From an uncultured Bacteroidales bacterium (lineage in GTDB: Bacteria; Bacteroidota; Bacteroidia; Bacteroidales; UBA932), in NCBI GenBank assembly GCA_944323845.1, contig CALUUA010000008.1, positions 1-64,000 on the forward strand: a stretch of 64,000 nt of DNA, read 5' to 3'. The position numbers and the translations under genes are program-made. The notes beneath the pieces were generated by a model. It did no database searches. It was not told where the DNA came from and saw only the letters and a list, made by a program, of their open reading frames with translations. The first letter of the stretch is position 1, and the number at the start of each line of letters is the position of its first letter. Positions 1-64,000 of the stretch are shown here, piece by piece.

Positions 1-46
1 TTTAGTGCCGCCGACACCTTGTCGGCAGGCGGATTGAACATGGGTG

Positions 47-54
47 CAAAGCTA
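47..54 (-). promoter_or_regulatory. Possible leftward promoter (TAnnTTTG)
   Basis: TAGCTTTG matches the Bacteroidetes -7 element TAnnTTTG. A TTG lies 23 nt upstream (80-78), slightly longer than the usual 19-21 nt spacing. An ATG follows only 5 nt downstream, so a transcript from here would be almost leaderless if that codon is used. Confidence 0.35.
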
Positions 55-293
55 CGGCAGGACGGCTAAAACCTTGACAAGCAAACCTACGCAGAACGGC
101 GCAAACGGAACGGAGAGTGTTAAATCTGCACTTCTGACGGGTAACGAATAGGAAACCGTTCTATTTCTCCAATCCGCTTTGGAACGCTTTTCAGTCCTTT
201 GCCCAACTTCCGTAAATTTCTCCTAACTGCTTAAATTTCAGTTCTTATTGCGTTAATCTGCTGATTTTCTTCGATTATTCCAGCGATATTTCC

Positions 294-301
294 TATATTT
301 G
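294..301 (+). promoter_or_regulatory. Promoter -7 element (TATATTTG) before the isochorismatase-family gene
   Basis: TATATTTG matches the Bacteroidetes TAnnTTTG element and ends 17 nt before the ATG at 319. No good TTG/TTTG is seen at the expected upstream distance, so the -33 box is weak. It could drive the whole 319-7808 gene run. Confidence 0.5.
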
Positions 302-318
302 ACAAAAATAATTTCATT

Positions 319-870
319 ATGGAAAAGTTGAACAAACCTGCTATTCTTGTCGTAGACATGTTGAATGATTTCGTGACAGGCGCCCTTACGTGCGACAGGG
401 CCAAGGCCATAGTTCCGGCTACGGCCAGACTTCTCGATGCGGCGCGCAAGGCCGGCGTGCCTGTCATATTCTGCAATGACGCCCATATTGCGGGCATTGA
501 CCGCGAACTGAAGATATGGGGCGACCATGCGATTGCCGGGACGAAAGGGGCGGAAGTCATTCCTGAACTGAATTTGTCCGAAGGAGATTATGTAGTTCCG
601 AAACGCAGATACAGCGGTTTCTTCCAGACGGATCTCGACATCCTTTTGAGGGAACTCGGAGTCCGCACGGTAGTCATGACCGGATTGCATGCCCACATGT
701 GTGTCCGCCATACTTCCGCCGATGCTTTCTGCCTCGGTTATGACGTGGTGGTGGCCAAGGAAGCCACTGATTCCTTTACGGAAGAAGACTATAAGGCCGG
801 ACTGGCATATCTGAAGACATGCTACGGAGCCGAAGCATACAGCAATGACGAACTGATCGCCGCTTTCTGA
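319..870 (+). CDS. Isochorismatase-family cysteine hydrolase (nicotinamidase-like)
   Basis: A 183-residue cytosolic protein with the full catalytic triad of the isochorismatase/nicotinamidase superfamily: D13 in VVDMLNDF, K95 in VPKRRYSGF and C128 in HAHMCVRHT. The cis-peptide region before the cysteine (MTGLHAHMC) is also typical. Such enzymes hydrolyse amides (nicotinamide, ureidoacrylate, biuret-like compounds) or vinyl ethers through a cysteine thioester. The substrate cannot be read from the sequence. The size and the RYSGFF region fit the nicotinamidase-related branch. It is the first gene of a probable operon and its stop lies 27 nt before the GH3 gene. The family call is firm, the exact reaction is not. 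Confidence 0.9.
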   Translation: MEKLNKPAILVVDMLNDFVTGALTCDRAKAIVPATARLLDAARKAGVPVIFCNDAHIAGIDRELKIWGDHAIAGTKGAEVIPELNLSEGDYVVPKRRYSGFFQTDLDILLRELGVRTVVMTGLHAHMCVRHTSADAFCLGYDVVVAKEATDSFTEEDYKAGLAYLKTCYGAEAYSNDELIAAF

Positions 871-897
871 CAGCAGTTTCCCTAAAAATCACTGAAA

Positions 898-3120
898 ATG
901 AGGTTCGCAAGCTTTATTGCAGGATTTGCGCTGACGGCAGCTCCGCTTGTCGCGCAAGTCCCTGTCTATCTCGATGAAACAAAACCTGTGGAAGACCGGA
1001 TCGAGGACGCCCTCGGCAGGATGACTCTCGAAGAGAAGGTAGCCATGCTGCATGCCCAGTCGAAATTCAGTTCGCGCGGCGTCCCGCGTCTCGGCATTCC
1101 TGATATCTGGACTACAGACGGGCCTCACGGAATCCGTCCCGAAGTATTGTGGGACCAATGGGATCAGGCCGGCTGGACCAATGATTCCTGCGTGGCCTTT
1201 CCTGCCCTGACATGTCTTGCGGCCACATGGAACACGGAGATGGCGGAACTTTACGGAAGGAGTCTCGGGGAGGAAGCCAGATACAGGAACAAGTCCGTAG
1301 TCCTGGGGCCCGGAGTGAACATTTACCGAACCCCGCTGAACGGACGTAATTTCGAGTACATGGGCGAGGATCCGTATCTGGCGGGAGCGATGGTCGCCCC
1401 TTATATAAGAGGCCTGCAGTCGAACGGTGTGGCCGCCTGCGTCAAGCATTACGCCCTGAACAATCATGAAGTCAACAGGCACAATACGAATGTCATCGTG
1501 GATGACCGCACCCTGTATGAGATATATCTGCCGGCATTCAAGGCTGCCGTACAGGAAGGCGGGGCATGGTCCATCATGGGTTCCTACAATCTGTTTGAAG
1601 ACACGCACTGCTGCCACAACGACAGGACGCTGAACAGGATCCTGCGCGACGAATGGGGTTTCGACGGCGTGGTCATTTCGGACTGGGGAGGGACGCACGA
1701 CACTGATCAGGCCATCCGCAACGGTCTGGACCTGGAATTCGGCAGCTGGACCGACGGCCTGCGTTCCGGTACGAAGAACGCATATGACAATTATTTCCTT
1801 GCATATCCGTATCTCGAAAAGATACGCAGCGGGGAGGTAGGCACCGAAGAGCTCGATGCCAAGGTCCGCCGTATCCTCAGGCTTGCTTACCGCACTGTCA
1901 TGGACAGAAACCGCCCTCTGGGCAGCCTGTGCTCCGATGAACATTATGCCGCAGCTCGCAGAATCGGCGGAGAAGGCATGGTACTGTTGAAGAATGACGG
2001 AGGCCTTCTTCCGATGAAAGTGGAAAAAGGCACCAGAATATTGGTCGTCGGCGAGAATGCGGTAAAGATGATGACAGTGGGCGGCGGCAGTTCATCCCTT
2101 AAGGTACAGAGGGAGATTTTGCCGCTTGACGGCATCAGGGAGCGTTTCGGCGACGTCGCTGAAATCGTCTACAAGAGAGGTTATGTCGGAGACGTGACAG
2201 GCGAGTACAACGGTGTCACGACAGGGCAGGACCTGAGTGAAAGCCGCAGCGCCGAAGAACTCATTGCCGATGCCGTGGCAGAGGCGGAAAAAGCCGATTA
2301 CGTGATTTTCATAGGAGGGTTGAACAAGAGCGATCATCAGGACTGCGAGAATACCGACAGGGCAGGACTGGAACTCCCGTACGGACAGGATGCCGTGATA
2401 GAGGCGCTGGCAGCCGTCACCGACAGGCTTGTCGTGGTGAACGTTTCGGGGAATGCCGTGGCCATGCCATGGGTGGATGAAGTTCCGGCCATACTTCAGG
2501 CCTGGTATATAGGTTCGGAAGCCGGTCATGTCCTGGCCGACGTGCTTTCAGGCGATGTGAATCCGTCCGGCAAACTGCCGTTTACCTTTCCTGAAAAGCT
2601 GGAGGATGTGCCTGCGCATATTTTCGGAGACTACACCGGCATATCGCAGCGTGATACGGTCGACATCGAGTACAAGGACGGTATTTACGTAGGTTACAGA
2701 TGGACGGACATGCAGAAGAAGACCAAGCCGCTCTTCGCTTTCGGCCATGGCCTGAGCTATACTGAATTCCAGTACGGCAGACCTGTGGCTGACTCTGCCT
2801 TCATGTCGGAAGACGGGACAGTCACGGTAAGCGTCGAAGTGACCAATACAGGCAGCCGTGCCGGTCAGGAAGTGGTCCAGATGTACATCGGCGACCGCAA
2901 ATCTTCCCTGCCGCGCCCGCTGAAAGAACTGAAAGGCTTTTCGAAGGTGTATCTGGAGCCGGGCGAGAGCACGGTGGTGACTTTCGAAGTGGATAGGGAC
3001 GACCTCTCTTTCTTCGACCCCGACAGGCATGAATGGGTGGCCGAACCGGGAAAATTCGACATATATGTGGCAGCTGCATCGGATGATGTGCGCGGCAAAG
3101 TGTCAATCGAATTAAAATGA
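898..3120 (+). CDS. Glycoside hydrolase family 3, β-glucosidase-like, secreted
   Basis: A 740-residue exported GH3 enzyme. The N-terminus has a hydrophobic signal peptide ending near LVAQ. The (α/β)8 domain spans roughly residues 30-350 and carries VKHYALNN and the nucleophile loop VVISDWGGTHD, with D262 as predicted nucleophile. The α/β-sandwich domain (about 370-590) carries GGLNKSDHQDCENTDR, and a C-terminal fibronectin III-like domain (about 640-735) ends the protein. This order is standard for periplasmic Bacteroidetes β-glucosidases that release glucose, or sometimes xylose, from oligosaccharides. It lies 27 nt after the isochorismatase gene and 7 nt before the next gene, so it is probably cotranscribed. 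It is not next to the SusCD locus. Confidence 0.93.
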   Translation: MRFASFIAGFALTAAPLVAQVPVYLDETKPVEDRIEDALGRMTLEEKVAMLHAQSKFSSRGVPRLGIPDIWTTDGPHGIRPEVLWDQWDQAGWTNDSCVAFPALTCLAATWNTEMAELYGRSLGEEARYRNKSVVLGPGVNIYRTPLNGRNFEYMGEDPYLAGAMVAPYIRGLQSNGVAACVKHYALNNHEVNRHNTNVIVDDRTLYEIYLPAFKAAVQEGGAWSIMGSYNLFEDTHCCHNDRTLNRILRDEWGFDGVVISDWGGTHDTDQAIRNGLDLEFGSWTDGLRSGTKNAYDNYFLAYPYLEKIRSGEVGTEELDAKVRRILRLAYRTVMDRNRPLGSLCSDEHYAAARRIGGEGMVLLKNDGGLLPMKVEKGTRILVVGENAVKMMTVGGGSSSLKVQREILPLDGIRERFGDVAEIVYKRGYVGDVTGEYNGVTTGQDLSESRSAEELIADAVAEAEKADYVIFIGGLNKSDHQDCENTDRAGLELPYGQDAVIEALAAVTDRLVVVNVSGNAVAMPWVDEVPAILQAWYIGSEAGHVLADVLSGDVNPSGKLPFTFPEKLEDVPAHIFGDYTGISQRDTVDIEYKDGIYVGYRWTDMQKKTKPLFAFGHGLSYTEFQYGRPVADSAFMSEDGTVTVSVEVTNTGSRAGQEVVQMYIGDRKSSLPRPLKELKGFSKVYLEPGESTVVTFEVDRDDLSFFDPDRHEWVAEPGKFDIYVAAASDDVRGKVSIELK

Positions 3121-3127
3121 CGCGATT

Positions 3128-3712
3128 ATGAAAAGGACAATATGGGTGCTGCTGATCGCAGCAATGACTATGGCTGCCGGTACGAAGGCTTCTGCGCAGT
3201 ACGCTGATCTGGCACGGAAGGGTACCTCCTTGTATTCCGGAACGGAAAAGCTGACTACGGGACAGATGCAGGCTTTGTTTGACAGTACGGGAGGCGCTGT
3301 CACATATGATGCATGGCGCAGCGCATCTCGCGGATTCAATGCCGGCAAAGGACTTCTGATCAGTTTCGGAGCCCTTACCGGAGCCGGTCTGCTGACCACC
3401 GGAATAGGGGCGGTAGGCTTGATGGTCGAGGGAGTCGCTGTCGGGATCGGGACGGCGATGTTCGCTCCTTTAGCGGTTGCCTCCGGCAATGATCTGGGGT
3501 TAGACTATGACAGCAAGTTTGCAGGAGTGGCAGTAGCCGGCGTGTGCATGGTCGGGGCCGGACTTGCCTGTATGATAGCCGGTACCACAGTCTACTGTAT
3601 TTACAAGAAGAAACTCAACGACATGACTGAAACATGCGGCAGATATGTTTCATCCGTCAGCCTGTCGTTCGGTCCGCAGAAATACGGGACAGGATTCGCC
3701 CTTACGTTCTGA
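3128..3712 (+). CDS. Exported membrane protein of unknown function
   Basis: A 194-residue protein I do not recognise. It starts with a signal peptide (MKRTIWVLLIAAMTMAAGTKASA) and a predicted cleavage after ASA. Two glycine- and alanine-rich hydrophobic stretches follow, near residues 75-115 and 130-160, with a KKK stop-transfer after the second. The C-terminus VSLSFGPQKYGTGFALTF has the alternating pattern of a last outer-membrane β-strand ending in F, but this is weak. It begins 7 nt after the GH3 stop. Confidence 0.7.
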   Translation: MKRTIWVLLIAAMTMAAGTKASAQYADLARKGTSLYSGTEKLTTGQMQALFDSTGGAVTYDAWRSASRGFNAGKGLLISFGALTGAGLLTTGIGAVGLMVEGVAVGIGTAMFAPLAVASGNDLGLDYDSKFAGVAVAGVCMVGAGLACMIAGTTVYCIYKKKLNDMTETCGRYVSSVSLSFGPQKYGTGFALTF

Positions 3713-3771
3713 CAGGCGGCCCTGCCGGTTCCTGCTTTTCCGGATTTTCCGGAAGCAACTTCTGGCGCGAT

Positions 3772-4728
3772 ATGAAAAGAAAGACTGCATTTTCATTGCT
3801 TGCGATAGCATGGCTGTTTTCCGGATGTGCCGGACAGGCCGGATATCCCCTGATGTGCCCGGAACCGGATTATGCGGATTCCGGAATGTGGTATGTCTCT
3901 GATTCGGATTTCCATACCGACTCCGCGGCACGGCACAGGGCAGATGTCTTCTATATCCTGCCGACATGTGTCCGGGACTGGACAGACAGTCTCGGAAGGC
4001 TTTGTCATTTCGCCGATGTCAGGAATCCGGAACATATTGCAGCCATGCTGCCGTCAAACAGGCTGGCCGAAGACATTTTCGGAGAGCATGCGGATTTCTA
4101 TTCTCCGTATTACAGGCAGATCACCCTCGATTCGTGGGTATCTGAAGAAAGTGTGGACGAACGTTTTCCATATGCCATGCAGGATGTCTCCAGAGCATTC
4201 GACCATTATATGACGCATTGGAATGACGGCAGGCCGTTTTTCATAGCCGGTTTCAGTCAGGGTGCCAAGTGCGTGGTAGAGCTCCTCAAGTCCCTTGACG
4301 AAGACGAATATTCCAGGATGGTGGCAGCATATGTGATAGGATACAAGGTGACTGAAGACGATATGCGCAGTCCGAATGTCCGTCCGGCGCAGTCAGCCCA
4401 TGACACGGGCGTGACAGTCTGCTATAATTCGGTAGAGACCCCGGAAAGCATCTCTCCGGGACTTGCCGCATCTGAAATATGCATCAACCCTCTGAACTGG
4501 AGCTGCGGTCCCGAACCGGCATCAGTACAGGACAGCGTGACGGTGTCTGCCGATACCCTGCATCATGTGCTCATCGTCCGGGGGCTCGACAGCGGGAAAT
4601 ATTATCATCCCTCTTTGAGAGATCTGTTCAGAAGAGGCAATTACCACCTTCTGGAGCTGACTTTGTACAGCGATGCGTTGAGAAAGAATATCCGGACGCG
4701 TCTCGATGCTTTTCATCCGTGTCCGTAA
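3772..4728 (+). CDS. DUF3089-family α/β-hydrolase-like lipoprotein
   Basis: A 318-residue lipoprotein. The start at 3772 is preferred over an in-frame upstream start at 3634 because it begins a clean signal peptide with lipobox FSGC, and because the upstream start would overlap the previous gene. The body matches DUF3089: ADVFYILPT, a W-x-D segment, YSPYYRQITL, AYxDV-like MQDVSRAFDHYM and the nucleophile elbow GFSQG with S162. The fold implies a serine hydrolase or esterase anchored to the envelope, but no substrate is established for the family. It lies between the GH3/membrane-protein pair and the cytochrome assembly genes. Confidence 0.85.
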   Translation: MKRKTAFSLLAIAWLFSGCAGQAGYPLMCPEPDYADSGMWYVSDSDFHTDSAARHRADVFYILPTCVRDWTDSLGRLCHFADVRNPEHIAAMLPSNRLAEDIFGEHADFYSPYYRQITLDSWVSEESVDERFPYAMQDVSRAFDHYMTHWNDGRPFFIAGFSQGAKCVVELLKSLDEDEYSRMVAAYVIGYKVTEDDMRSPNVRPAQSAHDTGVTVCYNSVETPESISPGLAASEICINPLNWSCGPEPASVQDSVTVSADTLHHVLIVRGLDSGKYYHPSLRDLFRRGNYHLLELTLYSDALRKNIRTRLDAFHPCP

Positions 4729-4738
4729 GACAGATTTT

Positions 4739-5635
4739 ATGAAACTATTGAAGACAGAACGGACTCAGTGCATGGCATTCTGGACAGTCTACATCGCTTT
4801 GGCGTGTGGCTGCCAGTACTTTTTCGGGGATTTCCCGTCATCTTTCTTCGCATTTCCCGTCAATATAGCTGTTATGCTTCTCTGGCTGGCTGTCCTGTGG
4901 GTGCTTTTCAAGGAGAAACGCGACTCCGCCGTTTCATCCGTCCTGCTTTCATTCCATACTACAGTCATACTGCTTTCTGCGTTTCTTGCCGCATGTCTCG
5001 TTCAAGGCTTCAGTTCCGTGAAGCTCACGGGTACATGGTGGTTTACGGCTATCGTCTTCGCCTTGCTCTCGCATCTTTTCATGGTCATCATCAGGGGTTC
5101 TATAAGACCGCGGCCATTCCGCGCCCGCTTCCTGCTGAATCATGCAGGTCTGTTTCTGGCATTGGCCGGAGGCCTGTTCGGAAGTCCCGATACCCAGCGG
5201 TGGCGGACTATAGTGAAACTTGCCGAACCCGTGACGGAGGCAGTGGATACGGACGGGAATCTGATCCGTATGCCGTACCGGCTCCAGCTTACCGGTTTCT
5301 GCGTCGACTCTTACAGGGACGGCCGGCCCGGGAATTACGAAGTGACTCTGACGGCGGATGACGGGACCGATATTGTCCTGAAGGTGAATCACCCGTATTG
5401 TCTTTCATGGAAAGACGACTTGTATCTGGCAGGTATAAAGGATGTTACGGACAGCGGTTATGGCCCTGTCGCGGGCAGTTGCATAGTGGAGATTGTCCGC
5501 CAGCCGTGGAAATATGCACAGATGGCCGGAATCCTGATGCTCGCTGCAGGAGCCGCCCTGCTTTTCATTCAGGGACCTGCAGGCAGACCGCGCCGGAGAA
5601 CCGATGACGCCGTTCAAGTAATGAAGGAGGTATGA
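4739..5635 (+). CDS. Cytochrome c biogenesis protein, ResB-like
   Basis: A 298-residue membrane protein. The ATG at 4739 is chosen because it follows the upstream stop and starts MKLLKTERTQ before the first membrane segment. Four hydrophobic segments precede a periplasmic domain (about residues 160-270) containing LKVNHPYCLSWKDDLYLAG, the β-rich motif typical of ResB/CcsB proteins. One more membrane segment closes the protein. With CcsA it forms the System II haem c lyase that moves haem outward and attaches it to CxxCH motifs. This is the short Bacteroidetes form. It is 1 nt from ccsA, with AAGGAGG in its own last codons as ribosome binding site for ccsA. Confidence 0.85.
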   Translation: MKLLKTERTQCMAFWTVYIALACGCQYFFGDFPSSFFAFPVNIAVMLLWLAVLWVLFKEKRDSAVSSVLLSFHTTVILLSAFLAACLVQGFSSVKLTGTWWFTAIVFALLSHLFMVIIRGSIRPRPFRARFLLNHAGLFLALAGGLFGSPDTQRWRTIVKLAEPVTEAVDTDGNLIRMPYRLQLTGFCVDSYRDGRPGNYEVTLTADDGTDIVLKVNHPYCLSWKDDLYLAGIKDVTDSGYGPVAGSCIVEIVRQPWKYAQMAGILMLAAGAALLFIQGPAGRPRRRTDDAVQVMKEV

Positions 5636-5636
5636 T

Positions 5637-6404
5637 ATGGTGACATGGAGTTCTTACATATATTTTGCCTTGCCGGCAATGCTTCTGCTCTTCATCGGTG
5701 CCGCAGCCTCCTGGCGCAGGTCCGCGCGCGTCGCAATGGCCTTTACGGCGGGGGCTATTCTCGTGTCCGCCGCATTCATAGCGGCTTTCTGGGTCGGATT
5801 GCAGCGTCCTCCAATGCGGACAATAGGGGAGACAAGGCTCTGGTACTCCTTTTTCATGATGGTGTCAGGCTTTCTTGTCTACGCGAGGTGGAAATACCGG
5901 TGGATTCTGCTTTTCTCTGCCGTGATGGCTGCGGTCTTCGCTTCCATGAACATTTTCATGCCTGAAATACATGACCGTACATTGGTGCCGGCCTTGCAGA
6001 GCGGATGGTTCGTGCCTCATGTAACTGTCTACATGTTCTCGTATTCGGTTTTCGGATGTGCCGTCATTCTGGCTGCTGCAGGTCTGATACGCAGGACGGA
6101 TACATATCTGCCTTCTGCCGACAGTCTGGTGTACATAGGCACTACATTCCTGACTTTGGGGATGCTTTCCGGAGCGTTGTGGGCAAAGGACGCGTGGGGA
6201 CTGTACTGGAACTGGGATCCGAAAGAGACGTGGGCAGCCGTCACATGGATATTGTGTCTGATTTATATGCACTGCAGGCTTGGAGGCAGGGGAGGAGGCC
6301 GCCTGGCTTCCATCCTTCTGATACTTATTTTCATAGGGCTGCAGATGTGCTGGTATGGAGTGAACTGGCTCCCGTCAGCACAGGAAAGCATGCATGTGTA
6401 CTGA
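5637..6404 (+). CDS. ccsA: Cytochrome c biogenesis protein CcsA (System II haem lyase)
   Basis: A 255-residue polytopic membrane protein with about seven hydrophobic segments and the tryptophan-rich WWD-type haem-handling motif WGLYWNWDPKETWA near residues 183-196. Flanking histidines are found in GWFVPHVTVY and near IYMHCRL. The WWD domain presents periplasmic haem for thioether bond formation. The start is fixed by the strong AAGGAGG at 5624-5630. The gene immediately downstream encodes a three-haem peroxidase, a plausible client, so this operon carries both assembly machinery and substrate. Confidence 0.93.
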   Translation: MVTWSSYIYFALPAMLLLFIGAAASWRRSARVAMAFTAGAILVSAAFIAAFWVGLQRPPMRTIGETRLWYSFFMMVSGFLVYARWKYRWILLFSAVMAAVFASMNIFMPEIHDRTLVPALQSGWFVPHVTVYMFSYSVFGCAVILAAAGLIRRTDTYLPSADSLVYIGTTFLTLGMLSGALWAKDAWGLYWNWDPKETWAAVTWILCLIYMHCRLGGRGGGRLASILLILIFIGLQMCWYGVNWLPSAQESMHVY

Positions 6405-6428
6405 AATACATAACATAAACGTAATGTC

Positions 6429-7808
6429 ATGAAGAAAAGTTCTAAAATCCTTCTTGCTGTCGTGGTCGTGATAGCCGCTCTTGCAGTCACATACCGCGCC
6501 GTGAACAAGGCTCCGTCGGCAGACTTGTCCGCCGGGGAGCAACTGCTGCAGATTCTGGAGGACGGAGGTTGCGTCGAGTGCCATTCTCCTGAACCGAAAA
6601 TGCCGTTCTACGCGAATTGGCCTGTGGCCAAATCCCTTATAGGCAAGCATATCGAAAAAGGATATGCCGTATTTGACATAACACCTTTGGAAGAAGCTCT
6701 GGAAAACGGCACGAAACCAGGCGAGGTCGATCTGGCGAAAGTTGGGCACAGTCTGTCGGACTGTTCCATGCCTCTGCCGCAGTACAGTCTCGTCCATTGG
6801 GGCTCATCCATCACCGGAGCCAAGAAAAACATCGTCAATGCAGCCGTCAGGACATTAAGGGCTGAATATTATCCTAATCCGCTCGCTGCGCCGGAGTTTG
6901 CGGACGAGCCGGTAAGGCCTCTTCCGGACACCTATCCGCATGACTCTCTGAAAGCCGTTCTCGGGGAAATGCTTTATCATGATACCAGACTGTCTGCTGA
7001 CGGAACTATATCGTGCGCCACCTGTCACGGCATAGAGACGGCAGGTGTGGACAACAAACGCTATTCGGAAGGTATAGGCGGCCAGCTTGGAGGGGTCAAC
7101 GCTCCGACAGTATTCAACTCAGCATTTAACTTCGTCCAGTTCTGGGACGGACGTGCGGCCACTCTTGCCGAGCAGGCGGGAGGTCCCCCGTTGAATCCTG
7201 TCGAGATGGGTTGCGAATCTTTCGATGAGATCGTGGCCAGACTTTCTGAAGACCGCGCTTTCGTGAAAAAGTTCCGCTCGGTATATCCGGAAGGCCTTTC
7301 GCAGGCTACCATTACGGATGCTATTGCCGAGTATGAGAAGACTCTCATCACCCCGGATTCTCCGTTCGACCTTTATCTGAAAGGGGACAAGTCTGCCATG
7401 ACGGAAAATCAGATCGAAGGCTACAGCCTTTTCAAGGAATACGGCTGCGCCACCTGCCATGCCGGAGAGAATATGGGAGGTCTCTCCTATGAGCTGATGG
7501 GGCAGCGTGACAACTATTTCGAGGATCGCGAGCTGGTTCTGAAATCAGGCCTGACAGACGGAGACAACGGCCGTTGGGCGCAGACAGGCATCGAGCGTGA
7601 CCGCTACAGGTTCAAGACGCCGGGCTTGAGGAATGTGACTCTGACATGGCCGTATTATCATGACGGAAGTGTCGCCACTCTGGAAGACGCCGTAAGGATG
7701 ATGGCAAAGTACCAGTCCGGCAGGAAAATCTCCGATTCCGACTGCCGCAAGATAGTGGATTTCCTCGGTGCCCTTACCGGGCAATATGAGGGCGAGCCTC
7801 TTTTCTGA
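6429..7808 (+). CDS. Three-haem cytochrome c peroxidase
   Basis: A 459-residue periplasmic protein with one N-terminal membrane anchor or signal (residues about 6-24). Three haem c sites are visible. C48-x2-C51-H52 lies in an N-terminal haem-binding domain (PF14376-like, with PKMPFYANWPVAKSLI). C196-x2-C199-H200 and C340-x2-C343-H344 lie in the two-haem CcpA/MauG-type peroxidase core (GEMLYHDTRLSADGTISCATCHG). The enzyme should reduce hydrogen peroxide with electrons from the membrane quinol pool, the extra haem acting as built-in donor. It follows ccsA by 24 nt. Di-haem peroxidases lack the first domain, so this is a fused architecture. Confidence 0.93.
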   Translation: MKKSSKILLAVVVVIAALAVTYRAVNKAPSADLSAGEQLLQILEDGGCVECHSPEPKMPFYANWPVAKSLIGKHIEKGYAVFDITPLEEALENGTKPGEVDLAKVGHSLSDCSMPLPQYSLVHWGSSITGAKKNIVNAAVRTLRAEYYPNPLAAPEFADEPVRPLPDTYPHDSLKAVLGEMLYHDTRLSADGTISCATCHGIETAGVDNKRYSEGIGGQLGGVNAPTVFNSAFNFVQFWDGRAATLAEQAGGPPLNPVEMGCESFDEIVARLSEDRAFVKKFRSVYPEGLSQATITDAIAEYEKTLITPDSPFDLYLKGDKSAMTENQIEGYSLFKEYGCATCHAGENMGGLSYELMGQRDNYFEDRELVLKSGLTDGDNGRWAQTGIERDRYRFKTPGLRNVTLTWPYYHDGSVATLEDAVRMMAKYQSGRKISDSDCRKIVDFLGALTGQYEGEPLF

Positions 7809-7857
7809 TCCGTAAAAACACCTGCCTGCAACGTATTTATCTGAAGGAAATAATTTC

Positions 7858-7865
7858 TAAATTTG
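7858..7865 (+). promoter_or_regulatory. Promoter -7 element (TAAATTTG) of the toxin-antitoxin pair
   Basis: TAAATTTG matches TAnnTTTG and lies 30 nt before the antitoxin ATG. No clear -33 TTG is present. It separates the toxin-antitoxin pair from the cytochrome operon. Confidence 0.5.
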
Positions 7866-7895
7866 TGGAATGATGTTTAACTAACCCGGAGTGAA

Positions 7896-8150
7896 ATGAA
7901 AGCAACAATATCCAGAGACAGCCTGTGGCTTACGATACAGTCACTTTCTTTAAGCAACCAGAAATGGCTGGCGGGAAAGCTCCAGCAAAACATCCGCGAG
8001 CAGGAGGAGGCATCGGAAGAGTTTATCAGCAAGGAGGAAGTCCTTGCCGGTATTGACGCCGGTCTGAAAGAACTCAAACTGATGAGGGAGGGAAAATTGA
8101 ATGTTTGTTCTGCCGAGGATTTTCTGGAGGAATTGAGAGATGGAGATTAA
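7896..8150 (+). CDS. Antitoxin of a type II toxin-antitoxin pair
   Basis: An 84-residue acidic protein directly upstream of, and overlapping, a RelE/HigB-like toxin gene. The N-terminus (ISRDSLWLTIQSLSLSNQKWLAGKL) looks like a short DNA-binding/dimerisation part. The C-terminal half has charged helices (EEASEEFISKEEVLAGIDAGLKELK) of the kind that wrap the toxin. Identification rests mainly on gene order, size, charge and the 11-nt overlap. The exact antitoxin family is uncertain, though similar SxxxLxxLxxLSxxxKxWLxxxL proteins accompany RelE-type toxins in Bacteroidetes. Autorepression of the promoter at 7858 is expected by analogy only. Confidence 0.75.
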   Translation: MKATISRDSLWLTIQSLSLSNQKWLAGKLQQNIREQEEASEEFISKEEVLAGIDAGLKELKLMREGKLNVCSAEDFLEELRDGD

Positions 8151-8481
8151 AATCAAACCTTTACCGACATTTCAGAGAGAGGCCAAAAGGCTCAAGAAAC
8201 ATTATTCCTCCTTTGTAGATGATTATGCTGAACTGCTAGCACAAATCCATAAGAATCCTGCTGCAGGGGCAGACCTTGGCGGCGGCTTGCGCAAAGTCCG
8301 GATGCGGATTGCTTCAAAAGGAAAAGGCAAAAGCGGCGGAGCCAGAGTCATCACACTTACTGTAGTAGTCTCAGTCGAGGAGACAGAGGTGGATCTGCTC
8401 TATATCTACGATAAGTCAGAAAGGGAGAGCATTTCATTTGCAGAAATAGAGTCTCTTCTCAAGCAGAACGGCTTGAAATGA
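8140..8481 (+). CDS. RelE/HigB-like toxin (mRNA interferase)
   Basis: A 113-residue basic protein of the RelE/ParE superfamily. The N-terminal helices (TFQREAKRLKKHYSSFVDDYAEL) and the central GGGLRKVRMRIASKGKGKSGGARVITL segment are the signature of the HigB/RelE subgroup, in which the basic loop and R/K residues contact ribosome-bound mRNA. VDLLYIYDKSERESISFAEI is the usual last strand and helix. It overlaps the antitoxin gene by 11 nt. This type cleaves mRNA at the ribosomal A site in studied relatives; activity here is inferred. Two long hairpins follow the gene. Confidence 0.85.
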   Translation: MEIKIKPLPTFQREAKRLKKHYSSFVDDYAELLAQIHKNPAAGADLGGGLRKVRMRIASKGKGKSGGARVITLTVVVSVEETEVDLLYIYDKSERESISFAEIESLLKQNGLK

Positions 8482-8515
8482 AACTCTGCTCCAAAACAAA
8501 CCTTAACATACTATA

Positions 8516-8574
8516 GCAGGCAGGTATTTATTTTCGGGACTGTTTTTTTCTGTCCCGAAAAAATACCTGCCTGC
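8516..8574. repeat. Long hairpin 1 of a related pair
   Basis: The left arm at 8516-8540 (GCAGGCAGG then TATTTATTTTC then GGGAC) pairs with 8552-8574: about 13-14 bp, a 2-nt bulge and 9-10 bp, around a T-rich 11-nt loop. It follows the toxin gene by 34 nt in a convergent spacer, so it may act as a terminator for either direction. Its arm layout, bulge position, loop and A/T-rich 3' tail are repeated in hairpin 2 with different outer stem sequence. Confidence 0.8.
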
Positions 8575-8626
8575 ATAATATAAAAATAAGATATGCGTAA
8601 CCCCCGACTTTAGGAGATATATTATT

Positions 8627-8683
8627 GTCGGTGATATTTATTTTCAGACCTGTTGTTTCTGGTCTGAAAAAAATATCACCGAC
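8627..8683. repeat. Long hairpin 2 of a related pair
   Basis: The left arm at 8627-8650 (GTCGGTGAT then ATTTATTTTC then AGACC) pairs with 8661-8683, giving 13 bp, a single bulged A and 10 bp around a 10-nt loop TGTTGTTTCT. The loop and the ATTTATTTTC core match hairpin 1, while the outer stem differs on both arms so that pairing is kept. A weaker outer inverted repeat (GACTTTA at 8606-8612 and TAAAGTC at 8708-8714) encloses it and includes the porin stop codon. Confidence 0.8.
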
Positions 8684-8706
8684 ATAAATAAAAAGAATAT
8701 GACTCT

Positions 8707-9975
8707 CTAAAGTCCTAACTCCAATTGGAAGCGAAGACTCCACCTGTCATCCAGCGGACTCGCCGTGAACTGCTCCCTGGCATTGTACGACAGATCCATC
8801 TGCACCTTCAGACTATGCCCGATAATATATCTGGTAATGCCGAGTGTAGTCTGATTCCACGTCCTGTAGCCGAGCAAAGGCTGTATGACCTTATCCGGTA
8901 TCATGGTGGAGTTCCTTATGGCTATTTCCCATTTCCTGTCGAAAAGGTAACTGGCCTGCACATTTACCCCGCAGCCGGTATAGATGAATGAAGACCCCGT
9001 CCCTTCAGGATCAGTGACGATGGCACTGCCGCCGAGAACCTGCCGGCCCATGAAATCAGTGTTGAAGGCGAAACCCCTGTACTTCAGGATGATATCAGCA
9101 TAGTAAGAACCGAGATTCCGGGTAGCTCCTCCCGGAAGAATATCCCCCTTGAATCCTTGGTCCAGACTGGCGTTGTGATTGAACGAATAACCTCCGGCTA
9201 TCATCAGCTTTACAGTCTCTTCATATTCTGTATCACCTTCCGTATATTCGCCTTTTGCATGGAAACGACCGAAAGGAAAAAGCTCCAGCCGGCCTGTATA
9301 GTCCAGCCCGTTCACATCCGAACTTCCCCAGTTCCGGCCTTCCCCGAGCGTCACGGAAGCCAATGCAGCCAAGGCAAACCCGTCATATGAGCCGTAATGA
9401 TATTCCCCGAAGAACCCGAAATCCCTGTCTCCGCCGAATTCGCTGTTCACAATGCTCCTGTCCACGAACTGGAGTGCGCTCGACGAGTTGATTCTGGCCC
9501 GGTTTGTCTTGAGCTTCGTCTGTCCGAAACCGAGATTCCAATCGGAATTCGGCCTGTAATACACTATGGCGTCACGGATGATATTCACTGACCCGTTAGG
9601 CCTGTTTTCCGCATCATAGTTCGAGAATCCGAGCTGGATGGAATAGATGAACTTCGGAGAGAACAGATAACCGTCGAAACGCAGCCGGAGCCTTTTCACC
9701 TGAGCCTCGGTTTCCGAAAGTCCGAACCTGTCGTTGAAATGCAGGCCGAGCATGTTCTGCATCCTGAAACGGATGGTCATCTCGTATGAATCGTTTTTCG
9801 GACGGAAAGTGATACCTTTTCCCACTTCTATGTTCGGAAGATGCTCGAGCTGCTCGAGCAATTCCTGTGTATGGTCGATGGAATCGGCAAGGAAAGCCTC
9901 CGCATTGCTTATCTGCGCTGATGCTGCTGTCATGCCTAATACGGTAGCGGCTGCTATGGCTGTCAGTCGTATCAT
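8707..9975 (-). CDS. Porin, OprO/OprP (phosphate-selective porin) type
   Basis: A 422-residue outer-membrane β-barrel protein with a signal peptide ending at AASAQ, a short coiled segment (TQELLEQLEHLP) and then many alternating amphipathic strands, such as YEMTIRFRMQNMLGLHF and KRLRLRFDGYLFSPKFIYSIQLGFSN. It ends in a typical terminal strand (RWSLRFQLELGL). The KRLRLRFDGYLxxPKxxYxxQL segment is the hallmark of the Porin O/P family (PF07396). Family members are often called phosphate-selective, but selectivity cannot be inferred here. It is monocistronic and faces the toxin gene tail to tail across the hairpin-rich spacer. Confidence 0.88.
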   Translation of the reverse strand: MIRLTAIAAATVLGMTAASAQISNAEAFLADSIDHTQELLEQLEHLPNIEVGKGITFRPKNDSYEMTIRFRMQNMLGLHFNDRFGLSETEAQVKRLRLRFDGYLFSPKFIYSIQLGFSNYDAENRPNGSVNIIRDAIVYYRPNSDWNLGFGQTKLKTNRARINSSSALQFVDRSIVNSEFGGDRDFGFFGEYHYGSYDGFALAALASVTLGEGRNWGSSDVNGLDYTGRLELFPFGRFHAKGEYTEGDTEYEETVKLMIAGGYSFNHNASLDQGFKGDILPGGATRNLGSYYADIILKYRGFAFNTDFMGRQVLGGSAIVTDPEGTGSSFIYTGCGVNVQASYLFDRKWEIAIRNSTMIPDKVIQPLLGYRTWNQTTLGITRYIIGHSLKVQMDLSYNAREQFTASPLDDRWSLRFQLELGL

Positions 9976-10002
9976 AGTCGTCTATCTTTCTTAGAAAAAA
10001 AA

Positions 10003-10010
10003 CAAAAATA
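10003..10010 (-). promoter_or_regulatory. Possible porin promoter (TATTTTTG)
   Basis: TATTTTTG on the minus strand fits TAnnTTTG and ends 27 nt before the porin ATG. No TTG is found 19-21 nt upstream, and the surrounding A/T tracts make a chance match possible. Confidence 0.35.
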
Positions 10011-10060
10011 CTGATTTTTGTTCCTGTTTTGTTGCAGGCTGCGGATATTTAACAATTTTT

Positions 10061-10068
10061 TAACTTTG
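10061..10068 (+). promoter_or_regulatory. Promoter -7 element (TAACTTTG) of the AlkD-like gene
   Basis: TAACTTTG fits TAnnTTTG and lies 51 nt before the ATG at 10120. The nearest TTG (10032-10034) is 26 nt upstream, longer than the usual spacing. Confidence 0.45.
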
Positions 10069-10119
10069 CATATGCGACATGCAATACGGCGGCAAAATTA
10101 ATCTTAAAAATTACCGTAT

Positions 10120-10917
10120 ATGATAGAACGACTTCTGGAACCTCTGGTATGTGACAGGTTCAGGAACGAAGAGAAATACAGGCTCGGACATACGAGGATA
10201 TTGAACCCATTGCCCGGCAGGGCAGTGATGGGCCTTCATATTCCGGATATGAGGAAGGTAGCGAAAACATTGGCAGTCCGTGAGGACGCTCCCACGATCA
10301 TTGCGGATTTCGGAAAAAAGGCGGAGAAGGGGAGAGAGGCTCTCGTGCATGAGGAATTGATGGTGTGGGGGATGATGATAAATTTTATCAAGGGGACTGT
10401 GGAAGAGAAGCTGGCGATGCTGGAGAAGTTTGTGCCGCAGATAGACAACTGGGGCGTGTGCGATTCGGTTTCACCAGGCGCCCGCTGGTTCAGGAAGGCG
10501 GAAAAGGCATGGGAAATCCTCTGCAGGTATTTCGCTTCGGACAGGGAATTCGAAGTGAGGTTCGCTACAGTGATGTCCATGTGTCATTTCATGGATAAAA
10601 AACATCTGCCGCGGATTTTCTGGCAGTTCGATGCATTGGATTTCAACAGGATACGATCAGACTATCTGGGACCGTCCGAAACAAGGGCAGCCGGAGGCCC
10701 GGAGCAAGTGCTTTTTTCAGGCAGGGGAGTGGTCATCGGAGAATCACCTTATTATGTGCGGATGGGTGTGGCCTGGTGTCTGGCTACGGCGCTTGCCAAG
10801 TTCCCTGACGATACCAGGGCTTATCTCAGGCATTCCCGTCTGCCTGAAGATGTACTGCGCCTGTATGCCCGCAAGGCCAGGGAATCCTTCCGTACGCGTG
10901 ACATTTCCCCGTTCTGA
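10120..10917 (+). CDS. DNA alkylation repair protein, AlkD-like
   Basis: A 265-residue all-helical HEAT-like repeat protein of the AlkD/AlkC family. The diagnostic DNWGVCDS segment (residues 109-116) is present. Its tryptophan and final aspartate (D115) correspond to the residues that position the lesion and support excision in characterised AlkD. The later PYYVRMGVAWCLATALAKFPDDT repeat is also typical. AlkD removes bulky or cationic alkylated purines without flipping the base. It is monocistronic with its own promoter, and a perfect A/T-flanked palindrome follows it at 10946-10970. Confidence 0.88.
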   Translation: MIERLLEPLVCDRFRNEEKYRLGHTRILNPLPGRAVMGLHIPDMRKVAKTLAVREDAPTIIADFGKKAEKGREALVHEELMVWGMMINFIKGTVEEKLAMLEKFVPQIDNWGVCDSVSPGARWFRKAEKAWEILCRYFASDREFEVRFATVMSMCHFMDKKHLPRIFWQFDALDFNRIRSDYLGPSETRAAGGPEQVLFSGRGVVIGESPYYVRMGVAWCLATALAKFPDDTRAYLRHSRLPEDVLRLYARKARESFRTRDISPF

Positions 10918-10945
10918 ATACTGCATGTCGGAGCTGCTCCGGGAC

Positions 10946-10970
10946 TTTTTTTCCGGAAATCCGGAAAAAA
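10946..10970. repeat. Palindrome downstream of the AlkD-like gene
   Basis: A T-run followed by CCGGA, a 2-nt spacer, TCCGG and an A-run forms an 11-bp near-perfect inverted repeat. RNA from either strand would start with the T-run and end with the A-run, so it lacks the trailing U-tract of an intrinsic terminator. It may instead extrude as a cruciform or block readthrough weakly. Confidence 0.55.
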
Positions 10971-11038
10971 CCCATATTTCCTGTAACAATTTCATACCTG
11001 CATCAGTCTAACAAGCGGATTTTAAAATTAAACTTGTT

Positions 11039-11482
11039 ATGGACTTGAATGTTTTGAGTTTCATGAACGATGTCGTTCTGCCGATTTTCATTGTCGTATT
11101 CCTGCCGGTAGTCATAGTACTGATTGTGCAGATTTTCAGGAACAGGAATCTGGCCAGGAAAACGGATGTCATCAAACTGGCCATAGAAAAGGGGGCCAAT
11201 CTGGATGTGAACAAGATGATGGAGGCATTGGAGAGTACAGGAAAACGCAGGAAAGGGCCGGTGGGCAAATCCCAGTATCTTCTGGAGAAAATGACTACGG
11301 GCATTATCCTGTTTCTGGCAGGGCTTGCCGTTATCATCGTCGCGGCACTGACCGGAGCAATCGTTCCGGAAGGAAAATGGGCCTTTTATCTTTTCGGGAC
11401 TGTTGTCTCCATCGTTGGGGCCGGACTCCTGACAATGTTCTTCGTGGGCCGGAAAATGCTTCCTGACGACAAGAATGAATAG
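11039..11482 (+). CDS. DUF6249-type membrane protein
   Basis: A 147-residue inner-membrane protein. The first membrane segment (about residues 10-32) is followed by a cytosolic charged stretch (RNRNLARKTDVIKLAIEKGANLDVNKMMEAL). Two more membrane segments follow (about 85-108 and 112-135), with a charged tail. This pattern matches the DUF6249 family found beside ECF sigma genes in Bacteroidetes. It sits 8 nt before the sigma factor gene, so the two are translationally close and may work together in membrane signalling. Its biochemical role is unknown. Confidence 0.75.
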   Translation: MDLNVLSFMNDVVLPIFIVVFLPVVIVLIVQIFRNRNLARKTDVIKLAIEKGANLDVNKMMEALESTGKRRKGPVGKSQYLLEKMTTGIILFLAGLAVIIVAALTGAIVPEGKWAFYLFGTVVSIVGAGLLTMFFVGRKMLPDDKNE

Positions 11483-11490
11483 GCTGGGAA

Positions 11491-11973
11491 ATGACACGGG
11501 AACAGTTCATAGGTCTAGTGGCTGAAGAGCAGGAATCGCTGCGGCGGTTCCTGTGCGTGTTATGCGATGGTGACCGTGTGGCTGCCGATGACCTGGCACA
11601 GGAGGCTCTCCTGAAGGCATACATGTCATATACGGGCTTTGAGGGACGTTCCAGATTCAGTACGTGGCTTTTCAGGATAGCTTATAACTGCTTTTGCGAC
11701 TGGAAGAAAAGCCGGCGCCTGCCTGTCGGGAAGATGCCTGATGACAGGATTTCCGACGATGCCTCCGACAAGGCTTTCGCGCACCAGAAACTGTATCTTG
11801 CCATAAACTCCCTCTCGGACAGAGAAAGGACGGCTGTCCTGCTTTTCTATATGGAGGACAAGTCCGTGAAAGACATAGAAGCCATAACGGGAATGTCGTC
11901 CGCTGCTGTAAGGACACTTTTGTTCAGGGCCCGCAGGCATCTGAAGGACTTTCTGGGAAAGGACAGTGTCTGA
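11491..11973 (+). CDS. ECF-type RNA polymerase sigma factor
   Basis: A 160-residue sigma-70 family protein containing only regions 2 and 4. Region 2 includes ADDLAQEALLKAYMSY and FSTWLFRIAYNCFCDWKKS (core binding and -10 recognition). Region 4 is SLSDRERTAVLLFYMEDKSVKDIEAITGMSSAAVRTLLFRARRHLKDFL, an HTH for the -35 element. No FecR-type anti-sigma lies next to it. The downstream 99-residue membrane protein and the upstream DUF6249 protein are the only candidates for a regulator. The operon is interrupted after this gene by a hairpin-rich element. Confidence 0.93.
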   Translation: MTREQFIGLVAEEQESLRRFLCVLCDGDRVAADDLAQEALLKAYMSYTGFEGRSRFSTWLFRIAYNCFCDWKKSRRLPVGKMPDDRISDDASDKAFAHQKLYLAINSLSDRERTAVLLFYMEDKSVKDIEAITGMSSAAVRTLLFRARRHLKDFLGKDSV

Positions 11974-11983
11974 TGTCAATTTG

Positions 11984-12240
11984 TCGAACCGGAGTTAGAA
12001 TATAATAACGTGAGTTCGATGAATTTTAATTATTGAAAATCATCGAACTACCGCTGAGGAGCAGGACGCAAGTCCTGCGACGGGCCCCCGGCGAGGGGGC
12101 GGTAGGGGGTGGCGCCCCTTGGAAAGGGGCTGTCGCCACAGCGACTGGGGTTTAAGAAAATTGGATTTCGCAGAAATCCTTAACGACTGTTCGACGAATT
12201 CCTTGGTCCTGAGCAACCTAAATTCGTCGAACTGACGTTA
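11984..12240. repeat. Hairpin-rich intergenic element bounded by TCGAAC motifs
   Basis: A 257-bp element between the sigma gene and the next gene. Near its edges are TCGAACnnnnGTTA-type motifs (11984-11997, inverted at 12006-12019, direct at 12227-12240). Two end hairpins share the arm GTTCGAyGAATT (12014-12048 and 12189-12232, the second with perfect 12-nt arms). Between them are four compact hairpins: 12061-12078 (7 bp, GCAA tetraloop), 12084-12100, 12114-12130 and 12163-12179. The centre is much richer in G+C than its surroundings. No open frame is apparent. It could be a MITE-like repeat or a structured RNA. Confidence 0.7.
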
Positions 12241-12252
12241 AAATAGCCGTTT

Positions 12253-12552
12253 ATGAATACAGATAAGAAAATAAGGGATTTTTTCATGTCTTCCAGACCG
12301 GAATATGATGACAATGATGCCTTCATGCGCGAGTTCGAAAGGCAGTCGGCCATGCTTCCGCAGCCGGCTTCCATGAACACTCCCGAGGATATGGAAAAGG
12401 CGGAGAGACTTCAGACCCTCCGCCGCGTATCTTCAATGATAAGAAGGACATACCACATCGACGCCGTAGTGACTTCCGCTGCCGCAATAGCGGTATGCCT
12501 TCTGTGTTTTACACTGGTCCTTTCGGCCACTATCATTTTTCCATTGTTCTGA
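12253..12552 (+). CDS. Small membrane protein of unknown function downstream of the sigma factor
   Basis: A 99-residue protein with a charged cytosolic N-terminal part (about residues 1-70, including [18 protein letters not shown] and [12 protein letters not shown]) and one C-terminal membrane segment ([28 protein letters not shown]). A single-pass protein after an ECF sigma gene suggests an anti-sigma-like role, but no zinc or anti-sigma motif is visible. The last 20 nt overlap the 3' end of ribH, which is on the other strand, so the two genes converge with overlapping tails. Confidence 0.65.
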
Positions 12553-13000
12553 CCAGATTTACCATCTCAATGGCTGTGGTCATGGCATCGAAGCCCTTGT
12601 TTCCGGCTTTGGTGCCGGCCCTTTCCACGGCCTGCTCGATGGAATCGGTGGTGAGTACCCCGAATATTACCGGGACACCTGTTTCCAGCCCTGCGAGGGC
12701 GATGCCTTTCGTGGTTTCATTTGCCACCATGTCGAAATGTGGGGTGGCACCCCTGATTACGGCACCGAGACATACTACAGCGTCATATTTTCCTGACTGC
12801 GCCATCTTCCTGGCTATGAGCGGTATCTCGAAGGCTCCCGGTACCCATGCCACTTCGATGTCGTCGGCACTGCCTCCGTGGCGCAGGAAAGAATCTTCAG
12901 CTCCGGAGAGGAGCTTGGATGTGATGAATTCATTGAAACGTGCCGCCACAATGCCTATCTTATGGCCGGCGGATGAGAGGTTCCCTTCTATTGTCTTCAT
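12533..13000 (-). CDS. ribH: 6,7-dimethyl-8-ribityllumazine synthase
   Basis: A 155-residue lumazine synthase that condenses 5-amino-6-ribitylaminouracil with dihydroxybutanone phosphate. Diagnostic segments are present: [19 protein letters not shown] near the N-terminus, [14 protein letters not shown], and [14 protein letters not shown], which carries the catalytic-site histidine. It is the last gene of the leftward rib operon, separated from ribBA by a tandem repeat array that ends 4 nt before its start codon. Its 3' end overlaps a convergent gene. Confidence 0.97.
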
Positions 13001-13004
13001 TGTA

Positions 13005-13103
13005 TGAAAGTATTGATGTCTGAAAATTTTATAGTCTGAAAGTATTGATGTCTGAAAGTATTAAAAGTCTGAATGTTTTAAATGTCTGAAAGTATTAAAA
13101 GTC
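13005..13103. repeat. Six-unit tandem repeat between ribBA and ribH
   Basis: Six head-to-tail units lie at 13005-13020, 13021-13036, 13037-13052, 13053-13069, 13070-13086 and 13087-13103. The first three are 16 nt and the last three 17 nt. On the plus strand the unit reads TGAAAGTATTGATGTC or TGAAAGTATTAAAAGTC with a few changes. The array fills the whole ribBA-ribH spacer and touches the ribosome-binding zone of ribH. It has no consistent reading frame. Confidence 0.9.
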
Positions 13104-13105
13104 CG

Positions 13106-14404
13106 TTATTTGTCTGAATCTTGCCCGTGTTCGTTCTCTGATGACATATCCTGGTGTCCGTCGGGGGTGAAATGCAGAAGATGTCCCATTTTCCTGTATT
13201 TGGTGTACATATAGGCCATGTTCTTCTCGTTGCATGTCATCTCTATCGGATCACGGCCTGTCACTTCTATTCCGTAGTGTTCCAGACCGGTGATCTTCAT
13301 CGGGTTGTTGGTCATCAGGGTGAGTTTCTTCACCCCAAGGTCAGACAGGATTGCACCAGCCGTGTCATATTCCCTGAGGTCTGACGGGAAGCCGAGGGCG
13401 ATATTCGCTTCTACAGTATCCATCCCTTTGTCCTGCAGCTCATATGCCTTCAGCTTGTTTATCAGCCCTATTCCGCGGCCTTCCTGCCGGAGATAGACCA
13501 GGACACCGCGGCCTGTCTTCCCGATACGTCTCATGGCTTCCGCAAGTTGTTCCCCGCAGTCGCATCTGAGAGAGCCGAACACGTCGCCTGTAAGGCATTC
13601 GGAATGTATCCTGCACAATACAGGTTCCCCTGTGGTGACATCACCCTTTACCAGTGCCAGGTGATGCTTACCGTTGATCCTGTTCACGTAGCCGTACATC
13701 CGGAAATCCCCGTAACGTGTGGGAAGAGGCACGTCAGTCACTCTTTCCATCCATTTCTCTGTATGCTTGCGGTACTGGACAAGACTCTCCACAGTGATGA
13801 TCTTCAACCCATGCATGTGAGCGAAATCCATCAGTTCTCCGGTACGCATCATTGTACCGTCCTCCCGCATTATTTCGCAACAGAGACCGCATTCTTCCAG
13901 TCCGGCGATTTTCATAAGGTCCACTGTGGCTTCGGTATGTCCCTTGCGCTCCAGCACTCCTCCGGCCCTGGCTTCAAGCGGGAACATATGTCCCGGCCTG
14001 CGGAAATCCTCCGGGCGGGCGTCCGGACTTACGCATTTCATCGCAGTCACAGACCTTTCGGCTGCAGAAATTCCTGTGCCTGTCGAAACATGGTCGATGG
14101 AGACCGTGAATGCCGTGCAATGATTGTCGGTATTTTCCCTGACCATCTGCCATAGTCCCAGCTTTGCTGTCATGGCCGGACTCATCGGCATGCATATCAG
14201 ACCTTTCCCGTAAGTGGCCATGAAATTCACATTCGCTGTATCTGCGTAACGTGCAGCGCATATCAGGTCGCCTTCGTTTTCCCTGTCAGGATCATCGGTG
14301 ACCACGACAATCTTCCCCTTCTTCAGGTCTTCTACAGCTTCTTCTATAGTGTTGAATCCTTCGTATCCGTTCATCTTTTCTTGAATTATATTCTGTTCAT
14401 ACAT
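13106..14404 (-). CDS. ribBA: Bifunctional DHBP synthase / GTP cyclohydrolase II
   Basis: A 432-residue fusion that feeds both branches of riboflavin synthesis. The N-terminal RibB domain (about residues 15-215) has DDPDRENEGD, HCTAFTVSIDHVSTGTGISAAERS and HTEATVDL, so its acidic and histidine active-site residues are intact. The C-terminal RibA domain (about 220-415) has the zinc cysteines in SECLTGDVFGSLRCDCGEQL and the GTP-handling LRQEGRGIGLINK. An internal ATG at 14374 (MNGYEGFNTIEEAVEDL) matches the usual RibB start better than 14404. The region upstream of 14404 is a hairpin whose 3' end includes the first base of that start codon. Confidence 0.96.
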   Translation of the reverse strand: MYEQNIIQEKMNGYEGFNTIEEAVEDLKKGKIVVVTDDPDRENEGDLICAARYADTANVNFMATYGKGLICMPMSPAMTAKLGLWQMVRENTDNHCTAFTVSIDHVSTGTGISAAERSVTAMKCVSPDARPEDFRRPGHMFPLEARAGGVLERKGHTEATVDLMKIAGLEECGLCCEIMREDGTMMRTGELMDFAHMHGLKIITVESLVQYRKHTEKWMERVTDVPLPTRYGDFRMYGYVNRINGKHHLALVKGDVTTGEPVLCRIHSECLTGDVFGSLRCDCGEQLAEAMRRIGKTGRGVLVYLRQEGRGIGLINKLKAYELQDKGMDTVEANIALGFPSDLREYDTAGAILSDLGVKKLTLMTNNPMKITGLEHYGIEVTGRDPIEMTCNEKNMAYMYTKYRKMGHLLHFTPDGHQDMSSENEHGQDSDK

Positions 14405-14435
14405 TGCGCCAGACGTCCGTGACGCCTTGGCGCAA
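14404..14435 (-). promoter_or_regulatory. Hairpin abutting the ribBA start
   Basis: On the transcribed strand TTGCGCCA (14435-14428) pairs with TGGCGCAA (14411-14404), and an inner GCGTC/GACGT stem extends it. The 3' end of the stem includes the A of the first candidate ribBA ATG. No U-tract follows, so it is more likely a translational or RNA-processing structure than a terminator. Confidence 0.5.
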
Positions 14436-14441
14436 TGGTGA

Positions 14442-15098
14442 CTAAAATCCGTTTTCAGCCAGAAATTCCAGCGTCAGTCCGCCACTGGAAGCATTCCCTT
14501 CCTGACCCGTTCCTGGAAATCCCAGCAGCCTTTCGACATATCTGGCCAGCAGGTCGGCTTCGAGATTGACCCTGTGTCCTGGGCGCAGGAGCCCGAGTGT
14601 CGTATGCTGTGCCGTATGCGGTATCAGCGATACCTCTATACTGTCCGTCCCCGCTCCGGTGACGGTGAGGCTGACCCCGTCCACAGTGACCGAGCCTTTC
14701 ACGGCTACATATTTCAGGATTTCACGCGGTGCGGATATCTTAAGCACTGTAGCTATGCCGTCTTCCGGCATCGACAATATCTCTCCGCATGCATCCACAT
14801 GCCCGGCTACAATATGACCGCCGAATCTGCCGCCGCATGGCATTGCCCGCTCCAGATTGACTTTGGCTCCCGGGGCAAGCTTGCCGAGAGATGTCCTGCG
14901 GAGAGTTTCCGGCATGGCATCGGCAGTGAAATGCCCCTCGCCCGGGGTTACTGTCAGACAGACTCCGTTGACGGCTATACTGTCGCCCGTCTTAGTCCCT
15001 TCGAGCACTTTTACGGCCTCGATATCGATTTTGACTCCGGTTCCGCTTCCGCGGACTGACCGGACAGTCCCTATTTCTTCTATTATTCCTGTAAACAT
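14442..15098 (-). CDS. ribE: Riboflavin synthase, alpha chain
   Basis: A 218-residue protein with the N-terminal signature MFTGIIEEIGTV and the internal duplication expected of riboflavin synthase. The first barrel (about 1-95) has DSIAVNGVCLTV and the second (about 96-190) has VKGSVTVDGVSLTVTG and the FEVSLIPHT-like IEVSLIPHTAQHTTLG. It dismutates two lumazine molecules into riboflavin and the RibA-derived intermediate. It is second in the operon, starting 6 nt after the ribD stop. Confidence 0.97.
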   Translation of the reverse strand: MFTGIIEEIGTVRSVRGSGTGVKIDIEAVKVLEGTKTGDSIAVNGVCLTVTPGEGHFTADAMPETLRRTSLGKLAPGAKVNLERAMPCGGRFGGHIVAGHVDACGEILSMPEDGIATVLKISAPREILKYVAVKGSVTVDGVSLTVTGAGTDSIEVSLIPHTAQHTTLGLLRPGHRVNLEADLLARYVERLLGFPGTGQEGNASSGGLTLEFLAENGF

Positions 15099-15104
15099 GT
15101 GCCT

Positions 15105-16238
15105 CTATTCTTTTTCATGGACCGGCAGGGGAGTCCTGTCAGCCGGGAAACAGTGGAAAAGCCAGTCCGTACCGCTCTGCGTCACAGATTCCACGTCTAC
15201 CTGAAGAGCCTGCCGCATCTTGTCGAAGCCGGCTCCTCCTACCGGACACTTTGCATTTTCGCCTCCTGAAATCTTCGGAGCCACGAAGATGTAGTGTTCA
15301 TCTACGAGACCTTCGCTGATCATGCTCCAGGCCAGTGCGGCTCCGCCTTCGAGAAGGATGGAATTTACGGACATCTGACCGAGCCTCCGCATAAGATCAT
15401 GAAGGTTTACTTTTCCGTCTTTTCCGGAAGCGCATTCTATAGTCATGATACCGCAGCCGCGCAGTTTTTCCAGATTGTCGCGTCCGGCCGCAGCTGTATG
15501 CGTCAATACGGTGCGGTACGTTTCAGCGGAGCGGGCGATGGCTGAATCGCATGAGAGCCTTGCCAGCGAATCCACGATTATCCTTACAGGCTGTCTCATG
15601 CCGTCGATTCTGCAATTCAGCATGGGATCATCTGCCAGCACGGTTCCGATTCCGGCCATTATTCCGGTATAATGTCCCCTCATTTCATGGACCGTTCGCC
15701 GGGATTCCTCGCAGCTTACCCATCTGGAATCTCCCGACACAGTGGCGATGTGTCCGTCGAGGGTCATGGCGGTCTTGTGTACGACCCATGGCAGTCCTTC
15801 CGAGATATACTTGACGAAAACCCTGTTCTGATAGCGCGCCTCGGCTTCGCACAGTCCGGATACGACTTCTATTCCTTTTTCCCTCAAGAGTTCCGCACCG
15901 TGCCCCGCCACGAGAGGGTTCGGATCGTACATGGCCATCACGACTCTGGAAATCCCCGCTTCTATGATTGCCGAAGTGCACGGTGGCTGTTTGCCGTAGT
16001 GGCAGCACGGTTCCAGAGTCACATACATCGTGGCTCCGGCCGGATCTTCCGGACATGATGAAAGGGCATCCCTCTCTGCATGGAGAGAGCCGTATTTTCT
16101 GTGCCATCCGGCCGAGAGCACACGCCCGTCCCTGACAATCACGGCTCCGACCATCGGGTTGGGGTCGACGTGCCCGAGACCTTTTTCGGCCAGACCGAGA
16201 GCCATCTCCATGTATTTTCTGTCTTCTTCCTTCCTCAT
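15105..16238 (-). CDS. ribD: Riboflavin biosynthesis deaminase/reductase RibD
   Basis: A bifunctional enzyme of 377 residues from the start used here. The N-terminal deaminase has HAERDALSSC and the zinc ligands in TLEPCCHYGKQPPC. The C-terminal reductase has DGHIATVSGDSRWVSCEESRR and ILLEGGAALAWSMI. I place the start at 16238 (MRKEEDRKYMEMAL), not at the in-frame ATG at 16262, because the eight codons in between form the 3' arm and U-tract of the riboswitch terminator. It is the first gene of the ribD-ribE-ribBA-ribH operon. Confidence 0.96.
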   Translation of the reverse strand: MRKEEDRKYMEMALGLAEKGLGHVDPNPMVGAVIVRDGRVLSAGWHRKYGSLHAERDALSSCPEDPAGATMYVTLEPCCHYGKQPPCTSAIIEAGISRVVMAMYDPNPLVAGHGAELLREKGIEVVSGLCEAEARYQNRVFVKYISEGLPWVVHKTAMTLDGHIATVSGDSRWVSCEESRRTVHEMRGHYTGIMAGIGTVLADDPMLNCRIDGMRQPVRIIVDSLARLSCDSAIARSAETYRTVLTHTAAAGRDNLEKLRGCGIMTIECASGKDGKVNLHDLMRRLGQMSVNSILLEGGAALAWSMISEGLVDEHYIFVAPKISGGENAKCPVGGAGFDKMRQALQVDVESVTQSGTDWLFHCFPADRTPLPVHEKE

Positions 16239-16241
16239 GAC

Positions 16242-16277
16242 AAAAAAATTGCCCTGGTACATAGTACTCAGGGCAAT
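16242..16277 (-). terminator. Intrinsic terminator of the FMN riboswitch
   Basis: On the transcribed strand ATTGCCCTG (16277-16269) pairs with CAGGGCAAT (16256-16248). An inner GTAC/GTAC pair extends the stem, and a run of seven T follows (16248-16242). It is a well-formed Rho-independent terminator 4 nt before the ribD ATG at 16238, and should abort transcription when FMN is bound. Confidence 0.85.
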
Positions 16278-16332
16278 ATGATTATTTTCCTTTCAGCCGT
16301 CGGCTGTACGGTCCGCAGACCTTCAGCCTCGC

Positions 16333-16446
16333 AGTCTCTTCCATCCGGACTATACCGTCGGTACCGGGATTCCACCGGTTCAGTCCCTCTTGAGAGGGAG
16401 TCGCGGACTGTCACCGCCGGTAGGGACTTTCACCCTGCCCTGAGAA
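16333..16446 (-). ncRNA. FMN riboswitch (RFN element)
   Basis: The minus strand carries the conserved RFN blocks in order: CAGGGTGAAAGTCCC, ACCGGCGGT, AGTCCGCGAC, a variable CCCTCTCAAGAGGG-type hairpin, GAACCGGTGGAAT, CGGTACCGACGGTATAGTCC and GGATGGAAGAGA. It lies between the operon promoter and the terminator at 16242-16277. The 5' flank CTCAGGGC (16444-16437) is perfectly complementary to GCCCTGAG (16274-16267) in the terminator's 5' arm, so it could form the antiterminator when FMN is absent. Confidence 0.95.
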
Positions 16447-16457
16447 CTTTATCGGCG

Positions 16458-16488
16458 CAAATGTATGGAAAAGTCTTTTAAAAAACAA
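16458..16488 (-). promoter_or_regulatory. rib operon promoter
   Basis: TTG at 16488-16486 and TACATTTG at 16465-16458 are separated by 20 nt, an excellent match to the Bacteroidetes housekeeping promoter. Transcription would start just before the RFN element. A weak AGTCTT/AAGACT hairpin that may end the upstream M16 protease transcript overlaps the -33 side. Confidence 0.75.
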
Positions 16489-16513
16489 GACTGTTTCCGT
16501 GTTTTAGCTATCG

Positions 16514-19306
16514 TTATTCCGGAGACATCATGATCTCGATGAAATTGTCCTGCGAGACAATATCCTTGATCGCTTTCTTGATGTTTTCAGCATTGATGTC
16601 ATCTATGGCGGCTTCGAATTCCTTGTCGTAGTCGACACCATGTTCTTCGAAATACTTGATGTTGCTTATCCAGTAGCTGTTCCTTATCCTCGATTCAGGA
16701 ATATTCTTCCTGAAATTCTCGATGGTCATGGTCAGCTGCTCTTCTGTAGGACCTTCCTCCATGAGCTTCATCAGGCCTTCGACAGCCGATTCGCGCAGTC
16801 TGTCAGCCGCTTCAGGATTGGTGTCGAAATAAACCTGTATCAGTGCCAGATCTTCAGGCTTGTCCATGAGGTCGAAGTTGATGCTGGCCCCGTATGTGCC
16901 GCCTTCCTCTTCACGGAGAGTCGCTACATATATCATATCCATGACATACTGGGCGGCAGCCATCATCACTTCTGAATGGATAGAGTATGGCACTTCTGCG
17001 GTGTAGACCTGGAACACGGTGCTCTTAGGTGTTTCCATCTTCACCTTGAAGTGGTCTTCCACCTGTCCCTTGACTATGTTTTCATGCCTGTTGATCCATT
17101 CGTGAGTGTTTTTGCCCTTAGGCAGAGAGCCTGCATATTTCTCTACGAGCGGTTTCAGAGTGGCAAGGTCGACATTTCCCACGATGACCAGGGTCGCTCC
17201 GTTGACATTGTCGAACAGGCTGCGGTACACCTTCTCTATAGTAGCCAGATCGGCTTTCTCCAGCACCTCTTCGCTGACCTGGAATTTTCTCGGATTCCCG
17301 CCGTACAGAACCTCCGTCACTTCCTTCTGGAACTTGAATCCCGGCTGGTTCTCGACATTCGGAAGTATGGCCTTGAGCTGTGCCATGCCTGTATCGAATT
17401 CCTGCTGGTCGAACCGAGGTTCCATGAACATCAGGTACATGAGCTGGAATGCGGTTTCCAGATCCTTAGGAGTGGATGACGCGCTTATGCCATGGCTCAG
17501 TCCGCTGATATACGGGGATACCCTTACGGTCTTTCCTGCAAGCATTTTCGGAAGGTCGGTGCCGGAAAATTCCGATACGCCGGTATTGCTGAGATAGATG
17601 CTGAATACATTGTCATCGAATGAAGGAAGATCCTCTGTTTCGATCCGTGACCGGCCTCCGTCCATGTAGAGCTGCATGGTCACTGCGTCCTTTTCATATT
17701 CCGTATGGAGGGCAATCACCTTAAGACCGTTCTTCAGCTTCCATTCTGTCGCTCCGTATATGGTCTGCTTCTCTTTCTTTACAGGAGAACCTTTCAGGGC
17801 GGCAGCATCGAGCAGCGGCTTGTCGAAGTTTTCAGCCTTGTTCGCCTGTATTTCAGAAGCCTTGACCTCATTGAGGGCAGTCAGGAAATCCGATTCTGCC
17901 GGCTGTTCAAGGCCTTCTTTTTCAGGAGCCTTGTAGAGAATGACCATGTTTTCGTCAGTGATGAGCTGTGCGGCGAATTTGTTTATGATATCGGCGGTAA
18001 TCTGCGATGATATGGCTTTTGCCAGCTCATACTCTGCTTCAGGTTCCATGTAAGGGAAGTTGTCGAAGAAATTCTGGATATAGCTCTGGACAAATTCCGT
18101 GTTTTTCCTCGAATCAGCGCCCTGAACCTGCATTTCATAGTAGCTCAGGAGATTGTTTTTCGCACGGTTCACTTCATCCTCCGAAAAGCCGTAGCGTTTC
18201 ATTTTTTCGGCCTCTGTCATGAAAGCCTTGAACGCAGCGATGGCTTCACCGTTTTTGCATGATACATTGCCCATGGTCACTTCGCATGTCTCGCAAAGTC
18301 CTCCGATGCCGAGGCTTGCGCTAAGGAACGGAGCGTCAGGTTTGGCGGTGATGTCGTTGAATCTTTCAGACATTACGCTGTAGACTATGTATTTGATATA
18401 GTCCATCGTGAAGCCGAGGTCCGTGCTGTTGTATTCTTCCGGGAGCGGTTTGCCTTTCCAAAGTATCTCAAGGGCGGTGCCTGAAGCTTCCGGGTCAGTG
18501 ATTATGCCGACAATCGGTTCTACATTGTCCGGAACCTTGATTACGGCTTTCGGCTGCGGATTCTCCTGTGCAGGGATGTCGCTGAAAAGATCCTTGATCT
18601 TGGCTTCCACCTTGTCCACGTCTATGTCGCCGACTACGATTACAGCCTGCAGGTCAGGACGATACCAGGTGTGATAGAAATTCAGCAGACTTTCAGGTTT
18701 GAACGTCTTCAGATTCTCCTCACTGCCTATGAGCGTGCATGTAGCATACTTGGAGTCTCCGAAATAGTACGGGAGCGACTGCTCGTGCATTCTCCAGTCC
18801 GCAGTCCTTCTGGTCCTCCTTTCCTCGAGTATTACGCCCCTTTCTGCATCTATTTCTGCCGGATCGCAGGTCACATAATGAGAGTAATCATGCATGATGA
18901 GAAGGCAGGTGTCCACTATGCCTTCCCTGACTACAGGAATATTGTTCAGCATGTATGTCGTCTGCTCCACCCCTGTGGAAGCGTTGACGTTCCTTCCGAA
19001 CTCTGCCCCTATCTTCTGCAGATAGTTCAGCATGGTCTTTCCCGGGAGATTTTTAGTGCCGTTGAAGCACATATGTTCCAGAAAATGGGCGAGACCGTCC
19101 TGGTCAGGAGTCTCCTGAATAGCTCCGACATTCGTAGCCAGATAGAATTCTGCCCTTTGTGCAGGTTTGTCGTTGTGTCGGATGTAATAGGTCAGACCGT
19201 TCTCCAGCTTGCCTTTGCGCACTTGCGGATCATTCGGCAGCTGGGTCTGTCCGAACATGGTCGCCGCCGTCAGGAAGACGGCGAAAAACATTAGGAATTT
19301 CTTCAT
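16514..19306 (-). CDS. M16-family zinc metalloprotease (insulinase/pitrilysin type), periplasmic
   Basis: A protein of 930 residues from the ATG at 19306, which begins a signal peptide (MKKFLMFFAVFLTAATMFGQ). An in-frame ATG 39 nt upstream would bury that signal. The inverted zinc motif H74-F-L-E77-H78 lies in GLAHFLEHMCFNGT, with a distal glutamate region near AEIDAERGVILEE. Two M16 repeats are seen: the first about 30-450 is catalytic, and the second about 520-920 lacks HxxEH, which is normal for the family. It probably degrades peptides in the periplasm. It is followed by the rib operon on the same strand, but that has its own promoter. Confidence 0.92.
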   Translation of the reverse strand: MKKFLMFFAVFLTAATMFGQTQLPNDPQVRKGKLENGLTYYIRHNDKPAQRAEFYLATNVGAIQETPDQDGLAHFLEHMCFNGTKNLPGKTMLNYLQKIGAEFGRNVNASTGVEQTTYMLNNIPVVREGIVDTCLLIMHDYSHYVTCDPAEIDAERGVILEERRTRRTADWRMHEQSLPYYFGDSKYATCTLIGSEENLKTFKPESLLNFYHTWYRPDLQAVIVVGDIDVDKVEAKIKDLFSDIPAQENPQPKAVIKVPDNVEPIVGIITDPEASGTALEILWKGKPLPEEYNSTDLGFTMDYIKYIVYSVMSERFNDITAKPDAPFLSASLGIGGLCETCEVTMGNVSCKNGEAIAAFKAFMTEAEKMKRYGFSEDEVNRAKNNLLSYYEMQVQGADSRKNTEFVQSYIQNFFDNFPYMEPEAEYELAKAISSQITADIINKFAAQLITDENMVILYKAPEKEGLEQPAESDFLTALNEVKASEIQANKAENFDKPLLDAAALKGSPVKKEKQTIYGATEWKLKNGLKVIALHTEYEKDAVTMQLYMDGGRSRIETEDLPSFDDNVFSIYLSNTGVSEFSGTDLPKMLAGKTVRVSPYISGLSHGISASSTPKDLETAFQLMYLMFMEPRFDQQEFDTGMAQLKAILPNVENQPGFKFQKEVTEVLYGGNPRKFQVSEEVLEKADLATIEKVYRSLFDNVNGATLVIVGNVDLATLKPLVEKYAGSLPKGKNTHEWINRHENIVKGQVEDHFKVKMETPKSTVFQVYTAEVPYSIHSEVMMAAAQYVMDMIYVATLREEEGGTYGASINFDLMDKPEDLALIQVYFDTNPEAADRLRESAVEGLMKLMEEGPTEEQLTMTIENFRKNIPESRIRNSYWISNIKYFEEHGVDYDKEFEAAIDDINAENIKKAIKDIVSQDNFIEIMMSPE

Positions 19307-19417
19307 GATATATTTATGTTGATTATGATCAGACACATTTGTCACAATATTGCCCTTCGGGCAAAGCCGGCCTTTACGGGCAATATGCGTGCCAGAAGTG
19401 CCGATCTTGCGACTTCT

Positions 19418-20452
19418 TTAATCATTCTGAGACTCGAGCCATCTTTCGAGGGAGGCTTCGAACTCGGATCTTGCATAGTCGAAGTTGTCCCAATCGCTGT
19501 ATTTCAAGGATGTAAAGCCCCAGCCGTGCCCGCCTTCCGGCCATATGTGCATTTCCGCGCTGACACCGTTGTCGATCAGTCTGTTGTAGAATATGATGCT
19601 GTTTATGACAGGGACTGTCGTGTCATCGGAGCAATGCGCCAGAAATACAGGAGGCGTTTCCGGAGTGACATTGTTGCTGAGAGTGTATCTGGTCACGAGT
19701 TCTTCATGCAGTTCCAGGTCAGCCTGCCGCTGTTCTTCCGTCTTGCCTTCGGATGCAGTCCACATTTCATCGCTTCCTATCAAATGATACCTGCTGCCTT
19801 TGTGCGAAGGCGTCTGGTCGAATGCGATTACCGGGTATATCAGGATAGAAAAGTCCGGTCTTGTCACATCGTCCGTGTAAAGCGTCGTGGCCGAGGCTGC
19901 CAGATGTCCTCCGGCGGAAAATCCCATCACTCCGATCTGCTTTACACCCCATTCCGCAGCATGGGCACGGCAATATCTGAAAGTGTTCTGTACATCGGTC
20001 AGCGGGACTTCCCAATGTCCTGCAGGAAGCCGGTATTTGACTACGGCCACCGTTATGCCCCGTGCAGCCATCCATTCGGCGACATATACTCCTTCATTGT
20101 AGGATGATACGATGGTATAACCGCCTCCAGGGCAGACTATGACCATCTGGCCGTTCGGCTTTTTCGGGAAATACAGGTCGAATCTGGCGTTTGCCGATAT
20201 GTTCCCGATATTTCCGTTTTCAGGTATGTCTTCCTCTCCGGTCAGGCCGTTGTCCTCGGGCATTTCGAGACCGAGGGCTGCTTTTTCCTTTCCTTGTACA
20301 GGGTCGGAAATCACGACAGGGGAGTCCTGGTACAGGAATACTGTTTTGTCAGGTCTGAATCTGGTTTTCGGTTGTGCCCCGGCCTCGATGCCGGAAGGGC
20401 ACAATATCATTGCGGCGGCTGCCGCAACTATCACTTCTTTCTTGATTTTCAT
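19418..20452 (-). CDS. Secreted α/β-hydrolase, acetyl-xylan-esterase-like
   Basis: A protein of 344 residues. The start at 20452 is chosen because it begins a signal peptide (MKIKKEVIVAAAAAMILCPSG); 51 upstream in-frame codons read through the nifJ terminator hairpin and are unlikely to be translated. The core has the oxyanion segment VCPGGGY, the nucleophile elbow GFSAGGH (S179), HCSDDTTVP with the catalytic aspartate, and HIWPEGGHGWGF with the histidine. This matches the esterase/BD-FAE group that deacetylates plant polysaccharides. The substrate is inferred only from family resemblance. Confidence 0.88.
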   Translation of the reverse strand: MKIKKEVIVAAAAAMILCPSGIEAGAQPKTRFRPDKTVFLYQDSPVVISDPVQGKEKAALGLEMPEDNGLTGEEDIPENGNIGNISANARFDLYFPKKPNGQMVIVCPGGGYTIVSSYNEGVYVAEWMAARGITVAVVKYRLPAGHWEVPLTDVQNTFRYCRAHAAEWGVKQIGVMGFSAGGHLAASATTLYTDDVTRPDFSILIYPVIAFDQTPSHKGSRYHLIGSDEMWTASEGKTEEQRQADLELHEELVTRYTLSNNVTPETPPVFLAHCSDDTTVPVINSIIFYNRLIDNGVSAEMHIWPEGGHGWGFTSLKYSDWDNFDYARSEFEASLERWLESQND

Positions 20453-20530
20453 AAAATCTTGTTTTTTTCTTTGAAAGCAATGCCGGTTGTCTGGAAAGTC
20501 ACTTTTGATGACTCGTGTAAGAATATCAAA

Positions 20531-20562
20531 AGGGTGACCCAAAAGTGATTTCGGGTCACCCT
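20531..20562 (-). terminator. Terminator after nifJ
   Basis: AGGGTGACCC (20531-20540) and GGGTCACCCT (20553-20562) form a 10-bp stem with a 12-nt loop. On the leftward transcript four T follow. It lies 27 nt past the nifJ stop. Confidence 0.7.
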
Positions 20563-20588
20563 CTCCGTTTTGCGGACTGCCGGGCGGG

Positions 20589-23500
20589 TTATTCCTTGCC
20601 GGCAAGACGCTTGTAGGTGTTCAGCCTGATCTTCGCGAATTCCTCGGTCTTGGTCAGGAGTTCACCGGCTTCCCCAGGGAACATCTTGTAGAGGGATGCG
20701 AATCTGACTTCTCCTTTCAGGAAGTCCTGGAATTTGCTCCAGTCAGGTTCCTTGCTGTCGAGGGTAAACGGATTCTTTCCTTCCTCTTCAAGAGCAGGGT
20801 TGTACCTGTAAAGATGCCAGTATCCGCAGTCTACAGCCAGCTTCTCTTCTTTCTGGCTCAGACCCATGCCTGCTTTCAGACCGTGGTTGATACATGGTGC
20901 ATAGGCGATGATGAGAGACGGTCCGTCATATGCTTCAGCTTCCTTGAGGGCGTTGAAGAACTGTGCCGGATTTGCTCCCATGGCCACCTGTGCCACATAT
21001 ACATAGCCATAGCTGATGGCCATCATGCCGAGATCCTTCTTGCGGATTCTCTTGCCTGAAGCCGCGAATTTGGCGATGGCTCCTGCAGGGGTTGACTTCG
21101 ATGACTGTCCTCCGGTATTTGAGTACACTTCGGTATCGAGAACGAGGACGTTTACATTCTCGCCTGTAGCGAGGACATGATCCAGTCCGCCGTATCCGAT
21201 ATCGTATGCCCAACCGTCACCGCCGAAGATCCACTGTGAGCGGGCAGGGATGAAGTGCCTGTACTCCAGAAGAGCCTTGCAGGTGTCGCATTTGCATTCT
21301 TCCATGAGAGGGACGAGGGCATCAGCCACTTCACGGGTGATCTTGGCGTCGTTCTTGTTTTCAAGCCACTTGGTGAAGAGAGCCTTCATTTCGTCTGAAC
21401 AGCAAGAGCATGCAAGACCTTCTTCCATGAGTCTGGCCACTGTCATTCTGGCTCTGTCGGAACCGAGCTTCATGCCGAGACCGTACTCCGCATTGTCCTC
21501 GAAAAGGGAGTTCGCCCATGCCGGGCCATGACCCTGCGCGTTCGTGCAATAAGGAGAAGCCGGGAATGAGGCTCCGTAGATTGAAGAACATCCGGTAGCG
21601 TTGGAAATCATCATGTGATCGCCGAAGAGCTGGGTGATGGTCTTGATGTAAGGAGTCTCGCCGCAGCCTGCGCATGCACCAGAGAATTCGAAGAGAGGCT
21701 GCGAGAACTGTGCGTTCTTGATGTTCTGGAACTTGTTCTGTACAGTGTCCTTGTAGCCGATGTGAGTGTGAAGCCAGTCGAAGTTCTGCTGCTCGTGATC
21801 CTGGGATTCCGCAGATACCATGACGAGGGCCTTTTCCTTTGCAGGGCAAACGTCTGCGCAGTTTCCGCAGCCGGTGCAGTCTGCAGGAGAAACCTGCATG
21901 GTGAATGTGTATTCCTTGAAGACGGCCTTTCCCTGTGCTTTCTTGATGCCGGCAGGAGCCGAAGCGGCTTCCTCTGCCGTCATCAGGAACGGACGGATGG
22001 CTGCGTGAGGGCAGACGAATGCGCAAGTGTTGCACTGGATACAGTTCTCGGCCTTCCATTCAGGGACTTTCACTGCAACGCCCCTCTTCTCGAAGGCGGC
22101 GGTACCGTCAGGAATAGTTCCGTCAGCCATGTCCTTGAATGTACTTACAGGCAGAGTGTCTCCGGCCTGGGCATTCACGATGTCAGCTATCTGTTTTACG
22201 AATTCTGGGGCGAGCCTGTCCTTGTTCGGGTTCTCGAACTTGGCGGTGATGTCCTTCCAGTCGGCAGGGATTTCCACTTTCGTGTACTCTCCGCCTCTGT
22301 CGACGGCTGCATAGTTCATCTTCACCACATTCTCGCCTTTCTTGCCGTAGCTCTTGTCGATGGCTTTCTTCATGTATGTCACGGCATCCTCGTAAGGGAT
22401 GATGCCCGTGATCTTGAAGAATGCAGACTGGAGGATGGTGTTCGTCCTTCCTCCGAGACCGATTTCAGCGGCGATCTTGGTAGCATTGATGATATAGAGA
22501 GAAATATTCTTCTTGCCGATTACAGCCTTTACGTGGTCAGGGATTCTCTTCAATGTCTCTTCTTCGTCCCAAAGGCTGTTGAGAAGCAGGATACCGTTTT
22601 TCTTGATGCCTTTCAGCACATCATATTTGTGCAGGTATGAAGGCACGTGGCAGGCCACGAAGTCCGGTGTGGATACCAGATAAGGAGCCTTGATAGGGGC
22701 GTCGCCGAATCTCAGGTGAGAGCAGGTATATCCGCCTGATTTCTTGGAATCGTAGTCGAAGTAGCCCTGGCAATACTTGCTGGTGTGGTCTCCGATAATC
22801 TTGATGGTGTTCTTGTTCGCTCCGACTGTACCGTCTGAACCGAGTCCGTAGAACTTGCACTCTGTAGTGCCCGGCTTCACGATGCTTATTTCCTCCTTTA
22901 CAGGCAGGGACTTGAATGTCACGTCATCTACGATGCCGATTGTGAAACCGTCCTTAGGCTCTGCGAGTTCGAGGTTCTCGAATACAGCCACGATCTGTGC
23001 AGGGGAGGTGTCCTTCGAAGAAAGACCGTAACGGCCGCCTACGATAAGCGGAGCATTGGTCTTGCCCTGGAAGAGAGCCTTTACATCCATGTAGAGAGGT
23101 TCTCCGAGAGCGCCCGGCTCCTTGGTCCTGTCGAGTACGGCTATCTTCTTGACAGATTCCGGAAGGACCTTCATGAAATATTTTGCGGAGAAAGGTCTGT
23201 AGAGACGCACTACGATAAGACCGTATTTCTTTCCTTCGGCTGCGAGGTGGTCGATGGTTTCCTTTATGGTCTCGGTGACTGAGCCCATGGCGATGATGAT
23301 GTTCTCGGCATCAGGTGCGCCGTAGTAGTCGAACGGACGGTAATCCCTTCCTGTAGCCTCGCTGATTTCGCCCATATATCTGGCTACGATATCAGGTACG
23401 GCATCATAGTACTGGTTGGAGGCTTCCCTGATCTGGAAGAACACGTCGGCATTCTGGGCGGTACCGCGGGTTACCGGGCTGTCAGGATTCAGCGCCTTCT

Positions 23501-24119
23501 CCCTGAATTTGGCGAGAGACTTGGTACTGATCATGCCCTTGAGCACGTTTTCATCTATAAGCTCTATCTTCTGGATTTCATGGGATGTGCGGAATCCGTC
23601 GAAGAAGTGGACGAAAGGTATGCTGGACTTGATAGTGGAAAGGTGGGCCACTGCAGCAAGGTCGAGAGCCTCCTGAACGGATGCGGAAGCTATCATGGCG
23701 AAGCCGGTCTGTCTGCAGGCCATCACATCCTGGTGGTCTCCGAAGATGGAGAGGGCATGCGAGGCAAGAGTTCTCGCCGATACGTGGAATACGCACGGAA
23801 GAAGCTCGCCGGCAATCTTGTACATGTTCGGAATCATGAGGAGCAGACCCTGCGATGCCGTGAACGTAGATGTCAGGGCACCGGCCTGCAGCGAGCCATG
23901 CACTGCACCGGCAGCACCACCCTCACTCTGCATTTCGGTAACTTTCACTACCTCTCCGAAAAGGTTTTTCTTCCCCTGGGAAGCCCACTCGTCAACGTAC
24001 TCGGCCATTGTCGATGATGGGGTGATCGGGTAGATGGCTGCATTCTCGCTGAAAAGATAAGCGATATGGGCAGCGGCATAGTTACCGTCACAAGTGATGA
24101 ATTTTTTTTCGTTTGCCAT
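20589..24119 (-). CDS. nifJ: Pyruvate:ferredoxin (flavodoxin) oxidoreductase
   Basis: A single-chain 1176-residue enzyme, the normal length for this family. It oxidatively decarboxylates pyruvate to acetyl-CoA and reduces ferredoxin, which is central to anaerobic metabolism. The N-terminal part has ITPSSTMAEYVDEWA. Two 4Fe-4S motifs, CIQCNTCAFVCP (about 690) and CTGCGNCADVCP (about 745), are present. CAGCGETPY and the TPP-binding GDGWAYDIGYGG...DTEVYSNTGGQSS block are in the C-terminal third, with CSCCSDEM supplying proximal-cluster cysteines. It is a monocistronic leftward gene with a long leader and its own terminator. Confidence 0.98.
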   Translation of the reverse strand: MANEKKFITCDGNYAAAHIAYLFSENAAIYPITPSSTMAEYVDEWASQGKKNLFGEVVKVTEMQSEGGAAGAVHGSLQAGALTSTFTASQGLLLMIPNMYKIAGELLPCVFHVSARTLASHALSIFGDHQDVMACRQTGFAMIASASVQEALDLAAVAHLSTIKSSIPFVHFFDGFRTSHEIQKIELIDENVLKGMISTKSLAKFREKALNPDSPVTRGTAQNADVFFQIREASNQYYDAVPDIVARYMGEISEATGRDYRPFDYYGAPDAENIIIAMGSVTETIKETIDHLAAEGKKYGLIVVRLYRPFSAKYFMKVLPESVKKIAVLDRTKEPGALGEPLYMDVKALFQGKTNAPLIVGGRYGLSSKDTSPAQIVAVFENLELAEPKDGFTIGIVDDVTFKSLPVKEEISIVKPGTTECKFYGLGSDGTVGANKNTIKIIGDHTSKYCQGYFDYDSKKSGGYTCSHLRFGDAPIKAPYLVSTPDFVACHVPSYLHKYDVLKGIKKNGILLLNSLWDEEETLKRIPDHVKAVIGKKNISLYIINATKIAAEIGLGGRTNTILQSAFFKITGIIPYEDAVTYMKKAIDKSYGKKGENVVKMNYAAVDRGGEYTKVEIPADWKDITAKFENPNKDRLAPEFVKQIADIVNAQAGDTLPVSTFKDMADGTIPDGTAAFEKRGVAVKVPEWKAENCIQCNTCAFVCPHAAIRPFLMTAEEAASAPAGIKKAQGKAVFKEYTFTMQVSPADCTGCGNCADVCPAKEKALVMVSAESQDHEQQNFDWLHTHIGYKDTVQNKFQNIKNAQFSQPLFEFSGACAGCGETPYIKTITQLFGDHMMISNATGCSSIYGASFPASPYCTNAQGHGPAWANSLFEDNAEYGLGMKLGSDRARMTVARLMEEGLACSCCSDEMKALFTKWLENKNDAKITREVADALVPLMEECKCDTCKALLEYRHFIPARSQWIFGGDGWAYDIGYGGLDHVLATGENVNVLVLDTEVYSNTGGQSSKSTPAGAIAKFAASGKRIRKKDLGMMAISYGYVYVAQVAMGANPAQFFNALKEAEAYDGPSLIIAYAPCINHGLKAGMGLSQKEEKLAVDCGYWHLYRYNPALEEEGKNPFTLDSKEPDWSKFQDFLKGEVRFASLYKMFPGEAGELLTKTEEFAKIRLNTYKRLAGKE

Positions 24120-24287
24120 AATCGTTTAATGTTTATGTTAGATTATTTAAATCAATTGTTGATTTCATCAAAATGTCATTAATATGCAGGTCTTCCATAG
24201 TGCCGTACAGGACTGGATTGCTGCGGCAATCCGCTGTCATTTAATAAAATATAAATTCCGTGCCCGTTAACGACAACAATATCATTA

Positions 24288-24295
24288 CAAATTTA
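24288..24295 (-). promoter_or_regulatory. Possible nifJ promoter (TAAATTTG)
   Basis: TAAATTTG on the minus strand fits TAnnTTTG, 168 nt before the nifJ ATG, implying a long untranslated leader. The 24120-24287 stretch otherwise shows only AT-rich sequence without a clear motif. Confidence 0.45.
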
Positions 24296-24328
24296 GACAA
24301 ATTTTTGAAAAACCTGTCCTATAACGGC

Positions 24329-24370
24329 AAAAAAATGGGGGATGATCCGACTTCGGAATCATCCCCCATT
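24329..24370 (-). terminator. Terminator after fabD
   Basis: AATGGGGGATGAT-CCGA (24334-24350) pairs with TCGGAATCATCCCCCATT (24353-24370) with one bulged base and a 2-nt apex. On the leftward transcript seven T follow (24335-24329). It is a strong intrinsic terminator 32 nt beyond the fabD stop. Confidence 0.9.
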
Positions 24371-24402
24371 TCGTTTTCCGGAATCTTCGGTTCCCAGAAT
24401 TT

Positions 24403-25293
24403 CTAATTCAGGGCGGAAATACCTTCGATGGTAACGTCTGCTCCCGCAATCTTCTTGACAAGACCCTGAAGGACTGTCCCCGGGCCGATTTCCATGAAAT
24501 ATCCTGCTCCGTCCGCAAGCATGTTCTTCACTGTCTGCGTCCACTTCACAGGAGAAGTCAGCTGGGCGAGCAGGTTTTTCTTGATCGTTTCAGGATCCGT
24601 GGAAGGAAGCGCTGTCACATTCTGGTAGACAGGGCATACAGGAGTCTTGAAGACTGTCTTTTCGATACCTTCCGCCAGTTCCGCACGTGCTGGCTCCATG
24701 AGAGGGGAGTGGAAGGCTCCGCCGACCTGAAGTATAAGGGCGCGTTTCGCTCCTGCGGCCTTCATCTTCTCGCAGGCCTCGTTCACTGCCTCGATCTCTC
24801 CTGAAATGACGATCTGTCCGTCGCAGTTGTAGTTCGCAGGAACTACGACACCGGAGCATGAAGCGCATATTTCCTCTACTTTCTCAGTCGGAAGTGCGAT
24901 GATGGCTGCCATCGTGGACGGCTTGATCTCGCATGCTTTCTGCATGGCCTGAGCCCTGATGGATACGAGCTTGAGAGCATCCTCGAAATCCATGGCTCCG
25001 GCAGCTGCCAGAGCGGAGAACTCTCCGAGCGAATGTCCGGCCACCATGTCAGGCTTGAAGCCGTCATAGCATTTGGCAAGCACCGTAGAGTGCAGGAAAA
25101 CGGCAGGCTGTGTCACTTTCGTGGCTTTCAGCTCTTCCGGAGTGCCGTTGAACATGATGTCGGTAATCCTGAAGCCGAGAATCTCGTTTGCCTTCTCCAG
25201 CATTTCTTTTGCGCGCGCATCGGACTCGTACAGATCCTTGGCCATTCCAGGGAACTGGGAACCCTGACCGGGAAATACATAAGCCTTTTTCAT
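24403..25293 (-). CDS. fabD: Malonyl-CoA:ACP transacylase
   Basis: A 296-residue enzyme that moves malonyl groups from CoA to acyl carrier protein for fatty acid synthesis. It has the N-terminal FPGQGSQFPGM, the nucleophile elbow VAGHSLGEFSAL with S88, the VPANYNCDGQIVISGE segment, and the GGAFHSPLM histidine motif. It is cytosolic. It lies alone between a strong terminator and tRNA-Arg, not beside other fab genes. Confidence 0.98.
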   Translation of the reverse strand: MKKAYVFPGQGSQFPGMAKDLYESDARAKEMLEKANEILGFRITDIMFNGTPEELKATKVTQPAVFLHSTVLAKCYDGFKPDMVAGHSLGEFSALAAAGAMDFEDALKLVSIRAQAMQKACEIKPSTMAAIIALPTEKVEEICASCSGVVVPANYNCDGQIVISGEIEAVNEACEKMKAAGAKRALILQVGGAFHSPLMEPARAELAEGIEKTVFKTPVCPVYQNVTALPSTDPETIKKNLLAQLTSPVKWTQTVKNMLADGAGYFMEIGPGTVLQGLVKKIAGADVTIEGISALN

Positions 25294-25317
25294 AACTTCT
25301 TCGCTTTCAATTATCTG

Positions 25318-25389
25318 TACCCCCGTGGGGAATCGAACCCCAACCGTCAGAACCGGAATCTGAAATTCTATCCATTAAACTACGGAGGC
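25318..25389 (-). tRNA. tRNA-Arg (anticodon CCG)
   Basis: A 72-nt cloverleaf on the minus strand. The acceptor GCCTCCG pairs with CGGGGGT (first pair G-U, A73 discriminator). The anticodon stem is TCAGA/TCTGA around the loop TTCCGGT, giving anticodon CCG, which reads CGG. The T arm is TGGGG-TTCGATT-CCCCA. The D stem is weak (GTTT/GAAT with wobble pairs). CCA is not encoded. Confidence 0.95.
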
Positions 25390-25465
25390 GAAACGGACTG
25401 CAAATATAACAAATTTCGTAAAAAACAGAACTATTTTAGAATTTGCATATGCAGCCTTCCGCAGA

Positions 25466-27811
25466 TCATTTGCACCATCTGTCGAGCCAGCCGAAATATT
25501 CCCGGTGCCAGAAAAGGGCGTTCTGCGGCTTGAGTATCCAGTGATTTTCGTCAGGGAATATGATCAGGCGTGAAGGGACGCCCATCATCTGCGCGGCATT
25601 GAACGCTGCCATGCCCTCATCGGCAGGCACCCTGAAATCCATGCCTCCATGCGTAACCAGAAGCGGTGTATGCCAGTTCGTCACGAACTTGTGAGGAGAA
25701 TTGGCATAATGCCTCTTCGCTGCAGGGACGTTGCTCCAAGGCGAACCGCCCTGTCTTATGCCTCCGAAAGTCTCTCCGTCTCCGGCCGGCCCGACAGGAG
25801 AGTCGGCCGTGCCTACTTCGGGAGCTATTTCGGCCTCATGAAGCCCTCCGTTGTCCCAGTTCGGGAACCACATTTCTTCGGTAGTCATATACATGTGCTC
25901 TTCGTTGAATATGCCCGCATGAGCCACGAACGCATCGAAGACATCCCCGTGCACTCCGCAGAGATAGTACACCGAATATCCTCCGTAGCTTGCCCCGCAT
26001 GCCGCCATTTTCCCGATGTATTTCTCCGCCTTGAGAGCCTTTGCAGCCGATATGTAATCCTGTATGTTCAGACCGCAATAATCTCCGGAAATCTGCTCTG
26101 TCCATTCCTGTCCGAACGCAGTGGTGCCTCTCCTGTTCGGAAGCACGACCACATAACCCTGCGAAGCCATCAGCCTGTAGTTCCATCTGTATGACCAGCC
26201 CTGGCTCAATGTGCCCTGAGGGCCTCCGAGACATATGAGAATGGACGGATACACCTTCGTCTCATCGAAATCAGGCGGATATATCACCCAAGTCAGCATA
26301 TCTTTTCCGTCCACCGTCCTGATATGTCTGGCCTCGGTTTTAGTCTGGACCAGCTGTTCCAGAATCTCCGTATTTTCGGAAGTCACTTTTCTTACGGAAA
26401 CAGTATCTGCAGCCACATCCACCGCTGCCAGTTCGGTAGGAAAGTCCATGCTGCACCAGCTCGTCAGAAGCGTCGTGCCTTTATCCGAGCCGATAACCGC
26501 AAAAGGAGAGTCGAAATCATACCACAGATCATCGCCTGTAATCCGGGTTATTTTGCCGTCACCGGCAATGTCGGCGGCGAAGATTCCCTGCAGGCCTTCG
26601 GCCAATGCGTTGAAATAAATCTTCCGGGATGACGGATCCCAGACAGGGCCTGCCGCATTGTACTTGAATCCGGCCGTAAGATCACGGACGCAGCCGATGA
26701 CCGGAAGTCTCGTATCCGGCTTGCCGTCCGGGGCTTTCCACCCTATTTCAGCGACCATCAGCCTCTGTTTGTCAGCCTCGTATCCGTCCCTTTCCATGCT
26801 CAGCCAGGACAACTTGCCGCCGTCCGGCGACCAGACAGGGCATGTGTCGTAACCTCCGCCGGAAACTATACGGGTGCATTCGCCTGTCGCCACATCATAG
26901 AGGTAGATATCCGAATCAGTCGAAAACGCGTAACGTTTTCCTGTCAGCTTCTTGCAGGAATAAGCTATGGTCCGGCTGTCCGGGCTCCAGTCCAGCTGCT
27001 CCATGCCTCCGAAAGGTTCTGACGGGAGTTCGTACAGTTCTTTTTCGGATGCCAGTATGTCTGTGGAGTTCGCTGGAGTCAGGTTTTTCGGCTTGGCGGA
27101 TCTTATATTTACCTTCGCTATGAATGTATGCGGGATGTCGAGCACCCAGTGATCCCAATGCCTGTACATCAGATCGTCAGTGGCTATCGCATCGGCCAGT
27201 CCCAGATCAGGATACAGGTCGCCCGGCTTTCTGACATGGCTTTTTACCGTACTTACATACATTACCATGGTCTGGTCGGGAGAGAGCTTGAAACCGCTGA
27301 CTCCGGCAGGAATGTCGGAGAGCTGGATCTCCCTGCGCAGCGACCACCCGGTGCGTCCTTTCCTGATATCCGCCGTCCATATCTGGCCTCCTTTGATATA
27401 CATGATTTTCTTTCCGGAATCGCACCAGCGGGCGTTGCTTATGCTTTGTCCGCTTGCCGTGAGCTGCTGTCTGTCCGTGCCGTCCGCGTTGCATATATAC
27501 AGGTTCGCACAGGACTTGTTCTCTTCCACGGAAGTGTACGAGACATTATATAGAATGTGTCTGTTGTCCGGCGATATCTGCGGATCGGACACCTTGCCGA
27601 ATGCCAGCAGGACTTCCGGAGTCATCTTGCCGTCCGTTATTACGGGATCGGTCTTGGCGATATAGCCGGCTTCTGTTTTCCCTGTCATGATATCATAACT
27701 CCTTTTCACCAGGAAAGTCACGGCGTAGACGATGCAGCAGATTCCTGCTATCCATGTTACTGCCTGAAAGAAATTTCTCAGTCTGTCCTTGTCTTTTCTC
27801 GATGTTGTCAT
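25466..27811 (-). CDS. S9-family serine peptidase (prolyl oligopeptidase fold), membrane-anchored
   Basis: A 781-residue protein with an N-terminal membrane anchor (FFQAVTWIAGICCIVYAVTFLV, about residues 13-35). A β-propeller of repeated WD40-like/TolB-like strands (about 60-490) includes SPDNRHILYNVSY, WSPDSRTIAYSC and WSPDGGKLSWL. The C-terminal α/β-hydrolase has nucleophile S608 in GASYGGYS, an aspartate in THGGMDFRVP and H757 in PDENHWI. This is the dipeptidyl-peptidase/acylaminoacyl-peptidase layout. It probably degrades peptides at the periplasmic face. It starts 12 nt after the WYL regulator gene and is likely cotranscribed with it. Confidence 0.92.
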   Translation of the reverse strand: MTTSRKDKDRLRNFFQAVTWIAGICCIVYAVTFLVKRSYDIMTGKTEAGYIAKTDPVITDGKMTPEVLLAFGKVSDPQISPDNRHILYNVSYTSVEENKSCANLYICNADGTDRQQLTASGQSISNARWCDSGKKIMYIKGGQIWTADIRKGRTGWSLRREIQLSDIPAGVSGFKLSPDQTMVMYVSTVKSHVRKPGDLYPDLGLADAIATDDLMYRHWDHWVLDIPHTFIAKVNIRSAKPKNLTPANSTDILASEKELYELPSEPFGGMEQLDWSPDSRTIAYSCKKLTGKRYAFSTDSDIYLYDVATGECTRIVSGGGYDTCPVWSPDGGKLSWLSMERDGYEADKQRLMVAEIGWKAPDGKPDTRLPVIGCVRDLTAGFKYNAAGPVWDPSSRKIYFNALAEGLQGIFAADIAGDGKITRITGDDLWYDFDSPFAVIGSDKGTTLLTSWCSMDFPTELAAVDVAADTVSVRKVTSENTEILEQLVQTKTEARHIRTVDGKDMLTWVIYPPDFDETKVYPSILICLGGPQGTLSQGWSYRWNYRLMASQGYVVVLPNRRGTTAFGQEWTEQISGDYCGLNIQDYISAAKALKAEKYIGKMAACGASYGGYSVYYLCGVHGDVFDAFVAHAGIFNEEHMYMTTEEMWFPNWDNGGLHEAEIAPEVGTADSPVGPAGDGETFGGIRQGGSPWSNVPAAKRHYANSPHKFVTNWHTPLLVTHGGMDFRVPADEGMAAFNAAQMMGVPSRLIIFPDENHWILKPQNALFWHREYFGWLDRWCK

Positions 27812-27823
27812 CCGTATTGTCCA

Positions 27824-28747
27824 TTAGTGTTTGCAGGCGTCCGTACCGCCGTAATAAAGCATGTTCATCTTCCCGGTCATGTCCTTCATTTCCTGTCGTA
27901 TATCTTCAGGAGACAGGATCTCGATATTCGGACCGTGCCGGAGGAATTCCAGCAGAAGGCTATGGTTCGGGGATACAAATATGGAAAAAGTTGTGGATTT
28001 TTCATCCTTTTTTATGACAGTTTGTGTATGATGAAGGGGTAAGTCGCTGATATACAATCCCTCATTGCCGAAGGCCCTGAATATTATCCTTACTGCAGGA
28101 CTGTCCGGCAGATATGCGCCGAAAGATGATGCGAAAAGCGTGTCTATGTCGAAATCCGACGGCACTGTGAACTGTTCCGGCAATATTTCCATCCTGACTA
28201 TCCTGTCAAGCGCATACATGCGGAGTGCTTTCTTTTCTTCTGTCCAGCCGACCAGATACCATCGCTGCGCGCTTTCCTTGATTCCGTATGGCAGAACCTT
28301 CCTTTTTTCCTCGGTTTCGCTTCCGTATTTCCTGTAATGTATCTCCACAGCGTTACCCTCCTGCATGGCCGACATGAGCGGCGCGAGGAATTTCTTTCCC
28401 GACGGTATCTCCTCTACCGAAATCCTGCCGGACAACCTGTCTCTGGCGAGGGCAAGCATGTTGTTCACGGTAAAGGTGTCGATAAGCCATGCGATGCCTG
28501 TGTCCCTGTCGGAAATCTCTCCGCTGTTCCGGATGAAGTATCTGTTTGTACTCCGGTTGCATTCGATCTCTATGCCGAAAACTTCGGCGACGGCTTCCCT
28601 GTGATTATTGAATGACCTCCGGGCATAGCGGGAACCGAACTTGCGTTCCCATGCCTTGCCCAATTCTTCCAGATTCAGCCCTCTGTCGCCGGCGGTGATG
28701 AATTTCTGTATAAGCCAAATGTATTTGTCTAACAGTTCGGTAACCAT
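27824..28747 (-). CDS. WYL-domain transcriptional regulator
   Basis: A protein of 307 residues from the ATG at 28747 (MVTELLDKYIWLIQKF), preferred because it lies just downstream of a TATGTTTG promoter. The N-terminal part (about 1-95) is the winged-helix DNA-binding region seen in DeoR/YafY-like proteins. The WYL domain (about 125-205) has the motif QRWYLVGW and AlaLDRI-like YALDRIVRMEI. WYL domains bind small ligands or nucleic acid and tune transcription. The gene is divergent from the surface lipoprotein/SusCD locus, making it a candidate regulator of that locus. That link is inference. Confidence 0.88.
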   Translation of the reverse strand: MVTELLDKYIWLIQKFITAGDRGLNLEELGKAWERKFGSRYARRSFNNHREAVAEVFGIEIECNRSTNRYFIRNSGEISDRDTGIAWLIDTFTVNNMLALARDRLSGRISVEEIPSGKKFLAPLMSAMQEGNAVEIHYRKYGSETEEKRKVLPYGIKESAQRWYLVGWTEEKKALRMYALDRIVRMEILPEQFTVPSDFDIDTLFASSFGAYLPDSPAVRIIFRAFGNEGLYISDLPLHHTQTVIKKDEKSTTFSIFVSPNHSLLLEFLRHGPNIEILSPEDIRQEMKDMTGKMNMLYYGGTDACKH

Positions 28748-28768
28748 TTGCAAGCAAATTATTCTCAT

Positions 28769-28776
28769 CAAACATA
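28769..28776 (-). promoter_or_regulatory. Promoter of the WYL regulator (TATGTTTG)
   Basis: TATGTTTG fits TAnnTTTG and ends 21 nt before the ATG at 28747. The -33 element is not clear. The divergent promoter for the surface-lipoprotein locus is about 50 bp away. Confidence 0.5.
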
Positions 28777-28808
28777 GAAAAAATTTCAATAAAATTATCG
28801 CCGGACTA

Positions 28809-28840
28809 TTGGAATCTTGGAATCTTTTTGATTAAATTTG
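28809..28840 (+). promoter_or_regulatory. Promoter of the lipoprotein/SusCD locus
   Basis: TTG at 28809-28811 and TAAATTTG at 28833-28840 are separated by 21 nt, a good Bacteroidetes promoter. The roughly 85-nt leader contains a CCGCGG-N8-CCGCGG inverted repeat near 28864-28883, just before the lipoprotein ATG region. A regulator shared with the divergent WYL gene could act here. Confidence 0.65.
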
Positions 28841-28931
28841 TAACTGTGTACGAACACAAAAAGCCGCGGAACAATGGCCGCGGGTATTGGAAACCACTTG
28901 GAACGGAACACGAACTAATTACTTATGTCAG

Positions 28932-30342
28932 ATGAAAACTTTTGATTGTCTGAACATTGCACTTGCTGCAATCTTGATTTTCTGGGGGGGGGGGATTTCT
29001 AACCTCCTGTGAAACCATCTATGAGGCTGAGCCCGGAGAGGTGCCGCCCAGATATGATGAAAAACCGGACGACGACCCGGATTCCGAACTTCCTGCCGCA
29101 GGTTACGAGGAACTGTCATTCAGCCTTTCCGCACCGGTGACCGGTATTCCGACCGGAGGTTCCGCTACATTTTCCGTTTCCATTGCAGGGCTTTCTGCAG
29201 ACAAGTCGCTGCCCGAAGTGACATATCAGTGGTCATCTTCCGATGATGAGGTCCTCAAAGTAATTCCTGACAAATCCACTGCCATAGTCGAAGGCCTGAA
29301 ATCCGGCAAAGCCGTGCTGACAGTCAGCTGCGCGGAATATGAAAATCTCTCCGCTTCTGTCGGAATTTCCGTCATCGACCTGCAGAATCCATATCCTTTC
29401 CTTTCTCTGTCATTGTCGTCTTCCGTACCTGACGAATTCATAACAGGTTCGGAATCTGCGGTTTCGGCCACGGTCCTGAATTATCCGGCAGGCTCTCAGT
29501 CTCCGGTGACCCTGACATGGACATCATCTGATCCGTCTGTCATGAGTGTAAGTCCGACAGAGACAGTATATGACGGTGGCTCCATGTCGGTGACGGTTTC
29601 AGCCGTCAAGCCGGGAACGGCAGTCCTGACCGTATCCTGCAACGAGTACGAAGATCTTCGGGCGACCCTTGAAATCAAAGTGGAAAACCCGGGCGAGTAT
29701 AACAAGATCTATATCGATTTCGGAGACGATTATCAGAGCGCGGCTCCGTGGAACAACTGCAGCGCATTCCAGGAGTACAGTCTGAAAGACGAACAGGGAC
29801 TCGACAGCGGGGTGTCGCTGGATCTGACTCCATGGAAATCAGTCACCGACATTTTCGATTCATATTATAAGACGATGTTTGCCACCGAAGGCCCTATCAC
29901 CTTCAACGGCATCGAATTCCCTCTGGAAGTCAGCAAGGATCAGCTTTATATTTACAACAAGGATGTGCCGGCATCATTCACGGTAAGCGGCCTGGACCCT
30001 GAAAAGACATACGAATTCACGACAATGTCCATACGTTTCAACGGCGCATCCAACGTCAGGGAAATGACTATTTCTGTCCAGGGACGCGGCGAAGCCATGA
30101 GCTGCGTGATCAAGCAGGGGTTGAAATGCATTACCCAGGCGGCGGCAGGAGAGGAACCGTACTGTGTGGCCGATGACTGGGACAGCATAGATTGGGGTCG
30201 GTTCTGCAAGGTCTTTTCAGTCGTGCCTGCAGAAGACGGGACTGTGACCGTATCCATGTCAGGTACCAAAATAGGCAGTGTCCAGCAGGCGCATCTGAAC
30301 GCTCTGGTCATAGCTCCAGTGAAACCTGACGGGCAGGACTGA
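28932..30342 (+). CDS. Surface lipoprotein with two Ig-like domains; frame broken by a G11 tract
   Basis: From ATG 28932 the product begins MKTFDCLNIALAAILIFWGGG and then stops after six further codons, because the tract at 28984-28994 has 11 G. With 10 G the frame continues as FLTSCETIYEAEPGE, giving a lipobox (LTSC) and the full downstream protein. The body, read in the other frame to 30342, has an acidic linker, two BIG2-like Ig domains (each ending AVLTVSCxEYExL, nt about 29110-29375 and 29400-29690) and a C-terminal module of about 210 residues shared with the lipoprotein at 30596. It is a probable cell-surface glycan-binding protein, either switched off or miscalled in this sequence. 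Confidence 0.8.
28984..28994 (+). repeat. G11 homopolymer inside the signal peptide codons
   Basis: Eleven consecutive G lie between the hydrophobic core and the lipobox of the lipoprotein at 28932. Tract length decides the reading frame: 11 gives a stop after six codons, whereas 10 or 13 restores the lipoprotein. No other homopolymer of this length is seen in the window. Confidence 0.95.
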
Positions 30343-30407
30343 CGCCCTCCGAGTCCGTGAATGCGGATATATCCACCACATTTTGACAACATTAAACAAT
30401 ATCTATC

Positions 30408-30569
30408 ATGAATAAGAACAGAATCGGCGGAGATTCTCTCTACGAGACTCCGGCATTGGACTGCATCGGTATCGCAGTCGAAGAAGGATTTGCGCAGACC
30501 GGAGAGACCGGCATTGATAACCTGCCGTTCGGAGATGCTCCGGACTATAGCGACGGAGTGACTCTCTGA
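30408..30569 (+). CDS. 53-residue peptide between surface lipoproteins
   Basis: A short frame starts at the ATG 30408 (MNKNRIGGDSLYETPALD) and ends at TGA 30569. It sits neatly between two lipoprotein genes with 65 and 26 nt on either side. The peptide is acidic, has no signal sequence, and follows the pattern YxxPxxxxxxIxxExxFxxS/T with a glycine/aspartate-rich tail. Short peptides with this look are common beside Bacteroidales surface-lipoprotein genes, but I know of no assigned function. Translation is inferred from fit and context. Confidence 0.6.
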   Translation: MNKNRIGGDSLYETPALDCIGIAVEEGFAQTGETGIDNLPFGDAPDYSDGVTL

Positions 30570-30595
30570 CAAGAACAATTAAAATGACTATTGCT

Positions 30596-32116
30596 ATGAA
30601 AAAATATTTTTTCCCGTTTGCTGCTGTCGCAGCAATGGCAATATCCTGCCAGACAAAGGATTTGGACGGAGTTCAGGAAACCTCAGGGCAGGCCTTCACC
30701 ATCGAGGCGTCCATAACCGCCACGAAAACATCATATGAAGCTCCGTTTACAGTCACATGGGACGAAAACGAGACACTTTCCGTCATTGCCTGCTACTCCG
30801 ACGGCACATATGATGGATATCGCTTCATAAAGGAGGAAGGCAATACTTTCACTTGTCCGGATGTCCATGACCAAGGCTCGATAACCGGACTGAAGGTCTT
30901 CTATCCTTATTCGGAAAACATGTCGTACGCCGAAGGTTATGGTACGGAAGCTGTCATCATAGGCTCTCCGGCTTCAGGAGTCCAGACCCAGAACGGCGCG
31001 GATGATACCGGACACGTGGATGCCCCGCTTTACGGTCAGGCCGATGCTGAATCCGGAAAGGTATCGCAGGTGCAGATGCGTCATGCATCCACCCTCTTCG
31101 AGGTGATAGTGGCGAACAATACCGGCGCCGAGCTCGATATTGAAGGAATCACCCTTTCGAACAGCGACAATGACAACATGACCGGAGCCTTTTTCCTTAA
31201 TCCGGAATCGGGAGAACTGAAGCCTGATACTGAGGTTTCCGCCTCTGCAGTCCTCGAAGTGCTGAACGGCGCTGTGGCTGCCGGAGCAGGTTCGGAAGGC
31301 CGGTTCTATATCGTTTCCGCTCCGTTCGAATTGCCTGAAGGCGGTGCTTTGACAGTCACTGTGACTACAGCCGACGGTTCCGAATATGAAGTGGAGAAAG
31401 TCATTCCGGAGGCCGGACTCGGAAAATTCGAAGCAGGGAAGGTAAATCACATAAATGTTCCTGTAGGAAGCGTGCAGGAAGCTCCGGCAAGGATTTTTGT
31501 GGATTTCGGACTATGGAAGGACGGCCGTGTAAGCGAGGATCCTTGGAATAATCTTACTTCATTCGAAAACCATATCCTTGAAGACGAAAACGGAGAAGAC
31601 AGCGGAGCATCGATAAATCTTACGAACTGGACAGGGGCGAACAAGTTCGAGGAATATTATACTTCGGGATTCAAGACAGTAGACGACATCGTTTTCAACG
31701 GCATCACATTCCCGCAGTCCGCTTTCATGGACTGGCTGCTGTCGGACAAGAAGGACAAGGCTTCATTTGTCATCGAAGGTCTCGATCCTGATGTTACATA
31801 TGAAATCACCACAGCATCCATCAGGTGGAATTCCGCCAGCAATGTCAGGGAGATGTCTCTTGATATCAAAGGTTCCGGAGAGGCCCAGAACAGCGGAATC
31901 ATCCGACAGGGGCTGAAGTGCGGGACAGGGGAGTACGAGACTCCGGACGATTGGGCCTCTATAGGCTGGTCGCAGTATTTCAAGGCATTCACTCTCAAGC
32001 CGGCAGCTGACGGGACGGTCACTGTCACCCTGAACGCTACTGAGGTAGTCACATCATCGACAGTCCAGCAGGCCCATCTGAACGCCATGGTCATCACTCC
32101 TCTTTCAGGAGAATAA
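30596..32116 (+). CDS. Surface lipoprotein: fimbrillin-like domain plus shared C-terminal module
   Basis: A lipoprotein of 506 residues from ATG 30596 (signal MKKYFFPFAAVAAMAISC, lipobox AISC). An ATG 12 nt upstream is less likely. Residues about 25-290 resemble fimbrillin/Mfa-like adhesin domains: ATKTSY...FTVTWDENETLSV, RHASTLFEVIVANNTGAELDIEGITLSN and KFEAGKVNHINVPV. From about 300 to the end it carries the module also found at the C-terminus of the 28932 lipoprotein (IFVDFG, PWNN, FNGITFP, SNVREM, VQQAHLNAMVI). It probably binds glycan on the cell surface. Confidence 0.82.
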   Translation: MKKYFFPFAAVAAMAISCQTKDLDGVQETSGQAFTIEASITATKTSYEAPFTVTWDENETLSVIACYSDGTYDGYRFIKEEGNTFTCPDVHDQGSITGLKVFYPYSENMSYAEGYGTEAVIIGSPASGVQTQNGADDTGHVDAPLYGQADAESGKVSQVQMRHASTLFEVIVANNTGAELDIEGITLSNSDNDNMTGAFFLNPESGELKPDTEVSASAVLEVLNGAVAAGAGSEGRFYIVSAPFELPEGGALTVTVTTADGSEYEVEKVIPEAGLGKFEAGKVNHINVPVGSVQEAPARIFVDFGLWKDGRVSEDPWNNLTSFENHILEDENGEDSGASINLTNWTGANKFEEYYTSGFKTVDDIVFNGITFPQSAFMDWLLSDKKDKASFVIEGLDPDVTYEITTASIRWNSASNVREMSLDIKGSGEAQNSGIIRQGLKCGTGEYETPDDWASIGWSQYFKAFTLKPAADGTVTVTLNATEVVTSSTVQQAHLNAMVITPLSGE

Positions 32117-32245
32117 CCGTTCTTCAACATACTGCTCTTCAGGGAGGATTGCTGGAAAGGAGTGATTTCGGACATGAGCCGGAAAATACCCTTCCAGCCG
32201 CCCTCTCCTGCGGGAGCTTTGTCATACAGAAAAAGACACCATAAG

Positions 32246-33961
32246 ATGAAAAAAATGAATTTGCTGATTCTTCCCATGATTCTTCTCGTATCCGGGAGTT
32301 GCGACCCTGTCAATGACGAGAACAGCCTGCGGCCGCGGCCGGATTCGCCTGAATCCATCACTTACTCCGATGCCGCCGATGTCCCTGTCATCCATACTGT
32401 GGATGAATCGGACTACACCGTCTATTATATCGACAGCGATAACGGCAGCGACTCGAATGACGGGCTTTCAGAATCGGACGCCTTCAAGAGTTTCTCTCCT
32501 GTAGCCGGCCTCTCCAAACCTGAAGGGACGAAAATATTGCTGAAGAAAGGCTGCACTTATTCGGGACCTTTGGTGCTGAAGGAGCTCGGCGGCACCTATT
32601 CCAAACCTTTCATAGTGGATGCCTATGGTGAAGGCGACAGGCCTGTAATCAGCGGAACCGGCGACTATGCTGTCCTGATTCAGGACGACAATATCAGATT
32701 CCGCAATATCTGCATCACCAACAAAGCCGGAAAAAGAGGAATCTGGGTGCTTGCCGACCGCGGCGGCGCAATGCAGAACATACAGATCCACGGCTGTCGT
32801 TTCGACACTGTCAACTGGCAGGGCGACATGGACGTCGAGACCATGGAACTGACCTCTGCGAATGTCACGGCAGCCTGTTCGAACGATAACTACAACAAAC
32901 TTTTCGGAGGCGTGATTTTCCAGGGACCTGATGATGCCTCTACAGGGCCGAGCTGGTTCGAAAACCTGTTCGTCACGGACAACGAGTTCTACAAAGTCAG
33001 CCGTACGGGCATACAGATATATTCCAGATGGGGCGATCGTACAGGCCGGGGAAACGGCCGCAATGCCTATATCGACGACGATCACAACTGGTATCCGAAC
33101 CGGAACGTGGTTTTCCAGGGGAACGAACTCGACTACATCGGAGGGGACGGAATCGTCCTTCAGATGACGGACGGCGGCTTCATCGACCACAACAGGTGCT
33201 ACCATGCGAACTTCCTCGGCCGTTCCGGTCAGGCGAATGTCGCGATGTGGCCGTATTCCGCGAAGAATATCGTCATGCAGTTTAATGAGGCGGCCTATAC
33301 CAGATGGGAGAACGGCAGCAGCGACGGCGAAGGCCTTGATGTCGACATAGCGTGCAGGAACACTCTGGTGCAGTACAACTACGTACACCACAATACCGGA
33401 GGCGGCATCCTGCTCTGCAACCGCGGCGGCGACAGCAATGTCGGGGCCGACCACAACGGGACTGTCATCCGCAACAATGTCTTCCTTCTCAACGGCGGCA
33501 AGTCGAAGGGCTCGTTCATGATGCTTTCCACATGCGTCGGCACGGTGGAAGCCTATAACAACATCGTCATAACCGACAACGAGAATCCGCGCATCATCCA
33601 CAGCGATGACTGGTACAAGGAGGGAAACACCAAGGAACTCATAATGAGAAACAACATATTCATGTCCACGACTGCCGTAGTGGGAGTATTCGATCACAGC
33701 GCGATAGATTATACCGCATTCGAGAATAACCTCTACTGGAATCTCGCCAGCGATTTTTCGATAGTGGACCCTTATTCCCTTATGTACGATCCTGAAATTT
33801 CCGTGCCTGTCGATATGAACGGGTATGACAAGGCCGCAATGTGCCGTCCCGGCAATGCGAAGGTCTTCGAAGACGGCTTCCTTTTCGACGGAATGGCCTC
33901 GAAGGATTTCACGGGTACTCCGGTGGACGGAATAAAATATCTTGGCGCCTTCGCCAGGTAA
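32246..33961 (+). CDS. Right-handed parallel β-helix lipoprotein
   Basis: A protein of 571 residues from ATG 32246, which starts a signal with lipobox VSGSC. YYIDSDNGSDSNDGLSESDAFKS is the typical opening of pectate-lyase-like β-helix proteins. Repeated N-rich rungs follow across residues about 100-500: IRFRNICITNKAG, NVVFQGNELDYIGGDGIVLQ, NIVMQFNEAAYTRWENG, NTLVQYNYVHHNTGGGILLCNRGG and GTVIRNNVFLLNGG. It could be a polysaccharide lyase or epimerase, or a carbohydrate-binding scaffold. No catalytic triad can be assigned by eye. Confidence 0.82.
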   Translation: MKKMNLLILPMILLVSGSCDPVNDENSLRPRPDSPESITYSDAADVPVIHTVDESDYTVYYIDSDNGSDSNDGLSESDAFKSFSPVAGLSKPEGTKILLKKGCTYSGPLVLKELGGTYSKPFIVDAYGEGDRPVISGTGDYAVLIQDDNIRFRNICITNKAGKRGIWVLADRGGAMQNIQIHGCRFDTVNWQGDMDVETMELTSANVTAACSNDNYNKLFGGVIFQGPDDASTGPSWFENLFVTDNEFYKVSRTGIQIYSRWGDRTGRGNGRNAYIDDDHNWYPNRNVVFQGNELDYIGGDGIVLQMTDGGFIDHNRCYHANFLGRSGQANVAMWPYSAKNIVMQFNEAAYTRWENGSSDGEGLDVDIACRNTLVQYNYVHHNTGGGILLCNRGGDSNVGADHNGTVIRNNVFLLNGGKSKGSFMMLSTCVGTVEAYNNIVITDNENPRIIHSDDWYKEGNTKELIMRNNIFMSTTAVVGVFDHSAIDYTAFENNLYWNLASDFSIVDPYSLMYDPEISVPVDMNGYDKAAMCRPGNAKVFEDGFLFDGMASKDFTGTPVDGIKYLGAFAR

Positions 33962-33983
33962 TACAACTGTAAACAGTCTGGAA

Positions 33984-35063
33984 ATGAAAAGAATAGCGAT
34001 ATTTTTAACAGCACTTCTGGCGATTGCGGCCATGTCGTCATGTCAGAAGGAACAGAAACCGGAATTCGGCATTCTGTCGGAAAACGAATTTAATGTCGGC
34101 AATACCGGTGGCTTCGTGACAGTAATCATGCACACGAATCAGCCGTATGCTGTCACTACGTCTGCCGACTGGTGTCATGTGGTGGTCAAGCAGCCTATCT
34201 GCTTCAAGCTGCAGGTGGATGAAAACGCCACGCTGTCAGCCAGAGAATGCACTGTCACCGTAGAATCCACCGATGAATTCGAGCCGGTCCTGATAACTGT
34301 CTTTCAGGATGAGGGACAGCTCTTCTTCAGGATGGACGAGTCGGAAAAGACCAAGACTTTCCCTGCAGAAGGCCAGACCCAGACAGTGGTCATGCAGACC
34401 AATATGGGAGATTATCAGGTGAAATCCTCAGAAGACTGGTGCCATATAGGGAACAGAACGGGCGAAGGCTTCGAGGTCATATGCGACCCGAGGGATGATT
34501 TCGGTACCAGAACGGCTGTCCTGACACTGGAAATGGAAGGTCTGGACGAACTGGAAGGAGTGCAGACCCCTGTCCGGATCACTGTGTCGCAAAAAGGCAA
34601 CAATATGATACTCAACCCGGTCTTCGCCAATGACAGCATGGACGGCTGGGTATCCGAGCCTGAAGGGATATTCGCCCTCAATGACGCCAAATGGATACCA
34701 GGCGATCTGGGAGGAGTCGGCCACGATATAGAAATCAATTCCGGAAACGGAACCGGTTTCCCTAAACCGACGGCTCCGTTCAGCGGATACTTCCTCTATC
34801 ACGTGGACAATGTCACTCCGGGAACCTGGACCTTCTCGTTCAGGAGCCAGAGAGGTTCGAATTCCGATTTCACCATGAATGCAGTCCTGAGGAATGCGGA
34901 AGGTGCGCTGACGGTCAACGAGCCTATTGAACTCGTGTCGAACTGGGGCACCAACTCGTGCATCATGACAGTGACTGAAGAGGGCGCCTATGATGTGGGG
35001 ATATATGTGGAATTTTCTTCGAATTCCCCGTGGTTCAATCTTATTGATTTCAAATTCGAATAG
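33984..35063 (+). CDS. BACON-domain surface lipoprotein
   Basis: A protein of 359 residues from ATG 33984, with lipobox MSSC. Two BACON domains follow (about residues 25-115 and 118-210), recognised by paired patterns FVTVIMHTNQPYAVTTSADWCHV and QTVVMQTNMGDYQVKSSEDWCHI, each followed by a VTVE/ISVSQ-type strand. The last part (about 215-359) opens with NPVFANDSMDGW and reads as a jelly-roll galactose-binding-like domain. This is the usual layout of a surface glycan-binding protein that hands oligosaccharides to SusCD. It ends 2 nt before susC. Confidence 0.88.
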   Translation: MKRIAIFLTALLAIAAMSSCQKEQKPEFGILSENEFNVGNTGGFVTVIMHTNQPYAVTTSADWCHVVVKQPICFKLQVDENATLSARECTVTVESTDEFEPVLITVFQDEGQLFFRMDESEKTKTFPAEGQTQTVVMQTNMGDYQVKSSEDWCHIGNRTGEGFEVICDPRDDFGTRTAVLTLEMEGLDELEGVQTPVRITVSQKGNNMILNPVFANDSMDGWVSEPEGIFALNDAKWIPGDLGGVGHDIEINSGNGTGFPKPTAPFSGYFLYHVDNVTPGTWTFSFRSQRGSNSDFTMNAVLRNAEGALTVNEPIELVSNWGTNSCIMTVTEEGAYDVGIYVEFSSNSPWFNLIDFKFE

Positions 35064-35065
35064 AA

Positions 35066-38000
35066 ATGGGCAGGATAAACAGAATTTTGACGGGAGCAGT
35101 GCTTTCCCTGCTCATTGCAGGAACTGCATCCGCACAGGACATGGTGACAGTATCTGGTACCGTGTCTGACGAGAGTGGTGCCACCATTCCGGGAGCCGGG
35201 GTCGTTCTCAAAGGGACGACTACGGGTACGGCTACGGACATTGATGGAAATTATTCCATCACTATTCCTGAAAAATCGGTGCTTGTAGTTTCCAGTCTCG
35301 GCTATATAAGCACGGAAGTGAATGTCGGTACGCGGGCGAAGGTAAACGTGGTGCTGGCAGAAGATATAAACTCTCTTGACGAGGTGGTCGTGGTCGGATA
35401 CGGTACGCAGCGTAAAGGAGACCTTACCGGTGCGATTTCGTCGTTGCGGGGCGAATCCATGCCGTCAGTCGCCACGACGACTCTCGGACAGGCTCTCAAA
35501 GGGCAGATAGCCGGAATGTCTTTCGAGCAGTCCAGCGCGCAGCCGGGAGCACGTGTGCAGCTTCAGATACGAGGCTCAGCCACTGACGCCGAGCCTCTCG
35601 TGGTCATAGACGGAATACCTGTGCGTACAATGTGGGAAATAGACCAGGAGCTGGATTATGGAAAAGGCGACAAGGAAAGCGTATTGGACAATATCAATCC
35701 TGAAGATGTCCAGGACATTCAGGTGCTGAAAGACGCCAGTGCCACATCCATCTACGGAGCAAATGCCGCAGGCGGTGTCATACTCATCACTACCAAAAAA
35801 GGACGTGCCGGGCGCACGAATGTGTCTTTCAAGTCTTCCGTGACCCTGCAGTGGATAGCCAAGGAACCGGAGGTGTTCAGCGCGAAGGAATACATGCGTC
35901 AGGTAAACAGATACCAGCTTCAGCAATACGTCTATGATCAGGAGTATTATCCGTGGGGAAACCGGCCTCTGCCTGAATACAGCGCTCTTGTATCGGAATT
36001 CGAGGCTGCCCATGCGTCGGATCCGAACAAAGGCTGGTTTTTCGATCCGGATGCCATAGACTCGTTCATAGGCGGAACGGACTGGTATGACTATATCACC
36101 AGACTGGGAAACATCCAGAATTATGACCTTTCTGTAAGCGGAGGAACTGAAAAGACCACTTTCAGGGTGGCTCTCGGCTATATGGCGAATGAAGGAATCG
36201 CGAAGAACAGCAGTTACGACAGGGCGTCCGGAAGGATAAATCTGGACCATAAGTTCAACAGCTGGCTGTCCGCTGGAATCAATGCATCCTACACCTTCCT
36301 AAAGTCGGGTGACATAGCCCTTTCAGGCTCTTCAGGTACGACTACCTTGTTTTCGGCCGCCAGAACCTTCGACCCTACGGTGACTCCTTACGAACTGGAC
36401 GGCAGCTTCTCTTCACAGAGCTACGACTCGTCCAATGCAGGTATCGGACCTCTCTCAGTGATGGATGTGAAGATGAATACGAAGAAGGATAATCTGCTGA
36501 CATCCGCATATATAGACATACATCCGGTCGAAGGACTTTCCATCCTCGGGACCTTCGGCTACGACAGGAAATTCGCCATGACAGGCAGTTATTTCTCGTC
36601 GACCACCAGACAGGGCCGAGAGTACGAAGGCGTGGCCAGAGTGGACAGGAACGAATTGTCGAACTACTACATAAACATCAGGGCTACCTATAACAAAGTG
36701 ATAGCCGATGCACATACGTTCACTGTGATGGGCGGATGGGAATACCAGACTTCCGGTTCGGAGAGTCTGGCAGGATGGAATACCGGATTCCCGTATGACG
36801 GCGTTTTATGGAACAATCTGGAACTCGGTACCAACTCGAAACCGAGGGTGTACTCCTCGGCAGAATCCAGTCAGACTGCCTCTTTCATGGCCAGACTCAA
36901 CTATTCCTACAAGGGCCGCTATCTCCTGACTGCGAACTGGAGGCTGGACGGATCGTCCAATTTCGCTCCGAACAGGCAGTGGGGTAACTTCGGAGGAGTG
37001 TCAGCAGCATGGAACATGGCAGAAGAGCCGTGGCTTGAGAACGTGTCATGGATAAACAGTCTGAAGATACGTGCCGGATGGGGAGTGACGGGAAATGCCG
37101 GAAGTCTGACCGGTACCAGGACTTATTACAGTCCGGGATATGACTACTCCTTCAACAACAACGAGGAAAGCGGTGTCCGTCTGGCGGTGCTCGGCAACCC
37201 GGATCTGACCTGGGAATCCCAGCATGACATAAATGTAGGCGTGGACTTCGCCTTCTTCAACAACCGTCTCGGCGGAACTGTCGATGTGTACGAGCGTACC
37301 ATCAAGGACCGTATCGGAAAGAAGAACCTGATGTCATACCAGGAAGTGACCACCATGCACTATAATACGAAGCGTATAGACAAGACCAGAGGCGTGGATT
37401 TCTCCCTGTATGCAGTGCCGGTCAATACCCGCGACTTCAACTGGAGCAGCCAGTTCACCCTCACCTTCTACAGGGACTATACCATCGTCAGGGATCCTGC
37501 CGATGTCCTCGACATAAATGATTATCCGTCATACGAATGGGGACACCAGTGGTACCATCTCACCGACGGGCTTCTGCAGCCGGGAGAAGTGAATCCGGGC
37601 CAGCTTTCGACAGACAGAAGGGCGGGACAGGTGAAAGTCCTCGATGTGAACGGTTACCTGCGTGACGAGTACGGCCAGAAAATATACGGCTCGGACGGGC
37701 GTCCGCTCTACTCCGGTTCTCCTGACGGCATCATAGACGCCGCAGACCTCGTGGATCACGGAAACAACACGCCGATACCGTTCAGCTGGAACAATACTTT
37801 CCGCTACAAGAACTTCGATCTGGAAATAGGCATATACGGAAAACTCCACCGCTGGGCATCCAACGATTTCGTGAATGCCGACCCGGAATCAATGCTGCAA
37901 GGAAAGAACACCATAGTATATGTGGCAGACCAGTACTCGTTCGACAATCTGGATGCCAAGTATCCTTCCTACCAGTACTGGCAGCACGACGGAGTGGGCT

Positions 38001-38227
38001 ACGGCGACTATTTCAGGGAGCCGGCATGGTTCATCCGTCTGGACAACATATCGCTGGGATACACTCTGACCAGAGATGTGCTCAAAGTGCTCCAGTCAAT
38101 CCGTTTCTACTTGTCTTTCAGAAATATAGCTGTAATAACGCCATGGCACGGCCCGGATCCTGAATACAATGTCTACACATATCCGAGCTCTACATCAGCC
38201 ACTTTCGGCATAGACATCAATTTCTAA
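35066..38227 (+). CDS. SusC/RagA-family TonB-dependent outer-membrane transporter
   Basis: A 1053-residue transporter. The signal peptide (ending TASAQ) is followed by a CarboxypepD_reg-like domain (about residues 25-105), the SusC plug signature SLDEVVVVGYGTQRKGDLTGAISSL, and the plug with LVVIDGIPV and VLKDASATSIYGANAAGGVILITTKKG. A long β-barrel follows to the C-terminus (ATFGIDINF). It imports oligosaccharides captured by the adjacent SusD, powered by TonB/ExbBD encoded elsewhere. It starts 2 nt after the BACON lipoprotein and is 11 nt before susD. Confidence 0.97.
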   Translation: MGRINRILTGAVLSLLIAGTASAQDMVTVSGTVSDESGATIPGAGVVLKGTTTGTATDIDGNYSITIPEKSVLVVSSLGYISTEVNVGTRAKVNVVLAEDINSLDEVVVVGYGTQRKGDLTGAISSLRGESMPSVATTTLGQALKGQIAGMSFEQSSAQPGARVQLQIRGSATDAEPLVVIDGIPVRTMWEIDQELDYGKGDKESVLDNINPEDVQDIQVLKDASATSIYGANAAGGVILITTKKGRAGRTNVSFKSSVTLQWIAKEPEVFSAKEYMRQVNRYQLQQYVYDQEYYPWGNRPLPEYSALVSEFEAAHASDPNKGWFFDPDAIDSFIGGTDWYDYITRLGNIQNYDLSVSGGTEKTTFRVALGYMANEGIAKNSSYDRASGRINLDHKFNSWLSAGINASYTFLKSGDIALSGSSGTTTLFSAARTFDPTVTPYELDGSFSSQSYDSSNAGIGPLSVMDVKMNTKKDNLLTSAYIDIHPVEGLSILGTFGYDRKFAMTGSYFSSTTRQGREYEGVARVDRNELSNYYINIRATYNKVIADAHTFTVMGGWEYQTSGSESLAGWNTGFPYDGVLWNNLELGTNSKPRVYSSAESSQTASFMARLNYSYKGRYLLTANWRLDGSSNFAPNRQWGNFGGVSAAWNMAEEPWLENVSWINSLKIRAGWGVTGNAGSLTGTRTYYSPGYDYSFNNNEESGVRLAVLGNPDLTWESQHDINVGVDFAFFNNRLGGTVDVYERTIKDRIGKKNLMSYQEVTTMHYNTKRIDKTRGVDFSLYAVPVNTRDFNWSSQFTLTFYRDYTIVRDPADVLDINDYPSYEWGHQWYHLTDGLLQPGEVNPGQLSTDRRAGQVKVLDVNGYLRDEYGQKIYGSDGRPLYSGSPDGIIDAADLVDHGNNTPIPFSWNNTFRYKNFDLEIGIYGKLHRWASNDFVNADPESMLQGKNTIVYVADQYSFDNLDAKYPSYQYWQHDGVGYGDYFREPAWFIRLDNISLGYTLTRDVLKVLQSIRFYLSFRNIAVITPWHGPDPEYNVYTYPSSTSATFGIDINF

Positions 38228-38238
38228 ATCATCCGGAA

Positions 38239-39711
38239 ATGAAAATAGCGAAATATATCATCCTGCTCCTGCCTGTGGCCGCCATGTTGTCCGGCTGCAC
38301 GCTCGAGCGCGTCTCCTACGAGGAAATATACAAGGAGAATCTGTACAGGAATGACAGCGACGTACAGAAATCCGTAACAGGACTCTACGAACTTTTTACC
38401 ACAGGATGGGGAAAATTCTACTGCGCTGACCAGTGGGGATATGTCATCTGCACGGACATGACTACGGGACAGCTGACCTCCAAATGGCAGAATCAGGGTT
38501 ATCAGGCCTTCTATGAGCATCGCTGGAGCGAGACGGGATCCGATCTTGCCACCCAGTTTTCACAGAAGATCTATCCCCAGTATAAGGAACTGACCCGCAT
38601 AAAGAATACGATAGATGACATCGCAGCCGCAGACATCACTCCCGCCGTCAAGGTGCAGGCCATAGCAGAGGCCAAATGTCTTTACGGCTGGATAGGCTAC
38701 ATCATGTATGACCTTTTCGGCCCGGTTCCGCTAGCCACCGACGAAGCGAGGAAAAACCCTACGGCCTATATCTACATTCCGAGACTGTCGGATGAAGAAT
38801 ACACTGCCGAGATGATATCCATGCTGGACGATGCCATAGAGGATCTTCCGTGGAGAAACGAATCCTGGGGACACGTGACCAAGGGCATGGCCCTGATGCT
38901 GAAACTGAAGTTCCTGATGATGAATCATGATTTCGAAGCGGCGGAACCTGTGGCCAGACAGCTTTACGAACAGGAAGGGAACGTCTATGCCCTTCTACCG
39001 GACTACGCATCCGTGTTTACAAAGTCCAACGCCAGAAACAACGAGATCATCCACGCCATTCCGGCCGGAGAATCGAATCCTAATTACTGGATAACACAGA
39101 CCACCTGGGGAGATGTTCCGGGCTATGAAGGGGAAAACTGGGCCACTTTCCTCATGCAGTGGAGCTTTTATGACTCTTTCGAGGAAAACGACCAGAGGAA
39201 AAACACCATTGTCGCCGAATACACATCCACTACCACAGGCGCAGTCGTGAAAAGAGGTGCAGGAAACCTGCAATACGGGTGTTGTCCCATAAAAATCGGG
39301 CAGGATCCGGACAGGATAGGCTCCAGAGGGACTACGGACGTGATAGTCTTCCGCTATGCCGATGTACTGCTCTCGCTGGCTGAATGTATAAACGAAAACA
39401 ATTCAGGCCCTACACAGGAAGCCATATCACTCGTGAACAGGATAAGGAACAGAGTAGGACTTGCGGATCTGACTTCGGACAAGACCGCAAACAAGGTATC
39501 CTTCAATACGGCGATTCTGAATGAACGTCTCCATGAGTTTTATTGCGAAGGCTTGTCCCGGTCTGACAAGATACGGCACGGAACATTCGTGTCAGACTCC
39601 CAGACCCAGTACAAGGACAGCCAGAGCGACTGGTATAAGGTCCGTTTCCCGATACCGTCTTCGTATATCAACGAATCCAAGGGTATTGTAAAGCAGAATG
39701 ACGGTTATTAA
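38239..39711 (+). CDS. SusD/RagB-family surface glycan-binding lipoprotein
   Basis: A 490-residue lipoprotein with lipobox LSGC near residue 19. The SusD helical TPR-like scaffold is visible: LYELFTTGWGKFY, YPQYKELTRIKNTIDDI, AEAKCLYGWIGYIMYDLFGPVPLATD. The C-terminal SusD block is VFRYADVLLSLAECINENN...AISLVNRIRNRVGL...LNERLHEFYCEGLSRSDKIRHGTF. It forms the lid on the SusC barrel at 35066. The pair defines this as a glycan-import locus. The carbohydrate is not predictable by eye. Confidence 0.96.
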   Translation: MKIAKYIILLLPVAAMLSGCTLERVSYEEIYKENLYRNDSDVQKSVTGLYELFTTGWGKFYCADQWGYVICTDMTTGQLTSKWQNQGYQAFYEHRWSETGSDLATQFSQKIYPQYKELTRIKNTIDDIAAADITPAVKVQAIAEAKCLYGWIGYIMYDLFGPVPLATDEARKNPTAYIYIPRLSDEEYTAEMISMLDDAIEDLPWRNESWGHVTKGMALMLKLKFLMMNHDFEAAEPVARQLYEQEGNVYALLPDYASVFTKSNARNNEIIHAIPAGESNPNYWITQTTWGDVPGYEGENWATFLMQWSFYDSFEENDQRKNTIVAEYTSTTTGAVVKRGAGNLQYGCCPIKIGQDPDRIGSRGTTDVIVFRYADVLLSLAECINENNSGPTQEAISLVNRIRNRVGLADLTSDKTANKVSFNTAILNERLHEFYCEGLSRSDKIRHGTFVSDSQTQYKDSQSDWYKVRFPIPSSYINESKGIVKQNDGY

Positions 39712-39713
39712 TC

Positions 39714-42191
39714 ATGAAAACGGGTATTGCAATATTGCTGCTGATTTTTCTGTCAGCCGGGATGCCTGCCGGTGCGGCAGGTTTCCCGGAATATTCCACG
39801 GCAGGATTCCATGTTCTGGAAGATTGCGGACGGGATGTCTTCAGCATGAACGGCGGATGGCTTTTCTTCAAGGGTGACGACCCGGATGCCGCGAATGTCG
39901 GATACGATGACAGCGGATGGGAGAATACGGCATTGCCGCATGGCATAGAAATACTGCCGGAGGAAGCCAGCGGATGCATGAACCGGCAGGGACCGGTCTG
40001 GTACCGGAAGCATCTGCGGCCAGGAGAGGAATTGAAGGGAAAGAGGCTCCTGCTTTATTTCGAGGCAGTGATGGGAAAATGCAAGGTCTGGGTAAACGGT
40101 ACTCAGGCGGCGGAACACTATGGCGGATATCTTCCTGTGACGGCGGATGTTACGGGACTGCTTGTTCCGGGAAAGGAGAATGTGATCGCAGTGAGGGCAG
40201 ACAATTCGGATGACCCTCTGGTGCCACCGGGAAAGCCGCAGAAAGACCTTGATTTCACTTATTTCGGAGGAATATACAGAGACTGCTGGCTGATAGCCTG
40301 TAATGAAGTGTACATAACGGATCCCAACGAAGAGGATGAGGTGGCAGGCGGCGGTCTCTTTGTCTCATACGACATGGTTTCGGAAAAGTCGTCTACGCTT
40401 CGTCTGCGCGTCCATGTCAGGAATGAATCGGACCGGAAGTTCCGGGGCGCGGTCAGCTATGTATTGCGTGAACGCGACGGCAGAAGGGCTTGCTGTACAT
40501 CCGTGCCGGTCAGCATCGGCTCCGGAGAAGCGGCCTATGCCGGGACAGTGCTTGAAGTGGCGGCCCCTCATCTCTGGTCTCCGGAACATCCGTACCTGTA
40601 TCGTCTGGAAGTACGGGTGACTGATGCCTGCGGGGAGGTAAGGGACGGTTATATGCAGCGTATAGGGATACGCAGCGTGGAATTCAGGGGTGAAGACGGA
40701 TTTTTCCTGAACGGGAAGAAGTATCCGGGAAAACTTATCGGCGCCAACCGTCATCAGGATTTCGCCCTCATCGGGAACGCTCTTCCGAATTCCCTGCACT
40801 GGAGGGATGCGGTCAAGCTCCGCAAGGCAGGATTCAAGGTTGTCAGGAATACGCATTATCCTCAGGACCCGGCCTTCATGGACGCATGCGACTCTCTCGG
40901 ACTTTTTGTCATCGAGAATCCTCCGGGATGGCAGTTCTGGTCCGATGATCCGGTTTTCGCCGCCCGTGTCCGTTCCGATATCAGGAATATTGTCCGCAGG
41001 GACAGGAACAGACCTTCCGTGCTGATGTGGGAACCGGTGCTGAATGAGACAAGATATCCGGAAACGTTCGCGCAGGAAGCGGAAAAATGCGTGAAGGAGG
41101 AATATCCTTACCCGTTCTGCCATACGGTCGCTGACAGCGGATCGCCGGGATACGGGTGTTTCGATGTCATTTATTCCCATCCAGCGGATGCTGCCGGTCA
41201 GGGACATGCGTATTTCACGAGGGAATGGGGCGACAATGTGGATGATTGGTCGGCGCATAATTCCTCCAGCAGGGCCTCTCTGTCCTGGGGAGAAATGCCC
41301 CAGTTGATACAGGCTGCCCATTATGCGTGTCCGGATTATGACTTCACTTGTCTTGAGAAACTGTACGGGACTCCAGACAGCCATGTGGGAGGCTGTCTGT
41401 GGCATGCGTTCGACCATCAGCGCGGCTATCATCCCGACCCGTTCTACGGGGGAGTGATGGACGGGTTCCGCCAGCCCAAATATTCATGGTACATGTTCAT
41501 GTCCCAGCGCCCTGTTTCCGGAGAAGATTCCCCGGGTTCGGGACCTGTAGTCCATATAGCCCACGCCATGACCCCGTTTTCTCCGGCAGACGTGACGGTA
41601 TATTCGAACTGTGACGAAGTGAGGCTCACCGTTTTCGAAAACGGCAGGGAATACAGGTGGTCAAGAGCTGGGCATCCTGCGTCCATGCCGTCTCCTCCGG
41701 CAGTCTTCGCTGACGCATTCGATTTCATGGATTGCAAGGCTCTGTCCAGAGCCGGCAGGCAGGATGAATCCTATATGCTGGCTGAAGGCTGGACGGACGG
41801 CAGACTGGTCGCCAGTCATAAGGTATTTCCGGCAGGAAGGGCTGAAAAACTCGTCCTTTGGGCAGACGACGAAGGCATCGGCCTTACGGCTGACGGTTCA
41901 GACATCGTCACTGTAGTCGCCGGAGTGGCCGACAGCAGGGGCAACATTCGCAGGCTCGACAACACCTGGATAGTATTCTCCGTAGAGGGAGAGGGTAGGA
42001 TAGTCGGGGATGCCTCCATTCAGGCCAATCCGAGGCAGACCGTATGGGGCACGGCTCCGGTTCTGGTCCGTTCCACCACCGTTCCGGGCGAGATTATAGT
42101 AAAGGCCTCTGTCCTTTTTCCCGGGACGGAACGGCCTGCTCCCGCCGAACTCAGGCTCATGAGTCACCCTTCCTTATACAGGAATCTCTGA
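39714..42191 (+). CDS. Glycoside hydrolase family 2
   Basis: An 825-residue exported enzyme with a signal peptide (cleavage near AGAAG). A jelly-roll sugar-binding domain (about 40-190) and an immunoglobulin-like domain (about 200-320) precede the TIM barrel (from about 325), which has IGANRHQDFALIG, the acid/base region WEPVLNET with E445 and the nucleophile region FTREWGDN with E504. The C-terminal part (about 640-820) has an extra Ig-like domain including the VEGEGRIVGDASIQANPRQTVWG-type segment of GH2 enzymes. Likely a β-galactosidase, β-glucuronidase or β-mannosidase; specificity is open. It starts 2 nt after susD. Confidence 0.92.
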   Translation: MKTGIAILLLIFLSAGMPAGAAGFPEYSTAGFHVLEDCGRDVFSMNGGWLFFKGDDPDAANVGYDDSGWENTALPHGIEILPEEASGCMNRQGPVWYRKHLRPGEELKGKRLLLYFEAVMGKCKVWVNGTQAAEHYGGYLPVTADVTGLLVPGKENVIAVRADNSDDPLVPPGKPQKDLDFTYFGGIYRDCWLIACNEVYITDPNEEDEVAGGGLFVSYDMVSEKSSTLRLRVHVRNESDRKFRGAVSYVLRERDGRRACCTSVPVSIGSGEAAYAGTVLEVAAPHLWSPEHPYLYRLEVRVTDACGEVRDGYMQRIGIRSVEFRGEDGFFLNGKKYPGKLIGANRHQDFALIGNALPNSLHWRDAVKLRKAGFKVVRNTHYPQDPAFMDACDSLGLFVIENPPGWQFWSDDPVFAARVRSDIRNIVRRDRNRPSVLMWEPVLNETRYPETFAQEAEKCVKEEYPYPFCHTVADSGSPGYGCFDVIYSHPADAAGQGHAYFTREWGDNVDDWSAHNSSSRASLSWGEMPQLIQAAHYACPDYDFTCLEKLYGTPDSHVGGCLWHAFDHQRGYHPDPFYGGVMDGFRQPKYSWYMFMSQRPVSGEDSPGSGPVVHIAHAMTPFSPADVTVYSNCDEVRLTVFENGREYRWSRAGHPASMPSPPAVFADAFDFMDCKALSRAGRQDESYMLAEGWTDGRLVASHKVFPAGRAEKLVLWADDEGIGLTADGSDIVTVVAGVADSRGNIRRLDNTWIVFSVEGEGRIVGDASIQANPRQTVWGTAPVLVRSTTVPGEIIVKASVLFPGTERPAPAELRLMSHPSLYRNL

Positions 42192-42253
42192 TTTTTCCGA
42201 ATGCCGGAAAATGACTAAATTAGAGCCGAACTTGAAATCCAACCGTTTATACG

Positions 42254-45001
42254 ATGAAGAAAATCATAGCTTTCACCCTTTTTTCGGCATTGGCCGTGTC
42301 CATGCTTGCGCAGGACAATTCCCGTATCTACCGCAAAGGCTGGATAGATTTCAACAAAAACGGAGTCAAGGATGTTTACGAGGATCCTTCGGCCGACATT
42401 GACGACAGGATTGAAGATCTGCTCGGGCAGATGACTCTGGACGAAAAGACGTGCCAGATGGTCACCCTGTACGGCTACGGCAGGGTCCTCGCGGATGATC
42501 TTCCCGCTCCTGAATGGAAGGAAAAACTGTGGAAGGACGGAATAGGAGCCATAGACGAGCACCTGAACGGATTCCGCCAGTGGGGGCTTCCGCCTTCAGA
42601 CAATGAATATGTCTGGCCTGCCTCGAAACATGCCTGGGCATTGAATCAGGTGCAGCGTTTTTTCGTGGAGGAGACAAGGCTCGGGATACCGGTGGATTTC
42701 ACGAACGAGGGAATCCGTGGAGTGGAAAGCTACAAGGCCACCAATTTCCCTACGCAGCTGGGCCTCGGCCATACATGGGACAGGGAACTGATAAGGGAAG
42801 TGGGGTACATAACCGGCAGGGAAGCCCGGCTTCTGGGTTATACGAATGTCTATGCTCCGATACTCGATGTAGGCAGGGACCAGAGATGGGGCAGATATGA
42901 GGAAGTCTACGGAGAAAGCCCGTATCTGGTGGCCGAGCTCGGTATAGAGATGGCCAAGGGAATGCAGACCGATTTCCAGGTGGCGTCTACCGCCAAGCAT
43001 TTCATCGCCTACAGCAATAACAAGGGGGCAAGAGAGGGCATGTCCAGAGTCGATCCGCAAATGTCTCCGTCGGAAGTCGAGAATATCCATGTCTATCCGT
43101 GGCGGAAGGTTATACGCGAAGCCGGCATCCTCGGGGTGATGAGTTCATACAATGATTATGACGGTTATCCGGTCCAGTCCAGCCGTTATTGGCTCACGGA
43201 CAGGCTCCGGGACGATTTCGGTTTCAGGGGCTATGTCGTTTCCGACAGCGATGCCGTGGAGTATCTGCATATGAAGCACGGGGTGTCGCCGGACATGAAG
43301 GAGTCGGTCCGCCAGTCTGTCATGGCCGGCCTGAATGTCCGCTGTACTTTCCGTTCCCCGGATTCATATGTTCTGCCTCTTCGCGAGCTGGTGATGGAAG
43401 GGGGAATACCGATGCAGGTCATAGATGACAGGGTGAGGGATGTGCTCCGCGTCAAATTTCTTACGGGCCTTTTCGACTGTCCATATCAGCAGGACCTGAA
43501 GGCAGCCGACAGGGAAGTGGACAGTCCGGAACATCAGAAGGTGGCCCTGAGGGCTTCCAGAGAGTCCATCGTATTGCTGAAAAACGACGGTCTGCTGCCT
43601 CTTGAGACTGACAGCATAAGATGCATCAGCGTCTGCGGACCGAATGCGGCCGATGCATCATATGCATTGACGCACTACGGACCTCTGGCCGTAGAAGTCA
43701 CATCTGTATTGGACGGGATAAGGAAGAAGTTCGAAGGGAAGGCGGAAGTCCTGTATGCGAAAGGTTGCGACATCGTGGATGCACGCTGGCCCGAGTCGGA
43801 AATATTGCCGGAACCGCTTGATGCGGAAGAGCAGGCAGGAATAGCGGAAGCCGTGGAAAATGCTCGCAGGAGCGATGTCGCTGTGGTGGTGCTCGGTGAA
43901 AACTCCAGAACATGTGGGGAGAACAAGTCTAGGACGAGTCTTGACCTTCCGGGACGCCAGCTCGACCTTCTGAAAGCCGTTCATGCTACGGGTACTCCGG
44001 TAGTGCTGGTGCTCATAAGCGGCAGACCCAATTCCATAAACTGGGCGGACAGACATGTGCCCGCCATTCTCGAGGCATGGTATCCGGGATCCCAGGGAGG
44101 TACGGCGATAGCCGATGTGCTTGCTGGAGACTATAACCCGGGAGGAAAACTGACCGTAACCTTCCCGAAGACAGCCGGCCAGATACCTTTCAATTTTCCG
44201 GCAAAACCATCCTCCCAGATAGACGGCGGCAAGACTCCCGGGCCTGACGGTAATGCCAGCCGCATAAACGGAGCCCTTTATCCGTTCGGCTACGGGTTGA
44301 GCTACACTACTTTCGAATACTCCGACCTGCGTATTTCCAGAGACGTGATGACTCCGTATCAGAATCTGGAAGTCAGCCTGAAAGTAAGGAATACCGGCAG
44401 CATGAAGGGTGATGAGATAGTCCAGCTATATATCAGGGATGTCATCAGCTCGGCTACGGCTTACGAGAAGAACCTGCGCGGTTTCGAGAGGGTCAGTCTG
44501 GCTCCGGGAGAGACTGCCGAGGTGACATTTGCCCTCGAACCGGACGATTTGGCGGCATATTATTCGGCCTATGGGAAACGGGTGCTGGAACCGGGGGAAT
44601 TCAGGATTATGGCAGGGGCTTCGTCAGAGGACATACGTCTTTCGGGAAGCGTCACTGTCGTCCCGTACGAGGGAAAACCTGTGGAAGCATTGTCCGGGAA
44701 CGGACAGCCTGAAAGCGTTATGCCGGTCCCGTGGTCAGGGAAGGCCGGGGATTTCATGACCATTTCTCTCGGGACAGGAAAGACAGTCTCATCCGTGTCC
44801 GTCGTATGGGAAGGCCTTGACGGAGACCCGGCTGATTTCGACATCCAGCTTTCAGGAGGAGGCGGGCAATTCATCACGGTCTGGTCGGGAAAAGCCGGAG
44901 CAGGACGGCAATCATATCGGTTTCCGGCGACTGTCGCCAGCGATTTCAGGATTCTCCTCAAGACAGGTTCAGCCGTGATTTCGGAGCTGGAACTGGAATA
45001 G
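42254..45001 (+). CDS. Glycoside hydrolase family 3 with extra C-terminal domain
   Basis: A 915-residue exported GH3 enzyme (signal ending SMLAQ). The first domain (about 30-420) has the substrate-loop motif TAKHFIAYSNNKGARE and nucleophile loop YVVSDSDAVEYLH with D331. The α/β-sandwich (about 430-640) has VVVLGENSRTCGENKSRTSLDLPG. A fibronectin III domain (about 690-790) is followed by about 110 residues that read like a discoidin/F5/8-type carbohydrate-binding domain (VSSVSVVWEGLDGDPADFDIQLSGG), which ordinary GH3 β-glucosidases lack. It is likely a periplasmic or surface β-glycosidase of the locus. Confidence 0.92.
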   Translation: MKKIIAFTLFSALAVSMLAQDNSRIYRKGWIDFNKNGVKDVYEDPSADIDDRIEDLLGQMTLDEKTCQMVTLYGYGRVLADDLPAPEWKEKLWKDGIGAIDEHLNGFRQWGLPPSDNEYVWPASKHAWALNQVQRFFVEETRLGIPVDFTNEGIRGVESYKATNFPTQLGLGHTWDRELIREVGYITGREARLLGYTNVYAPILDVGRDQRWGRYEEVYGESPYLVAELGIEMAKGMQTDFQVASTAKHFIAYSNNKGAREGMSRVDPQMSPSEVENIHVYPWRKVIREAGILGVMSSYNDYDGYPVQSSRYWLTDRLRDDFGFRGYVVSDSDAVEYLHMKHGVSPDMKESVRQSVMAGLNVRCTFRSPDSYVLPLRELVMEGGIPMQVIDDRVRDVLRVKFLTGLFDCPYQQDLKAADREVDSPEHQKVALRASRESIVLLKNDGLLPLETDSIRCISVCGPNAADASYALTHYGPLAVEVTSVLDGIRKKFEGKAEVLYAKGCDIVDARWPESEILPEPLDAEEQAGIAEAVENARRSDVAVVVLGENSRTCGENKSRTSLDLPGRQLDLLKAVHATGTPVVLVLISGRPNSINWADRHVPAILEAWYPGSQGGTAIADVLAGDYNPGGKLTVTFPKTAGQIPFNFPAKPSSQIDGGKTPGPDGNASRINGALYPFGYGLSYTTFEYSDLRISRDVMTPYQNLEVSLKVRNTGSMKGDEIVQLYIRDVISSATAYEKNLRGFERVSLAPGETAEVTFALEPDDLAAYYSAYGKRVLEPGEFRIMAGASSEDIRLSGSVTVVPYEGKPVEALSGNGQPESVMPVPWSGKAGDFMTISLGTGKTVSSVSVVWEGLDGDPADFDIQLSGGGGQFITVWSGKAGAGRQSYRFPATVASDFRILLKTGSAVISELELE

Positions 45002-45060
45002 ATAAGGAAAATTTGCTATATTGCTGTGTTTTTCGCTGAATCTGGAAAAGACGACAATAT

Positions 45061-50642
<5,582 letters not shown>

Positions 50643-50654
50643 TATTTTGCGGTT

Positions 50655-51515
50655 ATGACGATAATTGCGGAAAGCGGGGCTTCCAAAACCGACTGGATGA
50701 TCGACGGGCGGCTGTTCAGGACCAGAGGCATCAATTTCTCGGTGATGACGGCCGGCGATATCGAGTCTGTCGTGGCATGCATCGCCGCCCGGGCAGTCAG
50801 TCCGGATGCAGGAAGCGCCGGAGTCAGCATACATTTTTATGGTGCCGGACTGGTGTCGGGGGAACATTGCTCCGGCATGGCTGCCATTCTGGAAAAGTTC
50901 TTTCCCGGAGCCTGTATCGAATGCGCCTCCGACCTCATGGCGGCGGCGAGGGCTTTGTGGGGGGACTGCCCCGGAGTGGTGGCCATCCTCGGCACCGGTT
51001 CGAACAGCTGCAGCTATGACGGTTCGAAGATTACCGGAAATGTGCGGCCCGGAGGATATATTCTCGGCGATGAAGGCGGAGGCGCAGCTCTGGGAAAAAG
51101 GTTCCTGTCCGACTATATCAAGGAGCTTGTGCCTCCGGGGTTGTCCCGCCGCTTCATGGAAGAATACCGGCTCGGCTATGCGGATATAGTCAATTCCGTC
51201 TACAAGGGTCCGAATCCGGCCGGTTTTCTGGCGTCCTTCGCCCCGTTCATCATAGAAGCCGCCGCGTCTGACCGGTACGCCGAAAGCCTTGTAAGGGAAA
51301 ACATAGACTCATTCGTGACCAGATCCCTGCTTGGATTCCGGAAGGAAGGTGAGTCGCTGGAGGCAGGAGTGGCAGGTTCTATAGGTGCGGCATGCAGGAA
51401 GTGGCTCGAGGAGGCAGGGCAGGAATACGGAATTTCGTTCGTCAGATTCATCCCGTCGCCCATCGAGGCTCTGGTGCGCTACCATTCCGGAAAAAGTCCT
51501 ATATTTGCAGGCTAA
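50655..51515 (+). CDS. N-acetylglucosamine-kinase-like ATPase (BadF/BadG/BcrA/BcrD family)
   Basis: A 286-residue cytosolic ASKHA-fold kinase. The phosphate-1 loop is ESGASKTDWMID. The FYGAGL segment, the VAILGTGSNSCSYDG loop and GYILGDEGGGAALGK are the typical N-acetylglucosamine kinase/BcrAD blocks. FIPSPIEALVRYHS closes the protein. It would phosphorylate an imported amino sugar. As the last gene of the glycan locus it points to N-acetylhexosamine in the substrate. Substrate identity is inferred from family only. Confidence 0.85.
   Translation: MTIIAESGASKTDWMIDGRLFRTRGINFSVMTAGDIESVVACIAARAVSPDAGSAGVSIHFYGAGLVSGEHCSGMAAILEKFFPGACIECASDLMAAARALWGDCPGVVAILGTGSNSCSYDGSKITGNVRPGGYILGDEGGGAALGKRFLSDYIKELVPPGLSRRFMEEYRLGYADIVNSVYKGPNPAGFLASFAPFIIEAAASDRYAESLVRENIDSFVTRSLLGFRKEGESLEAGVAGSIGAACRKWLEEAGQEYGISFVRFIPSPIEALVRYHSGKSPIFAG
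51500..51507 (+). promoter_or_regulatory. Possible recR promoter inside the kinase 3' end
   Basis: TATATTTG fits TAnnTTTG and lies 23 nt before the recR ATG, overlapping the last codons of the kinase gene. No clear -33 element is present. It would separate recR-mntP from the glycan locus. Confidence 0.4.
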
Positions 51516-51530
51516 ATCGCAAGGTAGTCC

Positions 51531-52163
51531 ATGTTCAACGATAAATATCCTTCCGTCCTGCTTCAGGATGCCGTAGACGCCATAGGTTCTCTGCCCGGAG
51601 TGGGGAAACGCAGCGCATTGAAACTCGCTCTCCATCTTCTGCGCCAGCCTGCGGAGAATGTCCGTCACCTTACGTCATCCATCGACAGATTGAGGAATGA
51701 AGTGAAGTATTGTTCTGTATGCAGGATGATTTCAGACGGGGATATATGCGGGATATGTGCCGATGACAAACGGGACCACAAGACGATATGCGTGGTGGAG
51801 AATGTCAGGGATGTCATGAGCATAGAGAAGACGAGACAATACAAGGGGGTGTACCATGTGCTCGGCGGGGTCATTTCCCCGATAGACGGCACAGGGCCTT
51901 CAGACCTGACCATAGGCGCTCTGGTCACGAGGATAGCCTCCCTTGCCAAGGAATTTCCGGCCGGAGACATCGAGGTGATATTTGCCTTGAGCGGCGATGT
52001 GGAAGGGGAGACTACCGAATTTTACATTTACAGGCAGATTTCCCCATATGGTGTCAGAGTCTCGGCACTGGCCAGAGGCCTCGGCTTCGGCGATGATCTG
52101 GATTATGCCGATGAAGTGACTCTCGGACGCTCTATCGTGAACAGACAAACCTTCAGGCCATGA
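51531..52163 (+). CDS. recR: Recombination mediator RecR
   Basis: A 210-residue DNA repair protein. The N-terminal helix-hairpin-helix is AIGSLPGVGKRSALKLALHLL. The four-cysteine zinc finger is CSVCRMISDGDICGIC (about residues 60-75). The TOPRIM domain starts with TICVVENVRDVMSIEKTRQYKGVYHVLGG, and the C-terminal helix is GLGFGDDLDYADEVTLGRSI. RecR with RecO loads RecA on gapped DNA. The stop overlaps the start of mntP by 4 nt. Confidence 0.97.
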   Translation: MFNDKYPSVLLQDAVDAIGSLPGVGKRSALKLALHLLRQPAENVRHLTSSIDRLRNEVKYCSVCRMISDGDICGICADDKRDHKTICVVENVRDVMSIEKTRQYKGVYHVLGGVISPIDGTGPSDLTIGALVTRIASLAKEFPAGDIEVIFALSGDVEGETTEFYIYRQISPYGVRVSALARGLGFGDDLDYADEVTLGRSIVNRQTFRP

Positions 52164-52711
52164 CTCTGACTGAAATCATTCTTCTGGCGCTTTCATTGAG
52201 TGCGGACTCTTTCGTGGTCTCCATGGGAGGCAGTGTCACCCTCGGACGCGTCAGACCGTGGAAAATCGTTCAGGTGGCGATGATTTTCGGCACGGTACAG
52301 GCAGCCTGCCTCTTCGCAGGCTGGATTTCCGGGTATTCCGTAGTAAGTTATGTCAGCAGGTTTGCCCCATATCTCGCGCTTGCAGTGTTGGGTTATCTGG
52401 GCATATCAATGATAGCGGCAGGCGTCAAAGGCAGTTCCAAAGCAGTAGACCTTGACGGATTGAGGAACCTGATACTGGCTGCAGTGGCGACGAGTGTAGA
52501 TGCCATAGCCGTGGGAATATCCCTTGCCATGGGCGAAATGGAGTGGCCGGACGCCGTTCTTGTCTCGATTCTTACCCTCGCCGTGACTGTCTGCGCTTCA
52601 TCCGTAGGGATAGTGCTCGGCTCTGCATCGGGCCGGGTGTTCGGGAATGCGGCCAGGATAGCCGGAGGGGCTGTACTTGTGTTCATTGGCCTCAGGCCAT
52701 TCATCTTTTAG
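52160..52711 (+). CDS. mntP: Manganese efflux pump MntP
   Basis: A 183-residue six-helix membrane transporter of the MntP/YebN family, made of two related halves. The conserved acidic motif SADSFVVSMGG is in helix 1 and ATSVDAIAVGIS is in the second half. MntP exports excess Mn2+. It starts inside the recR stop (ATGA overlap), so the two are translationally coupled. A sugar or cobalt-type role is unlikely. Confidence 0.93.
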   Translation: MTLTEIILLALSLSADSFVVSMGGSVTLGRVRPWKIVQVAMIFGTVQAACLFAGWISGYSVVSYVSRFAPYLALAVLGYLGISMIAAGVKGSSKAVDLDGLRNLILAAVATSVDAIAVGISLAMGEMEWPDAVLVSILTLAVTVCASSVGIVLGSASGRVFGNAARIAGGAVLVFIGLRPFIF

Positions 52712-52741
52712 AGGGTTTATCCGAATTTCCCCGGAAGATGG

Positions 52742-52772
52742 TTGGTCTTTAGGATAAAAAGCAGTATCTTTG
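52742..52772 (+). promoter_or_regulatory. corA promoter
   Basis: TTG at 52742-52744 and TATCTTTG at 52765-52772 with 20 nt between them match the Bacteroidetes consensus well. The start codon at 52855 leaves a leader of roughly 75 nt. Confidence 0.7.
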
Positions 52773-52854
52773 CGGACTTTGTTTTCAAAGCGGGGCGGCA
52801 TCTGCCGAATTTTTAACTTTCCGACGACCTGTGCCGGAGCAATACGGAAACTGC

Positions 52855-53805
52855 ATGATAGAGATTTTCTACAAGACAAACGGCCAGATGGAAATGTCGC
52901 AGACTGTTGCGGCCTTCGCGGATCTCAAGCCTGAAAATGTCATCTGGATAGATCTTTTCGCCCCGACTGGGGAGGAGAAGCGGGCTACGGAAGCCTTCGT
53001 AGGCACGACCATACAGAGCAGGGCGCAGGCAGAGGAGATCGAGAGTTCTTCACGTTTTTCCGAGACGGACAGCGCCATTTTCGCCAATACGAACTTCCTG
53101 ATACCGGGACCTGAGGAATATTCCATGGAGACGGTATCGTTCATCCTGACCGACAGTGCGGTGCTGGTGACCCTCCGTGAATGCCCTCTGAGGAGTTTCA
53201 CGGATCTGCAGCGCAGGCTTCTGGCTTTTCCGAAATTCTATCCGAACGGCTACATCGTCTTCGTCAGCATTTTGGAGCAGAGAATCGACCTGGATGCCGA
53301 TATGATCGAGCTCATGTCCAAGGAAATCGAGCAGTTCAACAGGAAAGTCAGTCTGGGCGAGGACATAAACGAAGAATTCCTTCTGGACATAAACCAGCTG
53401 CAGGAAAATACCATGCTGGTAAGGGAGAATATAGTGGACAAGCAGCGGGTAATATCCAGTCTGCTGAAAAGCAACAAGTACCCGCATTCTCTCCAGCCGA
53501 AGATGAATGTGCTTCTGAAGGATATATCCTCTCTGATCAATCACACGAACTTCGGTTTCGAAAGGCTTGAATATCTGCAGAATACGGTAGTCGGTCTTAT
53601 CAATCTGGACCAGAACAAGATAATGAAGATCTTCACTCTGGTATCCCTTCTTTTCATGCCGCCGACCCTGATTACCGGTTTCTTCGGCATGAACCTGAAG
53701 CTGCCGATTACAGGCACATGGTGGGACTTCGTCATCGTCCTGGTGCTGATGCTCCTCTCGTTCAGTATTATCCTGCTGATTTTCCGAAAGAGGAAAATGT
53801 TGTAA
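52855..53805 (+). CDS. corA: Magnesium/cobalt transporter CorA
   Basis: A protein of 316 residues from ATG 52855 (MIEIFYKTNGQMEMSQ); a GTG 24 nt upstream is in frame but less likely. The large cytosolic domain ends in long helices (DQNKIMKIFTLVSLLFMPPTLITGFFGMNLKLP). The GMN selectivity signature sits at the end of membrane helix 1. The second helix and the positively charged tail FRKRKML follow. The pentamer imports Mg2+ and sometimes Co2+ or Ni2+. It is monocistronic with its own promoter. Confidence 0.95.
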   Translation: MIEIFYKTNGQMEMSQTVAAFADLKPENVIWIDLFAPTGEEKRATEAFVGTTIQSRAQAEEIESSSRFSETDSAIFANTNFLIPGPEEYSMETVSFILTDSAVLVTLRECPLRSFTDLQRRLLAFPKFYPNGYIVFVSILEQRIDLDADMIELMSKEIEQFNRKVSLGEDINEEFLLDINQLQENTMLVRENIVDKQRVISSLLKSNKYPHSLQPKMNVLLKDISSLINHTNFGFERLEYLQNTVVGLINLDQNKIMKIFTLVSLLFMPPTLITGFFGMNLKLPITGTWWDFVIVLVLMLLSFSIILLIFRKRKML

Positions 53806-53810
53806 AACAT

Positions 53811-53841
53811 TTTGAAAATCCGAAAATTATGCATATTTTTG
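53811..53841 (+). promoter_or_regulatory. rpsA promoter
   Basis: TTTG at 53811-53814 and TATTTTTG at 53834-53841, spaced by 19 nt, form the clearest housekeeping promoter of the window. The leader to ATG 53936 is about 90 nt and pyrimidine-rich near the start, with no strong Shine-Dalgarno. Confidence 0.75.
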
Positions 53842-53935
53842 CCCGCCTTTCAGACCGGAGGCGGGATTATCGCATTGCCGGTCAGGCACATAAAATAAAG
53901 TTTAACCCACTAGTTTGTCTTATCATTTTTTAATT

Positions 53936-55807
53936 ATGGAAGAAAACAAGACAGTGACAGCAGAGACTGCACCGGTTGCAGAGCCGGTTCAGGCTGAAGC
54001 ACAGGAGACTGTGGCCAATGTTCCTGCTGCCGAGGAGACCAGGACGGTCTCGAATGCATCAGTAGACCCGGACAATTTCGACTGGGATGCCTTCGAAGGG
54101 GATGATCTTTCCTCCGACGAAAAGAAGAAAATGGATGAAATGTACGACCAGACTCTGTCTAAAGTAGTAGAGAACGAGGTGGTCGAAGGTGTAGTCACTT
54201 CCATCAGCAAAAGGGAAGTGATCGTGAACATCGGTTACAAGAGCGAGGGTGTCATCCCGGCTCCTGAGTTCCGTTACAATCCTGATCTGAAGGTAGGCGA
54301 CAAGGTCGAAGTATTCGTGGAAACTGCCGAGGACAGGAAAGGACAGCTCGTGCTTTCTCACAAGAAGGCCCGCGCACTCCGCTCATGGGATATGGTAAAT
54401 GCCGCATACAATGCAGGCGAAGTGGTCAAGGGTTATGTCAAGACCCGCACGAAAGGCGGTATGATCGTCGATATCTTCGGCATCGAGGCCTTCCTCCCGG
54501 GTTCTCAGATAGACGTGAAGCCTATCAGGGACTACGACCAGTATGTGGACACTAACATGGACTTCAAGATCGTGAAGATCAATCAGGAGTTCAGGAATGT
54601 GGTGGTATCCCACAAGGCCCTCATCGAGGCGGAACTGGAGCAGCAGAAGATGCAGATTATCGGCAAGCTCGAAAAGGGACAGGTGCTCGAAGGAACTGTC
54701 AAGAATATAACCGGCTATGGCGTATTCGTCGATCTGGGCGGTGTGGACGGACTTATCCATATCACTGACCTTTCATGGGGCAGGATCAATCATCCTGAGG
54801 AAGTCGTTCACCTCGATCAGAAGATCAATGTCGTAATCCTCGACTTCGACGAGGCCAAGAAGAGAATCGCCCTCGGCCTGAAGCAGCTTACACCTCATCC
54901 GTGGTCTGCCCTCGATCCGAACCTCAAGGTAGGCGACAAGGTGAAAGGCAAGGTCGTGCTTATCGCTGATTACGGCGCATTCGTAGAGATAGAGCCGGGC
55001 GTTGAAGGTCTTATCCATGTATCGGAAATGTCATGGTCTCCAAGACTCCGCGTCGCTCAGGACTTCCTGAAGGTAGGCGATGAGGTAGAGGCCCAGATCC
55101 TGACTCTCGACAGGGAAGAGAAGAAAATGTCTCTCGGCCTGAAGCAGCTCATCCCTAATCCGTGGGAGAATATCCGCGACAAGTATCCTGTAGGCTCGAA
55201 GCATACGGCTACCGTACGCAACGTGACCAACTTCGGAGTATTCGCAGAACTTGAAGAGGGTATCGAAGGTCTGGTACATATCAGCGACCTGTCATGGACG
55301 AAGATCAAGCATCCTTCAGAGATGGTGCAGCCGGGCGACAAGATCGAGGTTGTCATTCTGGACTTCGACGAGGAGAATCACAAGCTCAGCCTCGGCCACA
55401 AGCAGCTCCTGCCTAATCCGTGGGAGGACATCGAATCCGATTACCGCATAGGTTCTGTCCATACCCTCAAGATCGACAGCATCAGCGAAAAAGGCGCAGT
55501 CGTATCTCTGGGCAACGACATCGAAGGCTTCTGCCCGACGAAGGAACTGGTGAAGGAAGACGGCAACATGCCTGCAGCCGGCGACGAACTGGCATTCAAG
55601 GTGACCGATCTGAAGCGCAGCACCAGAAGGGTAGGCCTTTCACATGTGAAGACTTATGCCGAGCCGACCAAGCCGGAGAAGACTTCGAATGAGTCAGACA
55701 GCACCAAGAAAGCCGTCAAGAAGATCAATTCCAACATCGAGAAGACTACTCTCGGGGATATCTCGGAGCTTGCCGCCCTCAAGTCAAAACTTGAAAAAGG
55801 CGAGTAA
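53936..55807 (+). CDS. rpsA: 30S ribosomal protein S1
   Basis: A protein of 623 residues from ATG 53936 (MEENKTVTAETAP); an in-frame start 21 nt upstream is less plausible. Six S1/OB-fold repeats are visible, starting near residues 80, 160, 248, 332, 419 and 505, with repeated GxVxxIxxYGxFVxLxxGxxGLIHIxDLSW patterns in repeats 3-5. An acidic N-terminal extension (about 1-70) is typical of Bacteroidetes S1. It binds mRNA on the small subunit. In this lineage it replaces much of the role of Shine-Dalgarno pairing. It is followed 11 nt later by rnz. Confidence 0.97.
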   Translation: MEENKTVTAETAPVAEPVQAEAQETVANVPAAEETRTVSNASVDPDNFDWDAFEGDDLSSDEKKKMDEMYDQTLSKVVENEVVEGVVTSISKREVIVNIGYKSEGVIPAPEFRYNPDLKVGDKVEVFVETAEDRKGQLVLSHKKARALRSWDMVNAAYNAGEVVKGYVKTRTKGGMIVDIFGIEAFLPGSQIDVKPIRDYDQYVDTNMDFKIVKINQEFRNVVVSHKALIEAELEQQKMQIIGKLEKGQVLEGTVKNITGYGVFVDLGGVDGLIHITDLSWGRINHPEEVVHLDQKINVVILDFDEAKKRIALGLKQLTPHPWSALDPNLKVGDKVKGKVVLIADYGAFVEIEPGVEGLIHVSEMSWSPRLRVAQDFLKVGDEVEAQILTLDREEKKMSLGLKQLIPNPWENIRDKYPVGSKHTATVRNVTNFGVFAELEEGIEGLVHISDLSWTKIKHPSEMVQPGDKIEVVILDFDEENHKLSLGHKQLLPNPWEDIESDYRIGSVHTLKIDSISEKGAVVSLGNDIEGFCPTKELVKEDGNMPAAGDELAFKVTDLKRSTRRVGLSHVKTYAEPTKPEKTSNESDSTKKAVKKINSNIEKTTLGDISELAALKSKLEKGE

Positions 55808-55818
55808 TCTCTTTCGGG

Positions 55819-56748
55819 ATGAACTTCACTCTGAATATTCTGGGCACGGCTTCGGCCCTGCCCACAGTAAACAGATATCCAAGCGCCCAAGTACTGGATG
55901 TACGGGGGCGCTTGTTTTTGATTGACTGCGGGGAAGGGGTGCAGATGCAGATACGCAGGCAGCATCTTCCGATATCGAAAATCGACACCGTTTTCATCAG
56001 CCACCTCCATGGCGACCATACTTTCGGGATTTTCGGCCTGCTTTCCACAATGAGCATGCTCGGAAGGAAGGTGCCGCTGCATATATTTGCCCCGCCGGCT
56101 TTCGGACGGATTCTGGATGACTTCATGGCATCATTCGGTGCAGGTTTCAATTTCGAACCGATACACCACCCGGTATCGGTAAAAGGGCCTGAAACAGTGT
56201 TGCGTACCAGGAATCTGGAAGTCCTCGCTTTCCCGTTGAACCATAGGATAGAGACATACGGCTTTCTCTTCAGGGAAACGCAGCCGCAGAATAACGTCAG
56301 AAAGGAAGCCATCGGGAAATACGGACTGACATTGGCCGAAATAGGCACCCTGAAAGGCGGCGGAGACATAAGGCGGGAGGACGGCACTGTCATACTTAAC
56401 AGCGAAGCAGCCTACCTTCCATATGAGCCGAGAAGTTTCGCATACTGCAGCGACACGGCTCCTTTCCCGGAACTGGCTGAATATGTGAAGGGAGTGGACC
56501 TGCTGTACCATGAAACGACATTTCCAAAGGAAATGACGGAGCTGGCGGCGGCTACATGGCATTCCACGACGGTGCAGGCCGCAGAATGCGCGGCAAAAGC
56601 CGGCGTAAAAAGACTCTTGGCCGGCCACTATTCTTCCAGATTCCAGGATGTTTCATTCTTCCTAGATGAAATCAGAGCCGTCTTCCCTGATGCAGAAGGC
56701 GCGCGAGAGGGGATGAAGATAGAAATTCCATTAATCAAATCGTTATGA
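55819..56748 (+). CDS. rnz: Ribonuclease Z
   Basis: A 309-residue β-lactamase-fold nuclease that trims tRNA 3' ends. The zinc motif is FISHLHGDHTFGIFGLL, with further ligands in YCSDTAPF and the LLAGHYSSRF region. A flexible-arm segment (PPAFGRILDDFMASFG) sits in the middle. It is the second gene of the rpsA operon. The stop overlaps the next start by 4 nt (ATGA). Confidence 0.96.
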   Translation: MNFTLNILGTASALPTVNRYPSAQVLDVRGRLFLIDCGEGVQMQIRRQHLPISKIDTVFISHLHGDHTFGIFGLLSTMSMLGRKVPLHIFAPPAFGRILDDFMASFGAGFNFEPIHHPVSVKGPETVLRTRNLEVLAFPLNHRIETYGFLFRETQPQNNVRKEAIGKYGLTLAEIGTLKGGGDIRREDGTVILNSEAAYLPYEPRSFAYCSDTAPFPELAEYVKGVDLLYHETTFPKEMTELAAATWHSTTVQAAECAAKAGVKRLLAGHYSSRFQDVSFFLDEIRAVFPDAEGAREGMKIEIPLIKSL

Positions 56749-57791
56749 GAAAGTCATTTAACTCCATACTGCCGCTTATCGCCCTTCTGTCCGTACTTTC
56801 AGGTTGCGGTCCGGCAACCAGAACACTTTCCTCCCCGGACAGGACGTCCACAGGAACCGGAGACAGTCCGCAGCTGGATTACATATACAAGTATTCGCGG
56901 ATAGCGGTGGAAGAACGCAGGAGAGCCGGGATACCGGCCAGCATTACTCTGGCACAGGGGATGCTGGAATCGGGAAACGGCCTCTCGGAACTGGCTGTCA
57001 AAGGCCGCAATCATTTCGGAATCAAATGCCATGACTGGACAGGGCAGAAAATCTACTACGATGATGACAGAAAGGGGGAATGCTTCCGTAAGTACCGGAC
57101 AGTGGAAGAGTCGTACCGTGACCATTCCGACTTCCTCAGATACAGGGACAGGTACAAGTTCCTTTTCGATTACAACGTTACGGACTATCGCTCCTGGGCA
57201 TACGGACTGAAGAAGGCCGGATATGCCACGGATCCTTCTTATCCGCAGAAACTCATCGGCCTGATTGAGAAATACGAACTCGACAGATTCGACAAGCCTG
57301 GCCACAGGACCGGAAAAACCGCGGCCGCATCGGTGGCCGGAAAGCCGTCCGAAGACACGCGGGAGGTGAAAGTGCCGGCTACGCCGACTGAGCTCGAGAC
57401 GCCAGAACCTCTGTCGGACAGATCCGGGAAGACAGTGCATCTGTCCCTTACACGCCAGCTTTTCTCCCAGAACGGAGTGCCGTTCGTCTATTCCGTGGAA
57501 GGGGAGACATACGCCGACATCGCCCGGTATTACGGCCTTTTCCTGAAAGAAATCCTGCGTTACAACGACCTCGACGAGGATTGCCGCCTTCTTCCGGGAA
57601 CCGTAGTCTATATCCAGCCGAAAAAGTCGAAAGCCGCACGGCAGGTGGAAAAATATGTGGCTGAAGGAGGCGAGAACATCAGGGACATAGCGCAGCGTTA
57701 TGCCGTGAAAATGAAAAGCCTGATGAAGAAAAACGCCATGGAAGAGCCCCGTGATCTCCTTCCGGGCGAAATGCTTTCATTGAGAAAATAA
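56745..57791 (+). CDS. Glucosaminidase-domain peptidoglycan hydrolase lipoprotein with two LysM domains
   Basis: A 348-residue lipoprotein (lipobox LSGC, residue about 21). A FlgJ-type N-acetylglucosaminidase domain (about 55-185) has ITLAQGMLESGNGLSELA, containing the catalytic-position glutamate, and NHFGIKCHDWTG. A proline/threonine-rich linker (about 190-240) leads to two LysM peptidoglycan-binding domains (about 245-290 and 298-345). It should cut glycan strands in the periplasm. It overlaps rnz by 4 nt and precedes mltG, so two cell-wall enzymes are made together. Confidence 0.92.
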   Translation: MRKSFNSILPLIALLSVLSGCGPATRTLSSPDRTSTGTGDSPQLDYIYKYSRIAVEERRRAGIPASITLAQGMLESGNGLSELAVKGRNHFGIKCHDWTGQKIYYDDDRKGECFRKYRTVEESYRDHSDFLRYRDRYKFLFDYNVTDYRSWAYGLKKAGYATDPSYPQKLIGLIEKYELDRFDKPGHRTGKTAAASVAGKPSEDTREVKVPATPTELETPEPLSDRSGKTVHLSLTRQLFSQNGVPFVYSVEGETYADIARYYGLFLKEILRYNDLDEDCRLLPGTVVYIQPKKSKAARQVEKYVAEGGENIRDIAQRYAVKMKSLMKKNAMEEPRDLLPGEMLSLRK

Positions 57792-57800
57792 ACAGGAAGG

Positions 57801-58868
57801 ATGTTTGCAGAAAAGAAGAAAGTCATAGTTGCTGCTGCCGCAGCAATAGGATTGTTCCTGACAGCCGGACTCTGGACCGGAGGACGCTATTATTACGACA
57901 AGGTCGCTCCTGATTTCGAAAAGGAATACACCATTTACGTCTATCCCGATGCCGACGCGGACAGCGTTATAGACTCGGTCATGGCAGGAGCTTCGGTCAA
58001 AAGGGCAGGAAGCCTGCGCAGAAGCGCCCGTGCGGTAAACCTCGAAGACGGAATCAAGCCCGGAAAATACGTCATCCTGCCGGAGCATTCCGCAGCCTAT
58101 GTCGCCAGAATGTTAGTCAACGGCTGGCAGACTCCGCAAAATCTGGTGCTTCCCGGTACAGTGCGCTCGAAAGGCCGTCTGGCAGAGGTGATAAGTTCCC
58201 GGATGATGGCGGATTCGGCGGAAATTGCCTCGGCTTTGGAAGATTCCCTCTTCCTGTCAGCCTACGGATTCACTCCTGAAACCGTATTCGCCCTTTTTCT
58301 GCCGGATACATATGAATTTTACTGGACAGCGTCCGTCAAGTCCATTTTCGACAGATTCAAAAAGGAATATGACCGTTTCTGGACACCGGAAAGATGCGCT
58401 CTGGCCGATGAAAAGGGACTGACTCCGCTGGAAGTGTCCGTCCTGGCTTCGATAGTCAGCGGCGAGACCCTTCAGGAACAGGAATATCCACTGATCGCCG
58501 GGGTATATCTGAACAGGCTGGAGCGCGGGATGAAACTACAGGCCGACCCGACCGTATGTTTCTGTTTCGACTACACTCTGGACAGGGTGCTTAAAAAGCA
58601 TCTTGAAATAGATTCTCCGTACAATACTTACAAATACAGGGGGCTGCCTCCGGCTCCGATCAATATCCCTCCCAAGGCATGTTTAGACGCAGTACTGCAT
58701 CCGGATGAGCACGGATATCTGTATTTCTGCGCCAGCCCTGACTTCGACGGGACGCACAGATTCGCCCGGTCATATTCCGAGCACAGGAAGAACGCAAGGG
58801 AATTCCAGCGTGCATTGACCGCACTTCAGCGTGAGAGGGCAGCGGCGGAAGCCGCAGGAGGGCAGTAG
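57801..58868 (+). CDS. mltG: Endolytic transglycosylase MltG
   Basis: A 355-residue membrane protein of the YceG family. One N-terminal membrane helix (about 8-28) is followed by the LysM-like part (about 35-150) and the catalytic YceG domain, with VLASIVSGETLQEQEYPLIAGVYLNRLERGMKLQADPTV. The glutamate in GET is the predicted catalytic residue, and NTYKYRGLPPAPINIP is the usual closing block. It cleaves nascent glycan strands and limits their length. It converges with the next gene, with 2 nt between stop codons. Confidence 0.96.
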   Translation: MFAEKKKVIVAAAAAIGLFLTAGLWTGGRYYYDKVAPDFEKEYTIYVYPDADADSVIDSVMAGASVKRAGSLRRSARAVNLEDGIKPGKYVILPEHSAAYVARMLVNGWQTPQNLVLPGTVRSKGRLAEVISSRMMADSAEIASALEDSLFLSAYGFTPETVFALFLPDTYEFYWTASVKSIFDRFKKEYDRFWTPERCALADEKGLTPLEVSVLASIVSGETLQEQEYPLIAGVYLNRLERGMKLQADPTVCFCFDYTLDRVLKKHLEIDSPYNTYKYRGLPPAPINIPPKACLDAVLHPDEHGYLYFCASPDFDGTHRFARSYSEHRKNAREFQRALTALQRERAAAEAAGGQ

Positions 58869-58870
58869 GA

Positions 58871-59398
58871 TCAGCCGAACATGTCTTTCAGCCGGGAGGC
58901 GATGATTCTAGCGGAGCACGCCACTAATTCCGGGCAAGGACGTTTGCGATAATATTCGGCCGTCCTGTCTGAGGGACGGGGAGGTTCCATGACAGCCGTA
59001 TTTCCATTGCCGGAACCCGGTTCCGGCAATTTCCTGTCCAGTCCGAGCAGTTCCCGGCAGACTATGCTTCCGTTCTCTTTCCGGAATACGCCTGCAAGTT
59101 CCTGTACAAGCGTATAATTGGCTGTCCTTTCTTCCATATTTTTCGGCCGTATGGCCGGCGACATGAATCCGGCGGCTATGCACATGGCTGAAACTGTGCC
59201 GCAGACCTCGCGCATTCTGGCCATGCCTCCTCCGAATCCGGATGTCATTGCAGCCAATATTCCATCATCAGCACCCCAGATGTCCCTGAATGCGAGAAGC
59301 ACTGCCTGACAGCAGTTATATCCGTCCAGAAAATTCTGTCTGGCGCGGGCAGCCCTGTCCTCTATGTCGAAATCTTCGGGAAGCGTTATCCTTTCCAT
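58871..59398 (-). CDS. C_GCAxxG_C_C-family redox protein
   Basis: A 175-residue cytosolic protein with the family pattern: GYNCCQAVLLAF near residues 28-39, GFGGGMARMREVCGTVSAMCIAAGF and later paired cysteines in IVCRELLGLD and CPELVACSARIIASRL. The cysteines suggest metal or disulfide redox chemistry; the family has no settled function. The start follows the relA stop by 1 nt, so it is probably translated from the same message. Confidence 0.82.
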   Translation of the reverse strand: MERITLPEDFDIEDRAARARQNFLDGYNCCQAVLLAFRDIWGADDGILAAMTSGFGGGMARMREVCGTVSAMCIAAGFMSPAIRPKNMEERTANYTLVQELAGVFRKENGSIVCRELLGLDRKLPEPGSGNGNTAVMEPPRPSDRTAEYYRKRPCPELVACSARIIASRLKDMFG

Positions 59399-59399
59399 C

Positions 59400-61568
59400 T
59401 TACAATCTGCTTACTTTAATAATGTTTTTCTTGATCCTCAGCTGGGACATCACCTTGTCGAGTTCCAGATTATTGGGCACCGACAGCTTGATCTGGATGT
59501 CGTATGTGCCGCTGCGGTCATTGTCGGAGACATTGAAATTCCTGATGGAGGCCTTGAAGGAATTTACCGTGTCGAAAATGTCATTTATCACCGATGCTTC
59601 ATGTGCAGCGGAAATTTTCAGTGTCACCTGAAAGCTGGATGTTCCCTGCGAATCGCTCCATCTGACCTTCTGTATCCTGTACGGGTATTTCTCCATCAGT
59701 CTGGCGGCATTCGTGCAGGATATCCTGTGTATCTTGATGCCGTCCTTGATGGTTACGAAACCGAATACGTCATCGCCGAAAACAGGGTTGCAGCATTTTG
59801 CCATCTTGTAGTCGAGCGACTTGACATTCCGGGCGTCGATGATCAGTATGTCGTCCGATGCCGCAGCCGGTTTCCTCTGAGGCAAGGGCTTCTCCACTGT
59901 CTTTTCCTGCTCTTCAGGTCTGTCGGGAGCCTGCCCGTTCTTCCTGTCGAGGAAACTTTTGATATCGGCTATGTCGACTGTCCCGTCCCCGACGGCTGCA
60001 TAAAAGGCGTTCACCGTCTTGTGCTGCGTCTTTTTCATGAGCACAGCCAGATCTTCGTCATCGAGCTCCAGCTTCCAGTTCTTCAGCCTCCTTTCGAGGA
60101 GTTCCTTTCCTTCCGCGGCCTTCTGGAATTCGGCTTCGCTGAGTTTCTGGCGGATTTTCGTCCTCGCCTTGCTGGTCACCACGAAATTCAGCCAGTCGGG
60201 AGAGGGTTTCTGATTCTTTCCGCTCATGATTTCGACCACGTCTCCGGTATGCAGCTTTTCCTTGATAGGTACGGCTTTCCCGTTTACCTTGCCGCCGGTG
60301 CAGCGGATGCCGAGGTTCGAATGTATGTCGAAGGCGAAATCCAGGACTGTGGCTCCTGAGGCCAGTTTTCTGAGCTCTCCTGACGGGGTGAACACGAAAA
60401 TTTCCTTTTCGGGAGGTGTCGGCAGGTCGTCTTCGTAGTATCCGGAATCCCCTCCTGATGAAGGATGCTCCAGTATGTGGCGCACAGATACAAGCCACTT
60501 GTCGAGAGTGGACTCATGCTTGATTCCCTTGTAAGACCAGTGCGAGGCAAGACCGTTTTCAGCGATCTCATCCATCCGGGTCGTCCTGATCTGCACTTCG
60601 AGATATACATTGTCCCGGTTCTTGACCGTGATATGCAGGGATTCATAACCGTTAGGCTTGGGATTCGATATCCAGTCCCTGAGCCTGTTCGTGTCCGATT
60701 CGTACTCTTCCGTCACTCTGGAGAACACTTTCCAGCACAGGGCATGCTCCTTTTCCCTGTCAGGCTCGCAGTCTATGATGAACCTGATGGCGAAAACGTC
60801 ATACACCCCTTCGAACGGGACTTTCTGCTTCTGCATTTTCCTCCATATCGAATATGCCGTCTTCGTCCTGATTTTCAGTTTGTATCTTATGCCTTCTTCG
60901 GACAATTTGCTTTTCAGGGGCTCGATGAACTGGGTCATGAGCTGCTGCCTGTCCTTTTCCGTGCTTTTCAGCTTGTTCGTTATGGCTCTGTACTGCTCCG
61001 GCTCCGCATATCTGAAATAGATGTCTTCCAGTTCGCTTTTCATATTATACAGGCCGAGCTGGTGGGCCAGAGGGATGTACAACATCAGGGTCTCGAGTAT
61101 TTTCCTTTCCCGCGATGCCTTGGGGAATATGTCGAGAGAGCGCATGACTTCCAGCCTGTCCGCCAGTTTCAGGACAGTCACGCGCGGATCCTTCGAGTAG
61201 GAGACGATGAGTTTCTTGTAATTCTCGGCTTCGAGTCTGGTATCTTTCGGCTTGATGGATGAAATTTTGTTCAATCCGTCTACAATGGTCCAGACATCTT
61301 TCCCGAAATCGTTCCGGGCCTTGACAGCCTCTTCCTCTTCAGGATGGAATCTCAGGGCTTCATGAAGGAAAACGGCTGCGATGCATACTGCAGGCAGTCC
61401 TATCTCGCCGGATGCTATCCGGGCGACATTCAGCGGGTGTTCGATGAATGGTCTGCCGTTCCCTCTGGTCTGGCCGTCGAGAGCCTTGGAAGCGATTTCA
61501 TACGCTTCCTGTACCAAGGCACGGCCTTTTTCATCGAAATCCGGAAATAATTCGTCTGTCACTTTCAT
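59400..61568 (-). CDS. relA: RelA-type (p)ppGpp synthetase with degenerate hydrolase domain
   Basis: A protein of 722 residues from ATG 61568. The layout is HD hydrolase (about 15-150), synthetase (about 200-330), TGS (about 370-430), helical region and C-terminal ACT (about 640-720). The synthetase is intact: KIRTKTAYSIWRKM, GVYDVFAIRFI, KPNGYESLHITV and LEVQIRTTRMDEIAENGLASHW. In the hydrolase the normal LHDxxED signature is replaced by FLHEALRFHPEE, so the metal-binding aspartate is lost while the first histidine (EHPLNVARI) remains. The protein therefore probably only synthesises (p)ppGpp. Transcription starts at a promoter with an overlapping palindrome. Confidence 0.93.
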   Translation of the reverse strand: MKVTDELFPDFDEKGRALVQEAYEIASKALDGQTRGNGRPFIEHPLNVARIASGEIGLPAVCIAAVFLHEALRFHPEEEEAVKARNDFGKDVWTIVDGLNKISSIKPKDTRLEAENYKKLIVSYSKDPRVTVLKLADRLEVMRSLDIFPKASRERKILETLMLYIPLAHQLGLYNMKSELEDIYFRYAEPEQYRAITNKLKSTEKDRQQLMTQFIEPLKSKLSEEGIRYKLKIRTKTAYSIWRKMQKQKVPFEGVYDVFAIRFIIDCEPDREKEHALCWKVFSRVTEEYESDTNRLRDWISNPKPNGYESLHITVKNRDNVYLEVQIRTTRMDEIAENGLASHWSYKGIKHESTLDKWLVSVRHILEHPSSGGDSGYYEDDLPTPPEKEIFVFTPSGELRKLASGATVLDFAFDIHSNLGIRCTGGKVNGKAVPIKEKLHTGDVVEIMSGKNQKPSPDWLNFVVTSKARTKIRQKLSEAEFQKAAEGKELLERRLKNWKLELDDEDLAVLMKKTQHKTVNAFYAAVGDGTVDIADIKSFLDRKNGQAPDRPEEQEKTVEKPLPQRKPAAASDDILIIDARNVKSLDYKMAKCCNPVFGDDVFGFVTIKDGIKIHRISCTNAARLMEKYPYRIQKVRWSDSQGTSSFQVTLKISAAHEASVINDIFDTVNSFKASIRNFNVSDNDRSGTYDIQIKLSVPNNLELDKVMSQLRIKKNIIKVSRL

Positions 61569-61584
61569 GGTGCTACAGTATATA

Positions 61585-61606
61585 TGACACGTCAGTGTCA
61601 AATATA
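61585..61606 (-). promoter_or_regulatory. relA promoter with overlapping palindrome
   Basis: TATATTTG (61606-61599) fits the -7 element. TGACAC-N4-GTGTCA (61585-61600) is a perfect 6-bp inverted repeat that starts within the -7 box and covers the likely transcription start, as an operator would. No known regulator is assigned. Confidence 0.5.
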
Positions 61607-61656
61607 CGCAATTTTCAGGATATTTCCGGCAGGGGAGAGCGGCTATTTTTTTTCGG

Positions 61657-63849
61657 CTATTTCTTTCCGGAAGACCAGACTTTCAGATATTCCTGAAGCG
61701 CCCACATTTCGTCCCTGTATCTGGCGGCTGACGGGAAATCCAGTTCCGCCGCAGCTTTCTGCATGTTTTTCTTCGCTGTCTGTACGGCTTTCTCCACCTG
61801 TTCCCTGCTCATGGACCTGATGACAGGATCCTGAAGTACTGCAGCAAGGTCAGCCTTGATGTATCCGTCGGCATAGGCGGAGTTGCTTTCCCTTCTGGAG
61901 TCATGTCCGAGTCCGACGGAAACATAGCCGCTGCCAAGCTCCGACGGATCCGGGATATAGTGAGGGTCTTCGTAGGAATTGGCCGCGCTGACCTTGCCGG
62001 ATACGGTGTTGGAAAGGCGCGGATTCCGCCGCACGGCGGCATTGTCCCCGCCGGGGACACCTTCGGCCAGAATATTCCGCTTCAGACCTATCTGGGTAGG
62101 GGTAATTCCGTGCTTCTTGTTATATTCCATCTGCTTGCTGCGCCTTCTGTCGGTCTCGTATATGGTCTCCTGCATGGAGCCTGTGACTGTGTCGGCGTAC
62201 ATGATCACAAGGCCGTTGACATTCCTCGCCGCACGTCCTGCTGTCTGTGTGAGTGAGCGTCCGGAGCGAAGGAAGCCTTCCTTGTCGGCGTCGAGGATGG
62301 CCACCAGCGATACAGTCGGTATGTCGAGGCCTTCACGCAGCAGATTCACCCCCACGAGCACGTCGAAAAGCCCATTCTTGAAATCCTCTATGATTTCGAC
62401 CCGCTCCAGAGTGTCGACATCCGAATGTATGTAGCGGCATCTGACTCCCATCCGGGTAAAATATTTCTCCAGTTCCTCGGCCATCCGCTTGGTGAGGGTC
62501 GTTACCAGCACGCGTTCATCCTTTTCGGCCCTTTTCCGGATTTCCTCCAGCAGATCATCGACCTGATTTTCCGTCGGGCGGACCTGAATCGGCGGATCCA
62601 GCAGCCCTGTAGGACGGACGACCTGTTCCACCACGAGTCCTCCAGACTTTTCCAGTTCATAGTCGCCCGGAGTCGCGCTTACGTAGACCGTCTGCCCCGT
62701 AATCTCCTCGAATTCCTCGAACTTCAGAGGCCTGTTGTCCGAGGCGGCCGGCAGTCTGAAGCCATACTCGACAAGAACGCTTTTCCGGGAGTGGTCGCCC
62801 CCGTACATCGCCCTGATCTGCGGCAGGGTCACATGGCTTTCGTCGATGAAAGTGATGAAGTCTTTCGGGAAATAGTCTATCAGACAGAATGGACGCATCC
62901 CTTCTTTCCGCCCGTCGAAATATCTCGAATAGTTTTCTATGCCGGGGCAATATCCCATTTCCTTTATCATTTCCAGATCGTATTCCACCCTCTGTTTCAG
63001 TCTCTTGGCTTCCAGATTCTTGCCTACGCTCTCGAAATACGCGCACTGCCTTGTCAGGTCATCCTGTATCTCGCTTACAGCCTTTATGCTTCTCTCGCGG
63101 GTCGTGACAAAATTGTTCGCAGGATATATCGCGACTTCGTCCAATGCGTCCAGAAATGCCCCGGAGACCGGGTCGATGACAGATATGCTGTCCACCTCAT
63201 CCCCGAAAAACTCTATACGGACAGCGTTGTCCCCGTTCCCGAGGCAGATATCGACGGTGTCTCCGCGGACCCGGAACGTGCCTCTCTTGAAGTCGGCTTC
63301 CGTTCTGGAGTACAAGGCATCCACCAGCTGGTACAGAAAGCGTGTCATGCTTCTTGTTTCGCCTTTTTTCACGAATACAGTCTGTGAATGGAAATCCTCG
63401 GGATTTCCGATACCGTACAGGCAGGATACGCTGGATATGACGATGACGTCGCGTCTTCCGGAAAGCAGCGACGACGCTGCGCTGAGCCTCAGTTTTTCTA
63501 TTTCGTCGTTGATGCTCAGATCTTTTTCTATGTATGTGTCTGTAGTGGGTATGTAGGCCTCGGGCTGGTAATAGTCATAATATGACACGAAGTATTCCAC
63601 CGCATTGTTCGGAAAGAACGACTTGAACTCCCCGTAAAGCTGGGCGGCGAGAGTCTTGTTGTGGCTCAGGATGAGGGCCGGACGCTGCAGCCTTTCGATC
63701 ACGTTGGCCATAGTGAATGTCTTGCCGGATCCGGTCACGCCAAGAAGCGTCACCGCATCTATTCCGCCGTTCAGGGCGGAGCAAATTTCCTTGATTGCCT
63801 GAGGCTGGTCGCCTGCAGGCTTGTAATCCGATATTATCTGGAATTTCAT
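61657..63849 (-). CDS. uvrB: Excinuclease ABC subunit UvrB
   Basis: A 730-residue helicase-fold protein. Walker A is GVTGSGKT (37-44). The β-hairpin is [20 protein letters not shown], the DExH-type box is [10 protein letters not shown], and the helicase motifs [15 protein letters not shown] and QTAGRAARN are present. The C-terminal UVR domain is near residues 680-720. The roughly 95-residue linker between KRNILAEG and the UVR domain is longer than usual and of low complexity. Together with UvrA and UvrC (elsewhere) it verifies and incises damaged DNA. The gene lies 61 nt after the ROK gene on the same strand. Confidence 0.97.
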
Positions 63850-63910
63850 TACTTTCGTTTTTTGGTCACTGCGGGCAGACGGATGCGTACAAGAAGTCAG
63901 TCTGAACGGG

Positions 63911-64000
63911 TCAGAGAAGTCCGAGCAACTTGCTGCGCGACAGCATACATGCTCCGATAGGCCCGGCCTTTTTTCCGAGCTTCGAGAATTTGATTGTCGT
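63911..64000 (-). CDS. ROK-family kinase, 3' end only (partial)
   Basis: The window's right edge cuts a leftward gene; only the last 29 codons and the stop are present. They read [20 protein letters not shown] followed by SRSKLLGLL, which matches the C-terminal block of ROK/glucokinase-type proteins (IxxSxLGxxAGxxGA). No catalytic part is visible, so the family call rests on this block alone. Confidence 0.6.

Follow-up and report, generated by a model that had tools for sequence, protein, structure and literature searches.

The window, that is, the whole 64,000-nt stretch of DNA analysed here, comes from a gut-type Bacteroidales bacterium and carries on its forward strand a gene whose start codon and signal-peptide core lie in one reading frame and whose body lies in another, with 11 consecutive G residues between them. 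The ATG and the hydrophobic core, MKTFDCLNIALAAILIF plus the first base of a Trp codon, occupy positions 28932–28983 (9-residue hydropathy maximum of 3.26), the G11 tract occupies 28984–28994, and the lipobox codons L-T-S-C occupy 28999–29010. At the assembled length, translation from ATG 28932 yields MKTFDCLNIALAAILIFWGGGISNLL and stops at a TGA (29010–29012) after 26 codons. The two frames are joined by 10 G but not by 11 or 12 G. With 10 G (or 7 or 13), an ORF of 469 amino acids runs to the stop codon at 30340–30342 and the lipobox falls in frame, which occurs only at 10 G modulo 3, while 9 or 12 G leave the body out of frame. This arrangement, in which the removal of one G joins the start and signal core to LTSC and the body, had been proposed in a preliminary description of the locus and is confirmed here. 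The body length of 430 residues given there was slightly low; the mature body (29008–30342) comprises 444 residues counted from the lipid-bearing Cys.

The predicted N-terminus with 10 G, MKTFDCLNIALAAILIFWGGGFLTSC, has a basic n-region, a hydrophobic core and a lipobox ending in Cys, and would qualify as a typical SPII lipoprotein signal peptide, as judged by eye and by hydropathy without SignalP. At the present tract length, no start codon for the body frame is found upstream of the tract, where this frame is open for only two codons. GTG 29041 is a possible internal start in the body, and its product would lack both the signal peptide and the lipobox. The other G runs in the window are at most 6 nt long, and the C runs at most 5 nt. 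Since GGG accounts for only 15% of the Gly codons in the window, GGG-GGG-GGG is not the default codon use. A slipped-strand phase-variable gene should carry a tract in which unit changes alter expression, and the G11 tract within the signal peptide, with a full ORF only at 10 G modulo 3, meets this criterion, its instability being unmeasured. The rest of such a gene should also remain intact in the OFF state, and this is the case for the 444 open codons here and for the open bodies of the other out-of-frame genes described below.

Upstream of the gene, a possible Bacteroidales-type promoter on the forward strand is composed of ATTG (28808–28811), a 21-nt spacer and TAAATTTG (28833–28840), and is identified only by its match to the Bacteroidales consensus TTTG/TAnnTTTG. 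A perfect GC hairpin (CCGCGG, 8 nt, CCGCGG; 28864–28883) lies in the presumed 5' leader of this gene and is terminator-like on the reverse strand, and a gene for a WYL-domain regulator is divergently oriented (27824–28789, reverse strand). An invertible promoter would be bracketed by inverted repeats. Those found are 74–80% matched over 20–23 nt or 11–16 nt long, and none of them closely brackets 28740–28931. Promoter inversion was rejected as the switch, since suitable repeats are absent near the promoter of the gene.

Downstream on the forward strand, a paralogous lipoprotein gene without a G tract (30584–32116; signal peptide MKKYFFPFAAVAAMAISC; C-terminal domain 48–52% identical) is followed in the same gene run by genes for a right-handed beta-helix protein (32162–33961), a BACON-domain lipoprotein whose signal peptide ends in MSSC (33942–35063), a SusC/RagA outer-membrane receptor (35066–38227; TIGR04056, E = 3e-226), a SusD/RagB lipoprotein (38239–39711), and GH2, GH3, Met-zincin and LacZ-type GH2 proteins (39714–50642). 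With an adjacent SusC/SusD pair and glycoside hydrolases in one co-directional run, the criterion for a PUL is met. Co-transcription of the 28932 gene with the PUL run is inferred from spacing only, and a surface glycan-binding or adhesin role of its product is inferred from its location. A small ORF of about 53 codons (MNKNRIGGDSLYETPALDCIGIAVEEGF...; 30410–30569) lies between the two lipoprotein genes and resembles short YE(A/T)P peptides. A similar start, MKTNEKELYEAPLTMSLKFV, runs into a G9 tract at locus L063 (genome G361).

No full-length ortholog of the window gene was found in 400 same-genus genomes (150 at first, then 400), which contain only relatives of its C-terminal and Ig-like domains. 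Without one in this set, there is no direct comparison at this site and no dN/dS for the N-terminal half. This half gives weak Ig-like matches (Big_2, PKD). The C-terminal beta domain is common to PUL lipoproteins of the genus and is present in the 30584–32116 lipoprotein and in proteins of 14 other species. Between the two paralogs in the window, it shows 0.63 synonymous versus 0.33 nonsynonymous differences per site, a pattern consistent with constraint, though weakly so. The SusC of the window has one close relative among the genome contigs searched, and that contig stops before the lipoprotein. The AlphaFold2 model of the body has a mean pLDDT of 53.6, only its C-terminal domain is fair, and it is of too low quality to inform on function. 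Foldseek matches of the body, mostly to binary-toxin pores, had TM ≤0.2 and rmsd mostly >20 and were discarded as meaningless; a PDB profile match to 4i8i (per-stretch E of 0.008 and 15) was also discarded.

Long G tracts in the genome of the window

Pattern searches on both strands of the genome gave 4 G runs of exactly 7 nt, 5 of 8, 10 of 9, 5 of 10 and 2 of 11, and thus 17 runs of at least 9 G. The length distribution forms a hump without decay, and the counts of shorter runs drop several-fold per added base; this shape suggests that the distribution is informative about the tracts. Under a first-order Markov model, runs of at least 11 G are expected 0.04 times in the window and 1.4 times genome-wide. 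Since the model also predicts about 20 runs of at least 9 G in the genome versus the 17 observed, the genome-wide count alone is not decisive.

The position of the tracts is stronger evidence and outweighs both the count and the shape of the length distribution. Surface genes carry five of the 17 long tracts in their 5' part, namely two lipoprotein genes (the window gene, 11 G, and L009, 10 G, both out of frame) and three SusC genes (L016, 9 G, out of frame; L025, 10 G, out of frame from its own signal peptide; L027, 10 G, in frame), so that one is in frame and four are out at the assembled lengths. If signal-peptide regions are assumed to make up 0.5–2% of the genome, the probability that at least 4 of 17 tracts fall within them is 1e-6 to 3e-4. 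The genome has open mutS and mutL genes, so that the tracts can be accounted for without a general mutator state, and the mutator explanation was rejected.

Poly-G was also found outside surface genes in this genome. Two predicted two-component-type sensors (L012, G000:C4:63979; L020, G000:C14:53714) carry an in-frame G9 that encodes Gly-Gly-Gly-Tyr in the Reg_prop propeller region, about 200 residues from the start; these tracts are possibly regulatory contingency loci, or merely Gly codons. At L017 (G000:C11:39488), a G10 lies only a few bases upstream of the start codon for a CHC2 zinc-finger (DnaG-type primase) protein and possibly causes variation in the promoter or leader of a gene from a mobile element.

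Recurrence in signal peptides across the genus

The pattern ATGAAR-N30-60-G9 occurs at 61 places in 400 same-genus genomes; in 49 of these the frame stays open as far as the tract, and in 21 the prefix resembles a signal peptide, as defined by a hydropathy rule (9-residue hydropathy ≥1.8) and not by SignalP. The number 21 is an undercount, since longer distances and other start contexts were outside the search. The same search with C9 gave 37 places, of which 19 were open and 5 signal-peptide-like (one-sided Fisher p = 0.019), and G9 in 292 other-genus or non-overlapping Bacteroidales genomes gave 48 places, 5 of them signal-peptide-like (one-sided Fisher p = 0.003). The difference from the C control is only moderately significant. 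Furthermore, since Gly is tolerated in signal peptides and Pro is not, G is favoured over C by that alone.

Nineteen of the 21 signal-peptide-like places, the window gene included, lead directly into long intact surface-type ORFs; the two exceptions, L105 with no long ORF and L111 with an AraC-type regulator, were set aside. SusC/TonB-dependent-receptor-like proteins of about 1030–1120 residues account for 10 of the 19, and one of these (L099) matches the CarboxypepD_reg and outer-membrane barrel domains but not Plug. The other nine are lipoproteins or secreted proteins, with BACON, LRR, DUF4988 and glucuronyl-esterase-like members and the rest without assignment. As assembled, 6 of the 19 genes are in frame and 13 are out, a proportion indistinguishable from the one-third in frame that would arise from equal chances for every length modulo 3. 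These data are assemblies only, one per species and of unknown sequencing platform, and the threshold of at least 9 G somewhat inflates the out-of-frame share, since it enriches for out lengths where the ON length is 8.

These counts bear on the main alternative named in the preliminary description, an assembly or sequencing slip, according to which the tract really has a constant 10 G, the extra G is an artefact and the gene is permanently on. In its favour, the assembly is a draft in 31 contigs from an unknown platform, and homopolymers are a typical place of assembly errors. However, a slip alone leaves the recurrence of tracts of 9 or more G in surface-gene signal peptides across the genus unexplained, as well as the 13 of 19 genes that are out of frame. 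If 90% of these genes were truly in frame, finding only 6 of 19 in frame would have p of about 1e-9, with the reservation that the 9-G threshold biases this value. We consider a slip an improbable explanation of the G11 tract, but even a genuine switch tract could carry an error at this single locus.

Two further G9 contexts were noted in the genus. TTTTTTTGGGGGGGGG is present at 12 places in 151 same-genus genomes (L123–L134), and the reverse order, G9T7, at no place in these genomes; the copies in the genome of the window (G000:C1:292642-292657 and G000:C4:27160-27175) are copies of one intergenic element, and some places lie 3' of terminator-like hairpins (L131). The N-terminus MKQIVPEYKSNNS or MKQIVPEFVSNNS runs into G9 at the same place in L077 (G369), L085 (G154) and G278:C1:26551, and no long ORF follows the G9 in the two loci examined.

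Constraint and tract length in orthologs

In two ortholog pairs, both members are out of frame. The SusC proteins L097 and L102 are 65% identical with a dN/dS of 0.20 over 1042 codons, and the lipoproteins L096 and L098 are 63% identical with a dN/dS of 0.14 over 513 codons; both values are rough because dS is high. A dN/dS of 0.14–0.20 in pairs that are out of frame on both sides would not be expected of genes silenced permanently and for long, and, as far as two ortholog pairs with rough dN/dS can indicate, the out-of-frame genes are still under purifying selection.

A decaying pseudogene, in which a frameshift in a mutation-prone run has permanently inactivated the gene, is difficult to reconcile with these pairs, where the reversible tract is the only visible defect, and with the window gene itself, whose 444 open downstream codons have a normal GC3 of 0.58. 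The 26-residue product at 11 G would fit such decay, as would L009 in the same genome, which stops after 164 codons and may have a second frameshift. Permanent inactivation of the window gene is, in our judgement, very unlikely.

Tract length differs at a homologous site in the L097/L102 SusC group. The FLLGGAA signal peptide is encoded on an in-frame G8 in six species (L135, L137, L139, L141, L145 and L147), the tract is an out-of-frame G9 in two species (G256 and G265), and further orthologs, e.g., L136, L138, L140 and L146, have other Gly codons or residues and no tract. Tract length could also tune expression rather than switch it, if slippage of RNA polymerase or the ribosome on the G tract yields a steady low level of full-length protein. 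Long homopolymers are generally slippery for polymerases and ribosomes (PMC3711429, stated for poly-A/T). Such recoding could coexist with DNA slippage. However, recoding sites are usually conserved, whereas tract length and frame vary among the orthologs (in frame at 8 G, out of it at 9 G, or without a tract), and we give recoding hardly any credence as the main explanation.

A probable slipped-strand switch and its relation to known systems

We consider it highly probable that this PUL-associated surface lipoprotein has, in the G11 tract of its signal peptide, a contingency switch of the slipped-strand type, one of a set in the genus. This reading, already put forward in the preliminary description, is supported by the anatomy of the gene, the genus-wide recurrence of poly-G in signal peptides, the mixed frames (in:out of about 1:2), the intact bodies, the purifying selection on the two out-of-frame pairs, and the interspecific length differences at one homologous site. 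A mixture of lengths within a clone is unproven; reversible switching in a clone, its consequences for the protein and for display, polar effects on the SusCD genes downstream and the cause of selection are all inferred. In the proposed mechanism, a G gained or lost as the DNA is replicated would bring the lipobox and body into the frame of the start codon or take them out of it. Only 10 (7, 13) G would lead to an exported, lipidated protein, and the assembled genome would represent an OFF length. ON/OFF variation of surface receptors may be selected by phage, immunity or glycan choice, and the tract would thereby be kept. The switch may also affect the SusCD genes further along the run through polarity.

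For phase variation by DNA inversion, Bacteroidales serve as the textbook example, and random on/off switching by poly-G is better known from Neisseria and Campylobacter. No report of poly-G phase variation in Bacteroidales was found in the full-text literature searched, which did not cover subscription papers or bioRxiv preprints, so that novelty is not proven by this absence. The closest case found is a short C run with a frameshift in a Bacteroides fragilis polysaccharide locus, for which slippage was suggested (PMC3090145).

In Neisseria meningitidis, hpuA and hmbR contain poly-G inside the ORF, and hpuA is ON at 10 G and hmbR at 9 G (PMC3352162). As in these genes, the tracts described here lie in the reading frame of surface receptor components, their length modulo 3 sets ON or OFF, and their lengths are similar (7–19 G in hpuA/hmbR, 8–12 G in the Bacteroidales genus). 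On the other hand, hpuA and hmbR are iron receptor genes of a proteobacterium with switching shown in isolates, whereas the genus tracts belong to SusC-type receptors and PUL lipoproteins, are located in the signal peptide, and have not been shown to switch. The invertible-DNA switches of B. fragilis, which include SusC/SusD-family inversion according to a review (PMC11868660, citing Nakayama-Imaohji 2009), also concern phase variation of SusC/SusD-class outer-membrane proteins and surface structures in Bacteroidales. They operate by site-specific recombination at inverted repeats, whereas the window gene has a homopolymer and a promoter without a strong flanking pair of inverted repeats. The poly-G phasomes of Campylobacter (PhasomeIt, PMC6321876) resemble the present set in that many tracts are spread over the surface-determinant genes of one genus. 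However, Campylobacter is an epsilonproteobacterium with other gene families, and here it is in the signal peptides of SusC receptors and of lipoproteins that the tracts recur.

If the switch reading is true, the order Bacteroidales would have, in homopolymer switches acting on SusC receptors and lipoproteins, a second source of surface heterogeneity that is independent of DNA inversion. Annotation pipelines would take OFF alleles for pseudogenes or lose signal peptides, and, because of such misannotation, counts of surface repertoires and PULs in these species would come out too low. We lean towards the broader view that this large, largely uncultured genus has evolved its own poly-G phasome, in which G tracts arising at signal-peptide Gly-Gly codons would gate many SusC-type receptors and surface lipoproteins independently of one another, and each cell would show a random subset of glycan receptors. 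The switch in the window, on the first gene of the PUL run, may gate the whole run via polarity.

The codons at the homologous SusC site suggest a possible origin of the switches, in that Gly-Gly-Ala in the signal peptide coded as GGG GGG GC would form a run prone to slip; a Gly-Gly(-Gly) stretch being tolerated there, a tract would be able to form. A second G9 site, in frame and farther along the SusC N-terminus, is present at the start of the CarbopepD domain (VRGGV) in two species (L155 and L164).
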